Shown: piece by piece, positions 1 through 64,000 of the stretch
How the letters are laid out: every line of letters starts with the position of its first letter
Position numbering within the stretch: position 1 is the stretch's first letter
Source of the DNA: Streptomyces naganishii JCM 4654
GTDB lineage: Bacteria > Actinomycetota > Actinomycetes > Streptomycetales > Streptomycetaceae
Reading direction: 5' to 3'
NCBI RefSeq assembly: GCF_014650575.1
Contig: NZ_BMVF01000001.1
Location: 496,001 to 560,000, forward strand
DNA length: 64,000 nt
Notes under the pieces: generated by a model
The model's input: only the letters and a program-made list of their open reading frames with translations
The model's database searches: none
Told to the model about the DNA's origin: nothing
Program-made: the position numbers and the translations under genes

Positions 1-141
1 ATCTGGTCGGGCGTGGGCACCGCGGCCGTGGCCGCGATCGGGCTGGTGTTCTTCGGCGAGGGGCTCGGCGTGGCCAAGGTCGCCGGGCTCGTACTGATCG
101 TCGGCGGAGTGGTGGTGCTGAACCTCGGCGGGAGCCACTGA
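1..141 (+). CDS. SMR-family multidrug efflux protein, C-terminal fragment
   Basis: Only the last 46 codons are in the window; the gene begins upstream. They encode the final two membrane helices of a small multidrug resistance (EmrE/SugE-like) transporter: a hydrophobic helix, then GEGLGVAKVAGLVLIVGG and a last helix ending NLGGSH. The family exports cationic compounds in exchange for protons as a dimer of four-helix subunits. The frame is continuous from base 1 to a TGA at 139-141. The substrate and any paired subunit cannot be judged from this fragment. Confidence 0.8.
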   Translation: MWSGVGTAAVAAIGLVFFGEGLGVAKVAGLVLIVGGVVVLNLGGSH

Positions 142-230
142 CCGGACGGGCCGATCCCCGCCCGACCGGTCCATGAGACGCCACGGGGAGCGGTTCGCCG
201 GGGCCAGGGCGCTCACGTTAGGTTTCCCCC

Positions 231-1220
231 ATGACCGACACGACTGCTCCCCGCACCACCGGCGCCGTGGCCGCCGGACTCGCCACGATCGCCTCCGACG
301 GCACCGTCCTCGACACCTGGTTCCCCGCGCCCGAGCTCACGGAAGCGCCCGGCCCGGCCGGTACCGAGCGGCTGTCCGCCGAGCGGACCGCGGAACTCCT
401 CGGCGGCGGCGCCACCGCGGCGACCGGTCCCGACGCCCGCCGGGGCGTCGAGGTGGTCGCGGTGCGCACGGTCATCGCCTCGCTGGACGAGAAGCCGATC
501 GACGCGCACGACGTCTACCTGCGCCTGCACCTGCTCTCGCACCGCCTGGTCAAGCCGCACGGCCTGAGCCTGGACGGCATGTTCGGCTTCCTCGCCAACG
601 TCGCCTGGACCTCGCTCGGCCCGGTCGCCGTCGACGACATCGAGAAGGTCCGCCTCAACGCCCGCGCGGAGGGCCTGCACCTCCAGGTGACCTCGATCGA
701 CAAGTTCCCGCGCATGACGGACTACGTCGCCCCCAAGGGCGTCCGCATCGCCGACGCCGACCGGGTCCGCCTCGGCGCGCACCTCGCCGAGGGCACCACC
801 GTGATGCACGAGGGCTTCGTCAACTTCAACGCGGGCACCCTCGGCACCTCCATGGTCGAGGGCCGCATCTCCGCGGGCGTCGTCGTCGGCGACGGCTCCG
901 ACATCGGCGGCGGCGCCTCCACGATGGGCACGCTCTCCGGCGGGGGCAACGTGATCATCTCCATCGGCGAGCGCTGCCTGGTCGGCGCCGAGGCGGGCGT
1001 GGGCATCGCGCTCGGCGACGAGTGCGTCGTGGAGGCCGGCCTCTACGTCACCGCGGGCACCCGCGTGACCATGCCGGACGGGGAGATCGTCAAGGCCCGC
1101 GACCTCTCCGGCGCCTCCAACATCCTCTTCCGCCGCAACTCGGTCACCGGCGCCGTCGAGGCCCGCCCGAACAACGCGGTCTGGGGCGGCCTGAACGAGA
1201 TCCTGCACAGCCACAACTGA
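231..1220 (+). CDS. dapD: 2,3,4,5-tetrahydropyridine-2,6-dicarboxylate N-succinyltransferase
   Basis: The 329-residue protein matches the actinobacterial DapD family. It transfers a succinyl group from succinyl-CoA to tetrahydrodipicolinate in the lysine/meso-diaminopimelate pathway (cytosol, homotrimer). An N-terminal domain (about 1-165) precedes a left-handed beta-helix of hexapeptide repeats (about 170-280) with GSDIGGGAS and the MVEGRIS segment holding the likely catalytic Glu210. The ATG has no Shine-Dalgarno sequence; a TAGGTT hexamer ends 6 nt upstream, so the transcript may be leaderless. The gene stands alone, facing the dapA pair. It supplies the same pathway as dapA at 1736-2719. 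Confidence 0.93.
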
Positions 1221-1238
1221 CGGCCCCGCGGGGCGCGT

Positions 1239-1739
1239 TCACGCCGTCAGGGTGGACGCGAAGTCGGCGAGGGCGGTGAAGTGGCCCTCCGTCAGGCCGG
1301 TGGCCGGGTCGACCCGTTGGAGCAGCGCGGGGGCGGGGTGCGTGTCGCGCACGTACGCCGTGTCCGCGCCGCTCTGCTCGTCGTCCACCCAGGCGAACGG
1401 GCGCCCCGCGGCGTGGGCCACGATCGCCTCGGTCTTCCAGTGCACCCCGTCGGGCCGCAGCGCGAACAGGCCGGCGCCGAAGTCGACGTACGCCAGTTCG
1501 GGCAGGCCGACGACCGGGGCGATCCAGCGGTTGGCGGCGTCCATCCACGTGGTGGCCCAGCACAGTTCGTAGCCGAGGCCGAGCAGCGCCGGGCCGTGCG
1601 CGGGGTTGAGGCGGACGAGCAGCGCCCGGCCGGGGTGCAGGGCCACCGTGATCGTCGTGTACCCCTCGGGCTTGCCCGGCTCCGCCGCCCAGGGGTTGAG
1701 GGGACCGTCGACGTCGAGAAACAGCAGCGGCCGGCTCAC
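1239..1739 (-). CDS. HAD-domain protein (Swiss-army-knife RNA-repair HAD type)
   Basis: A 166-residue protein from a GTG start, beginning SRPLLFLDVDGPLNP; DVDG is HAD motif I with the nucleophile Asp. A second acidic site, WVDDE, fits the later metal-binding motif. This short HAD group is common in actinobacteria and has been linked by comparative genomics to nucleic-acid repair, without biochemical proof. The start codon overlaps the dapA stop by 4 nt (GTGA), so it is probably translationally coupled to dapA. The link to lysine synthesis, if any, is unknown. Confidence 0.7.
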   Translation of the reverse strand: MSRPLLFLDVDGPLNPWAAEPGKPEGYTTITVALHPGRALLVRLNPAHGPALLGLGYELCWATTWMDAANRWIAPVVGLPELAYVDFGAGLFALRPDGVHWKTEAIVAHAAGRPFAWVDDEQSGADTAYVRDTHPAPALLQRVDPATGLTEGHFTALADFASTLTA

Positions 1740-2719
1740 CCGGCCACGGTACGACAAGGCGCCCGCCCCGCCGGTTCCGCCGCCTCCGGTGTGTCGGCCG
1801 TCAGGCGTTCGTGGGCCGCCAGCAGGTGGGCGACCGTTTCGGGGGCGGCCGGGAGCAGGGGCGGGCGGACCGGGCCCGCGGGCAGGCCGAGGGCGTTGAG
1901 CAGGCCCTTGACGGTGACCGTGCCGGGCAGGCCGGAGGACATCACCGACTCCACGAGTTCGGTGGCCTCCTGCTGCAGCCGGGCCGCGCCCGCCGTGTCG
2001 CCCGCGTCGAACGCGTCGAGGACGGCGCGCATGTGGCGCGGGGCGACATTGGCCACCGTGCTGACGTACCCCGTGCCGCCCACCGCGTACAGCGCCAGGT
2101 TGTGCTCGTCGCAGCCGGCGTAGAAGGCCAACTCGGTGCGCGCGAGCAGCTTCTGGGCGGCGAGGAAGTCGTAGGAGCAGTCCTTGACCGCGACGATCCG
2201 CGGGTGTTCGGCGAGCCGGAGCATCGTGTCCGGCTCGATGCGGGTGCCGGTGCGCCCGGGGATGTCGTAGAGCACCACCGGCAGTCCGCAGGAGTCGGCC
2301 ACCGTGCGGAAGTGCGCCGCCACGGCCTCCTGCGGGGGCGTGCTGTAGTACGGCGTCACCACCAGCACCGCGTCCGCGCCCGCCCTGCCGGCCGCGAGCG
2401 CCAGCTCGACGGTGTGCCGGGTGTCGGCGCTGCCCACCGCGGCGATGACCGGGACGCCCTCCCCGGCCGCCTCGCGCACGGCCCGCACGAGCGCGGTCTT
2501 CTCGGCGTCCGTGGTGGTGGGCGACTCGCCCGTCGTGCCGTTGAGCACCAGACCGTCGCAGCCTCCGGCCAGCAGCCGGGCCGCCAGGCGCTGGGCGCCG
2601 TCCAGGTCCAGGCCTCCGGAGTCCGTGAACGGCGTGATCATCGCGCACAGGGCGCGGCCGAGGGGAGGGACGGGGCGGGCGGGGCGTGGCGTGGGGCCTG
2701 GAGCCGCTGTCTTGTTCAT
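1736..2719 (-). CDS. dapA: 4-hydroxy-tetrahydrodipicolinate synthase
   Basis: This 327-residue protein belongs to the DHDPS/NAL TIM-barrel family and should condense pyruvate with aspartate semialdehyde, the first committed lysine/DAP step. Visible residues: GTTGE at 61-65, Tyr125 in TPYY, Tyr151 in VLYDIPGRTG, and the Schiff-base Lys179 in IVAVKD. The YDIPGRTG signature is typical of true DapA rather than sugar-acid relatives. An N-terminal Pro-rich extension of about 20 residues precedes the barrel. It lies first in an operon with the HAD gene and is divergent from 2873-3043. It may be one of several DapA paralogues, as is usual in Streptomyces. Confidence 0.88.
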   Translation of the reverse strand: MNKTAAPGPTPRPARPVPPLGRALCAMITPFTDSGGLDLDGAQRLAARLLAGGCDGLVLNGTTGESPTTTDAEKTALVRAVREAAGEGVPVIAAVGSADTRHTVELALAAGRAGADAVLVVTPYYSTPPQEAVAAHFRTVADSCGLPVVLYDIPGRTGTRIEPDTMLRLAEHPRIVAVKDCSYDFLAAQKLLARTELAFYAGCDEHNLALYAVGGTGYVSTVANVAPRHMRAVLDAFDAGDTAGAARLQQEATELVESVMSSGLPGTVTVKGLLNALGLPAGPVRPPLLPAAPETVAHLLAAHERLTADTPEAAEPAGRAPCRTVAG

Positions 2720-2745
2720 GAGGGTAGTTTCGAGGGGGGCATCGC

Positions 2746-2780
2746 GTAGCGCTACTTAAATCTCCTACCCAGTATTGGTA
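2746..2780. promoter_or_regulatory. Inverted repeats in the dapA divergent promoter
   Basis: Two dyad elements lie in the short gap upstream of dapA. GTAGCGCTAC (2746-2755) is a perfect 10-bp palindrome. TACCCAGTATTGGTA (2766-2780) is a TACC/GGTA dyad. They lie 27-61 bp upstream of the dapA start, where a repressor or activator could act on both directions. No regulator gene is adjacent, so the binding protein is unknown. Confidence 0.35.
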
Positions 2781-2872
2781 AGGATCGCTTGATGCGGCGC
2801 ATCCTGTCCAAAGTGGGCCGCCATGGGTCACCATGGCAGGAGGTCACCGACGGGCAGGTCATGGGAGGCGTC

Positions 2873-3043
2873 ATGAAGCTCGGCAAGGCACTGGCCACCG
2901 GATTCGCCGAGGAGCGGCCCGCGGCCGCGGAGGAGGAGCCCGGACGCACCGCGCCGGCCGCGAGGCCCGCGGAGCCCGGGACGGCCGAGGAGCCCGTACG
3001 GCAGCCGGCCGCCGCGTCCGAAGAGGTCCCGGCCGCCCGATGA
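2873..3043 (+). CDS. Small acidic hypothetical protein
   Basis: A 56-residue, Ala/Glu/Pro-rich protein starting MKLGKALATGFAEERP. The ATG at 2873 is preferred because GGGAGG ends 5 nt before it. An in-frame ATG at 2792 with AAGGA upstream would add 27 residues. The composition is low-complexity and probably disordered, with no membrane segment or motif. Its stop overlaps the next ATG by 3 nt (ATGA), so the two are almost certainly co-translated. The function is unknown. Confidence 0.55.
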   Translation: MKLGKALATGFAEERPAAAEEEPGRTAPAARPAEPGTAEEPVRQPAAASEEVPAAR

Positions 3044-3765
3044 GGCTCCGGCTGCCCGTGGAACGCCCGACGAGGCCGCCGACCGGATACAAGATCGCCC
3101 ACCCGGTGCTGTCCCACGACGGCACCCGGGCCGGTTTCACCGGAGTGTCGCTCGGCGGCGCGCTGCCGTACGGCGTCCTCGCCGACGCGGCCTGCGTCTA
3201 CGGCCGCAGGCACCGCCCGCCCGCCCGGCTGTGCGACTGCGGCTTCCACTGCGTGCACGAACGCGCCGCCGCCCAGGCGCTGCTGTGCACCGCCGAGCAC
3301 CGCACGGCCGTGCTGCTGGAGGTCTCCGTCCTCGGCGCCTACATCCGCTTCGAGCGCGGCTTCCGCTACGCCCGCCAGCGGGTGCGCACGGCCACCGTCG
3401 GCCCCTGCGCCTGCGGCGCGCCCGCCGCCGCGCTCGCCGACGCGGGCTGGGGCAGGCCGGGCCGCCTGGCCCTCGCGCCGTCGTGCGCGGGCTGCGTGCG
3501 CGGCCGTACGTCCCTGACCCTCGCCGCCTTCGCGCGGCTGGCCGGGGAGGGACTGCGGGTGACGGCCGCCGGCCGGGCGGCGTGGCCCGCGGCCGGTCCG
3601 GACGCGCCCGGCGGACCGGCGGACGCGGGAGCCGCCGGCCCCGAGGGGCTGGGGGTGCCCGAGCTCGCCGCCGAGGCCGCCCTGTTGCAGGCCCGGCTCG
3701 ACTGGTTCCAGACACAGCTGGCCCGGCTCGGCGAGCGGGGACCGGGCGGACCCGGCCAGGGGTAG
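3040..3765 (+). CDS. Conserved actinobacterial protein with Cys pairs
   Basis: I do not recognise a named family. The 241-residue protein starts MRLRLPVERP at an ATG overlapping the previous stop. Residues about 1-170 are globular and contain Cys-rich segments (CDCGFHC; CACGAP; and a CAGC further on), suggesting a zinc or disulfide-held fold. A Gly/Ala/Pro linker follows, then a short C-terminal helix with LLQARLDWFQTQLARL that could form a coiled coil. The coupling to the small acidic protein suggests a shared role. Confidence 0.6.
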   Translation: MRLRLPVERPTRPPTGYKIAHPVLSHDGTRAGFTGVSLGGALPYGVLADAACVYGRRHRPPARLCDCGFHCVHERAAAQALLCTAEHRTAVLLEVSVLGAYIRFERGFRYARQRVRTATVGPCACGAPAAALADAGWGRPGRLALAPSCAGCVRGRTSLTLAAFARLAGEGLRVTAAGRAAWPAAGPDAPGGPADAGAAGPEGLGVPELAAEAALLQARLDWFQTQLARLGERGPGGPGQG

Positions 3766-3818
3766 TGCCGTGCGGTGCGGGTACCCGGGGGTTCCGGACC
3801 GAGAGGAGGCGGGACACC

Positions 3819-4286
3819 GTGACCGGCACCATTGACGCCAGGCCCGTGCGCGACGAACTCCACCCGGTGGGCGACCACCCGGTGGGCCGCCGCCCGGCGG
3901 GCGAACGTTCGGTGGGCGAACTCGTCCACCAGGCGACCGAACAGCTCTCCGACCTCGTACGGCAGGAGATGACCCTCGCCCGGGTCGAGCTGGCCCAGAA
4001 GGGGCGGCGGATGGGGCGGGGCGGCGGAATGCTCGGCGCTGCCGGAGCCATCGGCTACGTCGGCCTCATAGCGCTCGCCGCCACGGTCATCGCGGCGATC
4101 TCGCTGGCGCTGCCCGTGTGGGCGGCCGCGCTCATCGTGACCGGCGCTCTGTTCGCGATCGCCGGTCTGCTGGCCCTGGCCGGCCGCGCCCAGCTGCGCC
4201 GCGCCACACCGCCCAAGCCCGAGGCGACGCTCGGCAGCGTCAGGGCGGACGTCGAGGAGATCAGGGAAAGGGCGCACCACCGATGA
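3819..4286 (+). CDS. Phage-holin-like/ACT-holin family membrane protein (DUF1469 type)
   Basis: A 155-residue protein from a GTG start preceded by GAGAGGAGG. A charged, helical N-terminal part (about 30-65, ELVHQATEQLSDLVRQEMTLAR) leads into two hydrophobic segments at about 72-97 and 99-122, then a cytosolic tail. This is the layout of actinobacterial phage-holin superfamily (Phage_holin_3_6) proteins, which are usually linked to envelope stress rather than lysis. It overlaps the DUF3618 gene by 4 nt (ATGA), the standard partner of this family. Confidence 0.75.
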   Translation: MTGTIDARPVRDELHPVGDHPVGRRPAGERSVGELVHQATEQLSDLVRQEMTLARVELAQKGRRMGRGGGMLGAAGAIGYVGLIALAATVIAAISLALPVWAAALIVTGALFAIAGLLALAGRAQLRRATPPKPEATLGSVRADVEEIRERAHHR

Positions 4287-4774
4287 CCGACAGGACACAG
4301 GGGGCGGACGGCGGGTCCGCACGGGCCACCGGCGCCAAGGGCCCCGACGAACTCAGGCAGCAGATAGAGCAGACCAGGAGCCGGCTCGGCGACACCGTCG
4401 AGGAACTGGCGGCGAAGGCCGACGTCAAGGGCCGCGCCAAGGCCCGGGCGGCCGACCTCAGGGACAAGGCCGGTGCGATGACGGTCCAGCTGCGCAGCAG
4501 CGCCGTGCACGCCGGGCACCGCGCCCAGGAGAAGGCGTCCCAGGCCGGGCACCGGGCGCAGGAGAAGGCGTCCCACGCCGGGCACGGCGTCCAGGACCGG
4601 GTGGCGCAGGCGGGGCACACCGTCGAGCACTCCGTGCCGCACAGCGTGAACGACGCGGTCGCCGTCTGCCGCCGCAACCCGCGGTCCCTGATGATCGCGG
4701 GCGCGGCGGGGGCCGTGCTGGTGACGGCGGGCGTGCTCCTGCTGCGCCGCGGCCGGCAGAGCCGTCTCTGCTGA
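4283..4774 (+). CDS. DUF3618-family membrane protein
   Basis: A 163-residue protein. Residues about 20-45 carry the DUF3618 signature (ELRQQIEQTRSRLGDTVEEL). An alanine-rich helical region follows. Residues about 77-121 hold four 11-residue repeats beginning AGH (for example AGHRAQEKASQ), and one transmembrane helix lies at about 136-154. The start overlaps the holin-like gene, so the pair is co-translated. The repeats suggest an extended amphipathic helix next to the membrane. The family's function is not established. The next feature downstream is the 5-bp target duplication of a transposon, 33 bp past the stop. Confidence 0.75.
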   Translation: MTDRTQGADGGSARATGAKGPDELRQQIEQTRSRLGDTVEELAAKADVKGRAKARAADLRDKAGAMTVQLRSSAVHAGHRAQEKASQAGHRAQEKASHAGHGVQDRVAQAGHTVEHSVPHSVNDAVAVCRRNPRSLMIAGAAGAVLVTAGVLLLRRGRQSRLC

Positions 4775-4807
4775 CGCCGGACGCGCGCGAGAGGTCCCGC
4801 GAGCCGC

Positions 4808-4812
4808 TTCCA
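4808..4812. repeat. 5-bp target site duplication, left copy (TTCCA)
   Basis: TTCCA lies directly outside the left terminal inverted repeat, and the same five bases follow the right one at 9342-9346. A 5-bp duplication is the hallmark of Tn3-family transposition. Confidence 0.88.
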
Positions 4813-4859
4813 GGGGCATGACCCAGATGCGCCAGAAACCCGCCACGGGATGATCTTGG
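4813..4859. repeat. Left terminal inverted repeat of the Tn3-like element
   Basis: Reading inward it starts GGGGCATGACCCAGATGCGC and ends at 4859, one base before the resolvase stop codon. Against the right repeat it differs at three of 47 positions (1, 4 and 17). The GGGG start is typical of Tn3-family ends. Its inner part also contains CCCG-TGG-CGGG, which may serve as a terminator stem for the resolvase. Confidence 0.9.
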
Positions 4860-5766
4860 TTACTGACCGAGGGAACTGACGCGGTTCGCGTACTCGCGGC
4901 GGCCCTTGCGCTGTGCCGGAATGGCTCCGGCGTCGTCCAGGTTCTGGCAACGGTTGAGGAGTTGACGGTGGAGCGCGGGCATGGCGGTGACGCGCAGGGT
5001 GTAGCCCGTGCCGCGCCTACGGCCTGGCCGTGGTCGAGCACGGCCCGTTCGGTATCGTCCAGTTCGGTGGCGCGCAGGAAGTCTGCGACCTTGCCAGGCA
5101 TGTCAAGGGTGATGGGCAGCTCCGGGGCCGGGACGCCCGAGTCCGCGGCCGTGTGCTCGGGCAGGAGGTCGGCGACGGCGGTGCGGATGGCGCCGCGGCT
5201 GACGCCGTGGTCGCGGCGAGGGCGGCGATGGAGTGGCCCTCCAGGTACGCGGTGCGCGCGGCGCCGGCCCTGTCGGCCGCCACGGCGGGGCGGCGCACGC
5301 CTTTGCTGCCCTTGGCCTCGGCGGCTCGCAGTCCGTCGTAGGTCAGCTCGCGCTGGAGGTCGCGTTGGAGTTCGCCGGAGGCGGCGAGGGTCTGCACCAT
5401 GAACTTCACGGTGGACAGCAGCTCGCCGGTGCGCGGATGGCGGGCGGTGAGGTCCATCGCGGAGAACGCGCCGTCGTGGATACGCAGCGCCACCTGGTCG
5501 CGGTGGAGGACGTCGAGCACATCGAGGATGTGGCCGGTGCCGCGCACGAGGCGGAACATCTCGGAGACGTGCACAGTGTCGCCCGGCCGCGCGTAGGTGA
5601 GCAGTTCGCGGAACTTCGGCCGCTGAAGCGGGTGGAGGCGGCTGGAGGTTCCCGGGTCCTCCTCGAAGACGACTGGGTCCTCAATGCCGGCCTCATCCAG
5701 GACGAGGTTCTGCCGGGCGGTCGACTGCTGGTCGGTCGAGACCCGCTTGTAGACCAGGTTCGCCAC
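4860..5766 (-). pseudogene. tnpR: Serine recombinase (Tn3 resolvase type), two frameshifts
   Basis: From the GTG at 5764-5766 the frame gives LVYKRVSTDQQSTARQN, the resolvase/invertase N-terminus with catalytic Ser10. The catalytic domain continues to about residue 150. The frame breaks near 5220, inside the C-terminal helix-turn-helix (HSIAALA, then RDHGVSRGAIRTAV in the next frame). It breaks again near 5020-5035, after LDHGQA, and resumes as GYTLRVTAMPALHRQLLNRC. Each break equals one missing base. Restoring both gives about 302 residues ending at a TAA at 4860-4862. It would have resolved transposition cointegrates; it is now inactive unless these are sequencing errors. Confidence 0.82.
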
Positions 5767-6251
5767 TCGCGGGCCCCTTCCATACGGAGGATCGGACCCT
5801 ATCTGTCGTCAAACCCTGTCAGTAATCACCATCGGGTCTGATTGGATTCGCGCTGCCGTGAACCCCCGGATTGCACGGGTTCATTGGACGCGTCGCCTGC
5901 CTGTCGGCAAACGATCGTTTGCGAACACCGTTCAGCCGGGCGAGGAGGCCGGAGACCGGCGGAACAGGGTGGGGGGCGAAAGTTCGTGGGCGCCGGTCAC
6001 GTCCCCAGCGCGGCAGGCCCGGCGGGCGGCACGCTGGTCGACATGGCGACACCGGCCGATGGCCTGGCGACGCTGGGGGACCTGGCCGGCAGTCATCGCC
6101 GAAGGCCGACCGCCCCGACGTGCTGACCGGCAGCGATTGGCCGGGGGCGAGTTCTGCTCTCCGTTTCGGCTTCGGCCGTGTCTCGGCTGACCCTATGCGT
6201 ACATGCCCGGCCGGGCCGCCCCGGGCCGCGGGGTCCCTGAGTGCCCTCCGC
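5767..6251. other. Gene-free stretch upstream of the resolvase, probable res region
   Basis: No plausible gene was seen in these 485 bp. Tn3-type res sites sit upstream of tnpR, which places the expected recombination site here. Dyads are present: TGAACCC/GGGTTCA around an 11-base loop (about 5860-5883) and a perfect 16-bp palindrome at 5907-5922. TGTC direct repeats lie near 5810-5820. From about 5930 to 6250 nothing stands out. Confidence 0.4.
5907..5922. promoter_or_regulatory. Perfect 16-bp palindrome in the putative res region
   Basis: GCAAACGATCGTTTGC is identical to its reverse complement. It lies 141 bp upstream of the resolvase start. It could be a resolvase-binding subsite or crossover point, or an operator. 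No regulator was matched to it. Confidence 0.45.
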
Positions 6252-6668
6252 TCAGGCGGCGTCGAACGCCTCGGCGACGGCCAGCGTGTCCTCGTACAGG
6301 TGCATGCGAACGATTCGGCCGTCCTCGATCGCCAGGTGCAGGGCCACCGGTGTGGTGAACTCCTTGCCGGTGGGTGCGGCGGTGTGTGTGAAGGCCGCCA
6401 GCAGCACCACGTCACCACCGTCGACGATGAAGCGCTCCAGCACGACCTTGCTCTGGCCGTGCGCGAAGTGCTGCCACATGGTGGTGAAGTACGGCGCGAC
6501 CTCCTCCTGGCGGGTGCGGCGCCCGGTCCAGGGCAGTGCGTCACTGCCGGGGACGTGCCAGTCGATCTCCTCGGAGAACAGTTCCTGGATGCCGTCGGGG
6601 TCCTGCTGGCCGAGGCGCTCCAGGAACTTCTCGGCCACGGTCCGCGAGGTCTGAGTGTCTGTTGTCAT
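6252..6668 (-). CDS. SnoaL-like / NTF2-fold ketosteroid-isomerase-related protein
   Basis: A 138-residue protein with the NTF2-fold pattern of SnoaL-like proteins: an N-terminal helix (AEKFLERLGQQDPDGIQELF), then EEIDWHVPG, then TTMWQHF, and a terminal strand reading EDGRIVRMHLYEDTLAVAEAF. The family covers small isomerases, hydrolases and ligand binders, so the substrate cannot be told. AAGGAC lies upstream of the ATG. It is cargo of the Tn3-like element and the only intact coding sequence between the resolvase and the dehydrogenase remnants. Confidence 0.78.
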   Translation of the reverse strand: MTTDTQTSRTVAEKFLERLGQQDPDGIQELFSEEIDWHVPGSDALPWTGRRTRQEEVAPYFTTMWQHFAHGQSKVVLERFIVDGGDVVLLAAFTHTAAPTGKEFTTPVALHLAIEDGRIVRMHLYEDTLAVAEAFDAA

Positions 6669-6715
6669 CGTCCTTGTCCTTTGTCTCTTCGTCTCTTGAG
6701 GGTGTCGGTCGGGCC

Positions 6716-7015
6716 TCAGCCCTGGAACAGGAAGTGCTTGCCGCTCAGCGGCCCGCCGAGCTGCATGAGCGCCCCGCCTTCGCGCAGTGCGCCAAGGTCG
6801 ACCGGCGCGAACCCGAATTCGGTCAGCAGCCGTGTGAAGGGGGCCTTGGCGCTCTCGTCGTCACCGGCGAGGAAGACGACCTGGTTGCCGTCCTGGTGCC
6901 GGGGTTCGGGAGCCATATAGGTGGCGAACATGGCGTTGAAGGCCTTGATCAGCGTGACGCCGGGCAGTTGCTGGGCGACCCACTCGCTGCCGGTCAGCGG
7001 CGAGACGTCGGCAAT
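6716..7015 (-). pseudogene. C-terminal remnant of an F420/NADP-dependent reductase-like protein
   Basis: About 100 codons in one frame read TGSEWVAQQLPGVTLIKAFN, then ATYMAP, HQDGNQVVFLAGDDESAKAP and LGGPLSGKHFLFQG. This is the C-terminal half of the NADP oxidoreductase coenzyme-F420-dependent family (F420_oxidored). The N-terminal dinucleotide-binding Rossmann motif is absent. Upstream, the same strand carries a dehydrogenase N-terminus in another frame, so a deletion has joined two unrelated genes. It is unlikely to make a working enzyme. Confidence 0.62.
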
Positions 7016-7389
7016 ACGGTGCCAGTGCCACTGGTCCGCGCCGCCGAGATGGCGCTCGGCAGCTCGGCGAGCGGGTAGGCGGCATGAACGGCGAGAAGGT
7101 GTGGATGCTGCGCGGCGATCTGGAGGACCGCTACCCGATCGCCGACACGGAGCGCCGGCACCGATGGACCCACCGCAGTCACCACGCCCGCCGCCTCGGT
7201 GCCCAGCCTGCGCCCCGCGGATCCGTCCGGCAGGCCGGTCTCCGTCGCGACCAGATCGCCGCGGTGGACGGGGGAGATGCCGACACGCACTTGGATTTCG
7301 TCGGCCCGAGGGGCCGGCGCCTCCGGCCGGTCCTCGATGTGTGCGACGGCTGCCGCATCGCCCGCCCGGTAGTGGACCACGCTCTTCAT
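6994..7389 (-). pseudogene. Truncated zinc-type/quinone oxidoreductase (MDR) N-terminus
   Basis: Starting at an ATG with AAGGAG upstream, the frame reads MKSVVHYRAG and then the GroES-like domain of medium-chain dehydrogenases (VRVGISPVHRGDLVATETG; GTEAAGVVTAVGPSV; LRVGDRVAV, to about residue 88). A normal member has about 320 residues with a GxGxxG cofactor domain. Here the match to the N-terminus ends after about 90 residues, a possible scrap of the C-terminus follows (AAYPLAEL), and the open frame stops at 131 codons. It is the 5' half of a deletion fusion with the F420-type remnant. Confidence 0.65.
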
Positions 7390-7496
7390 GACGCACTCCT
7401 TGTTGTGTCGAAGCCATTGCCTGGGTGAGACGGTCGCAAGTACGCGGCTCGGACGCCCGGGAGCGTCGAATGCGTCCCGCCTCGCCGATTCGCCGC

Positions 7497-8249
7497 CTAG
7501 AGCTGTGTGACGCCGCCGTCGACGAGCAGTTCCGCGCCGGTGGTGAAACTGCTTTGGTCGCTGGCCAGGTAGAGGGCGGCAGCGGCGATCTCGTCGGGAC
7601 GGCCGAAGCGGCCGAGCGGGGTCGGCGGGGCGGGCTCGGCCGCGGTGGGCCGGTCGTCGCGCGGAAAAGCGGCGACGAGCTCGGCCAGGCCCGGTGTCTC
7701 GACGGGGCCGGGGGTGAGGGCGTTGACGCGGATTCCGCGGCCGGCCAGCTCAGCGGCCCAGGTGCGTGCGAGGCTGCGGACCGCGGCCTTGGTGGCGGCG
7801 TAGACGCCCAGGCCCGGGGTGGCCAGCAGAGCCGAGTTGGAAGAGATCAGCGTCACCGAGGCGCCGGCCGTCAGCAGCGGCAGCGCCTTCTGGACAGTGA
7901 AGACCGTGCCCTTGAAATTGATCGAGGCAGTGCGGTCGTACTCTTCCTCGGTGATCGTGCCGAGCGGGCTGTATTCCCCGACGCCGGCGTTGGCCACCAC
8001 AATGTCCAGGCGGCCGCTGCGGTTCGTGATCTCGGCGAAGACCCGGTCGAGGTCGCCGAGATCGGAGGCATCGGCCTGGATGGCGATGCCCAGGGCTCCG
8101 ACCTGTGCGACGGCGGCGTCGAGCTCGGTTTTGCGGCGCCCGGTCAGGTAGACGGTGGCGCCCTCGGCGGCGAAACGGCGGGCGATCGCCAGGCCGATGC
8201 CGCTGGAGGCGCCGGTGACGAGGGCGGTCTTGTCTTCCAGTTGTCCCAT
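7497..8249 (-). CDS. SDR-family oxidoreductase
   Basis: A complete 250-residue classical short-chain dehydrogenase. It has TGASSGIG at 12-19 for NAD(P) binding, NAG at 87-89, Ser137/139 with Tyr150 and Lys154 as the catalytic set, and a C-terminal TTGAELLVDGG. ADAS after strand 3 does not settle cofactor choice. The ATG at 8249 is preferred because TTGGAG sits 6 nt upstream. The promoter holds the dyad GTAAC-N7-GTTAC at 8271-8287, also found before the neighbouring Rrf2 gene, so it is probably a target of that regulator. The substrate is unknown; a quinone or carbonyl compound is plausible. Confidence 0.85.
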   Translation of the reverse strand: MGQLEDKTALVTGASSGIGLAIARRFAAEGATVYLTGRRKTELDAAVAQVGALGIAIQADASDLGDLDRVFAEITNRSGRLDIVVANAGVGEYSPLGTITEEEYDRTASINFKGTVFTVQKALPLLTAGASVTLISSNSALLATPGLGVYAATKAAVRSLARTWAAELAGRGIRVNALTPGPVETPGLAELVAAFPRDDRPTAAEPAPPTPLGRFGRPDEIAAAALYLASDQSSFTTGAELLVDGGVTQL

Positions 8250-8270
8250 GAGATTCTCCAATTCCTTAGT

Positions 8271-8287
8271 GTAACTATTTTGGTTAC
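8271..8287. promoter_or_regulatory. Candidate Rrf2 operator before the SDR gene
   Basis: GTAAC-TATTTTG-GTTAC, a 5-bp dyad with a 7-base spacer, lies 22 bp upstream of the SDR start. The same GTAAC-N7-GTTAC arrangement is found at 8797-8813 before the Rrf2 gene. Confidence 0.6.
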
Positions 8288-8342
8288 ATCGGCGGCCGTG
8301 GAATACGACCCCCCTCGATCAAGGGAAGTCGACGGTTCGAGT

Positions 8343-8774
8343 TCAGGCGGCTTTCAAGACGTCCCGCAGCACGTCCTCCAGCGTAGTCTTGGCCAGCTCC
8401 CTGCGCAGGGCGGCCTCCACGTCGTCGTACACGGCGGCCATCGCCGGCCCGATGCCGTGACCCACAATGCACTCGGGGTCCGGTGTCGCGCGATGCAAGG
8501 CGAAGACCGGTCCCGGTTCGATCGCCTGGTAGACGTCGAGCAGAGTGATCGCCGCCAGGTCCCGCGCGAGCATCCAGCCCGCCCCCGCCCCCCGCCGTGA
8601 ATCGGCCAGGCCGGCCTTGCTCAGCTTGGCCAGCAGGCGGCGGATCACCACCGGGTTGGTGTTGACGCTCGTCGCGATCTGCTCGGAGGTGGCGACCTCG
8701 TGGCCACGCCGCTGATACAGCCCGATCCATGTCAGGGCGTGCGCCGCAATGGTCAGTCTGCTGTTGGCACTCAC
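8343..8774 (-). CDS. Rrf2-family transcriptional regulator, cluster-less type
   Basis: A 143-residue Rrf2 protein. The winged helix covers about 1-70 (LTIAAHALTWIGLY; ATSEQIATSVNTNPVVIRRL; GAGAGWMLARDL). A dimerisation helix and a C-terminal helix follow. Fe-S members such as NsrR, IscR and RsrR carry three spaced cysteines; here there is only Cys102, so it resembles the YwnA/HypR-like group that senses redox or disulfide stress. The GTG at 8772-8774 has GAGGAG upstream. The matched dyads before this gene and the SDR gene suggest autoregulation and repression of the cargo. Confidence 0.82.
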   Translation of the reverse strand: MSANSRLTIAAHALTWIGLYQRRGHEVATSEQIATSVNTNPVVIRRLLAKLSKAGLADSRRGAGAGWMLARDLAAITLLDVYQAIEPGPVFALHRATPDPECIVGHGIGPAMAAVYDDVEAALRRELAKTTLEDVLRDVLKAA

Positions 8775-8796
8775 GTCGGACTCCTCAGTTCTAGTC

Positions 8797-8813
8797 GTAA
8801 CGATAGTTGTTAC
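8797..8813. promoter_or_regulatory. Candidate Rrf2 operator before its own gene
   Basis: GTAAC-GATAGTT-GTTAC sits 23-39 bp upstream of the Rrf2 start. Half-sites and spacing equal those at 8271-8287 before the SDR gene, although the spacers differ. Confidence 0.6.
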
Positions 8814-8847
8814 AACTGCATGCGGCAAGTCCTGCGGGGCTGGCCGG

Positions 8848-8919
8848 GCCGACCTCGTCAAGGAGCACGCCACCCGCGAGCACACCATCGCCGAGTTCTT
8901 CTCCGTCAGCCGGGAGCTG
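8848..8919 (+). pseudogene. Possible fragment of a serine-recombinase helix-turn-helix
   Basis: One plus-strand frame reads VKEHATREHTIAEFFSVSR, which resembles the C-terminal helix-turn-helix of Tn3 resolvases, and then loses similarity exactly where the transposase remnant begins on the other strand. It is only about 24 codons, so this is weak evidence. If real, it is the scar of a second resolvase or of a rearrangement inside the element. Confidence 0.3.
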
Positions 8920-9211
8920 GACGGTGCGGATGACGCGGCCGACCTCGCGGAAGGCCGTGTATGTCGCGTTCTTGCGTGAGCCCGCCCGCAGGCGCCGCAG
9001 CGGCAGCGTGGAGGAGATGGCGCCCTCGCGCACGGAGACGGCCACCCGCATCAGGTGCCGGAGGCGGCTGGGCCGGCAGGTGCTCGTCACAGCCAGCACG
9101 AGCGGCGGCCCACTCGACCTCGTCACGGCTCGGCGAGAAGAACAAGTGCAGCTCGTGCGCGGTGATCAGCCGCTTGAACCGCGGATACGCGGTCCTCTCG
9201 ATCGAGGTCAC
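8920..9211 (-). pseudogene. tnpA: Tn3-family transposase, gutted remnant
   Basis: From a GTG at 9209-9211 the frame reads TSIERTAYPRFKRLITAHEL and LFFSPSRDEVEWAA, the N-terminal DUF4158 domain of Tn3 transposases. After about 45 codons (near 9066-9077) another frame takes over: LMRVAVSVREGAISSTLPLR, SRKNATYTAFREVGRVIRTV, which is the late part of the same protein. Everything between, including most of the catalytic core, is deleted, and the C-terminus is cut off at 8920. Full-length family members have about 1,000 residues. The gene begins about 84 bp inside the right inverted repeat, the usual position. Confidence 0.75.
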
Positions 9212-9294
9212 AGCCCACCGCGCCCCGGACGACATCCAACGTCACCACCAACGACGCTGAGCTGAACGGGTGACGGGTGTGCCCCCCCAGGCCC

Positions 9295-9341
9295 CCAAGA
9301 TCATCCCGTGGCGGGTTTCTGGCGTATCTGGGTCATGGCCG
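9295..9341. repeat. Right terminal inverted repeat of the Tn3-like element
   Basis: The reverse complement starts CGGCCATGACCCAGATACGC and matches the left repeat at 44 of 47 positions. The first base (C for G), the fourth (C for G) and the seventeenth (A for G) differ. The changes at the tip may reduce transposase recognition. Confidence 0.9.
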
Positions 9342-9346
9342 TTCCA
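9342..9346. repeat. 5-bp target site duplication, right copy (TTCCA)
   Basis: Directly follows the right inverted repeat and equals the left copy at 4808-4812. Confidence 0.88.
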
Positions 9347-9371
9347 TCGCCGAGGTGGGGGCGGCTCCGTG

Positions 9372-9399
9372 TTGGTTCCGGCGGCCGCCTGCCGAATAC
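9372..9399 (+). promoter_or_regulatory. Possible promoter of the ArsR/SRPBCC pair
   Basis: TTGGTT (9372-9377) and AATACT (9394-9399) are spaced by 16 bp, just outside the transposon. A start near 9406 would leave a short leader before the GTG at 9445. The motif match is modest. Confidence 0.3.
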
Positions 9400-9444
9400 T
9401 CAATGCGTCTGGACAAAAAAAGTTTTCGGTGGGACGCTGGGCGC

Positions 9445-10062
9445 GTGCTGGACGTCACCGTGATCGAGGATCCCGAAGCCGCCGCCGTCTGCCTGGACCC
9501 CGTCCGGGTCCGGCTGCTCGCCGAGCTGGGCGGCGGCCCGGCGTCGGCCGCCATGCTGGCCGGGAAGGTGGGCCTGCCCCGGCAGAAGGTGAACTACCAC
9601 CTCAAGGCGCTGGAGCGGGTCGGCCTGGTCGAGCTCGCCGGCGAGCGCCGCAAGGGCAACGTGAACGAGCGGCTGATGCGGGCGACGGCGGCGTCGTACG
9701 TCATTTCGCCGCTGGCGCTCGCCGCGGTGCAGCCGGACCCGGACCGCTTCCGCGACCAGTTGTCCGCGCGCTGGCTGCTCGCGCTCGGCGCGCGCCTGGT
9801 GCGGGACGTCGGCACGCTGATCACCGGCGCGGCCAGGGCCCGCAAGCGGCTGGCAACGTACGCGCTGGACGGCGAGGTGCGCTTCGCCTCCGCCGCCGAC
9901 CGGGCCGCGTTCGTCCAGGAGCTGACGGCCGGTGTCGGCGCGCTGATCCGCAAGTACGACGCGCCCGGCGCCGAGGGCGGACGCGACCACCGGGTCGTCC
10001 TCGCCCTGCACCCCACGGTCCGGGAGGAGAGCCCGGCCGCCCCCGAAACCGACCAGAGCTGA
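9445..10062 (+). CDS. ArsR-type winged-helix transcriptional regulator
   Basis: A 205-residue regulator. An N-terminal winged helix (about 5-80) reads PVRVRLLAELGGG, then GLPRQKVNYHLKALERVGLVE, followed by an alpha-helical effector domain. No metal-binding cysteine pair is visible, so it is not a classical arsenic or metal sensor. The GTG at 9445 gives the family's usual N-terminus (LDVTVIEDPEAAAV); an ATG at 9403 in the same frame would add 14 residues. The SRPBCC gene starts 15 bp after its stop, the common pairing for this family, and is probably its target and partner. Confidence 0.75.
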   Translation: MLDVTVIEDPEAAAVCLDPVRVRLLAELGGGPASAAMLAGKVGLPRQKVNYHLKALERVGLVELAGERRKGNVNERLMRATAASYVISPLALAAVQPDPDRFRDQLSARWLLALGARLVRDVGTLITGAARARKRLATYALDGEVRFASAADRAAFVQELTAGVGALIRKYDAPGAEGGRDHRVVLALHPTVREESPAAPETDQS

Positions 10063-10076
10063 GCAGGAGCCCCGCC

Positions 10077-10817
10077 ATGTCCAAGGAATTCGAGATCGTC
10101 CGCGAGTTCGAGGTCGACGCCACGCCCGAGGAGGTGTGGGAGGCGGTCACCGCCGGGACCGGCGGGTACCTGTGGCCGATGGAGCCGCCCGAGCCCAAGG
10201 CGGGCGGCCGGGGGCCGTTCGGGTCCACCGTCACCGCCTGGGACCCGCCGCACCGCTACACCAACCGCAGCGAGGACACCGGCATGCCGGCCCAGCCGCT
10301 CAACCAGCTCGACCACACCATCGAGCCGCGCGACGGGGGACGCCGGGCCTGGGTGCGGTACGTGCACAGCGGCATCTTCACCGACGACTGGGACAACCAG
10401 TACGACGGCGCGAACCGGCACACCGACTTCTACCTGCACACCCTGCGTGAGTACCTGACCCACTTCGCGCCGCGCCCGGTCGCGTTCTCGACCCTGAACG
10501 GCCCGGAGGCCTCCACCGCCCCCGACGCCTTCGCCGCCGTGGGCCGGGCCCTCGGGCTGACCGACGGCGACGCCGTGGGAGCGCGGGTGAGCGTCCGGGG
10601 GCCGCGGCCCTTCGAGGCGGTGCTCGACTACCGCGACGAGTACTTCATCGGCCTGCGCACCGACGAGGCCCTGATCCGCTTCTTCGGCCGCAACCACTGG
10701 TCCGCCCCGATCGGCCTCAGCGTCCACGACTTCGCCCAGGACGCGGACGCCGAGGCCACCGGGGCCGCCTGGCAGGCCTGGCTGACCTCGGCCTTCTCCA
10801 CCGGCTCCCGCTCCTGA
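10077..10817 (+). CDS. SRPBCC (AHSA1-like) domain protein
   Basis: A 246-residue protein. The N-terminal half (about 1-145) is a START/AHSA1-type helix-grip fold: FEIVREFEVDATPEEVWEAV, GPFGSTVTAWDPPHRY, and a helix RHTDFYLHTLREYLTHF. The C-terminal 90 residues form a second small alpha/beta domain. Such proteins bind hydrophobic ligands in a cavity, but the ligand is unknown. It is co-transcribed with the ArsR-type gene. It converges on the secreted nuclease gene across a strong bidirectional hairpin. Confidence 0.75.
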   Translation: MSKEFEIVREFEVDATPEEVWEAVTAGTGGYLWPMEPPEPKAGGRGPFGSTVTAWDPPHRYTNRSEDTGMPAQPLNQLDHTIEPRDGGRRAWVRYVHSGIFTDDWDNQYDGANRHTDFYLHTLREYLTHFAPRPVAFSTLNGPEASTAPDAFAAVGRALGLTDGDAVGARVSVRGPRPFEAVLDYRDEYFIGLRTDEALIRFFGRNHWSAPIGLSVHDFAQDADAEATGAAWQAWLTSAFSTGSRS

Positions 10818-10825
10818 AACAGCGG

Positions 10826-10862
10826 CCGGCCCGGCCCGGGGGTGCTCCCGCGGCCGGGCCGG
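10826..10862. terminator. Bidirectional terminator hairpin
   Basis: An 11-bp perfect stem, CCGGCCCGGCC paired with GGCCGGGCCGG (10852-10862), around a 15-base loop. It lies between the convergent SRPBCC and nuclease genes. No T-run follows, as is usual in Streptomyces. Confidence 0.7.
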
Positions 10863-10874
10863 GTGTGTCCTCGG

Positions 10875-12710
10875 CTACGGGTGGAAGCGCAGGACCTGCG
10901 GGTCGTGGTCGCTGATCTGGTCGTGGAACTCCGAGTTGATGTGGACGCTGTCGTAGTCGAAGTCGCAGGCCCGGCGGATCGAGGGGCTGATGAGGATCTG
11001 GTCCAGGACCTGCTGGTTGCCCTGGTAGTCGTAGGTGTAGCGCTCGCTCTTCGGCAGGGACTTGACCGCCGACCAGAGTTCGCCGTCGCCCTCCAGGATC
11101 TTCGCGGTGCCGGAGAACTCGAAGTCGTTCATGTCGCCGAGCGCGATGACGTCCGCGTTCTTCTGGACCTTCAGGATGTCCTTGACGAAGGAGTTCACCT
11201 CGGCGGCCTGGAGGTGGCGCTGCACCTCCGAGCCGCGCGTCGGGGGCTGGTACTGCGAGGTCAGCCCCTGGTCGCCGCCCTTGGAGGCGAAGTGGTTGGC
11301 GATCACGAAGACCGTCCGCCCGCGGAAGACGAACTCACCGGCCAGCGGCTTGCGGCTGGACTTCCAGGCGGCGCTCGTGGGGTCGATCCGTCCGGGGGAG
11401 AAGGTGAGGGCCGCCCTGCCGTGCTCCCTGGTGACGCCGACCGCGCTGGTCGAGTCGCCGCCGGGCCGGTCGGTGAAGGACACCCGAGCGGGGTTGAACA
11501 GGAACCCCTGGCGGATGTTGCCGCCGGGCTCGCCGCCGTCCTGGTCGTTGACCGGGTCGATCGAGCGCCACTCGTACCTCGGGCCGCCGGCCGCGACGAT
11601 CGCGTCGATGAGCTTGTTCACCGTCACGCTCGCGTCGACCGTGCCGTCGTCCGTGGCGCCGTTGTCGTCCTGGATCTCCTCCAGGGACACGATGTCGGGC
11701 GACTGGAGGTTGTTCACGATCGCGGAGGCGTGCGCGTCGAACGTCGAGTCGGACGGGTCGAGGTTCTCGACGTTGTACGTGGCCACCGCGAGCTCGCCGT
11801 GCGACTGCTTGCGGGTGGTCTCCCGCTGCAGACCCGCGCTCTGGAGCGTGCCCATGTGGTCCGCGACCAGGGTGTACCCGCCGTACTGGTTGTAGTCCAG
11901 CGGGCCGCTGGTGGCGCCGGCGAGGGTGTCGCCGACGTTCGCCACCGGGAAGCCGGCGGTGGGGCCGAGCGACTGGATCTGGATGCGGCCGGTGTTCTGG
12001 GAGTCGTAGGAGCCGTACACCGTGCCGCCGCGCCGGCCGGCGTGCTCGTGCGGCTTCACCGTGACCCACAGCTCGCTGTAGGGGTCGGTGGCGGTGACCA
12101 CGCGGGCGTCGGCGACCTGGACGTTCATGCCCTCCAGGGACTCGTAGTAGTCCAGGGCGTACTTCGACGGCTGGAGGGTCAGCCCGTTGACCGAGCCGTT
12201 CGCGGCGGCGTCCCCGGCGGGGGCGTACGCGGCCGGGACCGACTGGGCGTCGAGGACGACCGGCGCCGGGACCGCGTTGCCGCTGGAGAGCACGGTGACC
12301 GCCGGCTTGGTGATCTCCGTGACCGACTGGTTGCCGGAGGAGGCGCCGCCGGGGACGTACTCCGAGACGGTGCCGGTGACCGTGACCGAGTCGCCCACCG
12401 CGACCTTCGGGGCGGAGCTGGTGAAGACGAAGACGCCCTCACTCGTGGCCGGGTCGGCGTCCGGGTTCGGGTCCTGCATCCAGAAGCCCTTGGACGAGCC
12501 GTAGGTGCGCACGCCGGTGACGATTCCGGCCACGTCCGCGACCTTCTGGCCGGCGTACGGGGATATCCGGGTCGTGCCCTGGATGTCGTGGATGCGCACG
12601 GAGTCCGCGTGCGCGGGCGTGGGGAGGACGATCGTCTGGACGACCGCCGCCGCGGAACAGACGGCGGCGACGGTCAGCGCGGCGAGACGCGCGGAAGACT
12701 TGCTCGGCAA
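10875..12710 (-). CDS. Secreted endonuclease/exonuclease/phosphatase-family nuclease
   Basis: A 611-residue exported protein. A Sec signal peptide (about 1-35, ending TPAHA) is followed by an OB-fold-type region (about 36-290) like that of ExeM/NucH extracellular nucleases. The EEP catalytic domain occupies about 310-611: NVENLDP, VSLEEIQDDNG, ANHFASKGG, ALGDMNDFE, LDQILIS and SDHDPQV supply the metal and active-site residues. It should degrade DNA or nucleotides outside the cell, perhaps for phosphate. The TTG at 12708-12710 is chosen because GGAGGG lies 7 nt upstream and it places the signal peptide at the N-terminus. Confidence 0.85.
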   Translation of the reverse strand: MPSKSSARLAALTVAAVCSAAAVVQTIVLPTPAHADSVRIHDIQGTTRISPYAGQKVADVAGIVTGVRTYGSSKGFWMQDPNPDADPATSEGVFVFTSSAPKVAVGDSVTVTGTVSEYVPGGASSGNQSVTEITKPAVTVLSSGNAVPAPVVLDAQSVPAAYAPAGDAAANGSVNGLTLQPSKYALDYYESLEGMNVQVADARVVTATDPYSELWVTVKPHEHAGRRGGTVYGSYDSQNTGRIQIQSLGPTAGFPVANVGDTLAGATSGPLDYNQYGGYTLVADHMGTLQSAGLQRETTRKQSHGELAVATYNVENLDPSDSTFDAHASAIVNNLQSPDIVSLEEIQDDNGATDDGTVDASVTVNKLIDAIVAAGGPRYEWRSIDPVNDQDGGEPGGNIRQGFLFNPARVSFTDRPGGDSTSAVGVTREHGRAALTFSPGRIDPTSAAWKSSRKPLAGEFVFRGRTVFVIANHFASKGGDQGLTSQYQPPTRGSEVQRHLQAAEVNSFVKDILKVQKNADVIALGDMNDFEFSGTAKILEGDGELWSAVKSLPKSERYTYDYQGNQQVLDQILISPSIRRACDFDYDSVHINSEFHDQISDHDPQVLRFHP

Positions 12711-13009
12711 CGGAATCCCTCCGGGGACGTACGTGAGCGCCGGGACGAGGGTGGAGCGGATGAAGACATGACAACGCGCGTAGAGCACCCGGAAAACAGT
12801 GAACAGCTGTCCCCCCGAACTTCTACGCGCGTCAATCTCCTGCGGGGCCAGGTCAGTTGTCAAGGTTTCGGCCATGTACGGGAGCCGGCGGAGAGATGAA
12901 CCGGGCGGCATCGGTGGAAATCCGTCTAGGCTGAGCGGTTGAGCCGTCAGGCCCTTCAGCCCCGGGCCGGGCGAACCCGGCGAACAACAGGCCCTAGGAG
13001 AACCAGCCG

Positions 13010-14464
13010 ATGTCAGACAGGTCCCCGCTGCCCCCGGTGCGGCTCGCTTCCGAACCGGAACTGGCCCGGGACGCCCTCGCCACCCCGCTGCTCTCGCGTG
13101 CCGCGCGGCTCGCCCGCTGGGCCGGGCCCGGCACCCGCGTCGACGCCGGGGGCGTGCTGGTGGAGGAGCAACTGCCCGCCGCCGCCGAGGTGCTCGGGCT
13201 GAGCGGGGACGACGCGGCGGCCTGCGCGAGCGAGGCCTGGCGCGCGGCCCTCGACGCCGGGCTCGTCGAGATCGCCGACGAGGACGCGGGCACCGTCGCC
13301 GCCGGGCCGGAGCTGGCCGTGCTCACCGGCGGCTCGCCGCACGACGTGCTGTCCGTGTGGCTGAACGTGCTGGAGTCGGTGCTGGCCGACGCGAGCGTGC
13401 CGGACCTCGACGGTCTCGTCGACGCGATGGAGGAGGGCGGCCCGGTCGACTTCTCGGCGCTGGACTGGGACCCGGGCGCCGAGGCGGAGTTCCTCGACGG
13501 CGTACTGGCCAACCTCTACCTGCTGACGGCGGGAGGGGAGGGGCCGGGCGCCGGCGCCGGCGCCGTCGCGGGTGCGGGACCCGTGCCGCTGCCCGCGCTC
13601 GCCGCCTCGGTGATCGTGCCCAGCGACATGGGGGAGCCCACCAACGACATACTGGAGCAGGTCTCCGACGCGATGATGCGGCTGGACGACCAGTTCCGCC
13701 TGCTGGAGCCGGTGGGGCTGGTCGAGTACCGGCCCGTGGACGAGGAGCTGCTCGCCGACGCCGAGGAGGCGGACGGGCCCGCCGCGCCGGTGGACGACGT
13801 GGACGTCAGCCGCTACGGCATGGTGCGGCTCACGCCGCTCGGCCTGTTCGGGCTGCGGGCGCGGCTGCTGGAGGCGGGGTTCGAGGCGCCCGCGGTCGGC
13901 GAGCTCGCCGACAAGGGGGCGGACGCGCTGCTCGACGGCACGGCCGCGTTCCCGCCCGCCGCCTCGCACGCCGAGACCGAGCAGTGGCTCGCGCGGCGCG
14001 AACCGCTCGCCGCGGCACGGGAGTTGCTGTCCGCCGCGCGCGGCACCGACGCCGGGGCGCCGCTGCGGCGGCTGCGCTGCCAGCAGGCGCTGTCCCTGGT
14101 CGGCGGCGAGGCCGAACCGGCCCTGCGCGAGGTGCTCGACGACCCCGAACTCGGCGGGCTGGCCCGGGTCTGGCTCACCGAGCGGGGCCACACCGATGTG
14201 CCCGCGCCCTCCCAGGACATGGTCTTCTGGCTGACCATCGACACGGTGGCCGCCCAACTCGCCGCCGAGGGCGACTCCGAGGAGCTGTACGACCTGGTCG
14301 AGGGCCTCGCCGACCAGCACGGCGGCTTCTTCGCCGCGGCCTGGCGGGTGGACCACCCGCAGACGGCGGACGTGCTCGAGGCGATGGGCCGCCTCCACCC
14401 GGACCGCAGGACCGCCAAGGAGGCCCGCAAGGCGGCTTTCAAGGCCCGCTCGAATCGGGGCTGA
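13010..14464 (+). CDS. Conserved Streptomyces hypothetical protein
   Basis: A 484-residue, very acidic, Ala/Gly/Asp-rich protein starting MSDRSPLPPVRLASEPELA after AGGAG. No signal peptide, membrane helix or catalytic motif is visible. The N-terminal region (about 20-130) is helical and could be a winged-helix-like fold (LVEIADEDAGTVAAGPELAV). The C-terminal part ends with EAMGRLHPDRRTAKEARKAAFKARS, a pattern seen in several Streptomyces hypothetical proteins. Divergent from the nuclease gene across about 300 bp. I cannot assign a function. Confidence 0.7.
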   Translation: MSDRSPLPPVRLASEPELARDALATPLLSRAARLARWAGPGTRVDAGGVLVEEQLPAAAEVLGLSGDDAAACASEAWRAALDAGLVEIADEDAGTVAAGPELAVLTGGSPHDVLSVWLNVLESVLADASVPDLDGLVDAMEEGGPVDFSALDWDPGAEAEFLDGVLANLYLLTAGGEGPGAGAGAVAGAGPVPLPALAASVIVPSDMGEPTNDILEQVSDAMMRLDDQFRLLEPVGLVEYRPVDEELLADAEEADGPAAPVDDVDVSRYGMVRLTPLGLFGLRARLLEAGFEAPAVGELADKGADALLDGTAAFPPAASHAETEQWLARREPLAAARELLSAARGTDAGAPLRRLRCQQALSLVGGEAEPALREVLDDPELGGLARVWLTERGHTDVPAPSQDMVFWLTIDTVAAQLAAEGDSEELYDLVEGLADQHGGFFAAAWRVDHPQTADVLEAMGRLHPDRRTAKEARKAAFKARSNRG

Positions 14465-14694
14465 GGCCGGCTCGAGCCGGGGCTGTTGAGAGGACCGGCA
14501 GGGTCCGCGGGGGTCCGGGGGCGGTGGCGGGCGAGCGGGTGACTTTCCCGGTTCATGGGGCCGCGCATACGGATTCATGGAAGAGAACCCGGTGAAGTCG
14601 TCCCGCGTTCAATCCGCGTTCAGGCGCGGGCGGGACGGTTTCGGCGATCGAGGTCCGCCACCCTCCACGGCAGCCCACCGTCTCAGGAGACACC

Positions 14695-16152
14695 ATGTCG
14701 CTCACCCGCAGGGACTTCGCCAGACAGTCCGCGCTCACCGGCGCCGGAGTGGCCCTGGCCGGCAGCGTCGGCGCGCTCGCCACCGCGCCGAACGCCCTCG
14801 CGTCCACGGACACGGACGTCGAGACCGCGCCCGGCGCGGCGGGGAACGCGGCGGACGCCCGTCACGGGGTCGGCTACGGCCCGCTGTTGCCCGACCCGGA
14901 GGGTCTGCTCGCCCTGCCGGCCGGCTTCTCGTACCGGATCATCACCCACAGCGGCCGGACCCGGCTGGAGTCGGGCGAGTTCACCCCGTCCAACCACGAC
15001 GGCACGGCCGCCTTCGAGGGCCCGCGCGGCGCCACCCTCCTCGTGAACAACCACGAGCTGAAGGGCCCCCGCGCCGGCTGGAAGTACCCCGTCCCGCTCA
15101 CCGAGGGCCTCGTCTACGACCCCGCCGCCTCCGGTGGCTGCACGGTCGTCGAGGTGCGCCGCGACCACGTCGCCGAGTGGGTCGGCATCGCCGGCACCTC
15201 CACCAACTGCGCGGGCGGCAGCACCCCTTGGGGCACTTGGCTCACCTGCGAGGAGACCGAGGACAAGGCCGGCCAGAACGGCATGACCAAGGACCACGGG
15301 TACGTCTTCGAGGTCGACCCGGAGGACCGCCGCGCCAACCGGGACCCCCGGCCGGTCAAGGCCCTCGGCCGCTACGCCCACGAGGCGGTCGTCATCGACC
15401 CCCGGCGCGGCCACGCGTACCTCACCGAGGACGCCTCGAACCCCAACGGGCTGCTCTACCGCTGGACCCCGCCGGCCGGCTTCCACCACGGGCGCGGCAG
15501 GCTGCGCACCCTCGCCGACGACGCGGGCGTGCTCCAGGCCTTCAAGTGCTTCGACTCCGGCGGCCGGTTCGTCGACGACCTCTCCCGCGCCACCCGGACC
15601 GGCACGGTCTACGGCGTCGACTGGGTCGACGTGCCCGACCGCGACGCGCGCACCACCTCCGTGCGCAAGCAGTTCACCACCGGCCAGGTCACCCGTGCCC
15701 GCAAGCTCGAGGGCATGTGGTGGGGCGACGGCGGCGCCTACATCGTCTCCTCCTTCGCCCGCGCCGAGAGCCCGCTCCAGCACGACGGCCAGGTCTGGTT
15801 CTACGACCCCATGCGCCGCACCCTCACCCTCAAGGTGCTGCTCGGGGTGAACCCGGACCCGGCCGCGGACGGCGCCTTCGACGGCCCGGACAACATCACC
15901 GTCTCGCCCTACGGCGGTCTCGTCATCGCCGAGGACGGCGAGGGTGTCCAGCACCTGTTCGGCGCCACCGACAGCGGCCGCACCTACCCGATCGCCCGCA
16001 ACGAGCTGAACATCGGCACCGAGGAGGAGCCGGAGTACAGCGAGTTCACCGGCGTCACCTTCTCGCCCGACGGCCGCACGCTGTTCGCCAACATCCAGGA
16101 GCCGGGCATCATGCTCGCCATCACCGGCCCCTGGAAGCGCCAGCGGCGGTGA
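14695..16152 (+). CDS. Tat-exported PhoX-type phosphatase (DUF839)
   Basis: A 485-residue protein with a twin-arginine signal, TRRDFARQSALTGAG (RR at 5-6), a hydrophobic stretch and a cleavage region near residue 38. The mature part matches the PhoX/DUF839 beta-propeller family: GFSYRIITHSG, VNNHEL, WGTWLTCEETEDKAG, GRYAHEAVVIDP and PDNITVSPYGGLVIAEDGEG. PhoX enzymes use Ca and Fe cofactors bound by conserved acidic and Cys/Glu residues and release phosphate from esters. A role in phosphate scavenging is likely. A terminator hairpin follows the stop. Confidence 0.85.
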   Translation: MSLTRRDFARQSALTGAGVALAGSVGALATAPNALASTDTDVETAPGAAGNAADARHGVGYGPLLPDPEGLLALPAGFSYRIITHSGRTRLESGEFTPSNHDGTAAFEGPRGATLLVNNHELKGPRAGWKYPVPLTEGLVYDPAASGGCTVVEVRRDHVAEWVGIAGTSTNCAGGSTPWGTWLTCEETEDKAGQNGMTKDHGYVFEVDPEDRRANRDPRPVKALGRYAHEAVVIDPRRGHAYLTEDASNPNGLLYRWTPPAGFHHGRGRLRTLADDAGVLQAFKCFDSGGRFVDDLSRATRTGTVYGVDWVDVPDRDARTTSVRKQFTTGQVTRARKLEGMWWGDGGAYIVSSFARAESPLQHDGQVWFYDPMRRTLTLKVLLGVNPDPAADGAFDGPDNITVSPYGGLVIAEDGEGVQHLFGATDSGRTYPIARNELNIGTEEEPEYSEFTGVTFSPDGRTLFANIQEPGIMLAITGPWKRQRR

Positions 16153-16178
16153 CCCGGACCCCGGAAGGCCGCTGAGGC

Positions 16179-16226
16179 CGGGGGCGCCCCCGCCGTCCCG
16201 TCGCCGCACCGGCGAGGGCGCCCCCG
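16179..16226. terminator. Terminator hairpin between convergent phoX-like and terD-like genes
   Basis: Perfect 11-bp stem CGGGGGCGCCC (16179-16189) paired with GGGCGCCCCCG (16216-16226). It can act in both directions. Confidence 0.7.
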
Positions 16227-16253
16227 AGCACGTACCGCCGTGCCGCCCGTCGG

Positions 16254-17501
16254 CTACAGGGCCTGGGCGGCCGGCTTCACCATGTTGCGGACCGTGCGGG
16301 CCTTGACGAAGTCGCCGATGGCCGTCATCTCCCACTCGCCGGAGAACTGCCGGATCAACTTGGCCATCATCACGCCCGTCTGCGCCTCGGCGTGGGTGAG
16401 GTCGAAGCGGACCAGCTCCTCGTCGGTGGCCGCGTCCACCAGCCGGCAGTACGCCTTGGCGACCTCGGTGAACTTCTGCCCGGAGAAGGAGTTCACCGTG
16501 AAGACCAGGCCGGTGACCTCCTGGGGCAGCCGGCCGAGGTCGACCACGATCACCTCGTCGTCGCCCGCGCCCTCGCCGGTGAGGTTGTCGCCGGAGTGCT
16601 TGACCGCGCCGTTCAGGATCGACAGCTTGCCGAAGTAGCAGCTGTCGAGGTGGTTGCGCTGCGGGCCGTAGGCGATCACGGAGGCGTCCAGGTCGATGTC
16701 GGCGCCGCGGAACGCCGGCTCCCAGCCGAGGCCCATCCGCACCTGGGACAGCAGCGGGCGGCCGCCCTTGACCAGGGAGACCGTCTGGTTCTTCTGCAGG
16801 CTGACGCGGCCCTTGTCCAGGTTGATCTTGCCGGTGCCCGGGGCGGGCGCCGACGGGGCCGGGGGAGCGGGCGGGGCGGGCGGAACGGGCGGCGTCACCT
16901 GGGGCTGCATGGCGGGCGGCGGAGCCATGGGCTGCGGCGGGGCGCCCGGGTGCGGCGGGGCCGGCGGGGTCACGGGCTGGGGCGCCACGGCCGGGGCCGG
17001 CTCCTCGACCGAGACGCCGAAGTCGGTGGCGATGCCGGCGAGCCCGTTGGCGTACCCCTGGCCGACGGCGCGCGCCTTCCACTGGCCGTTGCGCCGGTAG
17101 ATCTCCACGATCACCAGCGCCGTCTCCGCGCCGAGCCGGGGCGGGGTGAAGGTGGCCAGCACCGCGCCGCCGTCCGCGTCGCGCAGGGTGGCCGTGGGCT
17201 CGATGCCCTGGAACGTCTGGCCGGCGGCGTCCGGGCTCGCCGTGACGACGATCTTCTCGATGCCCGGCGGTACGGCGGCCGTGTCCACGGTGATCGCGTC
17301 CGGCGCCGTACCGCCGCCCGGGCGGTAGGTGACGCCCGGGCCCGAGGGCTGGTTGTAGAAGATGAAGTCGTCGTCCGAGCGCACCTTGCCGTCGCCCGTG
17401 AGCAGCAGGCCCGAGACGTCCAGCCGCACCGGGGCGGCCACGTCCACCGTGACGCGCGCGGCGGACAGAGGGATGTTCGAGCCAGGGGTCATAGCTGTCA
17501 T
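16254..17501 (-). CDS. Double TerD-domain protein
   Basis: A 415-residue protein of two TerD (tellurium-resistance/stress) domains joined by a Pro/Ala/Gly linker at about 170-240. The first domain (about 50-165) has DDDFIFYNQPSG, ALVIVEIYRRNGQWKARAVG and GYANGL. The second (about 245-405) has LDASVIAYG, CYFGKLSILNGAVKHSGDN, EVIVVDLGRLP and FTVNSFSG. TerD domains bind Ca through conserved acidic residues and occur in stress-response and development clusters. Two ATG codons (17501 and 17492) are possible starts; neither has a clear ribosome site. No other ter gene is nearby. Confidence 0.83.
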   Translation of the reverse strand: MTAMTPGSNIPLSAARVTVDVAAPVRLDVSGLLLTGDGKVRSDDDFIFYNQPSGPGVTYRPGGGTAPDAITVDTAAVPPGIEKIVVTASPDAAGQTFQGIEPTATLRDADGGAVLATFTPPRLGAETALVIVEIYRRNGQWKARAVGQGYANGLAGIATDFGVSVEEPAPAVAPQPVTPPAPPHPGAPPQPMAPPPAMQPQVTPPVPPAPPAPPAPSAPAPGTGKINLDKGRVSLQKNQTVSLVKGGRPLLSQVRMGLGWEPAFRGADIDLDASVIAYGPQRNHLDSCYFGKLSILNGAVKHSGDNLTGEGAGDDEVIVVDLGRLPQEVTGLVFTVNSFSGQKFTEVAKAYCRLVDAATDEELVRFDLTHAEAQTGVMMAKLIRQFSGEWEMTAIGDFVKARTVRNMVKPAAQAL

Positions 17502-17588
17502 GTGGGGGCTAACGAACGAGGGTGCTTTACCGTTCCCTTACCTGCCGAACGGGTGAAACCACAGCGGAACGCCAGGTCAGGGCGTGCC

Positions 17589-18578
17589 TCACGGCACCAC
17601 CACGATCTTCCGCCCGACCCCCGCGGCGAACTGCTCCAGCGCCTGCGGGTAGCGGGCCAGCGGGATCCGGTCGCTGATGAAGACGTCCGGGTCCAGCACC
17701 CCGTTCGCGAACAGCTCCGCGGCCCGCTCGAAGCTGTGCAGCACCGCCATCGAGCCGGTGATGGTGATCTCCTGGTTGTAGATCCGGTACGGGTCGATCG
17801 TCACCCGCGTCGCGTAGTCGGCCACCCCGAACTGCAGGAAGGTGCCCGCCTTCGCCACCCGGTCCAGGCCGTCCTGGATGGCCGCCGCGTTGCCGGTGGC
17901 GTCCACCACCACGTCCCAGCCCTGCGGCCGCTCCAGCTCGTCCGCGCTCGCCGCCGACGAGCTCACGCCGAGGCCGCGCGCCGTCTCCAGCCGGGCCGGG
18001 TTGATGTCGACGACGTCCACGCTCGCCGCGCCGGTGCGCTTGGCCAGCTCCAGCATCATCAGGCCCATGGTCCCCGAGCCGTAGATCAGCACGTGCGCGC
18101 CGAGGCGGGAGCGCAGCACGTCGTAGCCGCGCACCGCGCAGGACAGCGGCTCGACCAGCGCCGCGTCCTCGGTGCGCACGTGCTCGGGCAGCTTCACGCA
18201 GTTGGCCACCGGCGCCACCGCGTACTGCGCGGCGCCCCCGGCCGTCGTCACCCCGATCGCCGCCCACCGCTCGCACATGTTGTTGTGGCCGACGCGGCAG
18301 TAGCGGCACTCGTAGCAGTACAGCGAGGGGTCGACCGCCACCCGGTCGCCGGCCGCGACCTCGGTGACCCGGGAGCCGACGCCGACGACCGTGCCGGCGA
18401 ACTCGTGGCCCGGCACGATCGGCAGCTCGGGCGCGAACTCGCCCTGGAGGATGTGCAGGTCGGTGCCGCACAGGCCGCAGGCGGCGACCTCCACGACCAC
18501 CTCCCGCGGCCCCGGCGCCGGGTCGGGGACCTCGGTGACGACGGCGCGGCCCACGGACTCGATGACGGCGGCCTTCAT
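17589..18578 (-). CDS. Zinc-dependent alcohol/polyol dehydrogenase
   Basis: A 329-residue medium-chain dehydrogenase. Catalytic zinc ligands: Cys37 in CGLCGTD, and His58 and Glu59 in GHEF. Structural zinc: Cys88, 91, 94 and 102. Cofactor domain: IYGSGTMGLMMLELAKR followed by VDIN, whose acidic residue favours NAD+. The sequence resembles sorbitol/L-iditol/xylitol-type enzymes. It is last in an operon with a sugar ABC importer, its start overlapping the permease stop by 4 nt (ATGA). This implies that it oxidises the imported polyol. The exact substrate is not deducible. Confidence 0.85.
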   Translation of the reverse strand: MKAAVIESVGRAVVTEVPDPAPGPREVVVEVAACGLCGTDLHILQGEFAPELPIVPGHEFAGTVVGVGSRVTEVAAGDRVAVDPSLYCYECRYCRVGHNNMCERWAAIGVTTAGGAAQYAVAPVANCVKLPEHVRTEDAALVEPLSCAVRGYDVLRSRLGAHVLIYGSGTMGLMMLELAKRTGAASVDVVDINPARLETARGLGVSSSAASADELERPQGWDVVVDATGNAAAIQDGLDRVAKAGTFLQFGVADYATRVTIDPYRIYNQEITITGSMAVLHSFERAAELFANGVLDPDVFISDRIPLARYPQALEQFAAGVGRKIVVVP

Positions 18579-19435
18579 TTCACGGCTCCCAACGACAGGC
18601 CCTGGACCAGCTTGTCCTGGGCGGCGAACCCCGCGGCGAGCACCGGCAGGGAGATGACGAGCGACGCGGCGCACACCTTGGCCAGGAACAGGCCCTGGCT
18701 GGTGATGAAGCCGGTCAGGAAGACGGGGGCGGTCTCGGCGACCACGCCGGTGAGCACCCGGGCGAACAGCAGCTCGTTCCAGCTGAAGATGAAGCAGATC
18801 AGCGCGGTCGCGGCGATGCCGGGCAGGGCGATCGGGGCGACCACACGGCCGAGGACCGTGGGCAGCCGGGCGCCGTCGATCTGCGCCGCCTCGATGATCG
18901 CGACCGGCACCTCGGAGAGGAAGGACTGCATCATCCAGACGGCGATCGGCAGGTTCATGGCCGTGTAGAGCACGACCAGGGCCCAGATGTTGTCCAGCAG
19001 CCCGGCGTTCTTGGCGAAGAGGTAGATCGGCAGCAGGCCCGCCACGGCCGGCAGCATCTTGGTGGACAGGAAGAAGAACAGGACGTCGGTCCACTTCTTC
19101 ACGGGCCGCACGGACAGCGCGTACGCGGCGGGCAGCGCCAGCAGCAGGGTCAGTACGGTGGAGGCGACCGAGGCCGTGGTGGAGTTGATCAGCGCCGGCC
19201 AGGGGCTCGCGCCGCCGTCCAGGCCGAAGAACTCGCGGTAGCTGGCGAAGGTGAGCGAGGCGGTCAGGGACGGCGGGTTGGTCGCCGCGTCCGCCTCCGA
19301 GTGGAAGGACGTCAGGGCCATCCAGGCGATGGGCAGGACGAACACGATGCCGGCCAGCCAGGCCACCAGGCCGAGCCCCGTGCCCTTCCAGCCCGGCCGG
19401 CGGGGGCCGCCTGCGGCTGTGGCGATGCCGCTCAT
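18575..19435 (-). CDS. Carbohydrate ABC transporter permease (MalG type)
   Basis: A 286-residue inner-membrane permease with six predicted helices. The coupling motif is EAAQIDGARLPTVLGRVVAPIALPG, shown here as EAAQIDGARL plus the helix that follows. The N-terminus (WLAGIVFVLPIAWMALTSF) is typical of the MalG/second-permease group. It overlaps the other permease (by 4 nt) and the dehydrogenase gene (by 4 nt). No ABC ATPase is in the operon; Streptomyces importers of this class often share the MsiK ATPase encoded elsewhere. Confidence 0.88.
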   Translation of the reverse strand: MSGIATAAGGPRRPGWKGTGLGLVAWLAGIVFVLPIAWMALTSFHSEADAATNPPSLTASLTFASYREFFGLDGGASPWPALINSTTASVASTVLTLLLALPAAYALSVRPVKKWTDVLFFFLSTKMLPAVAGLLPIYLFAKNAGLLDNIWALVVLYTAMNLPIAVWMMQSFLSEVPVAIIEAAQIDGARLPTVLGRVVAPIALPGIAATALICFIFSWNELLFARVLTGVVAETAPVFLTGFITSQGLFLAKVCAASLVISLPVLAAGFAAQDKLVQGLSLGAVK

Positions 19436-20376
19436 GCGCCGGACACCTCCTCGCGGAACAGGGACGACACCACGCGCAGGGCGAAGGTCGCGATGACGAT
19501 CGAGCCGATGACGACCAGGACGCCGGCCGCCGAGGCGAGCCCGTTCTCGTGCGCCTGGTAGAAGGTCTGGTAGACGGTGTACGGCAGGTTCGCGGTGCCC
19601 AGGCCGCCGGAGGTGATGGTGAACACCGCGTCGAAGTTCTGCACGATGTAGATCGAGCCGAGCAGCACGCCCAGTTCGAGGTAGCGGCGCAGGTGCGGCA
19701 GGGTGATGTGGACGAACACCTGCCAGTCGCCGGCGCCGTCCATCCGGGCCGCCTCGATCAGCTGGGGGTCGCGGCTCTGGAGCCCGGCCAGCAGGATCAG
19801 CATCATGAACGGCGTCCACTGCCACACCAGCGAGGCCTCGACCGCCGCGAGCGGCATCTGGGAGATCCAGTCCGGCTGCGGCGCGCCGTCGCCCCCGATC
19901 CAGTGCAGCACGCCGTTGAACAGGCCGTACTCCGGGTTGAACAGCACGTGCTTCCACAGCAGGGCGGACGCGACCGGCACCAGCAGGAAGGGCGCGATGA
20001 GCATGGTGCGCACCGCCGCCCGGCCGCGGAAGCGGCGGTCGAGGAGCAGCGCGAGCAGCAGCCCGAGCAGCAGGCTGACGAGCACCACGGTGACGGTCAG
20101 CAGGATCGTCGTCCACACCGACTTGCGCAGTTCGGGCGTGCTCAGGACCTGCGAGTAGTTGCCGAACCCGGTGAAGTGGCGCTCCTTCGGGTACAGGGCG
20201 TTCCAGTCGAGGAAGGAGATCACCAGCGTCGCCACGAACGGCAGCTGGGTCACGGCGATCATGAAGATCAGGGCGGGCAGCAGCGGGGCGCGGGTGGCCC
20301 AGGCACGGAGCCGGCTCGGCGGCCGGGCCGTCCGCGGCTGGACCGCGGCGACCCGGGCGGTGGTGGTGGCGGTCAT
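19432..20376 (-). CDS. Carbohydrate ABC transporter permease (MalF type)
   Basis: A 314-residue membrane protein with an N-terminal cytosolic tail, helix 1 (LLPALIFMIAVTQLPFVATL) and further helices. The EAA loop reads EAARMDGAGDWQVFVHITLP. It pairs with the MalG-type permease in CUT1 sugar importers. Its ATG overlaps the TGA of the binding-protein gene by one base (TGATG), a sign of translational coupling. It probably forms the transmembrane heterodimer for polyol or sugar uptake. Confidence 0.88.
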   Translation of the reverse strand: MTATTTARVAAVQPRTARPPSRLRAWATRAPLLPALIFMIAVTQLPFVATLVISFLDWNALYPKERHFTGFGNYSQVLSTPELRKSVWTTILLTVTVVLVSLLLGLLLALLLDRRFRGRAAVRTMLIAPFLLVPVASALLWKHVLFNPEYGLFNGVLHWIGGDGAPQPDWISQMPLAAVEASLVWQWTPFMMLILLAGLQSRDPQLIEAARMDGAGDWQVFVHITLPHLRRYLELGVLLGSIYIVQNFDAVFTITSGGLGTANLPYTVYQTFYQAHENGLASAAGVLVVIGSIVIATFALRVVSSLFREEVSGA

Positions 20377-21743
20377 CACCGGTACTTCTTCGCGACCGTC
20401 TCGGCGAGCGACTGGGACTTGCTCAGGGCGCTGTCGACGGACTCGCGTCCGGCGATGGCGGAGCTGATCTCCTGGGAGACCTTGGTGCCCAGGTCGGTGA
20501 ACTCGGGGATGCCGACGAACTGGATGCCCGGCGCGGGCCGCGGCTGGACCCCGGGGTTGCCCGGCTGCGCCGAGGAGATGGCGTCCCGCGTCACGTCCGC
20601 GAAGGCCGCGGCCTCCTTGCGGTACTCGGGGATGTCGTACGTCGAAGTGCGCTTGCCCGCCGGGACGTTGGCCCAGCCGTCGGTCTTGCCGACCAGCTGC
20701 TCGTAGTCCTTGCCGGAGGCCCAGGAGATGAACTTCCAGGCGTCGTCGGAGTGCTTGGAGGCCTTCTGGACGCCCCAGGCCCACGTGTAGAGCCAGCCGG
20801 AGCTCTTGGTCTTCTCCACCGGCGCCGGCACGTAACCGATCTTGCCCTTGACCGGTGAGCCGGCCGCCTCCAGGGAGCCGGCGCCGGAGGTGGCGTCGTA
20901 CCACATGGCGGTCTTGCCCTGGGTCATGTTGTTCAGGCACTCCGCGAAGCCGGACTGCGCGGCGCCCGACTCGCCGTGCTTGCGGACCAGGTCGACGTAG
21001 AACCGGGTGGCCTGCTTGAACTCCTTGGAGTCCAGGCGCGGTGTCCAGTCCTTGTCGAACCAGGTGCCGCCGAAGGTGTTGACCACGGTGGTCAGCGGGG
21101 CGATGACCTCGCCCCAGCCGGGCAGGCCGCGCAGGCAGATGCCCCTCATCCCGGACTCGGCGCCGTCCGCCTTGGCCGCGAGGTCCGCCACCTGCTGCCA
21201 GGTGGGGTGCGCGGGCATCTTGAGCCCCTTCTTGGCGAACACGTCCTTGCGGTACATCAGGAAGGACGACTCCCCGTAGAACGGCTCGCCGTAGAGCTTG
21301 CCGTCCGCCGCGGTGAGGGCGGTGCGCATGGGCGCGAGGATGTCCTGCTGGTCGAAGCCCTTGTCGTTCGCCACGTAGGAGTCCAGCGGGTGCAGCCAGT
21401 TGTTCTTGGCGTAGATCGGTATCTCGTAGTTGCTGAGGGTGGCGACGTCGTACTGGCCGGCCTGGTTGGCGAAGTCCTGGCTGATCTTGTCGCGGACGTC
21501 GTTCTCCGGCAGCACGGTGAAGTTCACCTTGATTCCGGTGTCCTTGGTGAAGTGCGCCGCGGTGAGCTTCTGGAGCTCCACCATCTGCGGGTTGTTCACC
21601 ATCAGGACGTTGATGGAGTGGGCGGAGGAACCGCCCCCGGCGCCGCCGGCCCCCGAGCAGCCGGCGAGGAGGGGGGTGATCAGCGTTCCTGCGGCGGCCA
21701 CGGCGCAGAGCGCGCGGGGCGCTCTTCTGTTCTGGGTTCGCAT
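20376..21743 (-). CDS. Sugar/polyol ABC transporter substrate-binding lipoprotein
   Basis: A 455-residue extracellular binding protein (family 1). The signal has a lipobox LLAGC with lipidated Cys29, followed by a Gly/Ser linker. The mature part starts INVLMVNNPQMVELQKL and carries the family signature region GKTAMWYDATSGAG. GGAGC lies 7 nt before the ATG. It is first in an operon with two permeases and a polyol-type dehydrogenase. The DeoR regulator gene starts the same-strand group upstream. This architecture resembles mannitol/sorbitol importers (SmoE/MtlE-like), so polyol specificity is an inference. Confidence 0.87.
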   Translation of the reverse strand: MRTQNRRAPRALCAVAAAGTLITPLLAGCSGAGGAGGGSSAHSINVLMVNNPQMVELQKLTAAHFTKDTGIKVNFTVLPENDVRDKISQDFANQAGQYDVATLSNYEIPIYAKNNWLHPLDSYVANDKGFDQQDILAPMRTALTAADGKLYGEPFYGESSFLMYRKDVFAKKGLKMPAHPTWQQVADLAAKADGAESGMRGICLRGLPGWGEVIAPLTTVVNTFGGTWFDKDWTPRLDSKEFKQATRFYVDLVRKHGESGAAQSGFAECLNNMTQGKTAMWYDATSGAGSLEAAGSPVKGKIGYVPAPVEKTKSSGWLYTWAWGVQKASKHSDDAWKFISWASGKDYEQLVGKTDGWANVPAGKRTSTYDIPEYRKEAAAFADVTRDAISSAQPGNPGVQPRPAPGIQFVGIPEFTDLGTKVSQEISSAIAGRESVDSALSKSQSLAETVAKKYR

Positions 21744-21872
21744 GGGTTGCTCCTGGAGGTGCGGGGAGTCGCGGACTTGTGGGGAATTACTGGAAGTACG
21801 AGGTGACAACGGGTGTCGGCGGGATGTGCGAAGTCCTGGTGCGGCGGGGGCCCAGGCGGCCGGCCGGGGCCC

Positions 21873-22643
21873 TCAGACGCGGATGACCTGCGGGCCCTGG
21901 AGTGAGTAGCGGTGGGCTTCGGAGGCGGGCAGCAGGGTGCTCGTGACGATCGCCTCGAGGTCGCCGACCTCGGCGAAGCGGCAGAAGCTGACCGCCCCGA
22001 ACTTGGTGTGCACGCCCACGAAGACCGTGCGGCGCGAGGCGCGCAGGGCCTGGGCCTTGACCTCGCTGACCGCCGGGTCGGGCGTGGTCAGCCCGTGCTC
22101 GCGGGAGATGCCGTTGGCCCCGATGTACGCCAGGTCGATGACGAATCCGGCCAGCATCCTGGTGGTCCAGTGGTCCACGGTGGCGAGCGTGCCGGGCCTT
22201 ACCCGGCCGCCGAGCAGCAGGACGGTGGTGTTCCCCGCCTCCGCCAGTGCGCCGGCGCAGGCGAGGGAGGCGGTGACCACGGTCAGCGGCCGGTCCCGGG
22301 GCAGGGCCTCGGCGATGAGCTGCGGGGTGAAGCCCTCGTCGACGAAGACGGTCTCGGCGTCCCCGAGCAGTTCGGCCGCTGCGGCGGCGATCCGCCGCTT
22401 CTCCGGCACGTGGCTGGTGGCGCGGAAGGCGAGGGTCGTCTCGAATCCGGCGCTCTCCACGGGGTAGGCGCCGCCGTGCGTGCGGCGGACGAGCCCGTGG
22501 TCCTCCAGGGCCCGCAGGTCCCGGCGTACGGTCTCCTTGGCCACGCCCAGTTCGGCGGCGAGCGTGGTGACGTCGACCGAACCCGTGCGGCGGGCGGCCT
22601 GGACGATCTCGCGCTGCCGTTCCTCAGCGGTTCTCGCCGTCAT
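21873..22643 (-). CDS. DeoR/GlpR-family transcriptional regulator
   Basis: A 256-residue DeoR repressor. The helix-turn-helix covers about 1-60 (EERQREIVQAARRTGSVDV; LGVAKETVRRDLRALEDHG; RRTHGG). The sugar-phosphate-binding DeoRC domain covers about 75-240, with VFVDEGFTPQLIAEAL, VVTASLACAGAL, LLLGGRVRPGT and AYIGANGIS. It lies directly upstream of the polyol importer and dehydrogenase operon, same strand, so it most likely controls that operon in response to a phosphorylated intermediate. No repeated operator was identified in the 130-bp gap. Confidence 0.87.
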   Translation of the reverse strand: MTARTAEERQREIVQAARRTGSVDVTTLAAELGVAKETVRRDLRALEDHGLVRRTHGGAYPVESAGFETTLAFRATSHVPEKRRIAAAAAELLGDAETVFVDEGFTPQLIAEALPRDRPLTVVTASLACAGALAEAGNTTVLLLGGRVRPGTLATVDHWTTRMLAGFVIDLAYIGANGISREHGLTTPDPAVSEVKAQALRASRRTVFVGVHTKFGAVSFCRFAEVGDLEAIVTSTLLPASEAHRYSLQGPQVIRV

Positions 22644-22963
22644 CGCCGCCACCTGCCTTCCGTGCTGTGTTCCCGGCCCGGCCCGGCCCGCCTCGCGGCG
22701 GCCGTACCGGACGTGCCCGTTCGGGCCCGCTGGGGCCTTGGGGGAAGTTCTACAGCGGGTGTGCGGCGGTGACCAGGCCTGTTGCCCGCCCGAGTGTGCC
22801 CGATCCTGCCCGTTCGGCTCCGGGGCGGGCCCGTCGCGGACCTGGGGACGAGGGGACCGGCCGGTGGGATCGGGCAGCCTCCGTGCCCGAACGGCGCGGC
22901 GGGCGGGCCCGTTCGCTGCCCGCCCGCCCTGTGGTGCCCCCGCTGTGCCCGGGTGCCGCCCGG
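22644..22963. other. Gene-free gap between deoR-like and uronate dehydrogenase genes
   Basis: 320 bp without a credible gene. It holds the DeoR gene promoter region (no clear hexamers seen) and, at 22898-22928, the hairpin that should end the uronate dehydrogenase transcript. The rest is GC-rich filler with no other structure I can support. Confidence 0.5.
22898..22928 (-). terminator. Terminator of the uronate dehydrogenase gene
   Basis: Perfect 11-bp stem, GGCGGGCGGGC (22898-22908) with GCCCGCCCGCC (22918-22928), loop 9 nt, starting 36 nt past the stop codon. Confidence 0.65.
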
Positions 22964-23773
22964 TCAGTGGGGCCAGATCGGCGGGTCCGTCACGAAGTGG
23001 CCGCCCAGGCACGCCTGCGCCGGGTCGTCGGGGGCTGGCTCGCCCTGCTCGGCGATCAGTTCCGCGGCGTACGGCTCGGAGTCGTCCCGCGGTTCGTAGC
23101 CGAGCGCCCGCGCGCTGCTCAGGTCCCACCACAGGCGGGTGTTGGCGGAGGAGCCGTACACGACGGTGTGGCCGACGTGTTCGGCGGTCAGGGCCGCGTG
23201 GAAGAGGCGGGCGCCGTCGGCCGGGCTCATCCAGATCGACAGCATGCGCACGCTGGTCGGCTCGGGGAAGCAGGACCCGATGCGCACGGAGACGGTCTCG
23301 ATGCCGTGCTTGTCCCAGTAGAGCTGGGCCAGGTCCTCGCCGAAGGACTTGGACAGGCCGTAGAAGGTGTCCGGGCGGCGCGGGGTGCCGACCGGGATCA
23401 GCGGGTCGTCGCCCCCCGGGCGGGGCGTGTAGCCCACCGCGTGGTTGGAGGAGGCGAACACGATCCGGCCGACGCCTTCCTCGCGGGCCGCCTCGTACAG
23501 GTGGTACGTGCCCTCGATGTTGGCCTTGAGGATCTTCTCGAACGGGGCTTCCAGGGAGATGCCCGCGAGGTGGATGACCGCGTCGACGCCCCTGACCGCC
23601 TCGCGCAGGGCGGCCCGGTCGGCGAGGTCGGCGGTGATCGCGTCCGGCTCGCCCTCGACGGGCCGCATGTCGAGGAGGCGCAGTGCGTAGCCGTACTCGG
23701 GCAGCAGGCCCCGCATGAGGGTGCCGAGCCCGCCGGCGGCGCCGGTGAGCAGAACGGTGCGGGGAGCGGGCAT
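22964..23773 (-). CDS. udh: Uronate dehydrogenase-like NAD-dependent epimerase/dehydratase family protein
   Basis: A 269-residue extended-type SDR, the length usual for uronate dehydrogenases (about 265). It has GAAGGLG at 11-17 for NAD binding, Ser109 in FASSNHAVGY, and Tyr138/Lys142 in YGLSK. The SSNHAVGY and RIGSCFPEP segments are characteristic of enzymes that oxidise glucuronate or galacturonate to aldaro-lactones. The ATG at 23773 has AAGGAG upstream; an upstream in-frame ATG would add 26 unlikely residues. It faces the keto-deoxyglucarate dehydratase gene from a matching promoter, which supports an aldarate pathway role. Confidence 0.78.
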   Translation of the reverse strand: MPAPRTVLLTGAAGGLGTLMRGLLPEYGYALRLLDMRPVEGEPDAITADLADRAALREAVRGVDAVIHLAGISLEAPFEKILKANIEGTYHLYEAAREEGVGRIVFASSNHAVGYTPRPGGDDPLIPVGTPRRPDTFYGLSKSFGEDLAQLYWDKHGIETVSVRIGSCFPEPTSVRMLSIWMSPADGARLFHAALTAEHVGHTVVYGSSANTRLWWDLSSARALGYEPRDDSEPYAAELIAEQGEPAPDDPAQACLGGHFVTDPPIWPH

Positions 23774-23850
23774 CCTCGGATCTCCTTGGGTCGCCGGCGT
23801 GTCGGGAGCCTCGGCCGTCAGCACGGTGAAGGCCGCGTGCATGGACGCCA

Positions 23851-23895
23851 TTCACATTCGTGGACACGCTAGGGAGGGCGACCGTGCGCCGTCAA
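23851..23895 (-). promoter_or_regulatory. Promoter and operator-like site of the uronate dehydrogenase gene
   Basis: On the minus strand TTGACG (23890-23895) and TAGCGT (23866-23871) are separated by 18 bp. GTCCA-N6-TGAA (23851-23865) lies directly downstream of the -10. The facing promoter at 23956-24007 has the same -10, the same 18-bp spacing and the same half-sites in the opposite order. Confidence 0.6.
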
Positions 23896-23955
23896 GGCTC
23901 CTTCGCGCGTGTCCCGGAGTCGCGGAATCCGCCTGCGCGTTGCCCGTGTGCGCGC

Positions 23956-24007
23956 TTGACCGGCCCCGCGGGGGCGTCTTAGCGTGGGTGCGTTCATGAA
24001 TATGGAC
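23956..24007 (+). promoter_or_regulatory. Promoter and operator-like site of the keto-deoxyglucarate dehydratase gene
   Basis: TTGACC (23956-23961), 18 bp, TAGCGT (23980-23985). TTCA-TGAATA-TGGAC (23993-24007) follows the -10 closely, where a bound repressor would block transcription. It mirrors the udh promoter. Confidence 0.6.
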
Positions 24008-24049
24008 GCCGATCAGAAACATGAGCGACCCGTCTCCCAGGGAGAACCC

Positions 24050-25000
24050 GTGCCGTCAGCACCCCTCGCCGAACGCCTCAGCAACCCCAGCGGGCCGCTG
24101 TTCTTCCCCGTCACCGCCTTCGGCCCCGACGGCTCGGTTCGCCTCGACGTCTACCGCGAGCATGTGCGCCACGGGGTCGAGGCCGGCGCCGCCGCCGTGT
24201 TCGCCTGCTGCGGCACCGGTGAGTTCCACGCGCTCACCCCCGAGGAGTTCCAGGACTGCGTCCGCGCCGCCGTGGAGGAGACCGCCGGACGCGTACCCGT
24301 CGTCGCGGGCGCCGGCTACGGCACCGCGCTCGCCGTGCGGTACGCCCGCCTGGCGCGGGAGGCGGGCGCGGACGGGCTGCTCGCCATGCCGCCCTACCTG
24401 GTCGTCGCCGGGCAGGAAGGGCTGCTGCGCCACTACCGCGAACTGGCCGCGGCCACCGACCTGCCCGTCGTCGTCTACCAGCGCGACAACGCCGTCTTCG
24501 ACCCCCGCACCGTGGCCGAACTCGCCCGCACGGACGGCATCATCGGCTTCAAGGACGGCGTCGGCGACCTCGACCTCATGCAGCGGATCGTCAGCGCGGT
24601 GCGCGGCGAAGTGCCCGGCGGATTCCTGTACTTCAACGGCCTGCCCACCGCCGAGCTGACCCAGCTCGCCTACCGCGGCATCGGCATCACCCTCTACTCC
24701 TCCGCCGTCTTCTGCTTCGCTCCCGAGATCGCCCTCGCCTTCCACCGCGCGCTGCGCGACGGCGACGACACCACCGCCGCCCGGCTCCTGGACGGCTTCT
24801 ACCGGCCCTTCGTCGAACTGCGCGCCCAGCGGCGGGGATACGCCGTCTCCCTGGTCAAGGCCGGGGTGCGGCTGTGCGGCCTGGACGTGGGCGAGGTGCG
24901 GCCGCCGCTGGAGGAACCGGCCGAGGAGCACGTCAAGCGGCTCGCCCGGCTGATCGAGCACGGGCAGGCGCTGATCGAGGAGGCGGGTGACCCGGCGTGA
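24050..25000 (+). CDS. kdgD: 5-dehydro-4-deoxyglucarate dehydratase
   Basis: A 316-residue TIM-barrel enzyme of the DHDPS superfamily. FFPVTAF near residue 18, CGTGEFHAL at 54-62, Tyr143 in VVYQRDNAV, and Schiff-base Lys168 in GFKDGVGD match 5-keto-4-deoxyglucarate dehydratases. These convert the keto acid to 2-oxoglutarate semialdehyde with loss of water and CO2. The GTG at 24050 has GGGAGA upstream. It is divergent from the uronate dehydrogenase gene and overlaps the next gene by GTGA. The product is probably oxidised by the aldehyde dehydrogenase at 38920-40449. Confidence 0.87.
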   Translation: MPSAPLAERLSNPSGPLFFPVTAFGPDGSVRLDVYREHVRHGVEAGAAAVFACCGTGEFHALTPEEFQDCVRAAVEETAGRVPVVAGAGYGTALAVRYARLAREAGADGLLAMPPYLVVAGQEGLLRHYRELAAATDLPVVVYQRDNAVFDPRTVAELARTDGIIGFKDGVGDLDLMQRIVSAVRGEVPGGFLYFNGLPTAELTQLAYRGIGITLYSSAVFCFAPEIALAFHRALRDGDDTTAARLLDGFYRPFVELRAQRRGYAVSLVKAGVRLCGLDVGEVRPPLEEPAEEHVKRLARLIEHGQALIEEAGDPA

Positions 25001-26163
25001 GGGCCTCCGCGTTCGCCTACCCCTGGGACGTCGACGGCGACCCCGCCGCCCCGGACCGGATCGCCGCCCTCGGCGTCCGGCAGGTCACGCTCGCCTCCGC
25101 CTACCACTCCACCCGCGCCCTGACCCCCCGCCACCCGCGCCACCGGATCGTCACCGCCGAGCACGCGGCCGTGCTCTACCCGCCCGGCGACCGCTGGACG
25201 GGCCGCGCCCCGCGGCCGTACCCGGCAGGCGACTGGGCGCCCGGCGACGCCTACGGCCGGGCGGCCGACGCGCTCGCCGCGGCCGGCCTCGAGGCCCACA
25301 CCTGGGTCGTGCTCGCGCACAACTCCCGCCTGGGCGCGGAGCACCCGGACACCTCCGTCGTCAACGCCTACGGCGACCGCTACCCGTGGGCACCCTGCAT
25401 CGCCCGGCCCGCCACGCGCGCGTACCTGACGGACCTCGCCGCCGAGGCCGCCGTGCGGCCCGGGGCGCGGGGCACCGAGCTGGAGTCGCTCGGCTGGTAC
25501 GGGCTCGCCCATCCGCACGGCCACGACAAGACCGCCGGGGTGGTCCTCGGCGACGCGGGGCAGTACCTGATGTCCCTGTGCTTCTGCCCGGACTGTCGTG
25601 CCGGGTACGCCGGACTCGGCCTCGACCCCGACGGGCTGGCCGGGGCCGTGCGCGCCGCGCTGGAGCCGGTGTGGCGACAGGCCGTGCCGTCCGGCGGCGG
25701 CTGGGCCGGGGTGGAGAAGCTGCTCGGCGAGCGGAGCGCGGCCCTCACCCGCGCCTGGCGCGACGACACCGCCCGCACCCTCCAGGAGACGGCGGTGGCC
25801 GCCGTACGGGCGGCGGCCCCCGAGGGCTTCCGGGTACTGCTGCACGCCGACCCCGTGTCGTACCACTGCGGCGCCAACGCCGGAGTGGACCCCGCGCACA
25901 TCCTCTCCGTCGCGGACGGCGTGGTCGTGCCCTGCACGGACGGAGCCGGACCGCTGACCCCGTTCGCCGAACGGGCGCGGCCGGACTCGGTGCTGGCCGC
26001 CAACTTCACCATCGTCTCGGGCATGGGCGGCCGGCCCGCCGCACTCGCCCGGGACGCCCGCCGCGCGCGGGACCTCGGTGCGACCGAACTGCGGCTGTAT
26101 CACGCGGGGCTGGCATCGGACGAGGACCTGGCGGCGGTGCGCGCGGCTCTCGCGGAACTCTGA
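24997..26163 (+). CDS. Uncharacterised protein coupled to kdgD, possible TIM-barrel hydrolase
   Basis: A 388-residue protein from a GTG overlapping the kdgD stop (GTGA). I do not recognise a characterised family. Segments such as FAYPWDVDGDP, IAALGVRQVTLASAYHSTRA, EAHTWVVLAHNSRLG, ESLGWYGLAHPHGHDKT and LYHAGLA follow a strand-helix rhythm seen in glycoside-hydrolase-like TIM barrels. CFCPDC (near 198) could bind zinc. The coupling suggests a role in sugar-acid use, perhaps releasing uronic acid units, but this is inference. There is no signal peptide. Its 3' end overlaps the convergent MFS gene by 64 bp. Confidence 0.68.
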   Translation: MRASAFAYPWDVDGDPAAPDRIAALGVRQVTLASAYHSTRALTPRHPRHRIVTAEHAAVLYPPGDRWTGRAPRPYPAGDWAPGDAYGRAADALAAAGLEAHTWVVLAHNSRLGAEHPDTSVVNAYGDRYPWAPCIARPATRAYLTDLAAEAAVRPGARGTELESLGWYGLAHPHGHDKTAGVVLGDAGQYLMSLCFCPDCRAGYAGLGLDPDGLAGAVRAALEPVWRQAVPSGGGWAGVEKLLGERSAALTRAWRDDTARTLQETAVAAVRAAAPEGFRVLLHADPVSYHCGANAGVDPAHILSVADGVVVPCTDGAGPLTPFAERARPDSVLAANFTIVSGMGGRPAALARDARRARDLGATELRLYHAGLASDEDLAAVRAALAEL

Positions 26164-27371
26164 CGCAGCAGGGCCGCCGTCAGCAGCAGTCCCGCGCCCG
26201 CGAGGACCAGCGGCAGGCGGTGGCCGGCCGCCTCCACCGCACCGGCTCCCAGCGCGAGCCCGGCCACGTTCGGCACGAAGACCAGGGTGTCGGCGGTGGC
26301 GGCCACCCGGCCGAGCAGCTCGGGCGGGGTCTCGCGCTGCACGGCGGTGAACACCGCGATCAGCACGCAGGGCAGCCCCGCTCCGATCGCCGCCGAGCAG
26401 CCGAGGACCACCGCGTCGGACGGCACCGCCCGCAGGGCCACCGCCGCCCCGGTCAGGGCGATGCCGTACGCCGCGAAGCGGGGGCCGCCGAGGCGGCGCA
26501 GCGCGGACCCCGAGAGGAGCCCGGTCACGACCGAGCCGGCCCCCTGGACCGCGTACAGCAGCCCCGCGTAGGCGGGGGCGTGCCCGAGGCCGTCCACGAC
26601 CGCCCAGACCAGCGCGCCGTTCACGCCCGCGCACAGCATCGTGGCGCCCCCGGCCGTCACCAGCGCCCGCAGACCCGCGTGCTCCCGCAGGCTCCGCACA
26701 CCCGCGCGGGTGCGCTCGCGCCACGAACCGGGCAACGGCGCCGGTCCGCCCTCGCGCACCCGCAGCAGCGCGTACAGCCCGGCGGCGACCGCGAACGTGG
26801 CCGCGTCCAGCAGGGCCACGCAGGGTCCGCCGTACGCCGCGTACAGACCCGCGCCCGCGAGCGGCGCCAGCAGCTTCATGCCCTCGCTGGCACTGGTGCG
26901 CAGCCCGTTGAAGTCGCCGAGCAGCGCGGGATCCACGGCGGTGGCGACCAGCGCCGACTTCGCCGCGTCGTGCACGACGCCGATCGCGCCGTAGGCGAAC
27001 AGGACCGCGTAGACCACCCACAGCCGGGCGGGGGAGTGGACGGTGAGGAGGGTGAGCACAAGGACCGCGAGCAGGAGGTTCGCGCCGATCAGCAGCGGCC
27101 CGCGGCGCACGCGGTCGGCGAGCGTGCCGAACAGCGGCCCGGCCGGGGCGGGCGCCCACAGGGCGAGCAGGCACAGCGCGGCCAGGCCGTCCGAGCCGGT
27201 GAGGTCCCTGACCCACACGCCCGAAACCAGCCACAGCGCGGACGTGCCGAACCCGGAGACCACCACCGCCGCCAGACACAGCCCCGCCTCCCGGTCGCGC
27301 ACCACCCGCGCCAGAGCCCATTCCCCCGGCGGCTCCTTCGCCCGTCCCGTCGTCGATCGCGTCCTCGTCAT
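26100..27371 (-). CDS. MFS transporter
   Basis: A 423-residue major facilitator protein with about twelve hydrophobic segments. The loop after helix 2 reads GTLADRVRRGPLL, and there is a second-half repeat (RVAATADTLVFVPNVAGLALG). It resembles the drug-efflux/DHA3 subgroup (enterobactin-exporter-like). The start MTRTRSTTG is the first plausible ATG. The last 64 bp overlap the end of the convergent sugar-acid gene, so antisense transcription there is expected. The substrate is unknown. Confidence 0.82.
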   Translation of the reverse strand: MTRTRSTTGRAKEPPGEWALARVVRDREAGLCLAAVVVSGFGTSALWLVSGVWVRDLTGSDGLAALCLLALWAPAPAGPLFGTLADRVRRGPLLIGANLLLAVLVLTLLTVHSPARLWVVYAVLFAYGAIGVVHDAAKSALVATAVDPALLGDFNGLRTSASEGMKLLAPLAGAGLYAAYGGPCVALLDAATFAVAAGLYALLRVREGGPAPLPGSWRERTRAGVRSLREHAGLRALVTAGGATMLCAGVNGALVWAVVDGLGHAPAYAGLLYAVQGAGSVVTGLLSGSALRRLGGPRFAAYGIALTGAAVALRAVPSDAVVLGCSAAIGAGLPCVLIAVFTAVQRETPPELLGRVAATADTLVFVPNVAGLALGAGAVEAAGHRLPLVLAGAGLLLTAALLRQSSARAARTAARSSSDASPA

Positions 27372-27511
27372 GCCTGCCGATCGTGGCCCTAAGGCCCCGC
27401 CGCGCGGATGGGGCAGGTGCCGCAGCGCGGGCCCCGGCCAGGCGGACATCCGTCGGAACCTGTCACTGATCCCGCTGTGCCCGGTGCGGACGGCGGCCTA
27501 GCGTCGGCCGC

Positions 27512-27946
27512 ATGCTGCGCTACGTCATGCCGGTCGTCATCGGCGCCCTCTACGTCCTCGTCCTGTCCCTCCCGCGCGAACCGCACCGCCGCCGTATCAA
27601 CGCGATCATGGTGGCGGGCGCGGGCGCCGCCTACCTCAGCGGCGGCGGGCTCGGCGGCTGGGAGTTCGTCTTCACGGCGCTGCTCACCTACGTCGCCTAC
27701 CGGGGCCTGGACTCCTGGGCCTTCATCGGCGCCGGCTGGCTGCTGCACACCGCTTGGGACGTCGTGCACCACCTCAAGGGCAACCCGATCGTCCCCTTCG
27801 CCCACGACTCCTCCTTCGGCTGCGCCCTGTGCGATCCGGTGATCGCGGCGTGGTGCTTCGCCGGGGGCCCGTCGATGAGTTTCCGGCGGAACGGGGGTCT
27901 GTCCTTCATAGGGAACGCGAGGACTCGAGGAGCAGACCATGAGTGA
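27512..27946 (+). CDS. DUF6010-family membrane protein
   Basis: A 144-residue integral membrane protein with four hydrophobic stretches: MPVVIGALYVLVLSL, AIMVAGAGAAYLSGGGLG, FVFTALLTYVAYRGL and AFIGAGWLLHTAWDVVHH. A polar loop (GNPIVPFAHDSSFGCALCDP) comes before the last segment. The WDVVHH and CALCDP features fit the DUF6010 family. The function is unknown. The stop overlaps the next gene's start region by 8 nt, so the two are probably co-translated. Confidence 0.72.
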   Translation: MLRYVMPVVIGALYVLVLSLPREPHRRRINAIMVAGAGAAYLSGGGLGGWEFVFTALLTYVAYRGLDSWAFIGAGWLLHTAWDVVHHLKGNPIVPFAHDSSFGCALCDPVIAAWCFAGGPSMSFRRNGGLSFIGNARTRGADHE

Positions 27947-28526
27947 CACCGCTTTCGATCTCGGGCCGCAGGCCCGTGCCGTCGCCCGCCTGGCCGAAAG
28001 GGTGCGCGACGACCAGCTCGCCGCGCCGACGCCGTGCCCGGATTTCGCGGTGCGCAACCTGCTCGGGCACCTGCTGGGACTGTCGGTCGCCTTCCGCGAC
28101 GCCGCCCGCAAGGACCTGGGCGCCACCACCGACACCCGAGCGAACACGGCCCTCCCCGACATCGGGCCCGGCTGGCGCGGGGATCTGCCCAAGGCGCTGG
28201 ACGACCTCGCCGACGCCTGGCGCGACCCCGCCGCCTGGACCGGCATGACCCGGGCCGGCGGCGTCGACCTGCCGGGCGCGGTCGCCGCTGCCGTGGCGGC
28301 CGACGAACTGGTGATCCACGGCTGGGACCTGGCGCGGGCCACCGGCCTGGAGTACGCGCCCGACCCGGTCGCGCTCGAGGCGTCGTACGGCTTCCTCCGG
28401 GCGGCCCCCGGCGACCTGCGGCAGGGCGAGGGCCCGTTCGGACCGGCCGTGCCCGTCCCCGACGGCGCCCCGCTGCTGGACCGGACGGTCGGGCTCAGCG
28501 GACGGGATCCGGGCTGGAAGCCGTGA
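27939..28526 (+). CDS. TIGR03086-family (mycothiol-dependent maleylpyruvate isomerase-like) protein
   Basis: A 195-residue DinB-like four-helix protein. APTPCPDFAVRNLLGHLLG is the family's N-terminal signature with a metal-ligand His, and ADELVIHGWDLARATG supplies further His/Asp ligands. Related enzymes use mycothiol, the actinobacterial thiol, in detoxification, but the substrate of this TIGR03086 member is unknown. GAGGAGCAGACC precedes the ATG inside the end of the DUF6010 gene. Confidence 0.8.
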   Translation: MSDTAFDLGPQARAVARLAERVRDDQLAAPTPCPDFAVRNLLGHLLGLSVAFRDAARKDLGATTDTRANTALPDIGPGWRGDLPKALDDLADAWRDPAAWTGMTRAGGVDLPGAVAAAVAADELVIHGWDLARATGLEYAPDPVALEASYGFLRAAPGDLRQGEGPFGPAVPVPDGAPLLDRTVGLSGRDPGWKP

Positions 28527-28595
28527 ACCGGCCAGGACCGGCCGAACGGGCGGAAAGAGGAGCAGGCGGGACGCCCTGACCGTACGCTCCCCACC

Positions 28596-29345
28596 ATGCC
28601 CCTGAGCCTCACCGTCCTCGGCACCGCATCCCCGCACCCGGGCCCCGGCCGCCCCTGCTCCGGCTATCTGCTGCGCGGGGGCGGCGCCGAGGTGTGGGTG
28701 GACGCCGGGCCCGGCACCTTCGCCCAGTTGCAGCGGCACACCGACCCGGCGCGGCTCACGGCGATCTGGATCTCCCACGTCCACGCGGACCACACCGCCG
28801 ACCTGCTGGCCGCCGTCTACGCCTTCGCCTTCGGCGGCATGACCCCGCCGGCGCCCGTCCCCGTCTACGCGCCCGCCGACCTGCCCCGGCGCCTCGCGGG
28901 CTTCTTCGGCCGCCCCGACGCCGGATTCCTGCGCGGCATCCTGGACTTCCGGCCGCTGCACGACGGGCACGAGGCACGCCACTGGAACCTGCGCCTGTCC
29001 GCCCGCGCCGTCGTCCACGACGTCGAGGCCTACGGGCTGCGCGCCGAATGCCAGGGCAGCGTCCTGGCCTACTCCGGCGACAGCGGCCCCTGCGACGCGC
29101 TCGCCGAACTCGCCCGCCGCGCCGACGTGTTCCTGTGCGAGGCCGACCTCGACATCCATCGCGAAGGCGAACACCAGGTCCATCTGACGCCCGAGGACGC
29201 GGCCGCCTGGGGCAAGGGCGCGCGCGAACTCCTCCTCACCCACGTGGGTCCCGCTCTCTCCCGCGAGTCGGCCGCCGAGCGCGCCGCCGCCGTCTTCGGC
29301 GACCGGGTGGCCGCCGCCCGCGAGGGCGACGTCCTCACCTTCTGA
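28596..29345 (+). CDS. MBL-fold metallo-hydrolase (RNase Z-like)
   Basis: A 249-residue metallo-beta-lactamase-fold enzyme. It has TVLGTASPHPGPGRPCSGYL at the N-terminus, the zinc motif SHVHADHTADL (HxHxDH, near residues 60-70), then SGDSGPCDAL and the late His in LLLTHVGP. The arrangement resembles ribonuclease Z/phosphonate-type hydrolases without the exosite arm. The substrate is unknown. No operon partner is evident; the GntR gene starts 165 bp further on. Confidence 0.82.
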   Translation: MPLSLTVLGTASPHPGPGRPCSGYLLRGGGAEVWVDAGPGTFAQLQRHTDPARLTAIWISHVHADHTADLLAAVYAFAFGGMTPPAPVPVYAPADLPRRLAGFFGRPDAGFLRGILDFRPLHDGHEARHWNLRLSARAVVHDVEAYGLRAECQGSVLAYSGDSGPCDALAELARRADVFLCEADLDIHREGEHQVHLTPEDAAAWGKGARELLLTHVGPALSRESAAERAAAVFGDRVAAAREGDVLTF

Positions 29346-29405
29346 CGTCCTCGGTTCCTGACGAGCGGACGGTTCGCCGTCCCTGCGCCCGTCCTGCCGG
29401 AGGCG

Positions 29406-29434
29406 TTGACGAAACCGCTTGCCCCTCCTACCTT
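29406..29434 (+). promoter_or_regulatory. Promoter of the gntR/aldonate operon
   Basis: TTGACG (29406-29411), 17 bp, TACCTT (29429-29434). Downstream, around 29452-29470, lies the near-palindrome CGTCATATATGAGACG centred on CATATATG, a fitting place for GntR autoregulation. Confidence 0.55.
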
Positions 29435-29509
29435 CGACGCGTCGTACTTCGTACGTCATATATGAGACGCCATACGCCAGTTCGCCGCACGCGACACCGG
29501 GAGGCGCGC

Positions 29510-30247
29510 ATGACCTCTGTGCCCACGCCGATCCCCTCCCGCACGCAGGTCGTGCTGGAAGGGATCAAACGCCGCATCCTCACAGGCCGGCTGACGCCCG
29601 GTCAGGCCCTGGTCGAGACCGAGCTCGCCGCGCTGTTCGGGGTCTCCAAGACCCCGGTGCGCGAGGCGCTGAAGACCCTGGCCGGCACCGGACTGGTGGT
29701 GATGAGCCAGTACAAGGGCGTGACGGTGCGCGAAGTGGACGCCGCCATGGCGCGCGAGGTCTACGACGTACGGCTGCTGCTGGAACCGGAGGCCCTCCGG
29801 CGCTCGGTGCGGCGCGGCGCGCCCCTGGACGCCGCCCGCGACGCGCTCGAGCGCGCCGACGAGGCCGCCGACACCGCCGAACGCTCCCTCGCCAACCGGG
29901 AGTTCCACCGAGCCCTGTACCTGCCCTGCGGCAACCCGCTGCTCGGCAGGATGCTCGACGAGCTCCGCGACCAGGCGGCGCTGGTCTCCACGGTCGCCTG
30001 GTCCGCCGACCCCTCCTGGGAGCGGGAGGCCGCCGAGCACCGCGGGATCCTGCGGCTCGCCGCGGAGGGGGACGCCGACGGCGCGGCCCGCGCCCTGCAC
30101 GCCCACATCGCGTCCTTCGTACGGCGGGCCTTCCCGGAGGCCCCCGAAACCGCCGACGCTCTCGGAACCCCCGAGGTCCCCGCGGGCCCCGGAGCGCCCG
30201 ATGTCTCCGCAGCCCCCGAAGTCCCCGTGCCGGGAGGGCGGGTATGA
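29510..30247 (+). CDS. GntR-family (FadR/FCD) transcriptional regulator
   Basis: A 245-residue regulator. The GntR winged helix (about 10-75) reads VVLEGIKRRILTGRLTPGQAL, then LAALFGVSKTPVREALKTL. The FCD ligand domain (about 80-215) has VYDVRLLLEPEALR, NREFHRALYLPCGNPLL and EHRGILRLAAEGD with metal-ligand His residues. The last 30 residues are a Pro-rich tail. GGGAGG precedes the ATG. The gene overlaps the keto-acid dehydratase gene by 4 nt, so it should autoregulate and control the aldonate operon, with a sugar acid as likely effector. Confidence 0.88.
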   Translation: MTSVPTPIPSRTQVVLEGIKRRILTGRLTPGQALVETELAALFGVSKTPVREALKTLAGTGLVVMSQYKGVTVREVDAAMAREVYDVRLLLEPEALRRSVRRGAPLDAARDALERADEAADTAERSLANREFHRALYLPCGNPLLGRMLDELRDQAALVSTVAWSADPSWEREAAEHRGILRLAAEGDADGAARALHAHIASFVRRAFPEAPETADALGTPEVPAGPGAPDVSAAPEVPVPGGRV

Positions 30248-31155
30248 CCAGCGCGACGTTCGAGACCCAGCGGGCGGCCCTGGCCGACGTGGTGGCGATC
30301 CCGGTGACCCCGTTCGGCGAGGACGGCGGCGTCGACCGGGAGACCCACCGGGCGCTGCTGCGCCGGCTGCTTGAGGGCGGCGTCACCACCCTCACCCCCA
30401 ACGGCAACACCGGCGAGTTCTACGCCCTGACCCCCGAGGAACGGCGGCTGGTCACCGAGCTGACCGTCGAGGAGGCCGGCGACCGGGCGAGCGTCCTGGC
30501 CGGCGTCGGCCACGACCTGCCCACGGCGGTCGCCTCCGCCCGGCACGCCCGCGACCTGGGCGCCACGATGGTGATGGTCCACCAGCCCGTCCACCCCTAC
30601 GTCTCCCAGGGCGGCTGGGTCGACTACCACCGCACCATCGCCGAGGCCGTGCCCGCCCTCGGCGTCGTGCCCTACATCCGCGACGCCCGGCTGCCCGGCG
30701 CCCGCCTCGCCGAACTCGCCGACTCCTGCCCCAACGTGATCGGCGTCAAGTACGCGGTCCCGGACGCGGCCCGCTTCGCCGCCTTCGCCCGGGACGCGGG
30801 CCTGGAGCGCTTCGTGTGGGTGGCCGGCCTCGCCGAGCCCTACGCCCCCTCCTACTTCTCCGCCGGCGCCACCGGCTTCACCTCCGGACTGGTCAACGTC
30901 GCCCCGTCCGTCTCCCGCGACATGATCGAGGCGCTGCGGGCCGGCGACTACCCGGCCGCGATGAAGGTGTGGGAGCGGATCCGCCGCTTCGAGGAGCTGC
31001 GCGCCGCCGACGGCTCCGCCGGCAACGTCACCGTGGTCAAGGAGGCCCTCGCCTCGCTCGGCCTGTGCCGCAGGGACGTACGCCCCCCGGGCAGGACGCT
31101 CCCGCCGGGCGAGCGCGCCCGGGTCGCCGCCATCGTGGCCGCGTGGCCGGCATGA
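30244..31155 (+). CDS. DHDPS-superfamily 2-keto-3-deoxy-acid dehydratase/aldolase
   Basis: A 303-residue TIM barrel. VAIPVTPF near 17-24, NGNTGEFYAL at 53-62, Tyr144 in VVPYIRDA and Schiff-base Lys169 in GVKYAVPD mark the family. NGNTGEFYAL differs from DapA's GTTGE and resembles sugar-acid members such as L-2-keto-3-deoxyarabonate dehydratase. With the aldonate dehydratase next door (ATGA overlap), it probably converts keto-deoxy-pentonate to 2-oxoglutarate semialdehyde. An aldolase giving pyruvate plus an aldehyde is the alternative. Confidence 0.78.
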   Translation: MTSATFETQRAALADVVAIPVTPFGEDGGVDRETHRALLRRLLEGGVTTLTPNGNTGEFYALTPEERRLVTELTVEEAGDRASVLAGVGHDLPTAVASARHARDLGATMVMVHQPVHPYVSQGGWVDYHRTIAEAVPALGVVPYIRDARLPGARLAELADSCPNVIGVKYAVPDAARFAAFARDAGLERFVWVAGLAEPYAPSYFSAGATGFTSGLVNVAPSVSRDMIEALRAGDYPAAMKVWERIRRFEELRAADGSAGNVTVVKEALASLGLCRRDVRPPGRTLPPGERARVAAIVAAWPA

Positions 31156-32891
31156 GCGCCCCCGCGCACCGCAGGCGCCCCGAGGAGCTGCGCAGCCACC
31201 AGTGGTACGGCACCGACGGCCTGCGCTCCTTCAGCCACCGCGCCCGCACCCGTCAGCTCGGCTACCTGCCCGAGGAGCACCTGGGCAAGCCGGTCGTCGC
31301 GATCCTCAACACGTGGTCCGACATCAACCCCTGCCACGTCCACCTGCGCGGGCGCGCCCAGGCGGTCAAGCGCGGGGTGTGGCAGGCGGGCGGCTTCCCG
31401 CTGGAGTTCCCCGTCGCCACGCTCAGCGAGACCTTCCAGAAGCCCACCCCGATGCTGTACCGCAACATGCTCGCCATGGAGACCGAGGAGCTGCTGCGCT
31501 CCTACCCGGTCGACGGGGCGGTCCTGATGGGCGGCTGCGACAAGTCCACGCCCGCGCTGCTCATGGGCGCGGCCAGCGTCGGCCTGCCCACCGTGTTCGT
31601 GCCCGCCGGTCCCATGCTGCCGGGCCACTGGCGGGGCGAGGTGCTCGGCTCCGGCACCGACATGTGGAAGTACTGGGACGACCGGCGGGCCGGTCTCATC
31701 GGCGACTGCGAGATGGCCGGCCTGGAGAGCGGACTGGCCCGCTCGCCGGGCCACTGCATGACCATGGGCACCGCCTCCACCCTGACCGCCGCCGCCGAGG
31801 TGCTCGGCGTCACCGTGCCGGGCGCCTCCAGCATCCCGGCCGTGGACTCCGGGCACGAGCGGATGGCGGCGAAGGCCGGGACGACGGCCGTCGAACTGGT
31901 CCACCGGGACCGCAGGCTGTCGGGCATCCTCACCCGCGAGGCCTTCGAGGACGCGGTCACCACCGTCCTCGGCCTCGGCGGCTCCACCAACGCCGTGATC
32001 CACCTGATCGCCATGGCGGGCCGCGCGGGCGTGCGGCTCACTCTCGACGACTTCGACCGGATCGCCCGCACGGTCCCGGTCCTCGCCAACGTCCGCCCCG
32101 GCGGCCGGAAGTACCTCATGGAGGACTTCCACTTCGCCGGTGGCCTGCCCGGCTTCCTCTCCCGCATCCCCGACCTGCTCCACCTGGACCGCCCGACCGT
32201 CGCGCACGACACCCTGCGCGAGCAGATCGCGGGCGCCCGTGTGCACGACGACGACGTGATCCGCCCGCGTGACAACCCGGTCGCGGCCGAGGGCGGGGTC
32301 GCCGTGCTGCGCGGCAACCTGTGCCCGGACGGCGCCGTCATCAAGCACATCGCCGCCGAGCCGCGCCTGCTTCGGCACACCGGCCCGGCGGTCGTCTTCG
32401 ACGACTACCGGACCATGCAGCGCACCATCGACGACCCCGCGCTCGGCATCACCGCCGACAGCGTGCTCGTGCTGCGCAACGCCGGCCCCAAGGGCGGCCC
32501 GGGCATGCCCGAGTACGGCATGCTGCCCATCCCGGACCACCTGCTCAGGCAGGGTGTGCGCGACATGGTGCGGATCTCCGACGCGCGCATGAGCGGCACC
32601 AGTTACGGCGCGTGTGTGCTGCACGTGGCGCCCGAGTCGTACGTCGGCGGGCCGCTCGCGCTGGTGCGCACCGGCGACCCGGTCACCCTCGACGTGCCGG
32701 CGCGCACCCTCCGGCTCGACGTGGACGACGAGGAACTGGCGCGGCGCCGGGCCGAGTGGACCCCGCCGCCCGTGCGCTACGAGCGCGGCTACGGCGCGCT
32801 GTACACCGACCAGATCACCCAGGCCGACACCGGCTGCGACTTCGAGTTCCTGTCCCGCCCCGGCAACGTCCCCGACCCGTACACGGGCTGA
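31152..32891 (+). CDS. IlvD/Edd-family aldonate (L-arabonate/D-xylonate-type) dehydratase
   Basis: A 579-residue member of the IlvD/Edd dehydratases, long enough for sugar-acid types. Fe-S ligands are likely Cys61 (INPCHVHL), Cys129 (GGCDKSTPA) and Cys202 (PGHCMTMGTAST). The GLGGSTNAVIHL region and the late SDARMSGTSYG fit the aldonate group rather than dihydroxy-acid dehydratase. It removes water from an aldonate to give a 2-keto-3-deoxy acid, the step before the gene at 30244. No sugar dehydrogenase or lactonase is in this operon; those must be elsewhere. Confidence 0.87.
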   Translation: MSAPAHRRRPEELRSHQWYGTDGLRSFSHRARTRQLGYLPEEHLGKPVVAILNTWSDINPCHVHLRGRAQAVKRGVWQAGGFPLEFPVATLSETFQKPTPMLYRNMLAMETEELLRSYPVDGAVLMGGCDKSTPALLMGAASVGLPTVFVPAGPMLPGHWRGEVLGSGTDMWKYWDDRRAGLIGDCEMAGLESGLARSPGHCMTMGTASTLTAAAEVLGVTVPGASSIPAVDSGHERMAAKAGTTAVELVHRDRRLSGILTREAFEDAVTTVLGLGGSTNAVIHLIAMAGRAGVRLTLDDFDRIARTVPVLANVRPGGRKYLMEDFHFAGGLPGFLSRIPDLLHLDRPTVAHDTLREQIAGARVHDDDVIRPRDNPVAAEGGVAVLRGNLCPDGAVIKHIAAEPRLLRHTGPAVVFDDYRTMQRTIDDPALGITADSVLVLRNAGPKGGPGMPEYGMLPIPDHLLRQGVRDMVRISDARMSGTSYGACVLHVAPESYVGGPLALVRTGDPVTLDVPARTLRLDVDDEELARRRAEWTPPPVRYERGYGALYTDQITQADTGCDFEFLSRPGNVPDPYTG

Positions 32892-32934
32892 CCCCGGCCC
32901 GTCCCGGATGGCACGCCTGAGGCACCGCTGGGCC

Positions 32935-33144
32935 TCACGGGAGGTCTTGCCCTCGGCGACTCCGCGGGCGACGTACGTCTTCGTGGCCGGGTCCCGTCCA
33001 GCGAGCGCGCAGCCGATGGGCCTTCTGGCGGCAGGCGTCGCCGCAGTACCGGCGGGGACGCCCGGTTGCCGCGGCCGGCAGAGGGCTGCCGCACACAGGG
33101 CAGAAGCCCTCGCGGGTTTCGTTACGGATTGACGCGACGTGCAC
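32935..33144 (-). CDS. Small Cys4 zinc-finger-like protein
   Basis: A 69-residue frame from a GTG. It contains CPVCG, then 13-16 residues later YCGDACRQKAHRLR, a CxxC...CxxxC pattern followed by basic residues. Short proteins and tails of this type are widespread in actinobacteria and probably bind zinc. There is no clear ribosome site, and the C-terminal 20 residues look random, so it may be the end of a former larger gene. Its neighbour on the plus strand looks like a decayed gene. Confidence 0.4.
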   Translation of the reverse strand: MHVASIRNETREGFCPVCGSPLPAAATGRPRRYCGDACRQKAHRLRARWTGPGHEDVRRPRSRRGQDLP

Positions 33145-33322
33145 TCCCGCGACTACGCCAACCCCCTTGGCAGCGCTGTCGCGTTCGGCAACCTCGACCG
33201 CCTGCTCCAGGCTGCCCGGCAGTCCACCGCCGACTGAGGCATCAAGGCCGAAGCCTCTTCGTACCGGGAGATCCGCGTCGCCCAGCGCGTCCTGGCCATG
33301 GCCACCGCGATCTGGAGGTGAG
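33141..33322 (+). pseudogene. Decayed coding frame, possibly transposase-derived
   Basis: A plus-strand frame reads HSRDYANPLGSAVAFGNLDR, LLQAARQSTAD, an in-frame TGA, then GIKAEASSYREIRVAQRVLA and MATAIWR before a second stop. The end (VAQRVLAMATAIW) recalls the C-terminus of some DDE insertion-sequence transposases, but I cannot name the family. No terminal repeats were seen. It overlaps the zinc-finger frame by only a few bases. Confidence 0.3.
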
Positions 33323-33479
33323 GTGGGTCAAAGGCGGTCATGGAGCGCCCAAGGGGGGAAATCCGCTGTTCGGGTGGGTTGTGTATCGATCGGGTAACTC
33401 CCCTCGCGCGAGGGTGTGTGATGCGCGTAGACAGTGCGTGACCTGGTGCATCAACCAACCCATCTGACGCGGAGATTTC

Positions 33480-34274
33480 ATGCGGAAGTCCCTCGGAGCG
33501 GCGGCTCTCGTTGCCAGTTGCGCTCTCGCCGGCGGTGCGCTCTACGGCGCCGGTGCCGCCGGAGCCGGGCAGTCGACGGCCAACTCCACCCGCGAGCCGT
33601 ACAACATCGGGCTCCTGGTGAAGGACATCGACACCTACTACGGCACCGCGCCCGACGCCAACGGCGTCTACCAGGCGTCCCCGGACAGCCCGTACGCCAA
33701 GGACCTGGCGCGCATCGACGCCGACGCCAAGCGGTACATCGACAAGGCCGCCCGCAAGGCGCACCACCGGGGCGAGAAGCCGGCCGTCGTCTTCGACATC
33801 GACGACACCCTGCTGCTCAGCCTCGACTACGAGAAGCGCTACAACTACACCTACAACTCGGCCAGCTGGGCCGCCTACGTCAACCGCGCCGACCGGCCGG
33901 AGGTCTTCGGCAGCCCCGAGCTCGTGCGGTACGCGGCGAGCAAGGGCGTCGAGGTGTTCTACAACTCGGGCCTGAGCGAGGCCCAGCGCACCGCCGCCGT
34001 GGACAACCTCAAGAAGGTCGGCGCCGACGTCAACCTCGACGCCGCCCACATGTTCCTCAAGGACGCGGCCAACCCGCCCGCCTACCTGGCCGACTGCGCC
34101 ACCCCGGGCGCCTGGAAGTGCACCACCGTCCAGTACAAGTCCGGCACCCGCAAGCACATCGAGGACCTCGGGTACGACATCGTCGCCAACTTCGGCGACC
34201 AGTACTCCGACCTCGACGGCGGCCACGCCGACCGCACGTACAAGCTGCCCAACCCGACGTACTTCGTCAGCTAG
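33480..34274 (+). CDS. Secreted HAD-superfamily acid phosphatase (class B type)
   Basis: A 264-residue exported protein. An N-terminal signal (about 1-30, RKSLGAAALVASCALAGGAL) precedes a HAD domain with motif I VVFDIDDTLLLS (Asp106, Asp108), the YNSGLSE motif II region, a Lys (FLKDAAN) and NFGDQYSDLDGG with the motif IV acids. This is the plasmid-type/class B-C acid phosphatase fold; it should release phosphate from organic esters outside the cell. GGAGA lies before the ATG. A strong hairpin follows. Confidence 0.83.
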   Translation: MRKSLGAAALVASCALAGGALYGAGAAGAGQSTANSTREPYNIGLLVKDIDTYYGTAPDANGVYQASPDSPYAKDLARIDADAKRYIDKAARKAHHRGEKPAVVFDIDDTLLLSLDYEKRYNYTYNSASWAAYVNRADRPEVFGSPELVRYAASKGVEVFYNSGLSEAQRTAAVDNLKKVGADVNLDAAHMFLKDAANPPAYLADCATPGAWKCTTVQYKSGTRKHIEDLGYDIVANFGDQYSDLDGGHADRTYKLPNPTYFVS

Positions 34275-34299
34275 CGCGCGCCGTCCGCACGCCTTCGCC

Positions 34300-34338
34300 A
34301 ACGCCCCCGTCCGGCCCTCACGCCCGGGCGGGGGCGTT
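34300..34338. terminator. Terminator after the acid phosphatase gene
   Basis: Perfect 10-bp stem AACGCCCCCG (34300-34309) with CGGGGGCGTT (34329-34338), 25 nt past the stop codon. Confidence 0.75.
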
Positions 34339-34459
34339 CGCGCCGATGCCGAGTGACGGCGATTCCGTAACACGGGCTCAACCTGAAACCGGTCCGCCGG
34401 GGGAACAATCCAGCCAGCATCCGCGCACCGATCACTCAGGCACCCCGAGGAGTCCAGGC

Positions 34460-35911
34460 ATGTCGGACACGCAGAAGGCGGTCGGCCGGCCAAGTGCCGC
34501 GCCGCAGGCAGCGGGCGGCGTAGACCGCTTCTTCAGAATCACCGAACGCGGCTCCACCCTCGGCCGGGAGATACGCGGCGGTCTCGCCACGTTCTTCACC
34601 ATGGCCTACATCCTCGTCCTGAACCCGATCATCCTGGGGAGTGCCAAGGACAAGTTCGGCCACCAGCTGGACACCGGCCAACTGGTCACCGCCACCGCCC
34701 TGGTGGCCTGTGTCATGACGCTCATCATGGGCGTCGGCGGCAACCTGCCGCTCGCCATCGCCGCCGGCCTCGGCCTCAACGCCGTCGTCGCCTTCCAGAT
34801 CGCCCCGCTGATGAGCTGGGCGGACGCGATGGGCCTGGTGGTGATCGAGGGCGTCCTGATCTGTGTGCTGGTGCTCACCGGACTGCGCGAGGCGATCATG
34901 AACGCCATCCCGCAGCAGCTCAAGCAGGCCATCGGCGTCGGCATCGGCCTGTTCATCGCCTTCATCGGCTTCGTCGACGCCGGCTTCGTCAGCCGCATCC
35001 CGGACGCCGCCGGCACCACCGTGCCCGTGCAGCTCGGCGCCGTGGGCCGGCTGACCGGCTGGCCCGTGCTGGTCTTCTGCCTCGGGGTGCTGCTGACCAT
35101 CGCGCTGCTGGCGCGGAAGGTGAAGGGCGCGATCCTGATCAGCATCGTCACGATGACGGTGGTCGCGATCGTCGTCAACGCCGTCGCCGACGTGAAGAGC
35201 TGGGGCCTGACCACGCCCAAGGTCCCCGACAAGGCCGTGGCCGCCCCCGACTTCGGGCTGGTGGGTCACTTCAGCCTGTTCGGCGGCTTCGGCAAGGCCG
35301 GCGCGCTCACCGTGGTCCTGCTGGTCTTCACCCTCATCCTGTCGGACTTCTTCGACGCCATGGGCACCATCGTCGGCATCAGCGCCGAGGCCGGACTGCT
35401 CGACGAGCGGGGCCAGGTGCCCGGCATCGGGCGGGTGCTGTTCATCGACGGCGCCGCCGCGATCGCGGGCGGCGTCGGCTCCGCCTCCTCCAACACCGCC
35501 TACATCGAGTCCGCCGCGGGCGTCGGCGAGGGCGCCCGCACCGGCTTCGCCAACCTGGTCACCGGCGGCCTGTTCGGCCTGGCGCTCTTCCTCACCCCGC
35601 TGCTGACCATCGTCCCGCTCCAGGCCGCCGCGCCCGCGCTGATCGCGGTGGGCTTCCTGATGATGACCCACGTCAAGCACATCGACTGGGACCGCTACGA
35701 GATCGCCATCCCGGCCTTCCTCACCATCGCCGCGATGCCGTTCACGTACTCCATCACCGACGGCATCGGCGCCGGCTTCCTGTCGTACGTCGTCATCAAG
35801 GCGGTGCTCGGCAAGGCCCGCGAGGTCAACTGGCTGCTGTGGGGCGTCTCGGCGCTGTTCCTCGTCTACTTCGCGATCGACCCGGTGGAGCAGGTGCTCG
35901 GCGTGAAGTGA
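34460..35911 (+). CDS. Purine permease, NCS2/AzgA-like (guanine-hypoxanthine type)
   Basis: A 483-residue membrane protein with twelve to fourteen hydrophobic segments. The N-terminus (VDRFFRITERGSTLGREIRG, GLATFFTMAYILVLNP) and the later LSDFFDAMGTIVGISAEAGL and SASSNTAYIESAAGVGEGAR are hallmarks of AzgA-type purine permeases. These import adenine, guanine or hypoxanthine with protons. GAGGAG lies before the ATG. It converges on the penicillin-binding protein gene with only 25 bp between the stops. Confidence 0.88.
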   Translation: MSDTQKAVGRPSAAPQAAGGVDRFFRITERGSTLGREIRGGLATFFTMAYILVLNPIILGSAKDKFGHQLDTGQLVTATALVACVMTLIMGVGGNLPLAIAAGLGLNAVVAFQIAPLMSWADAMGLVVIEGVLICVLVLTGLREAIMNAIPQQLKQAIGVGIGLFIAFIGFVDAGFVSRIPDAAGTTVPVQLGAVGRLTGWPVLVFCLGVLLTIALLARKVKGAILISIVTMTVVAIVVNAVADVKSWGLTTPKVPDKAVAAPDFGLVGHFSLFGGFGKAGALTVVLLVFTLILSDFFDAMGTIVGISAEAGLLDERGQVPGIGRVLFIDGAAAIAGGVGSASSNTAYIESAAGVGEGARTGFANLVTGGLFGLALFLTPLLTIVPLQAAAPALIAVGFLMMTHVKHIDWDRYEIAIPAFLTIAAMPFTYSITDGIGAGFLSYVVIKAVLGKAREVNWLLWGVSALFLVYFAIDPVEQVLGVK

Positions 35912-35936
35912 CCTGCCGGCCCCACCGGGTCCGGGC

Positions 35937-37388
35937 TCAGTTCTTCAGCGCGGCCCGCATCACCGCCTTGGCCACCGGCGCGGCCAGCCCGTTGCCGCTG
36001 ACCTCGGAGCGGGCCGCGTCGGACTGTTCCACGAGCACCGCGACCGCCACCTGCTTGCCGGTCGAGTCGGAGGTGCCGTAGGAGGTGAACCAGGCGTAGG
36101 GCACCTGGCTGTTGTTCTCGCCGTGCTGGGCGGTGCCCGTCTTGCCGCCCACGGTCACCCCGGACAGGCGGGCGTTGGTGCCCGTGCCCTGCTCGACGAC
36201 CGTCCGCATCGCCGACCGCAGCTGGGCGGCGGTGGAGGAGCTGACGATCCGCTTGCTGCCGGGGTGGTCGTCGTAGTTCTCCAGCACGTTGCCGCCGCCG
36301 TCGGTGGTCCGCGACACCATGTGCGGGGAGACCAGCTCGCCGCCGTGGGCGATGGCCGCCGACACCATCGCCATCTGCAGCGGGGTGGCGGTGACGTCGA
36401 ACTGCCCGATGCCGGTCAGCCCGGTCTGCGCCTTGTCCATGTCCTTGGGGTAGACGCTCGTGTACGCCCGCACGGGCACGTCCTGCGAGCGGTCGTCGAA
36501 GCCGAAGCGCTCCGCCATCGCCCGCACCTTGTCCTGGCCGAGGTCGACGGCCATCTTGGCGAAGACGTTGTTGCAGGAGTACTGCAGGGCGGTGCGGATC
36601 GTGGCGTTCTTGCAGGGCGCGTTCGGGTTCTCGTTGGACAGGTCGCGGGTGGTGCCCGGCAGGCGGTACGGGTCCGGGCTGTCGGTCTTCGCGTCCACCG
36701 ACGGGTACAGCCCGTCCTCCAGCGCGGCCGCCGCCACGACCAGCTTGAACGTCGAACCCGGCGGCAGCGGCTGGCGCAGCGCGCGGTTGGTCATGGGCTT
36801 GTCGGGGTCCTCGGTCAGCCGCTGCCAGGCGCTCTTGCCGCCCGTGCTGAGCACGCCCGGGTCGTAGGAGGGCGTGGAGACGACCGCGAGGATCCTGCCG
36901 GTGGCCGGGTCGATGGCGACGGCCGCGCCCTTCTTGCCGCCGAGCGCGTCGTAGGCCGCCTTCTGCACGTCCGGGTCGATCGTGGTGATCACGTCGCCCG
37001 GGGTGGCGCGCTTGCCGGTGATGGTGTCGAGCGGGTTCCTCAGCCGGCTGTCGGTGCCGTCCAGGAGGTCCTGGTAGACGCCCTCCAGTTGGGTCGCCCC
37101 GTACACCTGGGAGCTGTAGCCCGTCACCGCGGCGTACAGCTCGCCCTTCTTGTACGTGCGCTTGTACTTGAGGTCGCCGCTGGTGGTCTGCGCGGATCCG
37201 GTGACCGCGCTGCCGCCCACGACGATGTTCCCCAGCGGCTGCGAGTACGTCTCGATCGCCTTGCGCCGGTTGGCCTTGTCGTCCGCGAGGGCCTTGCCGT
37301 CGTAGAACTGCACCCAGGTCGCCCTGACCAGCAGAGCGAACACGAGCAGCAGCGTGAAGACGGATGCCCGCCTGATCGTCTTGTTCAT
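35937..37388 (-). CDS. Class B penicillin-binding protein (transpeptidase)
   Basis: A 483-residue protein. A signal-anchor helix (about 8-24) is followed by a dimerisation-like domain (about 30-135) and a transpeptidase domain with SxxK as STFK (Ser212, Lys215), SxN as SCN (271-273) and KTG in GGKTGTAQ. This is the PbpA-like short class B form found in Streptomyces, which cross-links peptidoglycan during growth or sporulation. The partner SEDS protein gene is not in the window. An eight-unit hexamer repeat lies 71-118 bp upstream of the start. Confidence 0.88.
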   Translation of the reverse strand: MNKTIRRASVFTLLLVFALLVRATWVQFYDGKALADDKANRRKAIETYSQPLGNIVVGGSAVTGSAQTTSGDLKYKRTYKKGELYAAVTGYSSQVYGATQLEGVYQDLLDGTDSRLRNPLDTITGKRATPGDVITTIDPDVQKAAYDALGGKKGAAVAIDPATGRILAVVSTPSYDPGVLSTGGKSAWQRLTEDPDKPMTNRALRQPLPPGSTFKLVVAAAALEDGLYPSVDAKTDSPDPYRLPGTTRDLSNENPNAPCKNATIRTALQYSCNNVFAKMAVDLGQDKVRAMAERFGFDDRSQDVPVRAYTSVYPKDMDKAQTGLTGIGQFDVTATPLQMAMVSAAIAHGGELVSPHMVSRTTDGGGNVLENYDDHPGSKRIVSSSTAAQLRSAMRTVVEQGTGTNARLSGVTVGGKTGTAQHGENNSQVPYAWFTSYGTSDSTGKQVAVAVLVEQSDAARSEVSGNGLAAPVAKAVMRAALKN

Positions 37389-37458
37389 CCCGCACAGAGG
37401 GACGAACGAACGGGAGGGAATCGTTCCCTTCCGCCCCGGTTTCTCATCGGACGTTCAT

Positions 37459-37506
37459 GCGAGGGCGAGGGCGAGGGCGAGGGCGACGGCGAGGGCGACG
37501 GCGAGG
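37459..37506. repeat. Eight tandem hexamers (GCGAGG / GCGACG)
   Basis: 48 bp of hexamers: four GCGAGG, then GCGACG, GCGAGG, GCGACG, GCGAGG. It lies between the acetyltransferase stop and the penicillin-binding protein start, so copy-number change would alter promoter spacing rather than a protein. Confidence 0.85.
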
Positions 37507-37530
37507 ACGGGGACGTCCCGGTCGCGCGGC

Positions 37531-38001
37531 TCAGTCGCGCAGCGTCAGGACCACCTCGTCGATCTCCTCGCCGCGCGCCTCGGCGAACCCCCGGGCCGTG
37601 GCGGTCCGCCGGAAGCCGCACTTGCCCAGCACCCGCAGCGAGCCCGCGTTGTCCGCCGCCGCGCGGGCGTACAGCGGGCGCTCGGGGACCTCGGCCAGCA
37701 GCGCGGCGAGCGCGGCCGTGGCGATGCCCCGGCCCCAGTAGGCGCGGTCGATCCAATAGGTGACCTCGCGCTCGCCCGGCTCGCCGTACACCGCGGCGGT
37801 GCCGACCACGTCACCGTCCGCCAGGATCGTGCGGGGCACGTCCGAGGAGGCGCGGATCTTCCGCCAGTGCGCGTCGAAGGCGTCGCGGTCGGCCGGGTCC
37901 TTCGGGGTGAAGGCCGCCATCCGCAGCGCCTCCGGGTCGTTCATCTGCCGGAAGAACACCGGCAGATCGCTGTCGTGGACCTCGCGGAGCACGACGTTCA
38001 T
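37531..38001 (-). CDS. GNAT-family N-acetyltransferase
   Basis: A 156-residue acetyltransferase (RimJ/RimL-like, Acetyltransf_3). LREVHDSDLPVFFRQMNDPE starts the fold; motif A, YWGRGIATAALAALL, binds acetyl-CoA; NAGSLRVLGKCGFRR is the motif B helix. The substrate is unknown: a small amine, an antibiotic or a protein N-terminus. The ATG lies 3 bp downstream of the IclR stop codon on the same strand, so the two may be co-transcribed. Confidence 0.83.
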   Translation of the reverse strand: MNVVLREVHDSDLPVFFRQMNDPEALRMAAFTPKDPADRDAFDAHWRKIRASSDVPRTILADGDVVGTAAVYGEPGEREVTYWIDRAYWGRGIATAALAALLAEVPERPLYARAAADNAGSLRVLGKCGFRRTATARGFAEARGEEIDEVVLTLRD

Positions 38002-38004
38002 GTC

Positions 38005-38778
38005 TCACAGCCTCCGGGTGGCGAGGGTCAGGCGGTCACGTGCGTCGAAGAGGGCGTCCTTGACCGTCTGCTCGTGCGCCGGCGTCAGCCTGGCGACCGG
38101 GATCGAGCAGCTGATCGCGTCCCGCGCCGGGGTGCGGTACGGGATCGCCACGCCGAAGCAGCGCAGGCCCAGGGTGTTCTCCTCGCGGTCCACCGCGTAC
38201 CCCTGCTCGCGGATCTGGTGCAGTTCCGCGATCAGCTTCTCGCGGTCGGTGATGGTGTGCTCGGTCAGCGCGGGCAGGGTCTCCGGGAGCATCTTGCGGA
38301 CCTGCTCGTCGGAGTACGTGCTCAGCAGCGCCTTGCCCAGGGAGGTGGAGTGGGCGGGCAGGCGGCGGCCGACGCGGGTGAAGGGGCGCAGGTAGTGCTG
38401 CGACTGCCGGGTGGCGAGGTAGACGACGTTGGTGCCGTCCAGGCGCGCGAGGTGGATCGTCTCGGTGGTGTCGTCGGAGAGGCGGTCCAGGGTCGGCCGG
38501 GCCGCCGCGACGACCTCGTCGCCGTCGATGTAGGAGGTGCCCACCAGCAGCGCCCGCACCCCGATGCCGTACCGGGTGCCGGTCGCGTCGGTCTCCACCC
38601 AGCCGAGCTCGACCAGGGTGCGCAGCAGCATGTACAGGCTGGACTTGGGATAGCCGACGGCCTCCTGGACCGCGGCCAGGGAGTGCATACCGGGCCGGCC
38701 GGCGAAGTACTCGAGCAATTCCACGGTCCGCACCGCGGACTTGACCTGCGCCCCGCCGCCTGTATCGGCTGCCGACAT
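38005..38778 (-). CDS. IclR-family transcriptional regulator
   Basis: A 257-residue IclR protein. The winged helix (about 12-75) has VKSAVRTVELLEYFAGRPG, VGYPKSSLYMLLRTLVELGW. The effector domain (about 85-250) has HLARLDGTNVVYLATR, LPAHSTSLGKALLSTYS and a conserved Cys (RCFGVAIPYR). It is divergent from the aldehyde dehydrogenase gene, with two dyads between them, so it probably represses that gene until a sugar acid or keto acid is present. Confidence 0.88.
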   Translation of the reverse strand: MSAADTGGGAQVKSAVRTVELLEYFAGRPGMHSLAAVQEAVGYPKSSLYMLLRTLVELGWVETDATGTRYGIGVRALLVGTSYIDGDEVVAAARPTLDRLSDDTTETIHLARLDGTNVVYLATRQSQHYLRPFTRVGRRLPAHSTSLGKALLSTYSDEQVRKMLPETLPALTEHTITDREKLIAELHQIREQGYAVDREENTLGLRCFGVAIPYRTPARDAISCSIPVARLTPAHEQTVKDALFDARDRLTLATRRL

Positions 38779-38811
38779 CGCCCTTGACCCCTTCGTTGGA
38801 CGAGAACTTCG

Positions 38812-38868
38812 GAGATATAGTCTCGGACACCATATTCATCATCAGAGACAGCGTTCAGTATATCGAAC
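38812..38868. promoter_or_regulatory. Candidate IclR operators in the divergent promoter
   Basis: GTTCAGTATATCGAAC (38853-38868) is a near-perfect 16-bp dyad with GTTC/GAAC arms, close to IclR-family sites. A second dyad, GAGATATAGTCTC, lies at about 38812-38824. Together they sit between the IclR start (38778) and the dehydrogenase start (38920). Confidence 0.5.
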
Positions 38869-38919
38869 ACCCCTGAGGATGACGTACGTACTGCGGCAAG
38901 ACATGTGGAGGGACCCGCG

Positions 38920-40449
38920 GTGGCAGCAGCACCAGTCTGGAGTGTCGATCCCCGTACCGGGAAGCAGCGGGAACAGGTTGCGGTGGAGGCCACAGCCCAA
39001 GAGGTGGACGCCGCCGTCCGGGCCGCCCACGCGGCGCGCGGCGCGCTGGCCGACCGCGCCGTGCGGGCGGCCTTCCTGCGCACCGCCGCGGACCGTCTGG
39101 AGGCCGCCCGGGACCAGCTCGTCGAGGCCGCCGACGCCGAGACCGCGCTCGGTCCGGTCCGGCTCACCGGGGAACTGGCCCGGACCTGCTACCAGCTGCG
39201 GGCCTTCGCGGACATCGTCGACGAGGGCGCCTTCCTCGACGTGATCATCGACCACCCCGACGACACCGCCACCCCGCCGGTCCCGGACCTGCGCCGCTAC
39301 AAGGTGCCGCTCGGCGTCGTCGCCGTGTACTCCGCCTCCAACTTCCCCTTCGCCTTCTCGGTCGCCGGCGGCGACACCGCGAGCGCGCTGGGCGCGGGGT
39401 GCCCGGTCGTCGTCAAGGCCCACCCGGACCACCCGGCGCTGTCCGAACTGGTCGCGCGGGTGCTGCGGGACGCGGCGGACGAGCACGGCATACCTCGTGG
39501 CGTCGTCGGTCTGGTGCACGGCTTCGAGGCGGGCCTCGAACTCATCAGGCACCCGCTGGTCGCCGCGGCCGGGTTCACCGGCTCGGTGCGCGGCGGGCGG
39601 GCGCTGTTCGACGCGGCGGCCGCGCGGCCCGTGCCGATCCCCTTCCACGGCGAGCTGGGATCGCTCAACCCGGTCCTGGTGACCGAGGCGGCCGCGGCCG
39701 AGCGGGCCGAGGCCATCGGGGCCGGGCTCGCCGGGTCGGTGACCCTGGGTGTCGGGCAGTTCTGCGTCAAGCCCGGCCTCGTCCTGGCGCCGGCGGGCGC
39801 GGCGGGCGACCGGCTGGTCAAGTCACTGACGGACGCGGTCGGCGACACCCGCCCCGGTGTGCTGCTCGACCACCGGATGCGGGACAACTTCGTCGCCGGG
39901 GTCGCCGAGCGCGCCGGCCTGGAGGACGTCGAGTCGCCGGTCACCCCGGGCGCGGACGGCGAACACACCGTGAGCGCGGGCTTCCTCATGGTCCCGGCGC
40001 GCCGGCTGGCGGCCGAGGGCGCCCACGACCTGCTCCTTGAGGAGTGCTTCGGGCCGGTGACGGTGGTGGCGCGCTACGAGGACGAGAGCGAGGCGACCGC
40101 CGTACTGTCCCGGCTGCCGGGCAACCTCAGCGCGACCGTGCACCTGTCCGACGCCGAGGCGGCCGGCGAGGGGCGCGGCGCGGAACTGCTCGCCGAACTG
40201 ACCCCGCTCGCCGGGCGCGTGCTCGTCAACGCCTGGCCGACGGGCGTGGCGGTCGCCCCCGCCCAGCACCACGGGGGCCCCTACCCGGCCACCACCTCCA
40301 CGTCCACGTCGGTGGGCGGTACGGCGATCGAACGCTGGATGCGCCCGGTCGCTTACCAGAACACCCCCGAGGCCCTCCTCCCGCCGGAGCTGCGCGACGA
40401 CAACCCCCTCGGGCTGCCCCGCCGGTTCGACGGCCGCCTGGAACGCTGA
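38920..40449 (+). CDS. 2-oxoglutarate semialdehyde dehydrogenase (NADP-type aldehyde dehydrogenase)
   Basis: A 509-residue aldehyde dehydrogenase of the KGSADH group. Asn141 in SASNFPFAFS, Glu245 in HGELGSLN and nucleophile Cys282 in GVGQFCVKPG make the active site. This SNFPFAFS/GQFCVKPG form is characteristic of 2-oxoglutarate (2,5-dioxovalerate) semialdehyde dehydrogenases. It would oxidise the product of the dehydratases at 24050 and 30244 to 2-oxoglutarate. The GTG at 38920 has GGAGGG 7 nt upstream. Control by the divergent IclR regulator is likely. Confidence 0.85.
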   Translation: MAAAPVWSVDPRTGKQREQVAVEATAQEVDAAVRAAHAARGALADRAVRAAFLRTAADRLEAARDQLVEAADAETALGPVRLTGELARTCYQLRAFADIVDEGAFLDVIIDHPDDTATPPVPDLRRYKVPLGVVAVYSASNFPFAFSVAGGDTASALGAGCPVVVKAHPDHPALSELVARVLRDAADEHGIPRGVVGLVHGFEAGLELIRHPLVAAAGFTGSVRGGRALFDAAAARPVPIPFHGELGSLNPVLVTEAAAAERAEAIGAGLAGSVTLGVGQFCVKPGLVLAPAGAAGDRLVKSLTDAVGDTRPGVLLDHRMRDNFVAGVAERAGLEDVESPVTPGADGEHTVSAGFLMVPARRLAAEGAHDLLLEECFGPVTVVARYEDESEATAVLSRLPGNLSATVHLSDAEAAGEGRGAELLAELTPLAGRVLVNAWPTGVAVAPAQHHGGPYPATTSTSTSVGGTAIERWMRPVAYQNTPEALLPPELRDDNPLGLPRRFDGRLER

Positions 40450-40500
40450 GATCCCGGGGGCCCCGACGGGTCCGGGTGCGGCGGCTGGGAGACTGCGGGC

Positions 40501-41109
40501 ATGGACGTGGAGCTGCCCGAACTTCCCTTCGCCCTTCGCACCTACGGCCCTGACGGGCACTGGGAGCACGAGGACGGCATGCTGTCCGGATGGGCCGGTC
40601 CCCGGCAGGACCGGTTCGTGCCGCCCGCCGGCGAGGCGCTGGACCCGGCCTCCGACGCGCCCCGCCTGCTCGGGGCGCCGGAGGGCGACTTCCAGCTGAT
40701 CGCCCGGGTGACGGTCGGCTTCAGCGCCTCCTTCGACGCCGGCGCGCTCTACGTCCACGTCGGCGAGCGGGCGTGGGCCAAGCTCTGCCTGGAGTACTCC
40801 CCGGACGTGCCCACCGTCTGCACGGTGGTCACCCGGGGCCACTCCGACGACGCGAACTCCTTCACGGTGGAAGGCAGTTCGGTGTGGCTGCGGGTGAGCC
40901 GCACCGGGCGTGCCTTCGCCTTCCACGCCTCCCGCGACGGCAGCCACTGGACCTTCGTCCGCCTGTTCACCCTCGGCACCGAGAAGGAGACGGGCGCGGC
41001 CCTCGTCGGCTTCATGACCCAGTCCCCCCTGGGCGAGGGCTGCGTGGTCACCTACGACCACATCGAATACCGCCCCACCTGGCCGGCAGACCTGCGCGAC
41101 GGCAGCTGA
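40501..41109 (+). CDS. DUF1349 family protein
   Basis: A 202-residue, all-beta protein of the DUF1349 (concanavalin-like) family. FQLIARVTVGFSASFDAGAL, YVHVGERAWAKLCLEYSP and GHSDDANSF, then LRVSRTGRAFAFHASRDG are typical. Yeast relatives were named regulators of enolase; the bacterial function is unknown and a carbohydrate-binding role is possible. It begins 51 bp after the aldehyde dehydrogenase stop and may be read in the same transcript. Confidence 0.75.
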   Translation: MDVELPELPFALRTYGPDGHWEHEDGMLSGWAGPRQDRFVPPAGEALDPASDAPRLLGAPEGDFQLIARVTVGFSASFDAGALYVHVGERAWAKLCLEYSPDVPTVCTVVTRGHSDDANSFTVEGSSVWLRVSRTGRAFAFHASRDGSHWTFVRLFTLGTEKETGAALVGFMTQSPLGEGCVVTYDHIEYRPTWPADLRDGS

Positions 41110-41285
41110 GGAACCGGGGCTGTGCTCCGGTGATCCGCACCCCGCTGCCCGCCGAGGCGGAGGCCGACGCGGACCTGTGTCTGCGGTACGCCCCGGGTGG
41201 GGAATGAAGCGGGCTGGTTGAAGGTTCACGGACTTGGTGGAGGGGTGCCTCCGCCCGAGTCGTGTGAACTGGAGTGAACGAGAAG

Positions 41286-42008
41286 ATGCGCGTCGAGATC
41301 TGGTCGGACATCGCATGCCCCTGGTGCTACGTCGGGAAGGCGCGCTTCGAGAAGGCCCTGGCCGGGTTCGAGCACCGGGACCGGGTCGAGGTGGTGCACC
41401 GGTCCTTCGAGCTGGACCCGCACCGGGCCAAGGGCGACGCGCAGCCCGTGATCACCATGCTCACCGCCAAGTACGGCATGAGCGAGGCGCAGGCGCAGGC
41501 CGGTGAGGACAACCTGGGCCGGCAGGCCGCCGCCGAGGGCCTCGCCTACCGCACCCGGGGCCGCGACCACGGCAACACCTTCGACATGCACCGCCTGCTG
41601 CACCTCGCCAAGGAGCACGGCAGGCAGAGCGAGCTGCTGGACGCGTTCTACGCGGCGAACTTCGCCGAGGAGCGGTCCGTCTTCACCGAGGGCGACGAAC
41701 GCCTCGTCGAACTGGCCGTCGCCGCGGGCCTGGACGCCGACGCGGTACGCGCGGTGCTCGCCGACCCCGACGCCTACGCCGCCGAGGTCCGCGCCGACGA
41801 GCAGGAGGCCGCACAGCTCGGCGCCACCGGCGTGCCCTTCTTCGTCCTGGACCGCACCTACGGCGTCTCCGGGGCCCAGCCCGCCGAGGTCTTCTCCCGC
41901 GCCCTCGCCCAGGCCTGGGGTCAGCGCCCGTCCCTCACCCTGGTCCAGGACGCCGACGGCGACGCGGACGCCTGCGGACCGGACGGATGCGCGGTGCCCC
42001 GGACGTGA
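41286..42008 (+). CDS. DsbA-family oxidoreductase (FrnE-like)
   Basis: A 240-residue thioredoxin-fold protein. EIWSDIACPWCYVGK holds the CPWC redox site, DHGNTFDMHRLLHLA is the helical insert and GATGVPFFVLDR has the cis-Pro. This is the cytosolic FrnE/2-hydroxychromene-2-carboxylate-isomerase-like type with no signal peptide. The ATG at 41286 has GGAG 11 nt upstream; a GTG at 41274 in the same frame overlaps that GGAG. Cys residues near the end (ACGPDGC) form a second possible pair. Confidence 0.83.
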   Translation: MRVEIWSDIACPWCYVGKARFEKALAGFEHRDRVEVVHRSFELDPHRAKGDAQPVITMLTAKYGMSEAQAQAGEDNLGRQAAAEGLAYRTRGRDHGNTFDMHRLLHLAKEHGRQSELLDAFYAANFAEERSVFTEGDERLVELAVAAGLDADAVRAVLADPDAYAAEVRADEQEAAQLGATGVPFFVLDRTYGVSGAQPAEVFSRALAQAWGQRPSLTLVQDADGDADACGPDGCAVPRT

Positions 42009-42115
42009 CCAGCGGTGCGGCGCCGCAGGTCAGGGCCCATCCATAAGCAGGGCTTTGCGATACCGCGTGAGAATTCGCGATGGACTATGACTTCGCGGGG
42101 CCGCACAGTGGTCCT

Positions 42116-43165
42116 ATGGAGACCTTCGAGACCCTCGTCCGCACCGAGTTCGCCCCGAAGAACACCTACCTGAACACCGCGAGCACCGGACTGCTGCCGG
42201 CCCGTACCGTCCAGGCGCTGCGCACCGCCGTCGAGGCGGCCGCCGCCGGACGACCGACCGACATGTTCGCCGACGTGGAGGCGGCCCGCGCCGCCTTCGC
42301 CCGGCTCACCCATGTTTCCGCCCGCCGGGTGGCGGCCGGGGCCTCGGTCGCCGTCTACACCGGGCTCATCGCGGCGTCCCTGCCCGAGGGTGCCGAAGTC
42401 CTTGCCGCGGAGGGCGACTTCAGCTCCGTGGTGAACCCCTTCCACGTACGCCGGGACCTGAAGGTCCGCAGCGTGCCGCTGGAACAGATCGCCGACGCCG
42501 TACGCCCCGGCACCGCGCTGGTCGCCGTCAGCGCCGCACAGTCGGCGGACGGCCGGGTCGCCGACCTGTCCGCCGTCCGCGCCGCCGCCCGCGAGCACGG
42601 CGCGCGCACCTACGTCGACGCCTCCCAGGCCGCCGGCTGGCTCGACCTCGACGCGGGCGCCCACGACTACGTCTGCGCCGTCGCCTTCAAGTGGCTGTTC
42701 TGCCCGCGCGGCGTCGCCTTCCTCGTCGTGCCCGAAGACCTCGGCGGCCTGACGCCGCTGTTCGCCGGGTGGGTGGCGGGCGAGCACCCCTGGGACAGCT
42801 GCTACGGCCCGGTCGAGGAACTCGCCCACTCCGCACGGCGGTTCGACGAAAGCCCCGCCCTCTTCTCCTACGCCGGCGCCCGCCGCTCCCTGGAACTCCT
42901 CGAGGAACTCGGCGTGTCCGCCGTACGCGCCCATGACCTCGCGCTGGCCGACCGGTTCCGCGCCGGCCTGGCCTCACTCGGCCGCGAGCCGCTGCCCGCG
43001 CCCGGCTCGCCGATCGTCTCCGTACCCGGACTCGGCGGCCGTCAGGGCGAGTTGAGCCAGGCGGGCATCGAGGTGTCGAACCGGGCGGGCAATCTGCGCG
43101 CCGCCTTCCACCTCTACAACACCGAGGACGACGTGGACCGCCTGCTGGACGCGCTCGCCGGATGA
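42116..43165 (+). CDS. PLP-dependent class V aminotransferase
   Basis: A 349-residue fold-type I enzyme. TYLNTASTGLLP at the N-terminus, YVDASQAAGWLDLD with the pyridine-binding Asp, and AFKWLFCPRG with the Schiff-base Lys fit the NifS/kynureninase-like class V group. The normal members have about 350-400 residues. The ATG at 42116 gives the family N-terminus; no strong ribosome site is seen. The role is unknown; cysteine desulfurase is unlikely because the active-site Cys loop is not evident. Confidence 0.75.
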   Translation: METFETLVRTEFAPKNTYLNTASTGLLPARTVQALRTAVEAAAAGRPTDMFADVEAARAAFARLTHVSARRVAAGASVAVYTGLIAASLPEGAEVLAAEGDFSSVVNPFHVRRDLKVRSVPLEQIADAVRPGTALVAVSAAQSADGRVADLSAVRAAAREHGARTYVDASQAAGWLDLDAGAHDYVCAVAFKWLFCPRGVAFLVVPEDLGGLTPLFAGWVAGEHPWDSCYGPVEELAHSARRFDESPALFSYAGARRSLELLEELGVSAVRAHDLALADRFRAGLASLGREPLPAPGSPIVSVPGLGGRQGELSQAGIEVSNRAGNLRAAFHLYNTEDDVDRLLDALAG

Positions 43166-43240
43166 GCGAACCGAGCGGGGGAGGGGCCTCCGGGCCTCCC
43201 GGCCCACACGAGGAGGCCCCCTGCCCGGTCGTCACCCGCC

Positions 43241-43272
43241 GCTCACCTCACCGGAGTGAAGTCCCGCGCCCC
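43241..43272. repeat. 32-bp direct repeat, copy 1 (duplicate of the ectD tail)
   Basis: Identical over 32 bp to 43319-43350, which holds the last nine codons and stop of ectD. On the minus strand this copy reads GARDFTPVR then a stop, as in ectD itself. The period is 78 bp. Confidence 0.85.
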
Positions 43273-43318
43273 GATGCTGTGTCCTCCGGGGGGCGACCCC
43301 CGGGACCCCCGGCAGAGG

Positions 43319-43350
43319 GCTCACCTCACCGGAGTGAAGTCCCGCGCCCC
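43319..43350. repeat. 32-bp direct repeat, copy 2 (inside the ectD 3' end)
   Basis: Covers the ectD stop codon and the codons for ARDFTPVR. See the partner copy at 43241-43272. Confidence 0.85.
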
Positions 43351-44211
43351 TATGAACTCCGGCCGCCGTACCGGCGCCGCGAAGGGCTCCACGGCCGTGT
43401 TCTCCACGCTGTTGAACACGATGAAGACGTTGCTGCGCGGATACGGCGTGATGTTGTCGCCGGAGCCGTGCATGCAGTTGCAGTCGAACCAGGTCGCCGA
43501 GCCGGCCCTCCCGGTGAACAGCCGGATGCCGTGCTCGTCCGCCAGCGAGGTCAGCGCCTCGTCGGACGGGGTGCCCGCGTCCTGCATCTGCAGCGACTTC
43601 TTGTAGTTGTCCTCGGGGGTCGCCCCCGCGCAGCCGAGGAACGTCCGGTGCGAACCCGGCACGATCATCAGGCCGCCGTTGGTGTCGAGGTTCTCGGTCA
43701 GCGCGATCGAGACGGACACCGTGCGCATGTGGGGCAGGCCGTCCTCGGCGTGCCAGGTCTCGAAGTCGGAGTGCCAGTAGAAACCGCTGGCCCCGAAGCC
43801 CGGCTTGACGTTGATCCGGGACTGGTGGACGTACACGTCCGAGCCGAGGATCTGCCGGGCCCGCCCGACGACCCGCTCGTCGCGCACCAGCCGCGCGAAC
43901 ACCTCGCTGAGCTTGTGCACCTCGAAGACCGAGCGGATCTCCTTGGACTTGGGCTCGACGATCGACCGCTCGTCGGCCCGGATCGCCGGGTCGGTCACCA
44001 GCCGGTCCAGCTCCTGCCGGCAGACGGCGACCTCGTCGTCGTCGATCAGCTGGTCGACGGCGAGGAAGCCGTCGCGCTCGAAGGCCTGGAGGTCCACGGC
44101 CCCGATCGGACCGGGCGTGTCGGGGGAGCCCCACACGACCGGGTCCTGGCGCGGAACGGTCACCTCGGTGGTGCCGCGGGTGGGGTAGAGATCGGTGACG
44201 GTGCCGGTCAT
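43321..44211 (-). CDS. ectD: Ectoine hydroxylase
   Basis: A 296-residue Fe(II)/2-oxoglutarate dioxygenase. The facial triad is His147 and Asp149 in WHSDFETWH, and His248 in CMHGSGDN; Arg in NITPYPRSN binds 2-oxoglutarate. FYWHSDFETWHAEDG is the EctD signature. It hydroxylates ectoine to 5-hydroxyectoine, an osmo- and heat protectant. GAGGAGGTG lies 8 nt before the ATG. It is the last gene of ectABCD and begins 5 bp after ectC. The last nine codons and the stop are duplicated 78 bp downstream. Confidence 0.95.
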   Translation of the reverse strand: MTGTVTDLYPTRGTTEVTVPRQDPVVWGSPDTPGPIGAVDLQAFERDGFLAVDQLIDDDEVAVCRQELDRLVTDPAIRADERSIVEPKSKEIRSVFEVHKLSEVFARLVRDERVVGRARQILGSDVYVHQSRINVKPGFGASGFYWHSDFETWHAEDGLPHMRTVSVSIALTENLDTNGGLMIVPGSHRTFLGCAGATPEDNYKKSLQMQDAGTPSDEALTSLADEHGIRLFTGRAGSATWFDCNCMHGSGDNITPYPRSNVFIVFNSVENTAVEPFAAPVRRPEFIGARDFTPVR

Positions 44212-44216
44212 GCGGA

Positions 44217-44621
44217 TCACACCTCCTCGGGCTCGGTCAGCAGGGGGTAGACGCCGTTCTCGTCGTGGTCCTCCCGTCCGGTGACGGGCGGGTTGAACAC
44301 GCAGATGCAGTGGAAGTCCTCCTTGACCTTGAGCGTGTGCCGCTCGTGGCCGTCGAGGAGGTACATGGTGCCGGGCGTGATCGTGTACGTCTTCCCGGTC
44401 TCCCGGTCGGTCAGTTCGGCCTCGCCCCGGGTGCAGACGACGGCCTCGATGTGGTTCGCGTACCACATCTGCGTCTCGGTCCCGGCGTACAGGATGGTCT
44501 CGTGCACGGAGAAGCCGACCCGCTCCTTGGCGAGGACGATGCGCTTGCTCTCCCACGTGCCGGACTTCGACTTGATGTGCCGGTCGGTGCCTTCGATGTC
44601 CTTGAACGATCGGACGATCAC
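44217..44621 (-). CDS. ectC: Ectoine synthase
   Basis: A 134-residue cupin that cyclises N-gamma-acetyl-diaminobutyrate to ectoine. [36 protein letters not shown] and [20 protein letters not shown] are the family's conserved strings, with His and Glu iron ligands. The length equals the family norm. A 37-bp gap separates it from ectB, and AGGAGG lies upstream of its ATG. Confidence 0.96.
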
Positions 44622-44658
44622 GGTGCTGTACTTCCTCCTAGCTGGGTGGAACTCGTGG

Positions 44659-45930
44659 TCAGGCGGTCTCGCGGACGGCGCGCGCCAGGGTGCTCAGGCC
44701 CTCGTCCAGCTCCTCGTGGGTGATGGTCAGGGCCGGCAGCAGCTTGACGACCTCGCTCTCCGGGCCGGACGTCTCGATCAGCAGCCCGAGTTCGAAGGCG
44801 CGCCGGGCGACCTTCTCGGCGCGGCCCTTGTCGTGGAACTCCATGCCCCACACAAGGCCCCGGCCCCGGTACTCCTTGACGTCGGCGAGGTTCTCCTCGG
44901 TGATCGAGATCAGCCACTGCTCGACGAGTTCGCCGCGGGCGCGGGTCTGCTTCTCCATCGCCGACCCGTCGGTCCAGTACGCCTCCAGGGCGGCGGTGGC
45001 GGTGACGAAGGCGGGGTTGTTGCCGCGGAAGGTGCCGTTGTGCTCGCCCGGCTCCCACACGTCGAGCTCCGGCTTGAACAGGCACAGCGACATCGGCAGG
45101 CCGTAACCGCTGATGGACTTCGACACGGTGACGATGTCCGGGGTGATGCCCGCCTCCTCGAACGAGAAGAAGGCGCCGGTGCGGCCGCAGCCCATCTGGA
45201 TGTCGTCGACGATCAGCAGCATGTCCTGGCGTTCGCACAGGTCCGCCAGGGCGCGCAGCCACTCGGCGCGGGCCACGTTGATGCCGCCCTCGCCCTGCAC
45301 CGTCTCGACGATCACCGCGGCCGGCTTGTTGAGCCCGGAGCCCTGGTCCTCCAGCAGCCGCTCGAACCACAGGAAGTCCGGGACCCGGCCGTCGAAGTAG
45401 TTGTCGAACGGCATGGGCGTGCCGTGCACCAGCGGGATACCGGCGCCGGCCCGCTTGAAGGCGTTGCCGGTGACGGCGAGGGAGCCGAGCGACATGCCGT
45501 GGAAGGCGTTGGTGAACGACACGATCGCCTCGCGGCCCTTCACCTTCCGGGCCAGCTTCAGCGCCGACTCGACGGCGTTGGTCCCGGTCGGGCCCGGGAA
45601 CATCACCTTGTACGGCAGGTCGCGGGGGCGCAGCACCAGGTCCTGGAAGGTCTGCAGGAACGTGCGCTTGGCGGTGGTCGACATGTCGAGCCCGTGGGTG
45701 ACGCCGTCGCGCTCCAGGTAGTCGATCAGGGCCCGTTTCAGTACGGGGTTGTTGTGGCCGTAGTTGAGGGAGCCGGCGCCCGCGAAGAAGTCGAGGTACT
45801 CGTGGCCGTCCTCGTCGTACATGCGGCTGCCGCGCGCGCGGTCGAAGACGGTGGGCCAGCCGCGGCAGTAGCTGCGCACCTCGGACTCCAGGGTCTCGAA
45901 GACGCTCAGGTCGGGCTGGGTGATGGTCAC
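44659..45930 (-). CDS. ectB: Diaminobutyrate-2-oxoglutarate transaminase
   Basis: A 423-residue class III aminotransferase converting aspartate semialdehyde to L-2,4-diaminobutyrate with glutamate. [43 protein letters not shown] with Asp242, and [11 protein letters not shown] with Schiff-base Lys271 are diagnostic. The GTG at 45928-45930 follows GAGGAGCG. It shares the aspartate semialdehyde pool with dapA. Confidence 0.95.
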
Positions 45931-46004
45931 GGCGAATCGCTCCTCGGGTGGGGAGGGAGGGGAAGTGGGCTGAAGCTTGGGGTTCGGCCGGGGCGGGCCG
46001 GCCT

Positions 46005-46544
46005 TCAGAGGGCGACCGGGCCGATGCGGTGGAGGACCTCGGCGTCGTGCGGCCCGTCCGGGAACTGCTCGCCGGCGAACAGCACCTCGCGCTCGACGCC
46101 GGCGCCGTGGCGGGCGGCGAAGGAGGCGAAGAGGCGCTCGGAGGCGGTGTTGCCCGGGGTGATCGTGGTCTCCAGGGAGGTCAGCCCGTGCTCGGCGGCG
46201 ACCCGCTCGGCGAGGGCGTCCAGCATCCTGGCGGCCAGGCCCCGGCCGCGGTGGGCGGCGTCGACGGCGACCTGCCACACGAGGAGGGTGCGCGGGCGGT
46301 CGGGCCGCACGTAGCCGGTGACGAAGCCGACCGGCTCTCCGCCGGCGCCGCGCGCCACGACGGAGGTCGCGGCGAAGTCGCGGCACCACAGCAGATAGCT
46401 GTACGAGGAGTTCACGTCCAGCGTCCCGGAGTCCTTCGCGAGCCGCCACAGCGCGGCGCCGTCGGCGACCGCGGGGCGCTCGATACGGGGGGCCTCCGGC
46501 AATTCGGTGTGAGGGGTTTGCAGGTCTGCTTGTGCGGCAGTCAT
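46005..46544 (-). CDS. ectA: L-2,4-diaminobutyrate acetyltransferase
   Basis: A 179-residue GNAT enzyme acetylating the gamma-amino group of diaminobutyrate. DSGTLDVNSSYSYLLWCRDF and VVARGAGGEPVGFVTGYV are the EctA signature, and VAVDAAHRGRGLAARMLD binds acetyl-CoA. It is the first gene of ectABCD. The ATG at 46544 is preceded by only a weak purine stretch (GTAAG). Two TTCAATTC copies lie just upstream. Confidence 0.93.
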   Translation of the reverse strand: MTAAQADLQTPHTELPEAPRIERPAVADGAALWRLAKDSGTLDVNSSYSYLLWCRDFAATSVVARGAGGEPVGFVTGYVRPDRPRTLLVWQVAVDAAHRGRGLAARMLDALAERVAAEHGLTSLETTITPGNTASERLFASFAARHGAGVEREVLFAGEQFPDGPHDAEVLHRIGPVAL

Positions 46545-46912
46545 GCGAATTGAACTTACCGAGCTGAATTGAAAAATGCATCGCGCTCGGGCCTTACGAG
46601 AACGCGGTGTCTGTGTTATCGCGCGGGCGCGCGGTCGCGCGAGCACCGCTGTGATGTGGGGGTTTGCCCGTTAATTACTGGGCAAAAAGGATGGCTTTGT
46701 GGAGTGCGTCACAACGACATAACCCTCACGGAACCTTCCCGAATCACCCCGCCAGGCGTTTGCGAAATCTCCGTGTTTAGTCATTCGGAAACGGGGCAGA
46801 AGAATACGGGCAGCTACCCGAACTGAATTCTGGAATTACCCGTTGTTCAAGCCCCGGTAACCCGTCGATCCGTTTCCGAAGAATGCCGCCGTGCCCATGG
46901 GGGCGGGCGTAC
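46545..46912. other. Intergenic ect leader and promoter region
   Basis: 368 bp without a gene and less GC-rich than its surroundings. On the minus strand TTCAATTC occurs twice, 20 bp apart, at about 46547-46575, just upstream of ectA. Stretches such as TTAATTACTGGGC and ATTCTGGAATTACCCG lie further up. Salt- or heat-responsive control of ectABCD should reside here, but I could not fix the -10 and -35 hexamers. Confidence 0.5.
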
Positions 46913-48013
46913 TCAGGGCCAGACGGTCGCGCCGGCCTCGAGGGCGGACCGGAGGTCCGTCCCGGTACCCAGGGCGGTCAGGGCACTGGACAGGGCCGTC
47001 AGGCAGGCGTCGACCGTTTCGCGGGTGGCGGCGGGGCCGTAGTGGTTGACGCGGACCATCTCCTTGGCGAGGGCGCCGCCGCCCGCCGCCAGGGGGAGGG
47101 ACGGGTCGGTCTCCAGGGCGCGGGCCACCAGCTCCGAGGCCGTGATGTGCGGCGGGGTGCGCAGGGTGGTGGCGACGGGGGCCGCCTCGCGGTCGTCGTG
47201 CACGTACGGCTCCAGCCCGCCGCCCAGCGCCCGTACGCCCGCCCGGGTCGCCGCCGCCGCGGACCGGTGGCGGGCCATGACGGCCTCGGCGCCCACCGAC
47301 TCGATGCGCTCCAGGCACGCCTCGAGCGCCAGCATCTCCAGCTGGGCCGGAGCGTGCGGCAGCGCGCGCCGGCCGGCGTCCGTCCAGCGCTCCTTCCAGT
47401 CCAGCAGGGACAGGTAGGAGCGGCGCGGGGCGCGCGGATTGGCCGCCATCCGGGCCCAGGCCCGCTCGCTCACCGACACCGCCGACACCCCGGCGGGACC
47501 CCCCATCGCCTTCTGCGCCCCGATCACGCACAGGTCCACGCCCCACGCGTCCGGTAGCACCGGCTCTGCGCCGACCGAGGCGACGGCGTCCAGGTAGAAC
47601 AGGGCGCCCCGCTCCCGCGCCACCTCGCCGATCTCCCCGACCGGGTTGGTGTTGCCGGTCGCCGCCTCCGCGTGCACCAGCGACACGAAGTCGATCTCCG
47701 GGTGTGCGGCGAACGCCTCCCGCACCTGCTCCGCCGTCACCGCCGTGTGGTAGGGCACCGCCAGGTCGACCACCGTCGCACCGCAGTCCCGCAGCCAGTC
47801 CCCGAAGGTCTGGCCGTACGGTCCCGTGATCACGTTCAGCGCCGTCGTGCCCGGGCCCGCCGTGCCGCGGATCGCGCTCTCCAGTGGCAGCAGCGCCTCA
47901 CCCTGCATGATCACGACGTCCTGCTCGGTGCCCAGCAGCCGCGCCACCCGGTCCTCGATCGAGGCGAAGCGGGCGGCGCTCAGCGGGGCGAGGTCCAGGA
48001 AGGGGTGGGTCAC
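46913..48013 (-). CDS. Class V aminotransferase (alanine-glyoxylate/serine-pyruvate type)
   Basis: A 366-residue PLP enzyme. NVITGPYGQTFGDWL, VSLVHAEAATGNTNPVGEIG, YLDAVASVGAEP with the pyridine-binding Asp, and CVIGAQKAMGGPAGVS with Schiff-base Lys are typical of the alanine-glyoxylate aminotransferase family. The GTG at 48011-48013 has GGAGAG upstream. It is divergent from the amino-acid ABC transporter operon across a 207-bp region with a strong dyad, which suggests common control and use of imported amino acids. Confidence 0.83.
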   Translation of the reverse strand: MTHPFLDLAPLSAARFASIEDRVARLLGTEQDVVIMQGEALLPLESAIRGTAGPGTTALNVITGPYGQTFGDWLRDCGATVVDLAVPYHTAVTAEQVREAFAAHPEIDFVSLVHAEAATGNTNPVGEIGEVARERGALFYLDAVASVGAEPVLPDAWGVDLCVIGAQKAMGGPAGVSAVSVSERAWARMAANPRAPRRSYLSLLDWKERWTDAGRRALPHAPAQLEMLALEACLERIESVGAEAVMARHRSAAAATRAGVRALGGGLEPYVHDDREAAPVATTLRTPPHITASELVARALETDPSLPLAAGGGALAKEMVRVNHYGPAATRETVDACLTALSSALTALGTGTDLRSALEAGATVWP

Positions 48014-48125
48014 GGCGGTGCTCTCTCCTGCGGTCGTGGGTAGACCCTCCGAGAGTAGTCGGCGGCGGACCCACCCCCTCCACGGGCAACTTCTTAGGCC
48101 GGCCGCTCGTCCGACCATCGGAATG

Positions 48126-48155
48126 GTTTGAGACACTCAAACATATCCTTATAAT
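48126..48155 (+). promoter_or_regulatory. Promoter with overlapping perfect dyad, amino-acid ABC operon
   Basis: GTTTGAG-ACA-CTCAAAC (48126-48142) is a perfect 7-bp dyad. It contains the -35 TTGAGA (48128-48133), and a consensus -10 TATAAT (48150-48155) follows after 16 bp. A repressor bound to the dyad would block RNA polymerase. The divergent aminotransferase may share it. Confidence 0.65.
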
Positions 48156-48220
48156 CGGAAGCCGCGCACGACCGTGCGTCCCCATAGCACCACCCCCGTC
48201 CCCCACAGAGAGGTCGCCCC

Positions 48221-49081
48221 GTGATCACGCTCTCCGGCCGCCGGGCCCGCATTCTGGCCGCCACCACCGCCGCGGCCGCCCTGGTCGTCGTGGCCGGCTG
48301 CACGTCGAGCGGCAACGGCGGCACCAAGACGGCCGCCGGCGGGGTCGAACTAGCCAAGGCCGGCCAGCTCACCACCTGCACCCACCTGCCGTACCCGCCC
48401 TTCCAGTCGGAGATCGACGGCAAGGTCCAGGGCTTCGACGTCTCGATGATCGACCTGGTCGCCAAGAACCTCGGCGTGAAGCAGCAGATCCTCGACACGC
48501 CGTTCGAGAACTTCAAGACCGGCGCCTTCCTCAACTCCGGCGAGTGCGACCTGGCCGCGGCCGGCATGACGATCACCCCCGAGCGCAAGAAGCACGTCGA
48601 CTTCTCCGACCCGTACTTCAACGCCACCCAGGCCCTGCTCGTCGCCAAGAGCAGCGGCATCACCTCGCTCGCCGACGTCAAGGCCAAGGGCAAGAAGCTC
48701 GGCGCCCAGGCGCAGACCACCGGCGAGGACTACGCGAAGAGCAAGGGCTACGACCCGGTCTCCTTCCACTCCTCCGACGCCGTGCTCAACGGCCTGCGCA
48801 CCGGCCAGGTCCAGGCCGTCGTCATCGACTACCCGGTCGTCCAGGGCTGGCTGAAGGACAAGGCCAACGCCGCCGCCTTCCAGATCGCCGCCAACATCAA
48901 CACCGGTGAGCAGTACGGCTTCACGGTCAAGAAGGGCAACACCAAGCTGCTCGCCGCCATCAACAAGGCGATTGCGGACGCCAAGGCCGACGGCACGTAC
49001 AAGAAGCTGTACGAGCGGTGGATCGGCCCCTACGACGCCGCCGCGGCCTCGCCCGCCGCGGCCTCGCCCTCCGCCTCATGA
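48221..49081 (+). CDS. Amino-acid ABC transporter substrate-binding lipoprotein
   Basis: A 286-residue lipoprotein of binding-protein family 3. The lipobox is VVVAGC with lipidated Cys27. [33 protein letters not shown] and [24 protein letters not shown], here read as [15 protein letters not shown] then the rest, are the family hallmarks. The C-terminus is an Ala/Ser-rich tail. The gene uses GTG and overlaps the permease gene by 4 nt (ATGA). A polar amino acid is the likely ligand; a compatible solute is possible given the ect neighbour. Confidence 0.87.
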
Positions 49082-49911
49082 CCGACACCGACGTACAGCT
49101 CCAGCCCCGGAAGAAGGGCCTGACGCGCCGTCAGAAGCGCAGGCTGTCGCGCGGCGCGCAGTACGCCGTCTTCGCCGCCGCCGTGATCGCCTTCGCGCTC
49201 TCGGCGGACTGGGGACGGCTGCAGAACCAGTTCGCCCAGGTGGACATCGCCCAGCGGATGTTCCCCGAAGTGATCACACTGGCGCTGAAGAACACCGTGC
49301 TCTACACCCTGTCGGGGTTCGTCTTCGGCCTGGTGCTCGGCATGGTCGTCGCGCTGATGCGGCTGTCCTCCGTCGGCCCCTACCGCTGGCTCGCCGGGGT
49401 CTACATCGAGATCTTCCGCGGCCTGCCCGCGCTGCTGATCTTCATCTTCGTCGGCGTGGCCGTGCCGCTGGCCTTCCCCGGCACCCAGATCGTCGGCGGC
49501 ACCTACGGCAAGGTCGCCCTCGCCCTCGGCCTGGTCTCCGCCGCGTACATGGCCGAGACCATCCGCGCGGGCATCCAGGCCGTGCCCAAGGGCCAGATGG
49601 AGGCCGCCCGTTCACTGGGCTTCTCGCCCGCGCGGGCCATGGTCTCCATCATCGTCCCGCAGGCGTTCCGGATCATCCTCCCGCCGCTCACCAACGAACT
49701 CGTCCTGCTCTTCAAGGACTCCTCGCTGGTGCTGTTCCTCGGCGTGACGCTCCAGGAGCGCGAACTGTCCAAGTACGGCAACGACCTGGCCAGCACCACC
49801 GCCAACTCCACGCCGATCCTCGTCGCCGGCCTGTGCTACCTGCTGGTCACGATCCCGCTCGGCTTCGTCGTGCGCCGCATGGAGTCCAGGTCGCAGGAGG
49901 CGATCCGATGA
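49078..49911 (+). CDS. Amino-acid ABC transporter permease (HisM/GlnP type)
   Basis: A 277-residue membrane protein. After a basic N-terminal tail and helix 1 it has [34 protein letters not shown] and [20 protein letters not shown], the last being the EAA-type coupling loop of polar amino-acid permeases. It is a single permease and should form a homodimer. It overlaps both neighbours by 4 nt. Confidence 0.89.
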
Positions 49912-50702
49912 GCCGCCCCGAGATCGTGATCCGGGACCTGCACAAGTCCTTCGGCGACAACGAGGTGCTGCGCGGCATCGACCTGGAGATCGGCCAGGGC
50001 GAGGTGGTCTGCGTGATCGGCCCCTCCGGCTCCGGCAAGTCCACGCTCCTGCGCTGCGTGAACCTGCTCGAGGAACCCACCAAGGGCCAGGTCTTCGTCG
50101 GCGGCACCGAACTCACCGACCCGGACGTCGACATCGACGCCGTGCGCCGCCGTATCGGCATGGTCTTCCAGCAGTTCAACCTCTTCCCGCATCTGACCGT
50201 CACCGAGAACCTCACGCTGCCGCAGCGCCGGGTGCTGCGCCGGGACAAGGCGAGCGCGGCCCGTGTCGCCGCCGAGAACCTGGAGCGCGTCGGCCTCGCG
50301 GAGAAGGCGGACGCCCACCCCTCCTCCCTCTCCGGCGGACAGCAGCAGCGGGTGGCGATCGCCCGGGCGCTCGCCATGGGCCCGGAGGTGATGCTCTTCG
50401 ACGAGCCGACCTCCGCGCTCGACCCCGAACTGGTCGGCGACGTCCTCGCCGTGATGCGGATGCTGGCCCGCGAGGGCATGACGATGATGGTCGTCACCCA
50501 CGAGATGACCTTCGCCCGCGAGGTCGCCGACCGGGTCGTCTTCATGGACGGCGGAGTCGTCGTCGAGGACGGCGCCCCGGAGCAGGTCATCGGCGCCCCG
50601 CGCCACGAGCGCACCCGCCACTTCCTCTCCCGCCTCCTCGACCCGGCGATGGCCGAGGTGGAGGAGGGCGCCGGGGACCGCCCGTCCCAGGGCGAGGGGT
50701 AG
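49908..50702 (+). CDS. Amino-acid ABC transporter ATP-binding protein (GlnQ type)
   Basis: A 264-residue ATPase. Walker [10 protein letters not shown] at 38-46, Q-loop [10 protein letters not shown], signature LSGGQQQR, Walker [14 protein letters not shown] and the H-loop VVTHEM are all intact. The QFNLFPHLT string is typical of glutamine/glutamate importers. It completes the three-gene operon with the binding protein and permease. No fourth component is present. Confidence 0.92.
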
Positions 50703-50756
50703 CTCACCAGGGGCCTTGCTTTCCGGAGGGGAGGCCGGGCGCCTAGGGTGCGGTCC

Positions 50757-51851
50757 ATGAGCGATCAGGTGCTGCACGTGAAGGGGCGGGTCCTCGCCGG
50801 GCCGGACGAGGACCGGGTCCACGACGAGTTGTGGGTGGTCGGCGGCCGGATCTCCTACGAGCGTCCGCCCGGCGCCCGGGACGTGGCGACCGTCGAGGGC
50901 TGGGCGCTGCCCGGCCTCGTCGACGCGCACTGCCACGTCGGGCTCGACGCCCACGGACCCGTTCCGGACGACGTCAGCGAGAAGCAGGCGCTCACCGACC
51001 GGGACGCCGGCACCCTGCTGATCCGCGACGCCGGATCGCCCTCGGACACCCGCTGGATCGACGACCGCGAGGACCTGCCGAAGATCATCAGGGCGGGGCG
51101 GCACATCGCCCGCACCCGCCGCTACATCCGCGGCTACGCCCACGAGGTCGAGCCCGCCGACCTCGCCTCCTGCGTCGCCCGGGAGGCCCGGCGCGGCGAC
51201 GGCTGGGTCAAGCTGGTCGGCGACTGGATAGACCGCGACCTCGGGGACCTGTCGGCCTGCTGGCCGCGCGGGGCGGTGCAGGAGGCGATCGCCGAGGCGC
51301 ACCGTCTGGGCGCGCGGGTGACCGCCCACTGCTTCGCCGAGGACTCGCTGCGGGATCTGGTCGAGGCGGGCATCGACTGCGTCGAGCACGCCACCGGGCT
51401 GACCGAGGAGCTGATCCCGCTCTTCGCCGAGCGGGGGGTCGCGATCGTGCCCACGCTCGTCAACATCGCGCTGTTCCCGCGGCTCGCGGACGGCGGCGAG
51501 GCCAAGTACCCGCGCTGGTCGGCGCACATGCGCAGGCTGTACGAACGGCGCTACGACACCGTGCGCGCCGCGTACGACGCCGGCATCCCGGTGTACGTCG
51601 GCACCGACGCCGGCGGCACGCTGCCGCACGGGCTGGTGGCGGGGGAGGTCGCGGAACTGGTCAAGGCCGGCATCCCGCCCCTGGAGGCCCTGTCGGCGAC
51701 GACCTGGGCCGCCCGCGCCTGGCTCGGCCGGCCCGGCCTGGACGAGGGCGCCCCGGCCGACCTGGTGGTCTACGAGGAGGACCCGAGGGCGGACGTACGG
51801 GTGCTGGCGGCGCCGCGGCGGGTGGTGCTGAACGGGCGGATCACCGGCTGA
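50757..51851 (+). CDS. Amidohydrolase family protein
   Basis: A 364-residue metal-dependent hydrolase. PGLVDAHCHVG is the metal-binding HxH motif, VTAHCFAE and DCVEHATGL hold the later His ligands, and GTDAGG the final Asp. The C-terminal EGAPADLVVYEEDPR returns to the small beta-domain typical of imidazolonepropionase/prolidase-like enzymes. The substrate is unknown. It starts 55 bp after the ABC operon, same strand, so they may be co-transcribed. Confidence 0.83.
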   Translation: MSDQVLHVKGRVLAGPDEDRVHDELWVVGGRISYERPPGARDVATVEGWALPGLVDAHCHVGLDAHGPVPDDVSEKQALTDRDAGTLLIRDAGSPSDTRWIDDREDLPKIIRAGRHIARTRRYIRGYAHEVEPADLASCVAREARRGDGWVKLVGDWIDRDLGDLSACWPRGAVQEAIAEAHRLGARVTAHCFAEDSLRDLVEAGIDCVEHATGLTEELIPLFAERGVAIVPTLVNIALFPRLADGGEAKYPRWSAHMRRLYERRYDTVRAAYDAGIPVYVGTDAGGTLPHGLVAGEVAELVKAGIPPLEALSATTWAARAWLGRPGLDEGAPADLVVYEEDPRADVRVLAAPRRVVLNGRITG

Positions 51852-52003
51852 GGGGGAACACCCGTACCGGTCACGTCGGACCAAATCGAAAGCCAGGCCG
51901 GAAACCCCCCGATGGAGTGAAGTAACCGAGGATCGCTGACCGTTCACCCACAGTGCGTAATCCTTGCCGGGTCCCGAGCATTCACTCCTGGGGGTCCCAT
52001 ACC

Positions 52004-52927
52004 TTGAACGGCCACAACTTCCGTATGCCCGCGCGCCGTTGCGCGACCGTCGCCGCGGCCACCGTCCTGGCCGCCGGGCCGGTGACGCCGGCCATCGCGC
52101 ATTCCGGGCACGCGAGCGCGGACCACGGCCGCGCGAGCGCCACCGTGCTGCGCACCGGGCTCGACGTGTCCCTGCTGAACAGGGAGGTCGACGTCCCGCT
52201 GACCGTCACCCTCGACGAGGTGCGGGCGCCGCGCAGCGCCGGGCGGACGGCGCTGAGCGCGCGCCTGGACGGCGTGAACGGCGGGCAGCCGTTCAGCGTG
52301 CTGCGCGCGGACGTGGCGAAGGCCGACGCGACGGTGACGGCGGGCCGGTCCGAGGGCACGGTGAACCTCACGCACGCGCGAGTCCACCTGCCCGGGCTGC
52401 CCCTGCTGTCCGTCATCGAACTCGACCAGGTCACCGCGCGGGCCACCTGCGAGGCGGGCAAGGCCCCGGTCGCGGTGGCCGACGTGCCGGGCGCGGTGAC
52501 CGTGCTCGGCAAGAAGGTCACGCTGAGCGCGGGCGGGCCGACGCATGTGCGGGTGCCGGGGGTCGGCGAGGTCCGCCTCGACCTGTCCAAGCGGGAGACC
52601 ACGTCCCGCACGGCGGCGGCGACGGCCCTGCAGCTCACGGTCAGCGTGAACCCGCTGAAGCTGAACGTGGCGCAGGTCGAGGGCACCCTGACCCTCGCGA
52701 ACGCCACATGCGAGACGCCGTCCCCGACGCCCACGGCCCCGGCAACGGCCGCCCCCACGACGGCCGCTTCCACGACGGACGTGAGGCCCCAGGGCGCCCC
52801 GGCCGCCAAGTCCGACCTCGCCGAAACAGGCGGCAGTTCTCTGACGCCCTACCTCGCCGGAGGCTCGGCAGTCCTCCTTACCGCAGGAGGAGCAGCAGCA
52901 GCGGTAGCCCGCCGCAGGCGGGGCTGA
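52004..52927 (+). CDS. SCO1860-family LAETG-anchored secreted protein
   Basis: A 307-residue surface protein. From the TTG at 52004 (GGGGG upstream) a signal peptide reads RMPARRCATVAAATVLAAGP. The mature part is beta-rich and Thr/Val-rich. A Ser/Thr/Pro/Ala spacer (about 235-268) is followed by LAETG (about 272-276), a hydrophobic helix and an RRRRG tail, the sorting signal recognised by class E sortases. It should be covalently attached to peptidoglycan. A GTG at 51953 would add 17 residues. The order next to ectABCD and the cobalamin cluster agrees with other Streptomyces. Confidence 0.82.
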   Translation: MNGHNFRMPARRCATVAAATVLAAGPVTPAIAHSGHASADHGRASATVLRTGLDVSLLNREVDVPLTVTLDEVRAPRSAGRTALSARLDGVNGGQPFSVLRADVAKADATVTAGRSEGTVNLTHARVHLPGLPLLSVIELDQVTARATCEAGKAPVAVADVPGAVTVLGKKVTLSAGGPTHVRVPGVGEVRLDLSKRETTSRTAAATALQLTVSVNPLKLNVAQVEGTLTLANATCETPSPTPTAPATAAPTTAASTTDVRPQGAPAAKSDLAETGGSSLTPYLAGGSAVLLTAGGAAAAVARRRRG

Positions 52928-53296
52928 CCTTCCCACCCACCTCGCCGGATGAACGGCCTGGGGTTGGGTCGCGGGGACGGGTGCTGTGGCCGTTGGGGGG
53001 CTGGGGCACAGGTCGTGGGCCGTGGGGCGTGGTGGTTGGGGCTGCAGGTCGTGGGGCCTGGTGGTTGGGGGTGCAGGGGCGTAGTCCCCGCGGGGGTCTG
53101 AGGGCACAGCCCCGGGGGTGCAGGGGGCGTAGCCCCCGCGGGGGTTTAGGGGCACAGCCCCGGGGACCTGGGGGCGTAGCCTGCGCGGGGGGCTGGGGGC
53201 GCAGCCCCCGGGGAGGACTGGTCGCCTACCGAGGCGGGTGGGTGGGTAAACCCCTGGGGGGTCTGGGGGCGCAGCCCCCAGGGGGTTCCTCCCGGG
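52928..53296. repeat. GC-rich repeat tract between convergent genes
   Basis: 369 bp without a gene, composed of degenerate repeats around GGGGGCGCAGCCCCC and GGGGGCGTAGCCCCC from about 53070 to 53285, plus GCGGGTGGGTGGG. Many units are self-complementary and can fold into hairpins. They are a common Streptomyces intergenic element and may terminate both convergent transcripts. Confidence 0.75.
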
Positions 53297-54388
53297 TTAC
53301 CGAGACGGGCGGGTGGGTGGGCAAGGACGTAGCGCCGACCGCAAAGCCGTCGCGAACGCGGTCACCACCTCCGGCCCCCGCACCGCCAGACGCAGCCACT
53401 CCGCCCCCAGCCCGGGGAACGTGTCCCCCCGCCGCACCGCGTGGCCGAGGGCGCGCAGGCGGTGCCGTACCGCCGTCGCCTCGGGGACGCGGACGAGGAC
53501 GAACGGGCCCTCGGGCGGCTCGACCACCCGCAACCCCTGCCCCGCGAAAGCGGACAGCGCCGACACCAGGTGGGCCCGCTCCACCGCGACCCGCCGCGCG
53601 GCCTCCTCCGCCTCCGCCAGCGCCCGGGGCGACACACACGCCCGCGCTGCCGCCAGCGCCGGCGTGGACACCGGCCACAACGGCTGCGCACGCTCCAGCT
53701 CGGCGATCACCTCCGGCGCGGCCAGCACGTACCCGATCCGCAGCCCCGCGAGCCCCCACGTCTTGGTGAGGCTGCGCAGCACGACCAGCCCGGGCACGTC
53801 CGTCCGCCCGGCCAGCGCCTCCCGCTCACCGGGCACCGCGTCCATGAAGGCCTCGTCCACGACCAGCACCCGCCCGGGACGGGCCAGCCCCGCGACCGCC
53901 TCCGCGGGATGCAGCACCGACGTCGGGTTCGTCGGGTTGCCGATCACCACCAGGTCCGCGTCCTCGGGCACCGCCGAAGGATCGAGGCGGAAGCCGTCCT
54001 CCTCGCGCAGCAGCACCCGGTCCACCGTGTGCCCGGCGTCCCGCAGCGCCGCCTCCGGCTCGGTGAACTGCGGATGCACCACCACCGGCCGCCGCACCTT
54101 CAGCGCCCGCGCCAGCAGCACGAACGCCTCCGCCGCACCCGCCGTCAGCAGCACCCGCTCCACCGGCAGCCCGTGCCGCGCCGCGACCGCCGCCCGCGCG
54201 GCCCGCCCGTCGGGGTAGGCGGCCAGCGAGTCCAGCGACCCGGCGATCACCTCCCGCAGCCACGCCGGGGGAGTGCCCGCCCGTACGTTCACCGCGAGGT
54301 CGACCAGCGCCGACCCGCCGCCGCGCACCTCGGCGTCCCCGTGATGGCGCAGGTCGTGCCCGTCCGCGCCGGCGTCCTCAGTGCGCAT
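53297..54388 (-). CDS. cobC: CobC-like PLP-dependent enzyme (threonine-phosphate decarboxylase family, Rv2231c type)
   Basis: A 363-residue fold-type I aminotransferase-like protein. LAVNVRAGTPPAWL, the turn TAGAAEAFVLLARAL, IGNPTNPTSVL, VVDEAFMD with the pyridine-binding Asp, and SLTKTWGLAGLRIGYV with Schiff-base Lys are clear. Family members decarboxylate threonine phosphate to aminopropanol phosphate, the cobalamin side-chain linker; related HisC enzymes are the alternative. It is the last gene of the minus-strand corrin cluster and overlaps cbiX by 11 nt. Confidence 0.8.
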   Translation of the reverse strand: MRTEDAGADGHDLRHHGDAEVRGGGSALVDLAVNVRAGTPPAWLREVIAGSLDSLAAYPDGRAARAAVAARHGLPVERVLLTAGAAEAFVLLARALKVRRPVVVHPQFTEPEAALRDAGHTVDRVLLREEDGFRLDPSAVPEDADLVVIGNPTNPTSVLHPAEAVAGLARPGRVLVVDEAFMDAVPGEREALAGRTDVPGLVVLRSLTKTWGLAGLRIGYVLAAPEVIAELERAQPLWPVSTPALAAARACVSPRALAEAEEAARRVAVERAHLVSALSAFAGQGLRVVEPPEGPFVLVRVPEATAVRHRLRALGHAVRRGDTFPGLGAEWLRLAVRGPEVVTAFATALRSALRPCPPTRPSR

Positions 54389-55349
54389 GCGAGTGGGTGT
54401 GCCCGCCGTGCTGGTGGTGCCCGTGGTGATGGCCCCCGTGGCCTCCGTGCTCCCCGTGCTCCCCGTGGTGATCGCCGTGCCCGTCGTCGTCCGGGTGGAA
54501 GTGCGGCTGCTGCGGCAGCCCCACCTTGTCCTCGAAGCCGGGCAGCGCGACGCGGTACACGCACGAGTCGCAGTTCATCCGCAGGTCGCCCTTGACCGCC
54601 TCCGCGTACCGCTCCATCACCAGGTCGAGCAGCTCCGGCTCCGGGCCGATGACGTCCGCCGAGCGCACCTCGGTCTCCGGGTGCGCGGCCGCCCACTCCC
54701 CGGTCTGCCGCCGCACCCGGTCGGGGAGTATCCCCGTGAACAGGAAGTACGGCAGTACGACGATCCGCCGCGCCCCGAGCCGCGCGCACCGGTCGAGACC
54801 GCTCGGCACGTCCGGCGCGGCCAGCGACACGAACGCCGTCTCCACGCCCGCGTACCCGCGTCCCTCCCACAGCAGCCGCGCCGCCTTGAACACCTCGGCG
54901 TTGGCGTCCGGGTCGGTCGAACCGCGCCCGACCAGCAGCACGGTCACGTCGGACCGCTCCGCGTCCGTGCCCCGCAGCGCCTCCTCCAGTCGCCGCTCCA
55001 GCACCCGCAGCAGCGCGGGGTGCGGGCCGAGCGGACGGCCGTAGGCGTACGAGATCCCCGGGTGCCGTTCCTTCTCGCGGGCCAGCGCCGCCGGGATGTC
55101 GCCCTTGGCGTGCCCGGCGGACACCAGCATCAGCGGAACCGCCGCGAAGCGCCGCACGCCCCGCTCGACCAGTTCGGCGACCGCCTCGCCGAGCGGCGGC
55201 GGGGACAGCTCGATGAAGCCGCCCGCGACGGGCAGTTCGGGGTGGCGGCGCCCCAGCTCCCGTACGAAGTCGCGGAACGCCTCGGCCCCGGCGTCGTCGC
55301 GGGTGCCGTGGCCGGCGATGAGCAGGGCGGGCGGCGGCGGGGTGGTCAC
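54378..55349 (-). CDS. cbiX: Sirohydrochlorin (cobalto)chelatase with His-rich tail
   Basis: A 323-residue CbiX. LLIAGHGTRDDAGAEAF has the first metal-ligand His, and MLVSAGHAKGDIP the second; the second half repeats the fold (TVLLVGRGSTDPDAN). It inserts Co(II) into sirohydrochlorin. After about residue 283 a 40-residue tail of His, Gly and Asp (HFHPDDDGHGDHHGEHGEH and onward) looks like a metal-buffering extension. The GTG at 55347-55349 overlaps the cobH stop. An early-cobalt (CbiX) route is indicated, although other genes are of the cob type. Confidence 0.9.
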   Translation of the reverse strand: MTTPPPPALLIAGHGTRDDAGAEAFRDFVRELGRRHPELPVAGGFIELSPPPLGEAVAELVERGVRRFAAVPLMLVSAGHAKGDIPAALAREKERHPGISYAYGRPLGPHPALLRVLERRLEEALRGTDAERSDVTVLLVGRGSTDPDANAEVFKAARLLWEGRGYAGVETAFVSLAAPDVPSGLDRCARLGARRIVVLPYFLFTGILPDRVRRQTGEWAAAHPETEVRSADVIGPEPELLDLVMERYAEAVKGDLRMNCDSCVYRVALPGFEDKVGLPQQPHFHPDDDGHGDHHGEHGEHGGHGGHHHGHHQHGGHTHSHAH

Positions 55350-55945
55350 AGGGTCTCCTCGGACGGGTCGTTGTGCGAAGTGGGGTGGTACAGCAGGGCG
55401 TTGAGCGCGGCGGCGGCGACCGCCGAACCGCCCTTCTCGGACACGTTGCTCACTGCGGGCAGTCCGCTCTCGCGCAGCGCGGCCTTGGACTCGGCCGCCC
55501 CGACGAAGCCGACGGGCAGGCCGACGACGAGCGCGGGGGCGGCGTCCAGCCGCAGCAGCTCCTCCAGGGCGGTCGGGGCGCAGCCGATCACCCACAGGGC
55601 TCCGGGGCCCACGTCCTCGTAGGCGAGCCGGATCGCGTGCGCCGAACGCGTCAGCCCGGGCCCGGACCTGGCGTCCCGCAGCCGGCAGACGCTCTCGCGC
55701 CGGGTGATCCCGGCCGCGACCATCTCCACGTCCACGACGACCGGCGCCCCGGCATGCAACTGGGCGTGCGCCTCGACCAGTTCGGCCTCGTCCATCACGA
55801 GGTCGCCGGCGTAGGAGAGGTCGGCGGAGGAGTGGATCACCCGCTCCACCACCGCCCGGGTCAGCGGCGGGAAGTGCGAGGTGTCCAGGCGGGCGCGCAG
55901 CCGCCGGAACGACTCCTGCTCGATGGGATGGACCACACGGTTCAC
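55346..55945 (-). CDS. cobH: Precorrin-8X methylmutase
   Basis: A 199-residue CobH/CbiC. PIEQESFRRLRARLDTSHFP, ERVIHSSADLSYAGDLV with the catalytic His, and GFVGAAESKAAL are typical. It shifts the C-11 methyl to C-12, giving hydrogenobyrinic or cobyrinic acid. The GTG start overlaps the stop of the CbiG-CobJ gene by 4 nt, so the genes are translationally coupled. Confidence 0.92.
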   Translation of the reverse strand: MNRVVHPIEQESFRRLRARLDTSHFPPLTRAVVERVIHSSADLSYAGDLVMDEAELVEAHAQLHAGAPVVVDVEMVAAGITRRESVCRLRDARSGPGLTRSAHAIRLAYEDVGPGALWVIGCAPTALEELLRLDAAPALVVGLPVGFVGAAESKAALRESGLPAVSNVSEKGGSAVAAAALNALLYHPTSHNDPSEETL

Positions 55946-57666
55946 CGGGCCTCCTCCGGACGGGTGTCCTGCCAGCGGTAGCCGCGGGGCGTCACCATGC
56001 GCCCCGCGATCTCACGGGTCGCCGTGTTGCCCACGGTGACGACCGTCATCATGTCGACCGTCGCCGGGTCGAGCCCGGCCAGCGTGGTGAGCCGGCTGGT
56101 CTCGTCCCGGCGCGAGGCGTTGCGCACCACCCCGACCGGCGTGGCCGGCTCCCGGTGCCCGGCGAGGATCGCCAGCGCCTTGGGCAGCTGCCAGTCGCGG
56201 CCGCGCGAGCGGGGGTTGTAGAAGGTCACGACGAGGTCCGCCTCGGCCGCCGCCCGCACCCGCCGCTCGATGACCTCCCACGGCGTGTGCAGGTCGGAGA
56301 GGCTGATGGACACGTGGTCGTGCCCGAGCGGCGCGCCGAGGACCGCCCCGGCAGCGAGCGCCGCCGTCACCCCCGGCACCCCGACCACGTCGATGTCGTC
56401 GGAGGCCTCGGCGAGCGCGGGGGAGGCCATGGCGTACACGCCGGCGTCCCCGCTGCCGATCAGCGCGACCGCGTGCCCCGCGCGCGCCTCGGCGACCGCC
56501 GTGCGGGCCCGCTCCTCCTCGGCGCCCAGCCCGGACTCGAGGATCCGGGTGCCGGGGCGCAGCAGGTCGCGGATCTGGTCGACGTACTGATCGAGCCCCA
56601 CCAGCACGGAAGCGCGCCGCAGTTCGGCCTCCGCGCGCGGGGTCAGGAGGTCGCGGGCGCCCGGCCCGAGCCCGACCACGGCGAGCCGTCCGCGCACCGG
56701 CCGCCGTACGACCGCGCAGGTGGCCATGGCGGGCGCGCCGTCGGCGCGCTCCGACTTCCGCTTCGGCACGAGGAGTTCGCCGCCGCCGGCCAGCGCGGCG
56801 GCCTCGGCGACCGACGGCGTGCCGACGGCGTCGAGCGGCGCCCGGGACGGGTTGGGCACGGTCACCGCGGCCAGTTCCCGGGCGGAGTACGTCACCAGGG
56901 GCACGCCGAGCCGCTCGGCGGCCGCGATCAGGCCGGGCTCACCGGACTTGGCGTCGACGGTGGCCAGCCGGGCCACGGAACGCGCCGACAGCCCCGCCCC
57001 CCGCAGCGCGCCCTCGACCAGCCCGAGCACCTCCTCGGCGGCGACCCCGCGGGAGGCGCCGACGCCGACGACGAGGGACGGCGGCCGCAGCACGACCTCG
57101 CGCGCACCGGGCTCGACGGCACGGTCGGTCACGCGGACCACGGGAGCGCCCTGCGCCGCCTCCCGCCCCGCCGACGGCAGCACAGGCAGTGCGGGCAGCG
57201 GCCACGCCACATCCGCGTCCAGGACGACCGGCCCGCCGTCCAGCAGCGCCCGCGACACCCCGGCCACGTCCCCCTCCACGGGCAGCCCGAGCGTGTCGAG
57301 GCCGGCCAGGCCGGCGGAGTCCGTCGCCGTGGTCACCACCGGCTCGGCGTCGAGCAACCGGCCGACCTCGGCGGCGAGTTCGTTGGCGCCGCCGCCGTGC
57401 CCGCCGAGCAGCGACACCGCGAACCGGCCGCCCTCGTCGACGCACACCACGCCCGGGTCGGCCGCCTTGCCCTCCAGCAGCGGCGCGACCAGCCGCACCA
57501 CCGCTCCCGTGGCCAGGAAGCACACGAGCTGCTCGCACTCGGCGAACGCGGCCCGTACGGCGTCCCCCACGGGACCCTCGTACACCCGCGTACGGTCCGG
57601 CCAGGCGGCCGCCAGCCGGCTTCGCGCAGCCGCCCCCGCCGCGGTGGCGGAAATGAGGCCGATCAC
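55942..57666 (-). CDS. cobJ: CbiG-CobJ fusion: cobalt-precorrin-5A hydrolase / precorrin-3B C17-methyltransferase
   Basis: A 574-residue two-domain enzyme. Residues about 1-325 are CbiG: VCFLATGAVVRLVAPLL, SLLGGHGGGANELAAEVGRL, and the C-terminal VGVGASRGVAAEEVL. Residues about 330-574 are the SAM methyltransferase CobJ: VVGLGPGARDLLTPRAEAEL, LIGSGDAGVYAMASP, VPGVTAALAAGAVLGAPLGH and FYNPRSRGRDWQL. The fusion couples ring contraction (C17 methylation) with removal of the C2 unit. Such fusions are known in actinobacteria. The GTG at 57664-57666 overlaps the cobL stop by 4 nt. Confidence 0.92.
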   Translation of the reverse strand: MIGLISATAAGAAARSRLAAAWPDRTRVYEGPVGDAVRAAFAECEQLVCFLATGAVVRLVAPLLEGKAADPGVVCVDEGGRFAVSLLGGHGGGANELAAEVGRLLDAEPVVTTATDSAGLAGLDTLGLPVEGDVAGVSRALLDGGPVVLDADVAWPLPALPVLPSAGREAAQGAPVVRVTDRAVEPGAREVVLRPPSLVVGVGASRGVAAEEVLGLVEGALRGAGLSARSVARLATVDAKSGEPGLIAAAERLGVPLVTYSARELAAVTVPNPSRAPLDAVGTPSVAEAAALAGGGELLVPKRKSERADGAPAMATCAVVRRPVRGRLAVVGLGPGARDLLTPRAEAELRRASVLVGLDQYVDQIRDLLRPGTRILESGLGAEEERARTAVAEARAGHAVALIGSGDAGVYAMASPALAEASDDIDVVGVPGVTAALAAGAVLGAPLGHDHVSISLSDLHTPWEVIERRVRAAAEADLVVTFYNPRSRGRDWQLPKALAILAGHREPATPVGVVRNASRRDETSRLTTLAGLDPATVDMMTVVTVGNTATREIAGRMVTPRGYRWQDTRPEEAR

Positions 57667-58913
57667 TGGGCAACTCCTTCTGTGCGTGCCGGGGGCCGTA
57701 CGCCCCACAGCAGGAAAACGGGATTGGCCGCCGCCAGCCGGGTCACGTCCCCCGGCAGCGGCGCGAGCCGGGACGACTGCAGCAGCACGCCGTCGCAGGC
57801 GAACCCGGCGGCGGTGAGCGCCCCGCGCGCGGCCGGCACCCGGTCCAGCGCGGCCATCGCGACGACCACGGTCCGCCGGGCCCGCCGCGCGCACGCGGTG
57901 ACGATCGCGGGCAGCTCGCGCCCCCCGCCGCCGACGAACACGGCGTCCGGGTCGTCCTCCAGCGCGTCCAGCGCGTCGGGCGCCGTGCCGTGCACCACGG
58001 TCACGTCGACCCCGTGGGCGTCCGCGTTGGCGCGCACCCGCCCGGCGCCGTCCGCGGTCTTCTCCACGGCGACGACGGCCGCGCCGAGCCGCGCGCACTC
58101 CACGGCCACCGCGCCGGACCCGGCGCCGACGTCCCAGACCAGATCGCCGGTTCGCGGGCCGAGCCGGGCCAGTGCCAGGGCGCGCACCTCGAACTTGGTG
58201 ATCATCGAGTCCCGGTGCGCGAACGCGCCCTCCTCCAGCGCCCACCCGGAGGCGGGCGCGGGCTCGGGCCCGGCGAGTGTCCGTACGGCTCCGAGGGCGC
58301 GCGCCGGATCCAGGCACAGCACGACGCTGACGGCGGCGCCCCAGTCGCGGGCGGCGGCCTCCGCGGGCGTGACCCGCTCGACGCGCTCACGGCCCGGATC
58401 GCCGAGCGAGGACGCGACGACCAGCTCACGGCCGGGCGAGGTGCGCGCCAGCGCGGCCCCCAGCTCGGCCGGGCCGGCCCCCGGACCGGTCAGCACGGCG
58501 ACCTTGGGGTGGGCCCGGCACACGTTGACGGCCGTGCGCAGCTCGCGCCCGTGCGCGCTCACCACCACCGCGTCGTCCCAGGGCAGCGCGAGCCGCGCGA
58601 AGGCGGCGGCGACGGAGGAGACCCCGGGCCGCACGTCCAGCCGCCGCGGCCCGAACCGCTCGGCAAGCGCCCGTACGATCCCGAAGAACCCGGGGTCCCC
58701 GGAGGCGAGCACGACCACGCGCCGCCCCTGGTCGAGGTACCGCTCGACGACGTCCAGGGCGGGCGCCAGCGGGCCGAGGACCACCCGCTCGGCCCCCTCC
58801 GGCACCCCGGCGGCCTCCAGATGGCGCCGCCCGCCGACGACGAGCCCGGCCCCGGCGAGCAGCTCACGCTCCGGCGGCGCCGCCCCGGTGCCCGTGCCGA
58901 CGACCGTGATCAC
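57663..58913 (-). CDS. cobL: Precorrin-6Y C5,15-methyltransferase (decarboxylating)
   Basis: A 416-residue bifunctional enzyme. The N-terminal part (about 1-200) is a CobE/CbiE-type tetrapyrrole methylase (VVLASGDPGFFGIVRALAE). The C-terminal part (about 215-416) is a CbiT-type methyltransferase (ITKFEVRALALARL, VWDVGAGSGAVAVECARLG). It methylates C5 and C15 and decarboxylates the acetate at C12. The GTG at 58911-58913 overlaps the cobM stop by 4 nt. Confidence 0.92.
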   Translation of the reverse strand: MITVVGTGTGAAPPERELLAGAGLVVGGRRHLEAAGVPEGAERVVLGPLAPALDVVERYLDQGRRVVVLASGDPGFFGIVRALAERFGPRRLDVRPGVSSVAAAFARLALPWDDAVVVSAHGRELRTAVNVCRAHPKVAVLTGPGAGPAELGAALARTSPGRELVVASSLGDPGRERVERVTPAEAAARDWGAAVSVVLCLDPARALGAVRTLAGPEPAPASGWALEEGAFAHRDSMITKFEVRALALARLGPRTGDLVWDVGAGSGAVAVECARLGAAVVAVEKTADGAGRVRANADAHGVDVTVVHGTAPDALDALEDDPDAVFVGGGGRELPAIVTACARRARRTVVVAMAALDRVPAARGALTAAGFACDGVLLQSSRLAPLPGDVTRLAAANPVFLLWGVRPPARTEGVAQ

Positions 58914-59737
58914 GTGCTCGCACCCCGCGCGCGCAGGGCCCTGCGGGCCTCGGGGTCCGCCTTGCGGTACCCGTGGAAGTGGCCCGGGTGGTACAGGTGC
59001 GAGCGGGTGCCGTGCGCGTCCAGGGCCGGGCCGACCAGGAACAGCGTGTGCTTCCAGAGCTTGTGCTCCTTGACCGTCTCCTCCAGCGTGCCCACCGTGC
59101 ACCGCACGACGAGCTCCTCCGGCCAGGTCGCCTGGTACGCCACCACGACCGGCGTGGACGTCGGGTAGCCGCCCTCCAGCAGTTCCCGCACCAGCTGGCC
59201 GCTGCGCGCCGCCGACAGGAAGATCGCCATGGTGGTGCCGTGCCGGGCGAACTCGCGCACCTCCTCGCCGGGCGGCATCGGCGTCTTGCCGCCGCCGAGC
59301 CGGGTCAGCACCACCGACTGCGCGACCTCCGGGATGGTCAGCTCGCGCCGGGCCAGCGCGGCCACCGCCGAGAACGCCGACACGCCGGGCACGACCTCGG
59401 TGTCGACGCCGAGCTCGGCGCACCGGTCGAGCTGCTCCTGCGTACCGCCCCACAGCGCCGGGTCGCCGGAGTGGATCCGGGCGACCTTCAGCCCTTCCCG
59501 GCGGGCCCGCTCGTAGACGGCGACGACGTCCTCCAGGGACATGGCCGCCGAGTCCAGGATCTCCGCGCCCTCGCGCGCGTGTTCGAGCACGTCCGCCTGG
59601 ACCAGGCTGGCCGCCCAGATCACGACGTCGGCCTCGGCGATCGCTCGCGCGGCGCGGAACGTCAGCAGGTCGGCGGCGCCGGGGCCGGCGCCGACGAAGG
59701 TCACCTTGCCGGTGGGGGCATCGGCCGTGGGGGCCAT
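58910..59737 (-). CDS. cobM: Precorrin-4 C11-methyltransferase
   Basis: A 275-residue CobM/CbiF. VTFVGAGPGAADLLTFRAAR, IHSGDPALWGGTQEQ, VPGVSAFSAVAALARRELT and FLSAARSGQLVRELL are diagnostic. It methylates C11. The ATG at 59737 has AAGGA upstream; an ATG at 59766 in the same frame would add nine residues but has no ribosome site. It is the first gene of a minus-strand operon down to cobC, and is divergent from the ZIP transporter gene. Confidence 0.93.
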   Translation of the reverse strand: MAPTADAPTGKVTFVGAGPGAADLLTFRAARAIAEADVVIWAASLVQADVLEHAREGAEILDSAAMSLEDVVAVYERARREGLKVARIHSGDPALWGGTQEQLDRCAELGVDTEVVPGVSAFSAVAALARRELTIPEVAQSVVLTRLGGGKTPMPPGEEVREFARHGTTMAIFLSAARSGQLVRELLEGGYPTSTPVVVAYQATWPEELVVRCTVGTLEETVKEHKLWKHTLFLVGPALDAHGTRSHLYHPGHFHGYRKADPEARRALRARGAST

Positions 59738-59749
59738 GGGGTCGGATCC

Positions 59750-59761
59750 TTCCGTACGGAA
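59750..59761. promoter_or_regulatory. 12-bp perfect palindrome in the cobM/ZIP divergent promoter
   Basis: TTCCGTACGGAA lies 13 bp upstream of the cobM start and 72 bp from the ZIP gene. It could bind a metal- or cobalamin-responsive regulator, but no regulator is adjacent. No cobalamin riboswitch fits in the 95-bp gap. Confidence 0.4.
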
Positions 59762-59832
59762 TGTCATGGTGTGTGGCGGTCGTGCAGGGGCCGGATGTGC
59801 GCGAACAGGGGTTGATCGGATAGCAAGGGCAC

Positions 59833-60564
59833 ATGGCGGTCTTCGTCGCGCTCGGCGCGTTCCTGATGACGCTGGCCGGCGGCTGGACGGCACAGCGGGT
59901 GACCGACCGCCGCCATCTGGTCCTCGGACTGGCCGGCGGCCTGATGCTGGGCGTCGTCGGCCTCGACCTGCTCCCGGAGGCGCTGCACGCGGCCTCCAGG
60001 GAGATCTTCGGCGTACCGGCGGCCCTGCTGCTGTTCGTGGCCGGCTTCCTGGTGGCCCACCTGGTGGAGCGGCTGCTGGCCGCCCGCCAGGCCGCGCACG
60101 GCGGCGGCGAGCACGACCACCACCGGGCGCCCGAGGTGGGCCTGACGGCGGCGGCCGCGATGGTCGGCCACAGCGCCATGGACGGCGTGGCGATCGGCGC
60201 GGCCTTCCAGGTGGGCGGCGGCATGGGCGCGGCGGTGGCGCTGGCCGTCATCGCGCACGACTTCGCGGACGGTTTCAACACCTTCACCATCACCAGCCTG
60301 TACGGCAACGAGCGCCGCAAGGCGGTCGCCATGCTCGTCGCGGACGCGCTGGCGCCGGTGGTGGGCGCGGCCTCGACTGCGTTCATCGCGATCCCCGAGT
60401 GGTTCCTCGGCGGCTATCTCGGCCTCTTCGCCGGCGTGCTGCTCTACCTCGCCGCGGCCGAGATCCTGCCCGAGGCCCACCACGAGCACCCGGCCCGCTC
60501 CACCCTGCTGTGCACCGTCATGGGCGTGGTCTTCATCTGGGTGGTGGTGGGGCTGGCGGCCTGA
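59833..60564 (+). CDS. ZIP-family metal transporter
   Basis: A 243-residue membrane protein with about eight hydrophobic helices. A His-rich loop (GGGEHDHHRAPE, about residue 95) is followed by helix 4 with HSAMDGVAIG and helix 5 with AHDFADGFNTF, the two metal-site motifs of ZIP proteins. It should import a divalent metal such as zinc. Its place inside the cobalamin cluster raises the possibility of cobalt or nickel, but nothing in the sequence decides it. It is the only plus-strand gene among the cob genes. Confidence 0.85.
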   Translation: MAVFVALGAFLMTLAGGWTAQRVTDRRHLVLGLAGGLMLGVVGLDLLPEALHAASREIFGVPAALLLFVAGFLVAHLVERLLAARQAAHGGGEHDHHRAPEVGLTAAAAMVGHSAMDGVAIGAAFQVGGGMGAAVALAVIAHDFADGFNTFTITSLYGNERRKAVAMLVADALAPVVGAASTAFIAIPEWFLGGYLGLFAGVLLYLAAAEILPEAHHEHPARSTLLCTVMGVVFIWVVVGLAA

Positions 60565-60596
60565 GCCCGCCCGCGCACCGCCCGCGGGAACACGGG

Positions 60597-61328
60597 TCAC
60601 AGCTTGCCGCCCCGCCCGCCCTCGCGCCGCGCGGGCGCGATGAGCGTCGACAGGTACGGCAGCGGGGCGCCGTCGAGATCGGCGGCCGGCCGGATCGACT
60701 CCTCCGGCAGCCCCAGCGCCGAACCCCACACCGCGTCGCCGATCCGCCCGCTCTCGCGCAGCGCCTCGGCGACCTCCCGGGCCTGCCGCCCGAACTTGTA
60801 CGCCACCACGGTCCCGGGACCGTTCAGCGCGTCCTTCAGCACGGCGGCCCCGGCGGTCACCGGGACCAGCGTCAGCGGCTCGGTCCCCTCGGTGAGCACC
60901 GCACCCGAGCGCGCCGCCAGATCCTGCATGGCGGTGATGCCCGGCACGGTCTCCACCACGGTCCCCGGCACCAGGGCGGTGACGGTCTGCGCGAGGTAGG
61001 TGAAGGTGGAGTACACGTTGGGGTCGCCGATGGTGGCGAACGCGACGGAAGCGTGCGCGCGCAGCAGTTCGGCGACCCGCCCCCCGGCCGCGTCCCAGGC
61101 GGCCTCGCGCCGCGCCCGGTCGGACCGCTCGTTGAGCGCGAACACCACCCGCACGACCTTCTCCGCGGGCACGTAGTGCAGCACGGTCGACTCCGCCCGC
61201 CCGCGCTCCCCGCCGTCCATCACGGGCACCACGACGACGTCCGCGGCGCGCAGCGCGCCCACGCCCTTGACGGTCACCAGTTCCGGGTCACCCGGCCCGA
61301 CCCCGACCCCGACCAGCCTGCTGCTCAT
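60597..61328 (-). CDS. cobI: Precorrin-2 C20-methyltransferase
   Basis: A 243-residue CobI/CbiL. VGVGVGPGDPELVTVKGVGA, FATIGDPNVYSTFTYLAQTV and VPGITAMQDLAARSGAVL identify it. It adds the C20 methyl group, using SAM. Its ATG overlaps the cobB stop by 4 nt. The stop is 33 bp from the convergent ZIP stop, with no strong hairpin between. Confidence 0.92.
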   Translation of the reverse strand: MSSRLVGVGVGPGDPELVTVKGVGALRAADVVVVPVMDGGERGRAESTVLHYVPAEKVVRVVFALNERSDRARREAAWDAAGGRVAELLRAHASVAFATIGDPNVYSTFTYLAQTVTALVPGTVVETVPGITAMQDLAARSGAVLTEGTEPLTLVPVTAGAAVLKDALNGPGTVVAYKFGRQAREVAEALRESGRIGDAVWGSALGLPEESIRPAADLDGAPLPYLSTLIAPARREGGRGGKL

Positions 61329-62773
61329 GACGTCCGGCACCTCTCGACGAACCGACGGGCGGCACCGGGCGCGGCCGCCCAGTGCGTGTGGAGATAACTC
61401 GCGTGCAGATTCCCGCGTACGAACCCTTCGACCCGCCGGTCGGGGACGTGCACGCCCCAGGCGGGGGCCGCCCTTCCGCTGCCCGCGCCCGGCTCGACCA
61501 CGGTTCGGTGGAACTCGTGGCCGCGCCTGCGCTCCCCGGCGCCGGCGAGCACGCTGTCGCTCACGGCCACCGCGTCCCGGTAGCCGAGCGTGAGCCGCTC
61601 GCTCATGCGCGCGCCGGCGTCCAGCACCCCGCACATCGGCAGCCCGTCCAGCTCCCGGCACAGGTAGAGCAGCCCCGCACACTCGGCGGCGACCGGGCCC
61701 CCACCGAGCGCGAAGGCGGCGACGGCCTCCCGCAACGGCGAGTTTGCGGACAGCTCGGCCGCGTACACCTCGGGGAACCCGCCCCCGACGACCAGCCCGC
61801 GCGTGCCATGCGGCAGTTGCTCATCACGGAGGGGATCGAAGGGAACGACCTCGGCTCCGGCGGCGGTGAGCAGCTCGCTGTGCTCCGCGTAGGAGAACGT
61901 GAACGCTTCTCCACCGGCAACAGCCACAACCAGCCCGTCCGGCGCTTGAGGACGAGGCCGTTCAGGCCGAAGCGGGGGTCTGGGGGCGGCAGCCCTCAGG
62001 GACGGGAAGGGCAGGGGCGGCGGGGGCGCAACCCGCAGGGCCTCAGCCGCATCCCAGGCCGCACCCGACAACGCCCCCGCACCGCGCGCCAGCCCGACCA
62101 ACGCCTCCAGATCACACCCGTCGGAGACCTGCGCCGCCATCGCGGCAACGGCCTCCACCGCCGAAGCCCGCCGCTCGGCGACCGGCACCAGCCCCAGATG
62201 CCGCGACGGCGTATCGATCTGGGCCACCCGCCGCAAAACCCCCAGCACGGGCACCCCCACCGTCTCCAGCGCCTCCCGCAGCAGCGCCTCGTGCCGGGCC
62301 GAGGCCACCTTGTTGAGGATCACGCCCCCGACCCGCACCTGCGGATCCCACGTGGTGAACCCGTGCACCAGCGCCGCCACCGACCGCGACTGCGACGAGG
62401 CGTCGACGACCAGCACCACCGGCGCCCGCAGCAGCTTGGCCACATGGGCGGTGGACGCCAGTTCACCCTCCCCGGCGGCCCCGTCGTACAGCCCCATCAC
62501 GCCCTCGACGACGGCGATGTCGCAGCCGCGCGCCCCGTGCAGGAACAGCGGCCCGATCAGCTCGGGCCCGCACAGATAGGCGTCGAGGTTGCGCCCCACC
62601 CGCCCGGTCGCGAGCGCGTGGTAGCCGGGGTCGATGTAGTCCGGCCCCACCTTGTGCGGGGACACGGCGAGCCCGCGCGCGGCGAGCGCGGCCATCAGCC
62701 CGGTGGCGACGGTGGTCTTGCCGCTGCCGGAGGACGGCGCGGCGATGACCAGCCGGGGGACGGAACCCGTCAC
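61325..62773 (-). CDS. cobB: Cobyrinate a,c-diamide synthase
   Basis: A 482-residue CobB/CbiA. An N-terminal dethiobiotin-synthase-like ATPase domain starts VIAAPSSGSGKTTVATGLMA (P-loop 13-21) with HKVGPDYIDPGYH. A C-terminal class I glutaminase-like domain has the nucleophile Cys in AAECAGLLYL. It amidates the a and c side chains of cobyrinic acid using ATP and glutamine. The linker at about 240-285 is Pro/Arg-rich. The GTG at 62773 overlaps the cobO stop by 4 nt; a GTG three bases earlier is possible. Confidence 0.93.
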   Translation of the reverse strand: MTGSVPRLVIAAPSSGSGKTTVATGLMAALAARGLAVSPHKVGPDYIDPGYHALATGRVGRNLDAYLCGPELIGPLFLHGARGCDIAVVEGVMGLYDGAAGEGELASTAHVAKLLRAPVVLVVDASSQSRSVAALVHGFTTWDPQVRVGGVILNKVASARHEALLREALETVGVPVLGVLRRVAQIDTPSRHLGLVPVAERRASAVEAVAAMAAQVSDGCDLEALVGLARGAGALSGAAWDAAEALRVAPPPPLPFPSLRAAAPRPPLRPERPRPQAPDGLVVAVAGGEAFTFSYAEHSELLTAAGAEVVPFDPLRDEQLPHGTRGLVVGGGFPEVYAAELSANSPLREAVAAFALGGGPVAAECAGLLYLCRELDGLPMCGVLDAGARMSERLTLGYRDAVAVSDSVLAGAGERRRGHEFHRTVVEPGAGSGRAAPAWGVHVPDRRVEGFVRGNLHASYLHTHWAAAPGAARRFVERCRTS

Positions 62774-63369
62774 CACTCGATGCCCCTCTGGCCCTTCTGG
62801 CCCACGTCCATCGGGTGCTTGACCTTGGACATGTCGGTCACGAGGTCCGCGAGGGCGACCAGCTTCTCCGGCGCGTTCCGCCCGGTGATCACCACGTGCT
62901 GGGTCCCCGGCCGGTTCCGCAGCACCTCGACGACCTCGTCGGTGTCGACCCATCCCCAGTGCATGGGGTACGCGAACTCGTCGAGCACGTACAGCCGGTA
63001 CGTCTCGGCGGCCAGGTCCCGCTTGACCTGCTCCCAGCCCTCGCGGGCCTTGGCCTCGTTGTCCATCTGGGCGTCCCGCTGGACCCAGGACCAGCCCTCG
63101 CCCATCTTGTGCCAGTCGACGCTGCCGCCCTCGCCGGAGGCGCCGAGCACGCGCAGCGCGTTCTCCTCGCCGACCTTCCACTTCGCCGACTTGACGAACT
63201 GGAAGACCCCGATCGGCCAGCCCTGGTTCCAGGCGCGCAGCGCCAGCCCGAAGGCGGCGGTGGACTTGCCCTTGCCGACCCCGGTGTGCACGACCACCAG
63301 CGGCCGGTTGCGCCGCTGACGCGTCGTCAGCCCGTCCTCGGGTACGACACTCGGCTGCCCCTGCGGCAT
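62770..63369 (-). CDS. cobO: Cob(I)yrinic acid a,c-diamide adenosyltransferase
   Basis: A 199-residue CobA/CobO-type adenosyltransferase. VVVHTGVGKGKSTAAFGLAL has the P-loop (30-37), and WVQRDAQMDNEAKAREGWEQ, LYVLDEFAYPMHWGWV and VITGRNAPEKLVALADLVTD are family-specific. It attaches the 5'-deoxyadenosyl group to the cobalt. Its ATG overlaps the TAA of the chelatase subunit by one base. Confidence 0.95.
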   Translation of the reverse strand: MPQGQPSVVPEDGLTTRQRRNRPLVVVHTGVGKGKSTAAFGLALRAWNQGWPIGVFQFVKSAKWKVGEENALRVLGASGEGGSVDWHKMGEGWSWVQRDAQMDNEAKAREGWEQVKRDLAAETYRLYVLDEFAYPMHWGWVDTDEVVEVLRNRPGTQHVVITGRNAPEKLVALADLVTDMSKVKHPMDVGQKGQRGIEW

Positions 63370-64000
63370 TACGCGGCCCTCCTGTTGCCCTGAACGTCCT
63401 TGACCAGACCGGCGATCGAGTCGGCCCGCAGCTCGTCGAGCGTCACCGCCGTACCGCCGAGCTCACCCGCGAGCCTCCCGGCGAGCCCCAGCCGCACCGG
63501 ACCCGACTCGCAGTCCACGACCACGCAGGCGACACCCTCGGCGGCGAACAGCCGGGCCGCACGCCCCGCCAGCGCGACCGGCTCGGGGCCGCCGGTGGCC
63601 CGCCCGTCGGTCACGACCACGACGAGCGCCCGCCGCGCCGGATCCCGCAGCCGCTCCACCCGCAGCACCTCGTGCGCGCGCAGCAGCCCCGCCGCCAGCG
63701 GCGTCCGGCCGCCGGTGGGCAGCGACTCCAGCCGGGCCGCCGCCGCGTCCACCGACGAGGTCGGCGGCAGCGCCACCTCGGCGGCCGTCCCGCGGAACGT
63801 CACCAGGCCCACCTTGTCCCGCCGCTGGTAGGCGTCGAGGAGCAGCGACAGCACCGCGCCCTTGACGGCGCTCATCCGCTGCCGCGCCGCCATCGACCCG
63901 GAGGCGTCGACCACGAACAGCACGAGGTTGCCCTCGCGCCCCTCCCGCGCCGCCTGCCGCAGATCGTCCCGCCGCACCACGAGCCCCGGCCCGGACCGCC
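63369..64000 (-). CDS. Putative cobalto/magnesium-chelatase subunit D, C-terminal part
   Basis: Only the last 210 residues are in the window; the gene continues beyond 64000. They hold a von Willebrand factor A domain: LVLFVVDASGSMAARQRM has the MIDAS DxSxS motif, VGLVTFRG and VVVVTDGRATGGPEP the later metal ligands. This is the C-terminus of the BchD/ChlD-like subunit found with cobalamin genes in actinobacteria. It would work with CobN in late cobalt insertion, but CbiX in the same cluster points to an early-insertion route, so its role is uncertain. Confidence 0.82.
   Translation of the reverse strand, partial: RSGPGLVVRRDDLRQAAREGREGNLVLFVVDASGSMAARQRMSAVKGAVLSLLLDAYQRRDKVGLVTFRGTAAEVALPPTSSVDAAAARLESLPTGGRTPLAAGLLRAHEVLRVERLRDPARRALVVVVTDGRATGGPEPVALAGRAARLFAAEGVACVVVDCESGPVRLGLAGRLAGELGGTAVTLDELRADSIAGLVKDVQGNRRAA

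Follow-up and report, generated by a model that had tools for sequence, protein, structure and literature searches.

Transposons of the Tn3 family are characterized by long terminal inverted repeats starting with GGGG, a 5-bp target duplication, and a TnpA transposase with a DDE domain; further marks are a resolvase with its res site, cointegrate-type replicative transposition, and target immunity. The family is best known for antibiotic- and metal-resistance cargo, and defective members with clean ends are common. Non-autonomous elements derived from Tn3 transposons include the TIMEs of approximately 260 bp and TIME-RES, whose TnpR has 309 aa (PMC4133298). Monothiol Rrf2 regulators of the SifR/YwnA type contain one conserved cysteine and have the operator TGTAA-N9-TTACA, and HypR works with two cysteines (PMC9218516). 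Here, we describe a transposon remnant with an Rrf2-regulated cargo in the window, i.e. the analysed 64,000-nt stretch from Streptomyces naganishii JCM 4654. With a probability of roughly 0.88, a Streptomyces Tn3-family transposon equipped with an electrophile-response cassette gave rise to it by deletion, and the resulting copy is young and non-autonomous.

Extent and ends of the element

The element comprises positions 4813-9341 (4,529 bp) with the features listed below.

4798-4812, + strand: 5' arm of a hairpin split by the insertion, 3' arm resuming at 9347 (joined-site fold)
4808-4812: left copy of the target duplication, TTCCA (sequence; empty site in L031 and L034)
4813-4859, + strand: left terminal inverted repeat, beginning GGGGCATGACC (44/47 versus right end; the same sequence ends Tn3 elements of other Streptomyces)
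4860-5265, − strand: mosaic left segment, approximately 80-84% identity to the G181 sister versus 96-99% for most remaining sequence (sliding identity, segment comparison)
4867-5766, − strand: tnpR pseudogene, serine recombinase (Pfam PF00239; alignment to intact 308-aa sister)
5767-5922, − strand: predicted res site, located upstream of tnpR (conservation among related transposons, with homology ending at the core)
6252-6668, − strand: SnoaL-like protein, intact, 138 aa (PF12680; sisters)
6716-7011, − strand: remnant of an F420-type NADPH oxidoreductase, C-terminal part only (intact gene in L077; 361-bp deletion)
7012-7389, − strand: remnant of a zinc-type ADH/quinone oxidoreductase with an in-frame internal deletion of approximately 606 bp (PF08240; 332-aa gene in L077)
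7497-8249, − strand: SDR oxidoreductase, intact, 250 aa from the ATG at 8249 (PF13561; dN/dS versus sisters)
8271-8287: predicted operator GTAACTATTTTGGTTAC before the SDR gene (motif count; conservation in related pairs)
8343-8774, − strand: intact 143-aa regulator of the Rrf2 family with Cys102 as its sole cysteine (PF02082; Cys conserved in 26/26)
8797-8813: predicted operator GTAACGATAGTTGTTAC before rrf2 (motif count; conservation in related pairs)
8915-9062, − strand: tnpA fragment, codons 887-936 (partial DDE_Tnp_Tn3 match; alignment to L077)
9064-9235, − strand: tnpA fragment, codons 1-57 (partial DUF4158 match; alignment to L077)
9295-9341, − strand: right terminal inverted repeat, tip CGGCCATG common to G181 (comparison with left end and G181)
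9342-9346: right copy of the target duplication, TTCCA (sequence)

The inverted repeats are identical at 44 of 47 positions and flanked on both sides by TTCCA, as the earlier note had described. This pair ranked top in both length and match among all inverted pairs within 3500-11000 (46 nt at 96%; runner-up 34 nt at 74%), and its tips read GGGG on the left and CGGC on the right. In a genome-wide search the end sequence occurred at two places, both being the repeats of this element (control, 0), and the element is present as one copy in the host genome. The long repeats and the 5-bp duplication are those of the Tn3 family, whereas of a TnpA with DDE domain the window contains pieces only. Judged by its sequence, 4813-9341 is a derivative of the family and not an autonomous member, basically a disabled Tn3 transposon of familiar type that is well preserved and has sister copies in other actinomycetes.

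Insertion site

An inspection of relatives for the empty site, as had been proposed, was positive: two Streptomyces relatives (L031 and L034) lack the element. In both species an intergenic hairpin is conserved and contiguous, and the empty site falls inside one of its arms. A DUF3618 gene (4283-4774) neighbours the insertion in the window. The calculated folding energy was −29.1 kcal/mol for the joined site, versus −45.4 and −38.1 kcal/mol for the homologous sites. The two species share only 79-82% identity with the window at this locus and have CCCCA at the site versus TTCCA here. The sister copies were located at unrelated sites.

Transposition genes and derivation by deletion

The transposase had been considered gutted, in agreement with the two tnpA pieces that correspond to codons 1-57 and 887-936 of 1,078; nothing else of the gene is retained, and thus none of the three DDE catalytic motifs survives. 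A genome-wide search identified no other Tn3 transposase in the host besides this fragment. Alignment of tnpR to an intact 308-aa sister revealed single-base deletions near 5216 and 5017, accounting for the two frameshifts already noted, plus an in-frame 9-bp deletion; the catalytic domain is in frame and the C-terminal part is frameshifted.

The relative with tnpA and these ends that the earlier note had suggested searching for was found (L077), with an intact tnpA, the same ends, and the same cargo. The G181 sister of approximately 8.6 kb harbors the same cargo genes together with tnpR and a complete tnpA (1,078 aa; 599.9 bits on NF033527, cut-off 500) in the order IRR-tnpA-rrf2-sdr-adh-F420 reductase-snoaL-res-tnpR-IRL, and is 96-99% identical to the window copy across most of the shared sequence. 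No transposon with this redox cargo that was intact throughout was found; G181 has tnpA and tnpR, yet its left tip is damaged. Relative to the 8.6-kb form, the window copy shows four deletions (two in tnpA, one in the ADH gene, and one in ADH/F420 reductase) and the two single-base losses in tnpR. The deletions (361 + 606 + 572 + 2487 bp) sum up to nearly the whole 4.1-kb size gap; on this comparison, the window copy is derived from a G181-type form. Additional copies were found in G417 and Streptosporangium pseudovulgare. An element in G191 has the same ends and an intact tnpA with a different cargo, cyanase and carbonic anhydrase. The view that a redox cargo is unusual for the family was thus half right, as sisters with the same ends also bear metabolic cassettes.

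Predicted res site and mosaic left end

The palindrome GCAAACGATCGTTTGC at 5907-5922 is the putative core of res site I with an AT crossover; the prediction is based on conservation and this palindromic core, and the accompanying tnpR is frameshifted. The AT of CAAACGATCGTTTG is the predicted strand-exchange point, and the boundary between cargo and backbone coincides exactly with it. The left 450 bp of the element are approximately 20% diverged, with a sharp stop at element position ~455 followed by only ~1-2% divergence. Decay as the cause was dismissed in view of this sharp stop; recombination of the left segment with a sibling element appears to be the better reading. Taken together, the junction at the crossover point and the mosaic left end suggest modular swapping at res/tnpR.

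Cargo and regulation

The surviving cargo (Rrf2, SDR, SnoaL) looks functional. For the SDR, dN/dS values of 0.09-0.19 versus the sisters were calculated; the value for SnoaL was 0.55-0.60, and strong constraint is not evident there. The gutted ADH/quinone reductase and F420-type NADPH reductase genes had been missed in the earlier note. The cassette core is also found in numerous Streptomyces where no Tn3 genes accompany it.

The motif GTAA-N9-TTAC was observed twice in the 64 kb (0.17 expected); in 24 of 25 related rrf2-sdr pairs its positions are nearly fixed, and it is conserved across actinomycetes. The single cysteine of the regulator (Cys102) is retained in 26 of 26 Rrf2 orthologues; the motif around it, H-x3-P-D-P-E-C, exceeds HxxPNPxC by one residue. 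Rrf2 would repress its own gene and that of the SDR via the GTAA-N9-TTAC operators, and modification of Cys102 by a quinone-like electrophile would end repression. The cassette probably responds to toxic quinone-like chemicals. It is quite conceivable, if less probable, that quinones do not control the cargo, which would then be a remnant of general detoxification or of secondary metabolism, and that Rrf2 senses a different signal such as hypochlorite or some other electrophile. In favor of this possibility, the NCBIfam HypR model NF041852 also scores on Rrf2, though with 46 bits it stays below the cut-off of 180. HypR needs two cysteines (PMC9218516), whereas the window Rrf2 has one, at the SifR position in all orthologues; neither the score nor the cysteine count fits an assignment as HypR. 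A literature search for Rrf2, SDR, and quinone in Streptomyces brought nothing useful.

Age, mobility, and alternative readings

The private divergence of the window cargo was approximately 2.2%, obtained from a three-way MAFFT alignment of which only cargo columns were used, the tnpA pieces beside deletions being misplaced. At this value, the ends plus duplication (104 bp) should have accumulated about two changes, and ≤1 private change was seen. Near-perfect ends are already predicted by the cargo divergence, so selection on the ends is not needed and was dropped as an explanation. Of the two options in the earlier note, a recent insertion thus suffices and ends kept while the enzymes decayed are superfluous; on this estimate, the window copy is simply young.

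The combination of a dead tnpA with intact ends and target duplication would also suit an actively moving, TIME-like non-autonomous unit with ends under selection, spread by a helper TnpA after loss of its own. Transposases of helper type matching these ends occur in G191 and G181, and non-autonomous Tn3 derivatives are known to move (PMC4133298). We consider this unlikely: the single copy lies in a genome without helper, no second copy with the same deletions was found across 393 Streptomyces genomes, and the ends are preserved no better than the neutral expectation. Even less credible is an old, vertically inherited island lost elsewhere, with incidental inverted repeats; the occurrence of the cassette core outside Tn3 elements would fit it, but an exact 5-bp duplication borders the Tn3-type ends on the outside, and both the contiguous hairpins and the unrelated sites of the sisters speak against it.

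For the young deletion derivative, the following course may be proposed. At res site I, cargo and backbone would have been joined by the resolvase. A cognate TnpA, either encoded by the element prior to its deletion or supplied in trans, would have cut both ends and transposed the element replicatively into the intergenic hairpin, generating the 5-bp duplication; the one copy is compatible with insertion before or after the tnpA deletion. As the genome lacks a tnpA for these ends, the element appears stranded unless one arrives; in principle, a transposase provided in trans could mobilise it. Fixed in place, it would leave the host a usable regulated SDR/SnoaL cassette. More generally, and tentatively, the Streptomyces Tn3 subfamily may serve as a delivery vehicle for self-regulated stress cassettes, with its serine resolvase taking up or swapping them at the AT core of site I in res; transposition would carry them across actinomycete orders, and loss of tnpA or ends would lock each copy while the cassette is kept.

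Comparison with known systems

The element itself is unsurprising; the interesting part is the biology of its cargo. Sisters and empty sites make it a dated, well-resolved case of a passenger operon that was acquired, moved, and then stranded. Its cargo, distinct from the resistance genes typical of Tn3, is a candidate for a quinone-response cassette that is mobile among actinomycetes, and both the sensor cysteine and the operators can be predicted.

Like TIMEs, the element has Tn3-type ends, a 5-bp duplication, and no transposase, and the 308 aa of the sister TnpR are close to TIME-RES TnpR; unlike the TIMEs, which are miniature and have no coding genes (PMC4133298), it spans 4.5 kb, contains three passenger genes that are intact, and has a tnpR that is broken. 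Tn4556 from S. fradiae is likewise a Streptomyces Tn3-class element with long ends, a 5-bp duplication, and an imperfect end tip; compared by its description, it differs in 38-bp ends, a tyrosine-type resolvase (PF00589), and methyltransferase plus prenyl transferase cargo (PMC6403206), whereas the window has 47-bp ends and a serine recombinase. Tn4811 (S. lividans, plasmid SLP2) likewise combines an SDR oxidoreductase with a regulator in a mobile region of Streptomyces. It was rejected as the closest known element: the SLP2 sequence is annotated with an IS5-type transposase; it has no homologous tnpA, tnpR, or ends, and the SDRs are only 32% identical.

Among the regulators, YwnA (1xd7) is the best solved relative of the window Rrf2, which shares with SifR/YwnA the single conserved cysteine before helix 5 and the operator geometry (PMC9218516), the outermost T/A pair being dispensable here; it differs in its predicted control of an SDR cassette on a transposon, with putative quinone sensing. 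The closest elements are the Tn3 transposons G181 C25, with the same 47-bp ends and cargo order (tnpA DNA 97-99% identical over the retained pieces), and G191 C24, with the same ends (tnpA DNA 89-93% identical) and its cyanase and carbonic anhydrase in place of the redox genes; unlike the window copy, both have kept the full 1,078-codon tnpA.

Results

The Tn3-type element is 4,529 bp long (window 4813-9341), ends in 47-bp inverted repeats identical at 44 of 47 positions, and has TTCCA on its left and right; all its genes lie on the minus strand. The earlier note had described these repeats and flanks, a gutted transposase and a resolvase with two frameshifts, all correctly. Beyond the two ends, no further occurrence of the end sequence was found in the 7.8-Mb genome.

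Features of the element and of a related element
4813-9341, minus strand: tnpA remnants, Rrf2 regulator, SDR oxidoreductase, SnoaL-like protein, broken serine-recombinase gene
Further contents, minus strand: a zinc-type ADH/quinone reductase gene and an F420-type reductase gene, both present as remnants
L081 6163-13194: Tn3 element of Streptomyces genome G191 (C24), 7.0 kb, ends as in the window, intact tnpA

The end sequence was detected in 13 of 393 Streptomyces genomes, and relatives with an intact tnpA, as sought by the earlier note, were found in two genomes. In G191, the space of 7.0 kb between two such ends holds an intact tnpA of 1,078 codons and genes for a serine recombinase, cyanase, carbonic anhydrase and a TetR regulator; the resolvase has a zinc-finger domain, four of five duplicated flanking bases agree, and the element is a probable cyanate-detoxification transposon. 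A contig of a second genome, G181, has the same ends (9 bp of the left tip damaged) and the window-type cargo; its tnpA (1,078 aa), tnpR (308 aa) and genes for ADH and F420-type reductase are all complete. A copy in G417 retains the cargo and a shortened tnpA and lacks the left end. A fourth, on a contig whose label is Streptosporangium pseudovulgare, a member of a different order (the assembly may be contaminated), comprises left end, tnpR, cargo and partial tnpA. G003 and S. cattleyicolor pSCAT, too, have the core of the cassette (rrf2, sdr, snoaL), there with no Tn3 genes. Streptomyces sp. 1-11 (L098 7411-10874) contains same-type cargo 98% identical to that of G181, including ADH and F420-type reductase parts, with Tn3 genes and ends absent nearby.

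With G181 as reference, the window copy shows four deletions: two of 2,487 bp and 572 bp that affect tnpA and the sequence following it, one of approximately 606 bp in frame within ADH, and one of 361 bp from the ADH end into the F420-type reductase. It has also lost two single bases in tnpR. All three TnpA catalytic motifs (first codons 751, 821 and 954) are gone. The damage is a matter of a small number of discrete events rather than long decay.

The joined flanks with a single TTCCA were searched against the 393 genomes, and G318 (82% over 1,205 nt) and G419 (79%) carry the site uninterrupted, which makes both checks proposed in the earlier note positive. In both genomes, the insertion point lies inside a GC-rich hairpin between a DUF3618 gene and an ArsR-type gene. 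Folding energies were -29.1 kcal/mol for the joined window flanks and -45.4 and -38.1 kcal/mol for the two relatives, and none of 200 shuffles folded as well, whereas the interrupted left side folded no better than its own shuffles. Thus, the element interrupted one arm of an intergenic hairpin that is conserved and probably serves as a terminator. The DUF3618 gene contains a 33-nt (11-aa) unit in three tandem copies (window 4508-4618), which varies in copy number and sequence in relatives at the empty site.

The earlier note held the insertion to be probably recent, or its ends kept while the enzymes decayed. Private to the window are 67 of 2,987 aligned cargo sites (2.2%), at which rate about two changes are expected in the two ends and two duplication copies (104 bp). 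At most one private change was seen (left end, position 17); the right tip (CGGCC) has two odd bases, but G181 shares them and they are therefore older. The 2.2% divergence therefore accounts for the ends, and their selective keeping need not be invoked. The core gene dapD shows 92-93% identity to G181 and G417, while the tnpA pieces reach 97-99% with G181, which suggests exchange between species.

The nearest solved structure to the Rrf2 protein is YwnA. The sole cysteine of the Rrf2 protein, Cys102, is conserved in 26 of 26 orthologues, likening it to the SifR/YwnA proteins, which are monothiol quinone sensors with the operator TGTAA-N9-TTACA (PMC9218516). The window contains exactly two GTAAC-N7-GTTAC sites (0.17 expected by chance), upstream of sdr and of rrf2. 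Of 25 related rrf2-sdr pairs, drawn from Streptomyces, Saccharopolyspora, Actinopolyspora, Saccharothrix, Nocardiopsis and others, 24 have the same two sites at near-fixed distances; in a more distant pair (58% identity) these are absent. S. olivoreticuli (L112 8001-9731) has two tandem SDR genes, which show 80% and 39% identity to the query, with no rrf2 match within the fetched stretch. Values of dN/dS against the sisters were 0.09-0.19 (SDR), 0.23-0.32 (Rrf2) and 0.55-0.60 (SnoaL). The cargo is likely a reductase cassette that has promoters of its own and would be induced by electrophiles; it is likely still usable although two of its enzymes are lost.

The left end is a mosaic: identity to G181 is 96-99% across most shared sequence (91% at lowest) and falls to 82-84% over ~450 bp at the left edge, with a sharp break inside tnpR; in the Streptosporangium pseudovulgare copy the divergent part reaches further into tnpR. 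Related transposons carry the palindrome CCTGTCGTCAAACGATCGTTTGACGACAGG upstream of tnpR, a putative res site I, at whose centre homology between transposons of different cargo stops. In G417, the junction to foreign DNA lies directly after CAAACGAT. In S. griseus BIG105 (L107 14270-14300) and G417 (L080 6750-6775), unrelated DNA sharing GAGCTCGCCAT abuts the predicted res site I precisely at its AT core, and BIG105 has a ~27-bp unit between two half-sites. These junctions have the look of recurrent site-specific recombination or of an insertion that seeks out res sites.

Discussion

No Tn3 DDE domain was found elsewhere in the genome beyond the element's own fragment, so the element is immobile as long as no cognate TnpA arrives. 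Its right end may, by analogy, be weak, since the tip begins with C, not G, and in Tn4556 a C-to-G change at the left-end tip increased transposition five- to tenfold (PMC6403206).

Specialists might find interest in the cargo with its conserved predicted operators and in the junctions at the predicted crossover point. The element is a non-autonomous Tn3 derivative, a kind already known. The palindrome is probably res site I, and cargo or ends were probably exchanged there. Serine resolvases cleave res site I at the central 2 bp (PMC12217951), and a swap of passengers at the AT of this site is known from Tn5501/TnTsp1 (PMC7157771).

Follow-up and report, generated by a model that had tools for sequence, protein, structure and literature searches.

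The promoter of an ABC importer operon in Streptomyces naganishii JCM 4654 carries a perfect inverted repeat over its -35 hexamer, and the repeat is conserved together with the promoter and the importer in other Streptomyces genomes. We analyzed the element within a window of 64,000 nucleotides (contig NZ_BMVF01000001.1, positions 496,001 to 560,000). Judged by its sequence, it is a conserved operator-promoter of an ordinary, known mechanism type. On balance, we favor the interpretation that a homodimeric helix-turn-helix repressor of the importer operon, encoded at another place in the genome, uses the dyad as its operator.

The dyad is composed of two seven-base arms and a three-base centre. 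It encloses the hexamer TTGAGA, in agreement with the first-pass annotation, which had also claimed a perfect -10; the TATAAT hexamer is indeed present, separated from the -35 by a spacer of 16 bases (Table 1). The inverted repeat thus overlaps the promoter core, as is typical of repressor operators. The promoter scores 11 out of 12. It is the one promoter found by the scan between 47000 and 50000, where shuffled sequences contain 0.2 on average, and at a stricter threshold (at least 10 out of 12) TTGAGA and TATAAT at 48128-48155 form the sole promoter on both strands of the whole window. Perfect seven-base dyads are common in the window, which contains 15 of the 7-3-7 type and 160 with spacers of 0 to 10 bases, as would suit a chance dyad within an ordinary promoter. 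Among the 15, only the dyad discussed here has more than two A or T in its arms. Its letters occur once in the window when up to two mismatches are allowed (shuffle mean 0.03), and the 7.8 Mb genome contains a single exact copy. The runner-up sites in the genome carry two mismatches, and the three of them that were inspected (L002, L003, and L004) fall within predicted reading frames or at their margins.

Table 1 Features of the importer promoter region and adjacent genes in window coordinates
Feature	Position	Strand	Basis or remark
Far upstream box TTCTTAGG	48091-48098		1.49 bits per column; 35 bases before dyad, fixed
Upstream box, consensus RCCATCGGTTTG (window letters ACCATCGGAATG)	48114-48125		1.53 bits per column
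Dyad GTTTGAG-ACA-CTCAAAC	48126-48142		Perfect 7-3-7; probable operator
-35 hexamer TTGAGA, inside dyad	48128-48133	+	Promoter scan
-10 hexamer TATAAT, within conserved TCCTTATAATCGGAA (48146-48160)	48150-48155	+	Promoter scan, conservation
Probable ribosome-binding site GAGAGG of binding-protein gene	48208-48213	+	Predicted from sequence
Substrate-binding protein, SBP_bac_3, polar amino acid type	48221-49081	+	Family profile match
Permease, BPD_transp_1 with HEQRo_perm_3TM	49078-49911	+	Family profile match
ATPase, GlnQ-like	49908-50702	+	Family profile match
Amidohydrolase, Amidohydro_1, weakly like Xaa-Pro dipeptidase	50760-51851	+	Family profile match
Class V aminotransferase	46913-48013	-	GTG start 48013 preferred over mechanical 48136
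Candidate aminotransferase -10, TACTCT on minus strand	48053-48058	-	Predicted, by eye

Conservation is the decisive argument against chance. We compared 80 named Streptomyces loci that encode a relative of the binding protein (one of the records is titled only Actinobacteria bacterium). The dyad is at the same place in 74 of them and missing from six (L018, L043, L059, L064, L073, and L082). A partly overlapping set of 98 distinct sites, obtained from 123 loci after exclusion of duplicates and of loci in which no site scored, has the consensus RTTTGRG-NNN-CYCAAAC. The two arms hold 1.74 and 1.72 bits per column, compared with 0.45 for the centre and 0.34 for the far upstream flank. When changes were counted on a 74-taxon tree, the arm columns underwent 0-6 changes, except for the outer left base (18) and the inner right base (14). 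The three centre columns changed 19-21 times each, and 87 fourfold codon columns 6.5 times on average. Because the flank columns were aligned gap-free, their change counts are inflated by indels; those of the centre columns, which are fixed between the arms, are not. Perfect 7/7 palindromes make up only 31 of the 98 sites. The outer left position tolerates R and the inner right position Y, and with these variants both strands read as the half-site RTTTGRG. Arms conserved across species around a free centre are the pattern of a repressor operator. The promoter alone fails to explain the conservation of the right arm, because this arm sits in the spacer between the -35 and -10, where polymerase makes no such demand on the sequence. 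A chance origin is refuted as far as sequence allows, since both arms are conserved in 74 of the 80 loci and the centre is free, and we give it next to no credence. Since relatives keep the dyad, we consider it functional.

In the mechanism that we favor, a dimeric helix-turn-helix repressor would bind the two RTTTGRG half-sites, which are separated by about one helical turn and span the -35 of a presumed sigma-70 (HrdB-type) promoter. As the half-sites cover the -35, the bound repressor would be expected to block RNA polymerase. The controlled unit would be the importer operon (48221-50702), probably together with the amidohydrolase gene behind it. The regulator would be unlinked, with the dyad as its one obvious strong target.

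The conserved element extends beyond its earlier description and comprises TTCTTAGG, RCCATCGGTTTG, the dyad, and TCCTTATAATCGGAA, with constant spacing throughout. The block TCCTTATAATCGGAA holds 1.89 bits per column and underwent 1.3 changes per column on the tree. The predicted transcription start is at about 48162, and TTCTTAGG lies approximately 65-70 bases before it. The two additional boxes with fixed spacing exceed the needs of a plain repressor, and could mean that an activator is involved. Such a protein, alone or together with the dyad protein, would bind the DNA between TTCTTAGG and the dyad, both included, and recruit the polymerase. We regard this as possible but tentative: TTCTTAGG and RCCATCGGTTTG nearly match the dyad in conservation, their distance is constant, and both persist in two loci (L042 and L053) despite the loss of the aminotransferase gene. 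However, the promoter looks strong unaided, because its -35 (TTGAG) and -10 (TATAAT) are close to the consensus and separated by a 16-base spacer, and the dyad covers the -35 itself.

The region just after the -10 contains a further repeat, GGAAC-N5-GTTCC, in most of the relatives (offset 31-45 from the dyad start, 48157-48171 in window numbering). The window carries CGCACG-AC-CGTGCG (48165-48178) in its place. All five pairs of the GGAAC-N5-GTTCC repeat can form in 51 of the 98 sites and four pairs in 24, which would agree with the element being an RNA hairpin of the leader. Nevertheless, the dyad is upstream of the -10, and folding of the 98 leaders is no better than that of shuffled sequences (mean z -0.05), so that the conserved hairpin was rejected. 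No credible match to a riboswitch or another known RNA was found in Rfam. An RNA element is therefore very improbable.

The dyad is situated between divergent genes. The minus strand encodes ectDCBA and the class V aminotransferase, which is followed by the gap. The plus strand beyond the gap encodes the binding protein, permease, ATPase, and amidohydrolase, and then an SCO1860-type LAETG protein. The first-pass annotation placed both the opposite-strand aminotransferase and the ect genes correctly; the ect genes lie beyond the aminotransferase and are oriented away from the dyad. Plus-strand open frames rich in arginine (16-23% R) run opposite the aminotransferase (46572-48220).

Operators shared by divergent genes are common, and the dyad is within the shared gap, so it might belong to the aminotransferase or co-regulate the aminotransferase and the importer. 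This is unlikely, as four loci from which the aminotransferase was deleted (L042, L053, L132, and G110, the last equivalent to L129 and L194) retain the dyad, which is located about 90 bases upstream of the predicted aminotransferase start. Moreover, importer-less genomes with the aminotransferase lack the dyad but keep similar sequence near the gene, including, by eye, one resembling the candidate aminotransferase -10. The amidohydrolase gene is commoner at the ect locus than the importer: it is present in 104 of 119 genomes of the order, nearly all of one genus. In 14 of 20 fetched loci it is beside the aminotransferase or ectA and the importer is absent. Visual inspection of the gap between the aminotransferase or ectA and the amidohydrolase revealed no dyad in these 14 loci (L173 in part), and the composite pattern of the element is absent from the 14 importer-less genomes. 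Kept without the aminotransferase and absent without the importer, the promoter and dyad thus go with the importer cassette. Conservation supports the earlier proposal that an operator covers the -35 hexamer of a strong promoter. The deletion loci and importer-less genomes assign it to the operon of the importer, which comprises the binding protein, permease, ATPase, and amidohydrolase genes, rather than to the divergent aminotransferase.

The space between the ATPase and amidohydrolase genes varies among relatives. Five loci (L006, L014, L017, L037, and L206) contain an additional gene there, which is not in the window and which, from its AHPDD motif, we take to encode a PIG-L/LmbE-like deacetylase. 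A gap of like size is present in L009, L015, L022, and others.

The composite pattern, searched for with up to three mismatches in 297 genomes of the family, is present in 52, once in each. All are Streptomyces (52 of 153), with none among 144 genomes of 16 other genera. Twelve genomes have a best match at least 78% identical, and 11 of them carry the composite pattern, the exception being G171. The sequences upstream of more distant importers (approximately 47-72% identity) are different, and these importers were not seen to have a regulator gene in common. A search of 150 Streptomyces genomes for TTTGRGNNNCYCAAAC gave matches in 38; at three off-locus places that were inspected (L187, L189, and L192), the rest of the element is absent. 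The whole element is gone in G171, L043, L059, and L064, with the binding-protein gene downstream intact. Three other loci (L073, L018, and L082) retain bits of the -10 region and have lost the dyad. The site thus appears to be dispensable, as the importer is kept without the dyad in six of the 80 named loci and in G171. The promoter block is deleted and the binding-protein reading frame intact in L043, L059, L064, and also L206. In G697 (L209), a copy located away from the ect genes has, by eye, a degenerate dyad next to the remains of an aminotransferase gene.

The importer is of the polar amino acid type, with SBP_bac_3 and HEQRo-type permease matches above the cut-offs. The binding protein belongs to family 3; its nearest models are those for Lys/Arg/Orn, glutamine, and cystine, and its nearest solved chain is AncQR. 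It shares the family 3 binding protein, single permease, and GlnQ-like ATPase with importers of the GlnHPQ and ArgT/ArtJ types, but differs from them in being below all equivalog cut-offs. We consider a polar amino acid or a relative of one to be the probable substrate, which might also serve as the signal. The suggestion of the first-pass annotation that a compatible solute is sensed is not supported beyond the ect neighborhood, because the binding protein reaches 57.7 bits against the ectoine EhuB model, far below the NCBIfam cut-off of 190.9, and EutD was above its family cut-off in none of 61 Streptomyces genomes searched. The components of the importer likewise remain under the cut-offs of the EhuC, EhuD, and EhuA models. 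We consider it highly unlikely that the signal is an ectoine-like or ectoine-derived amino compound, sensed by an unlinked regulator with a single target and in control of a module for import and breakdown. This module would consist of the importer, the amidohydrolase, the PIG-L-like deacetylase of some relatives, and the class V transaminase. If it existed, its enzymes would correspond in type to the hydrolase, N-deacetylase, and transaminase that act in ectoine breakdown, in genomes that lack a recognised EutD.

We looked for a linked regulator by comparing approximately 20 kb around the locus in six genomes with the importer and five without it, considering genes of the reference genome common to at least four of the six. 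No regulator tracks the element within this distance; only the importer, overlapping ORFs, and one spurious-looking ORF are confined to the importer genomes. The gene for the dyad-binding protein is therefore probably unlinked to the importer operon. A single transcription factor gene, of the IclR type (38005-38778), was recognised in the tracked set; it occurs in all six importer genomes and in four of the five without the importer. It is divergent from an aldehyde dehydrogenase gene (window 38005-38905). Its product was rejected as a likely dyad binder because its own gap carries, by eye, a different conserved repeat, GTTC...GAAC. The element provides a defined bait of about 70 bases, present in a single copy and accompanied by natural variants and natural losses. 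With such a bait, one could search for the protein that regulates the importer operon, which occupies the ect locus in about a third of the sampled Streptomyces genomes.

Among the Streptomyces publications listed in our literature searches, none describes the dyad site, judged by title and abstract opening. In the parts of the publications considered here, three known systems resemble it. The operator of the MarR protein SAV4189 from S. avermitilis is also an inverted repeat with a three-base centre over promoter elements (PMC6036246), but its letters, TTGCCYKHRSCAA, differ from RTTTGRG-N3-CYCAAAC, and the SAV4189 site has at least four mismatches out of 13 anywhere in the block. The EnuR/EutR repressor, known from ectoine catabolic clusters (PMC8739950, PMC5924519), resembles the proposed repressor in having an operator over the sigma-70 promoter of an importer operon; its consensus ATTGT-N6-ACAAT (PMC8739950) has at least three mismatches out of 10 in the block. 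GlnR, ArgR, and PhoP exert control around ectA and SCO1863 in S. coelicolor (PMC10704036, PMC3073908, PMC5839063, PMC3087709), which shares the chromosomal neighborhood and involves nitrogen signals. SCO1863 is described as a possible nitrogen storage protein of 406 amino acids with 20% arginine (PMC3073908), and may be a wrong-strand frame like those opposite the aminotransferase. The GlnR box GTNAC-n6-GNNAC has three mismatches out of seven in the dyad block. The dyad matches neither this box nor the sites of EnuR and SAV4189. A GlnR-like box, GTCAC-n6-ATAAC, with one mismatch out of seven is located in the gap before ectA (46708-46723), consistent with the GlnR control reported for ectABCD (PMC10704036). 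The control of the importer operon would be separate from such regulation of the ect genes by nitrogen.
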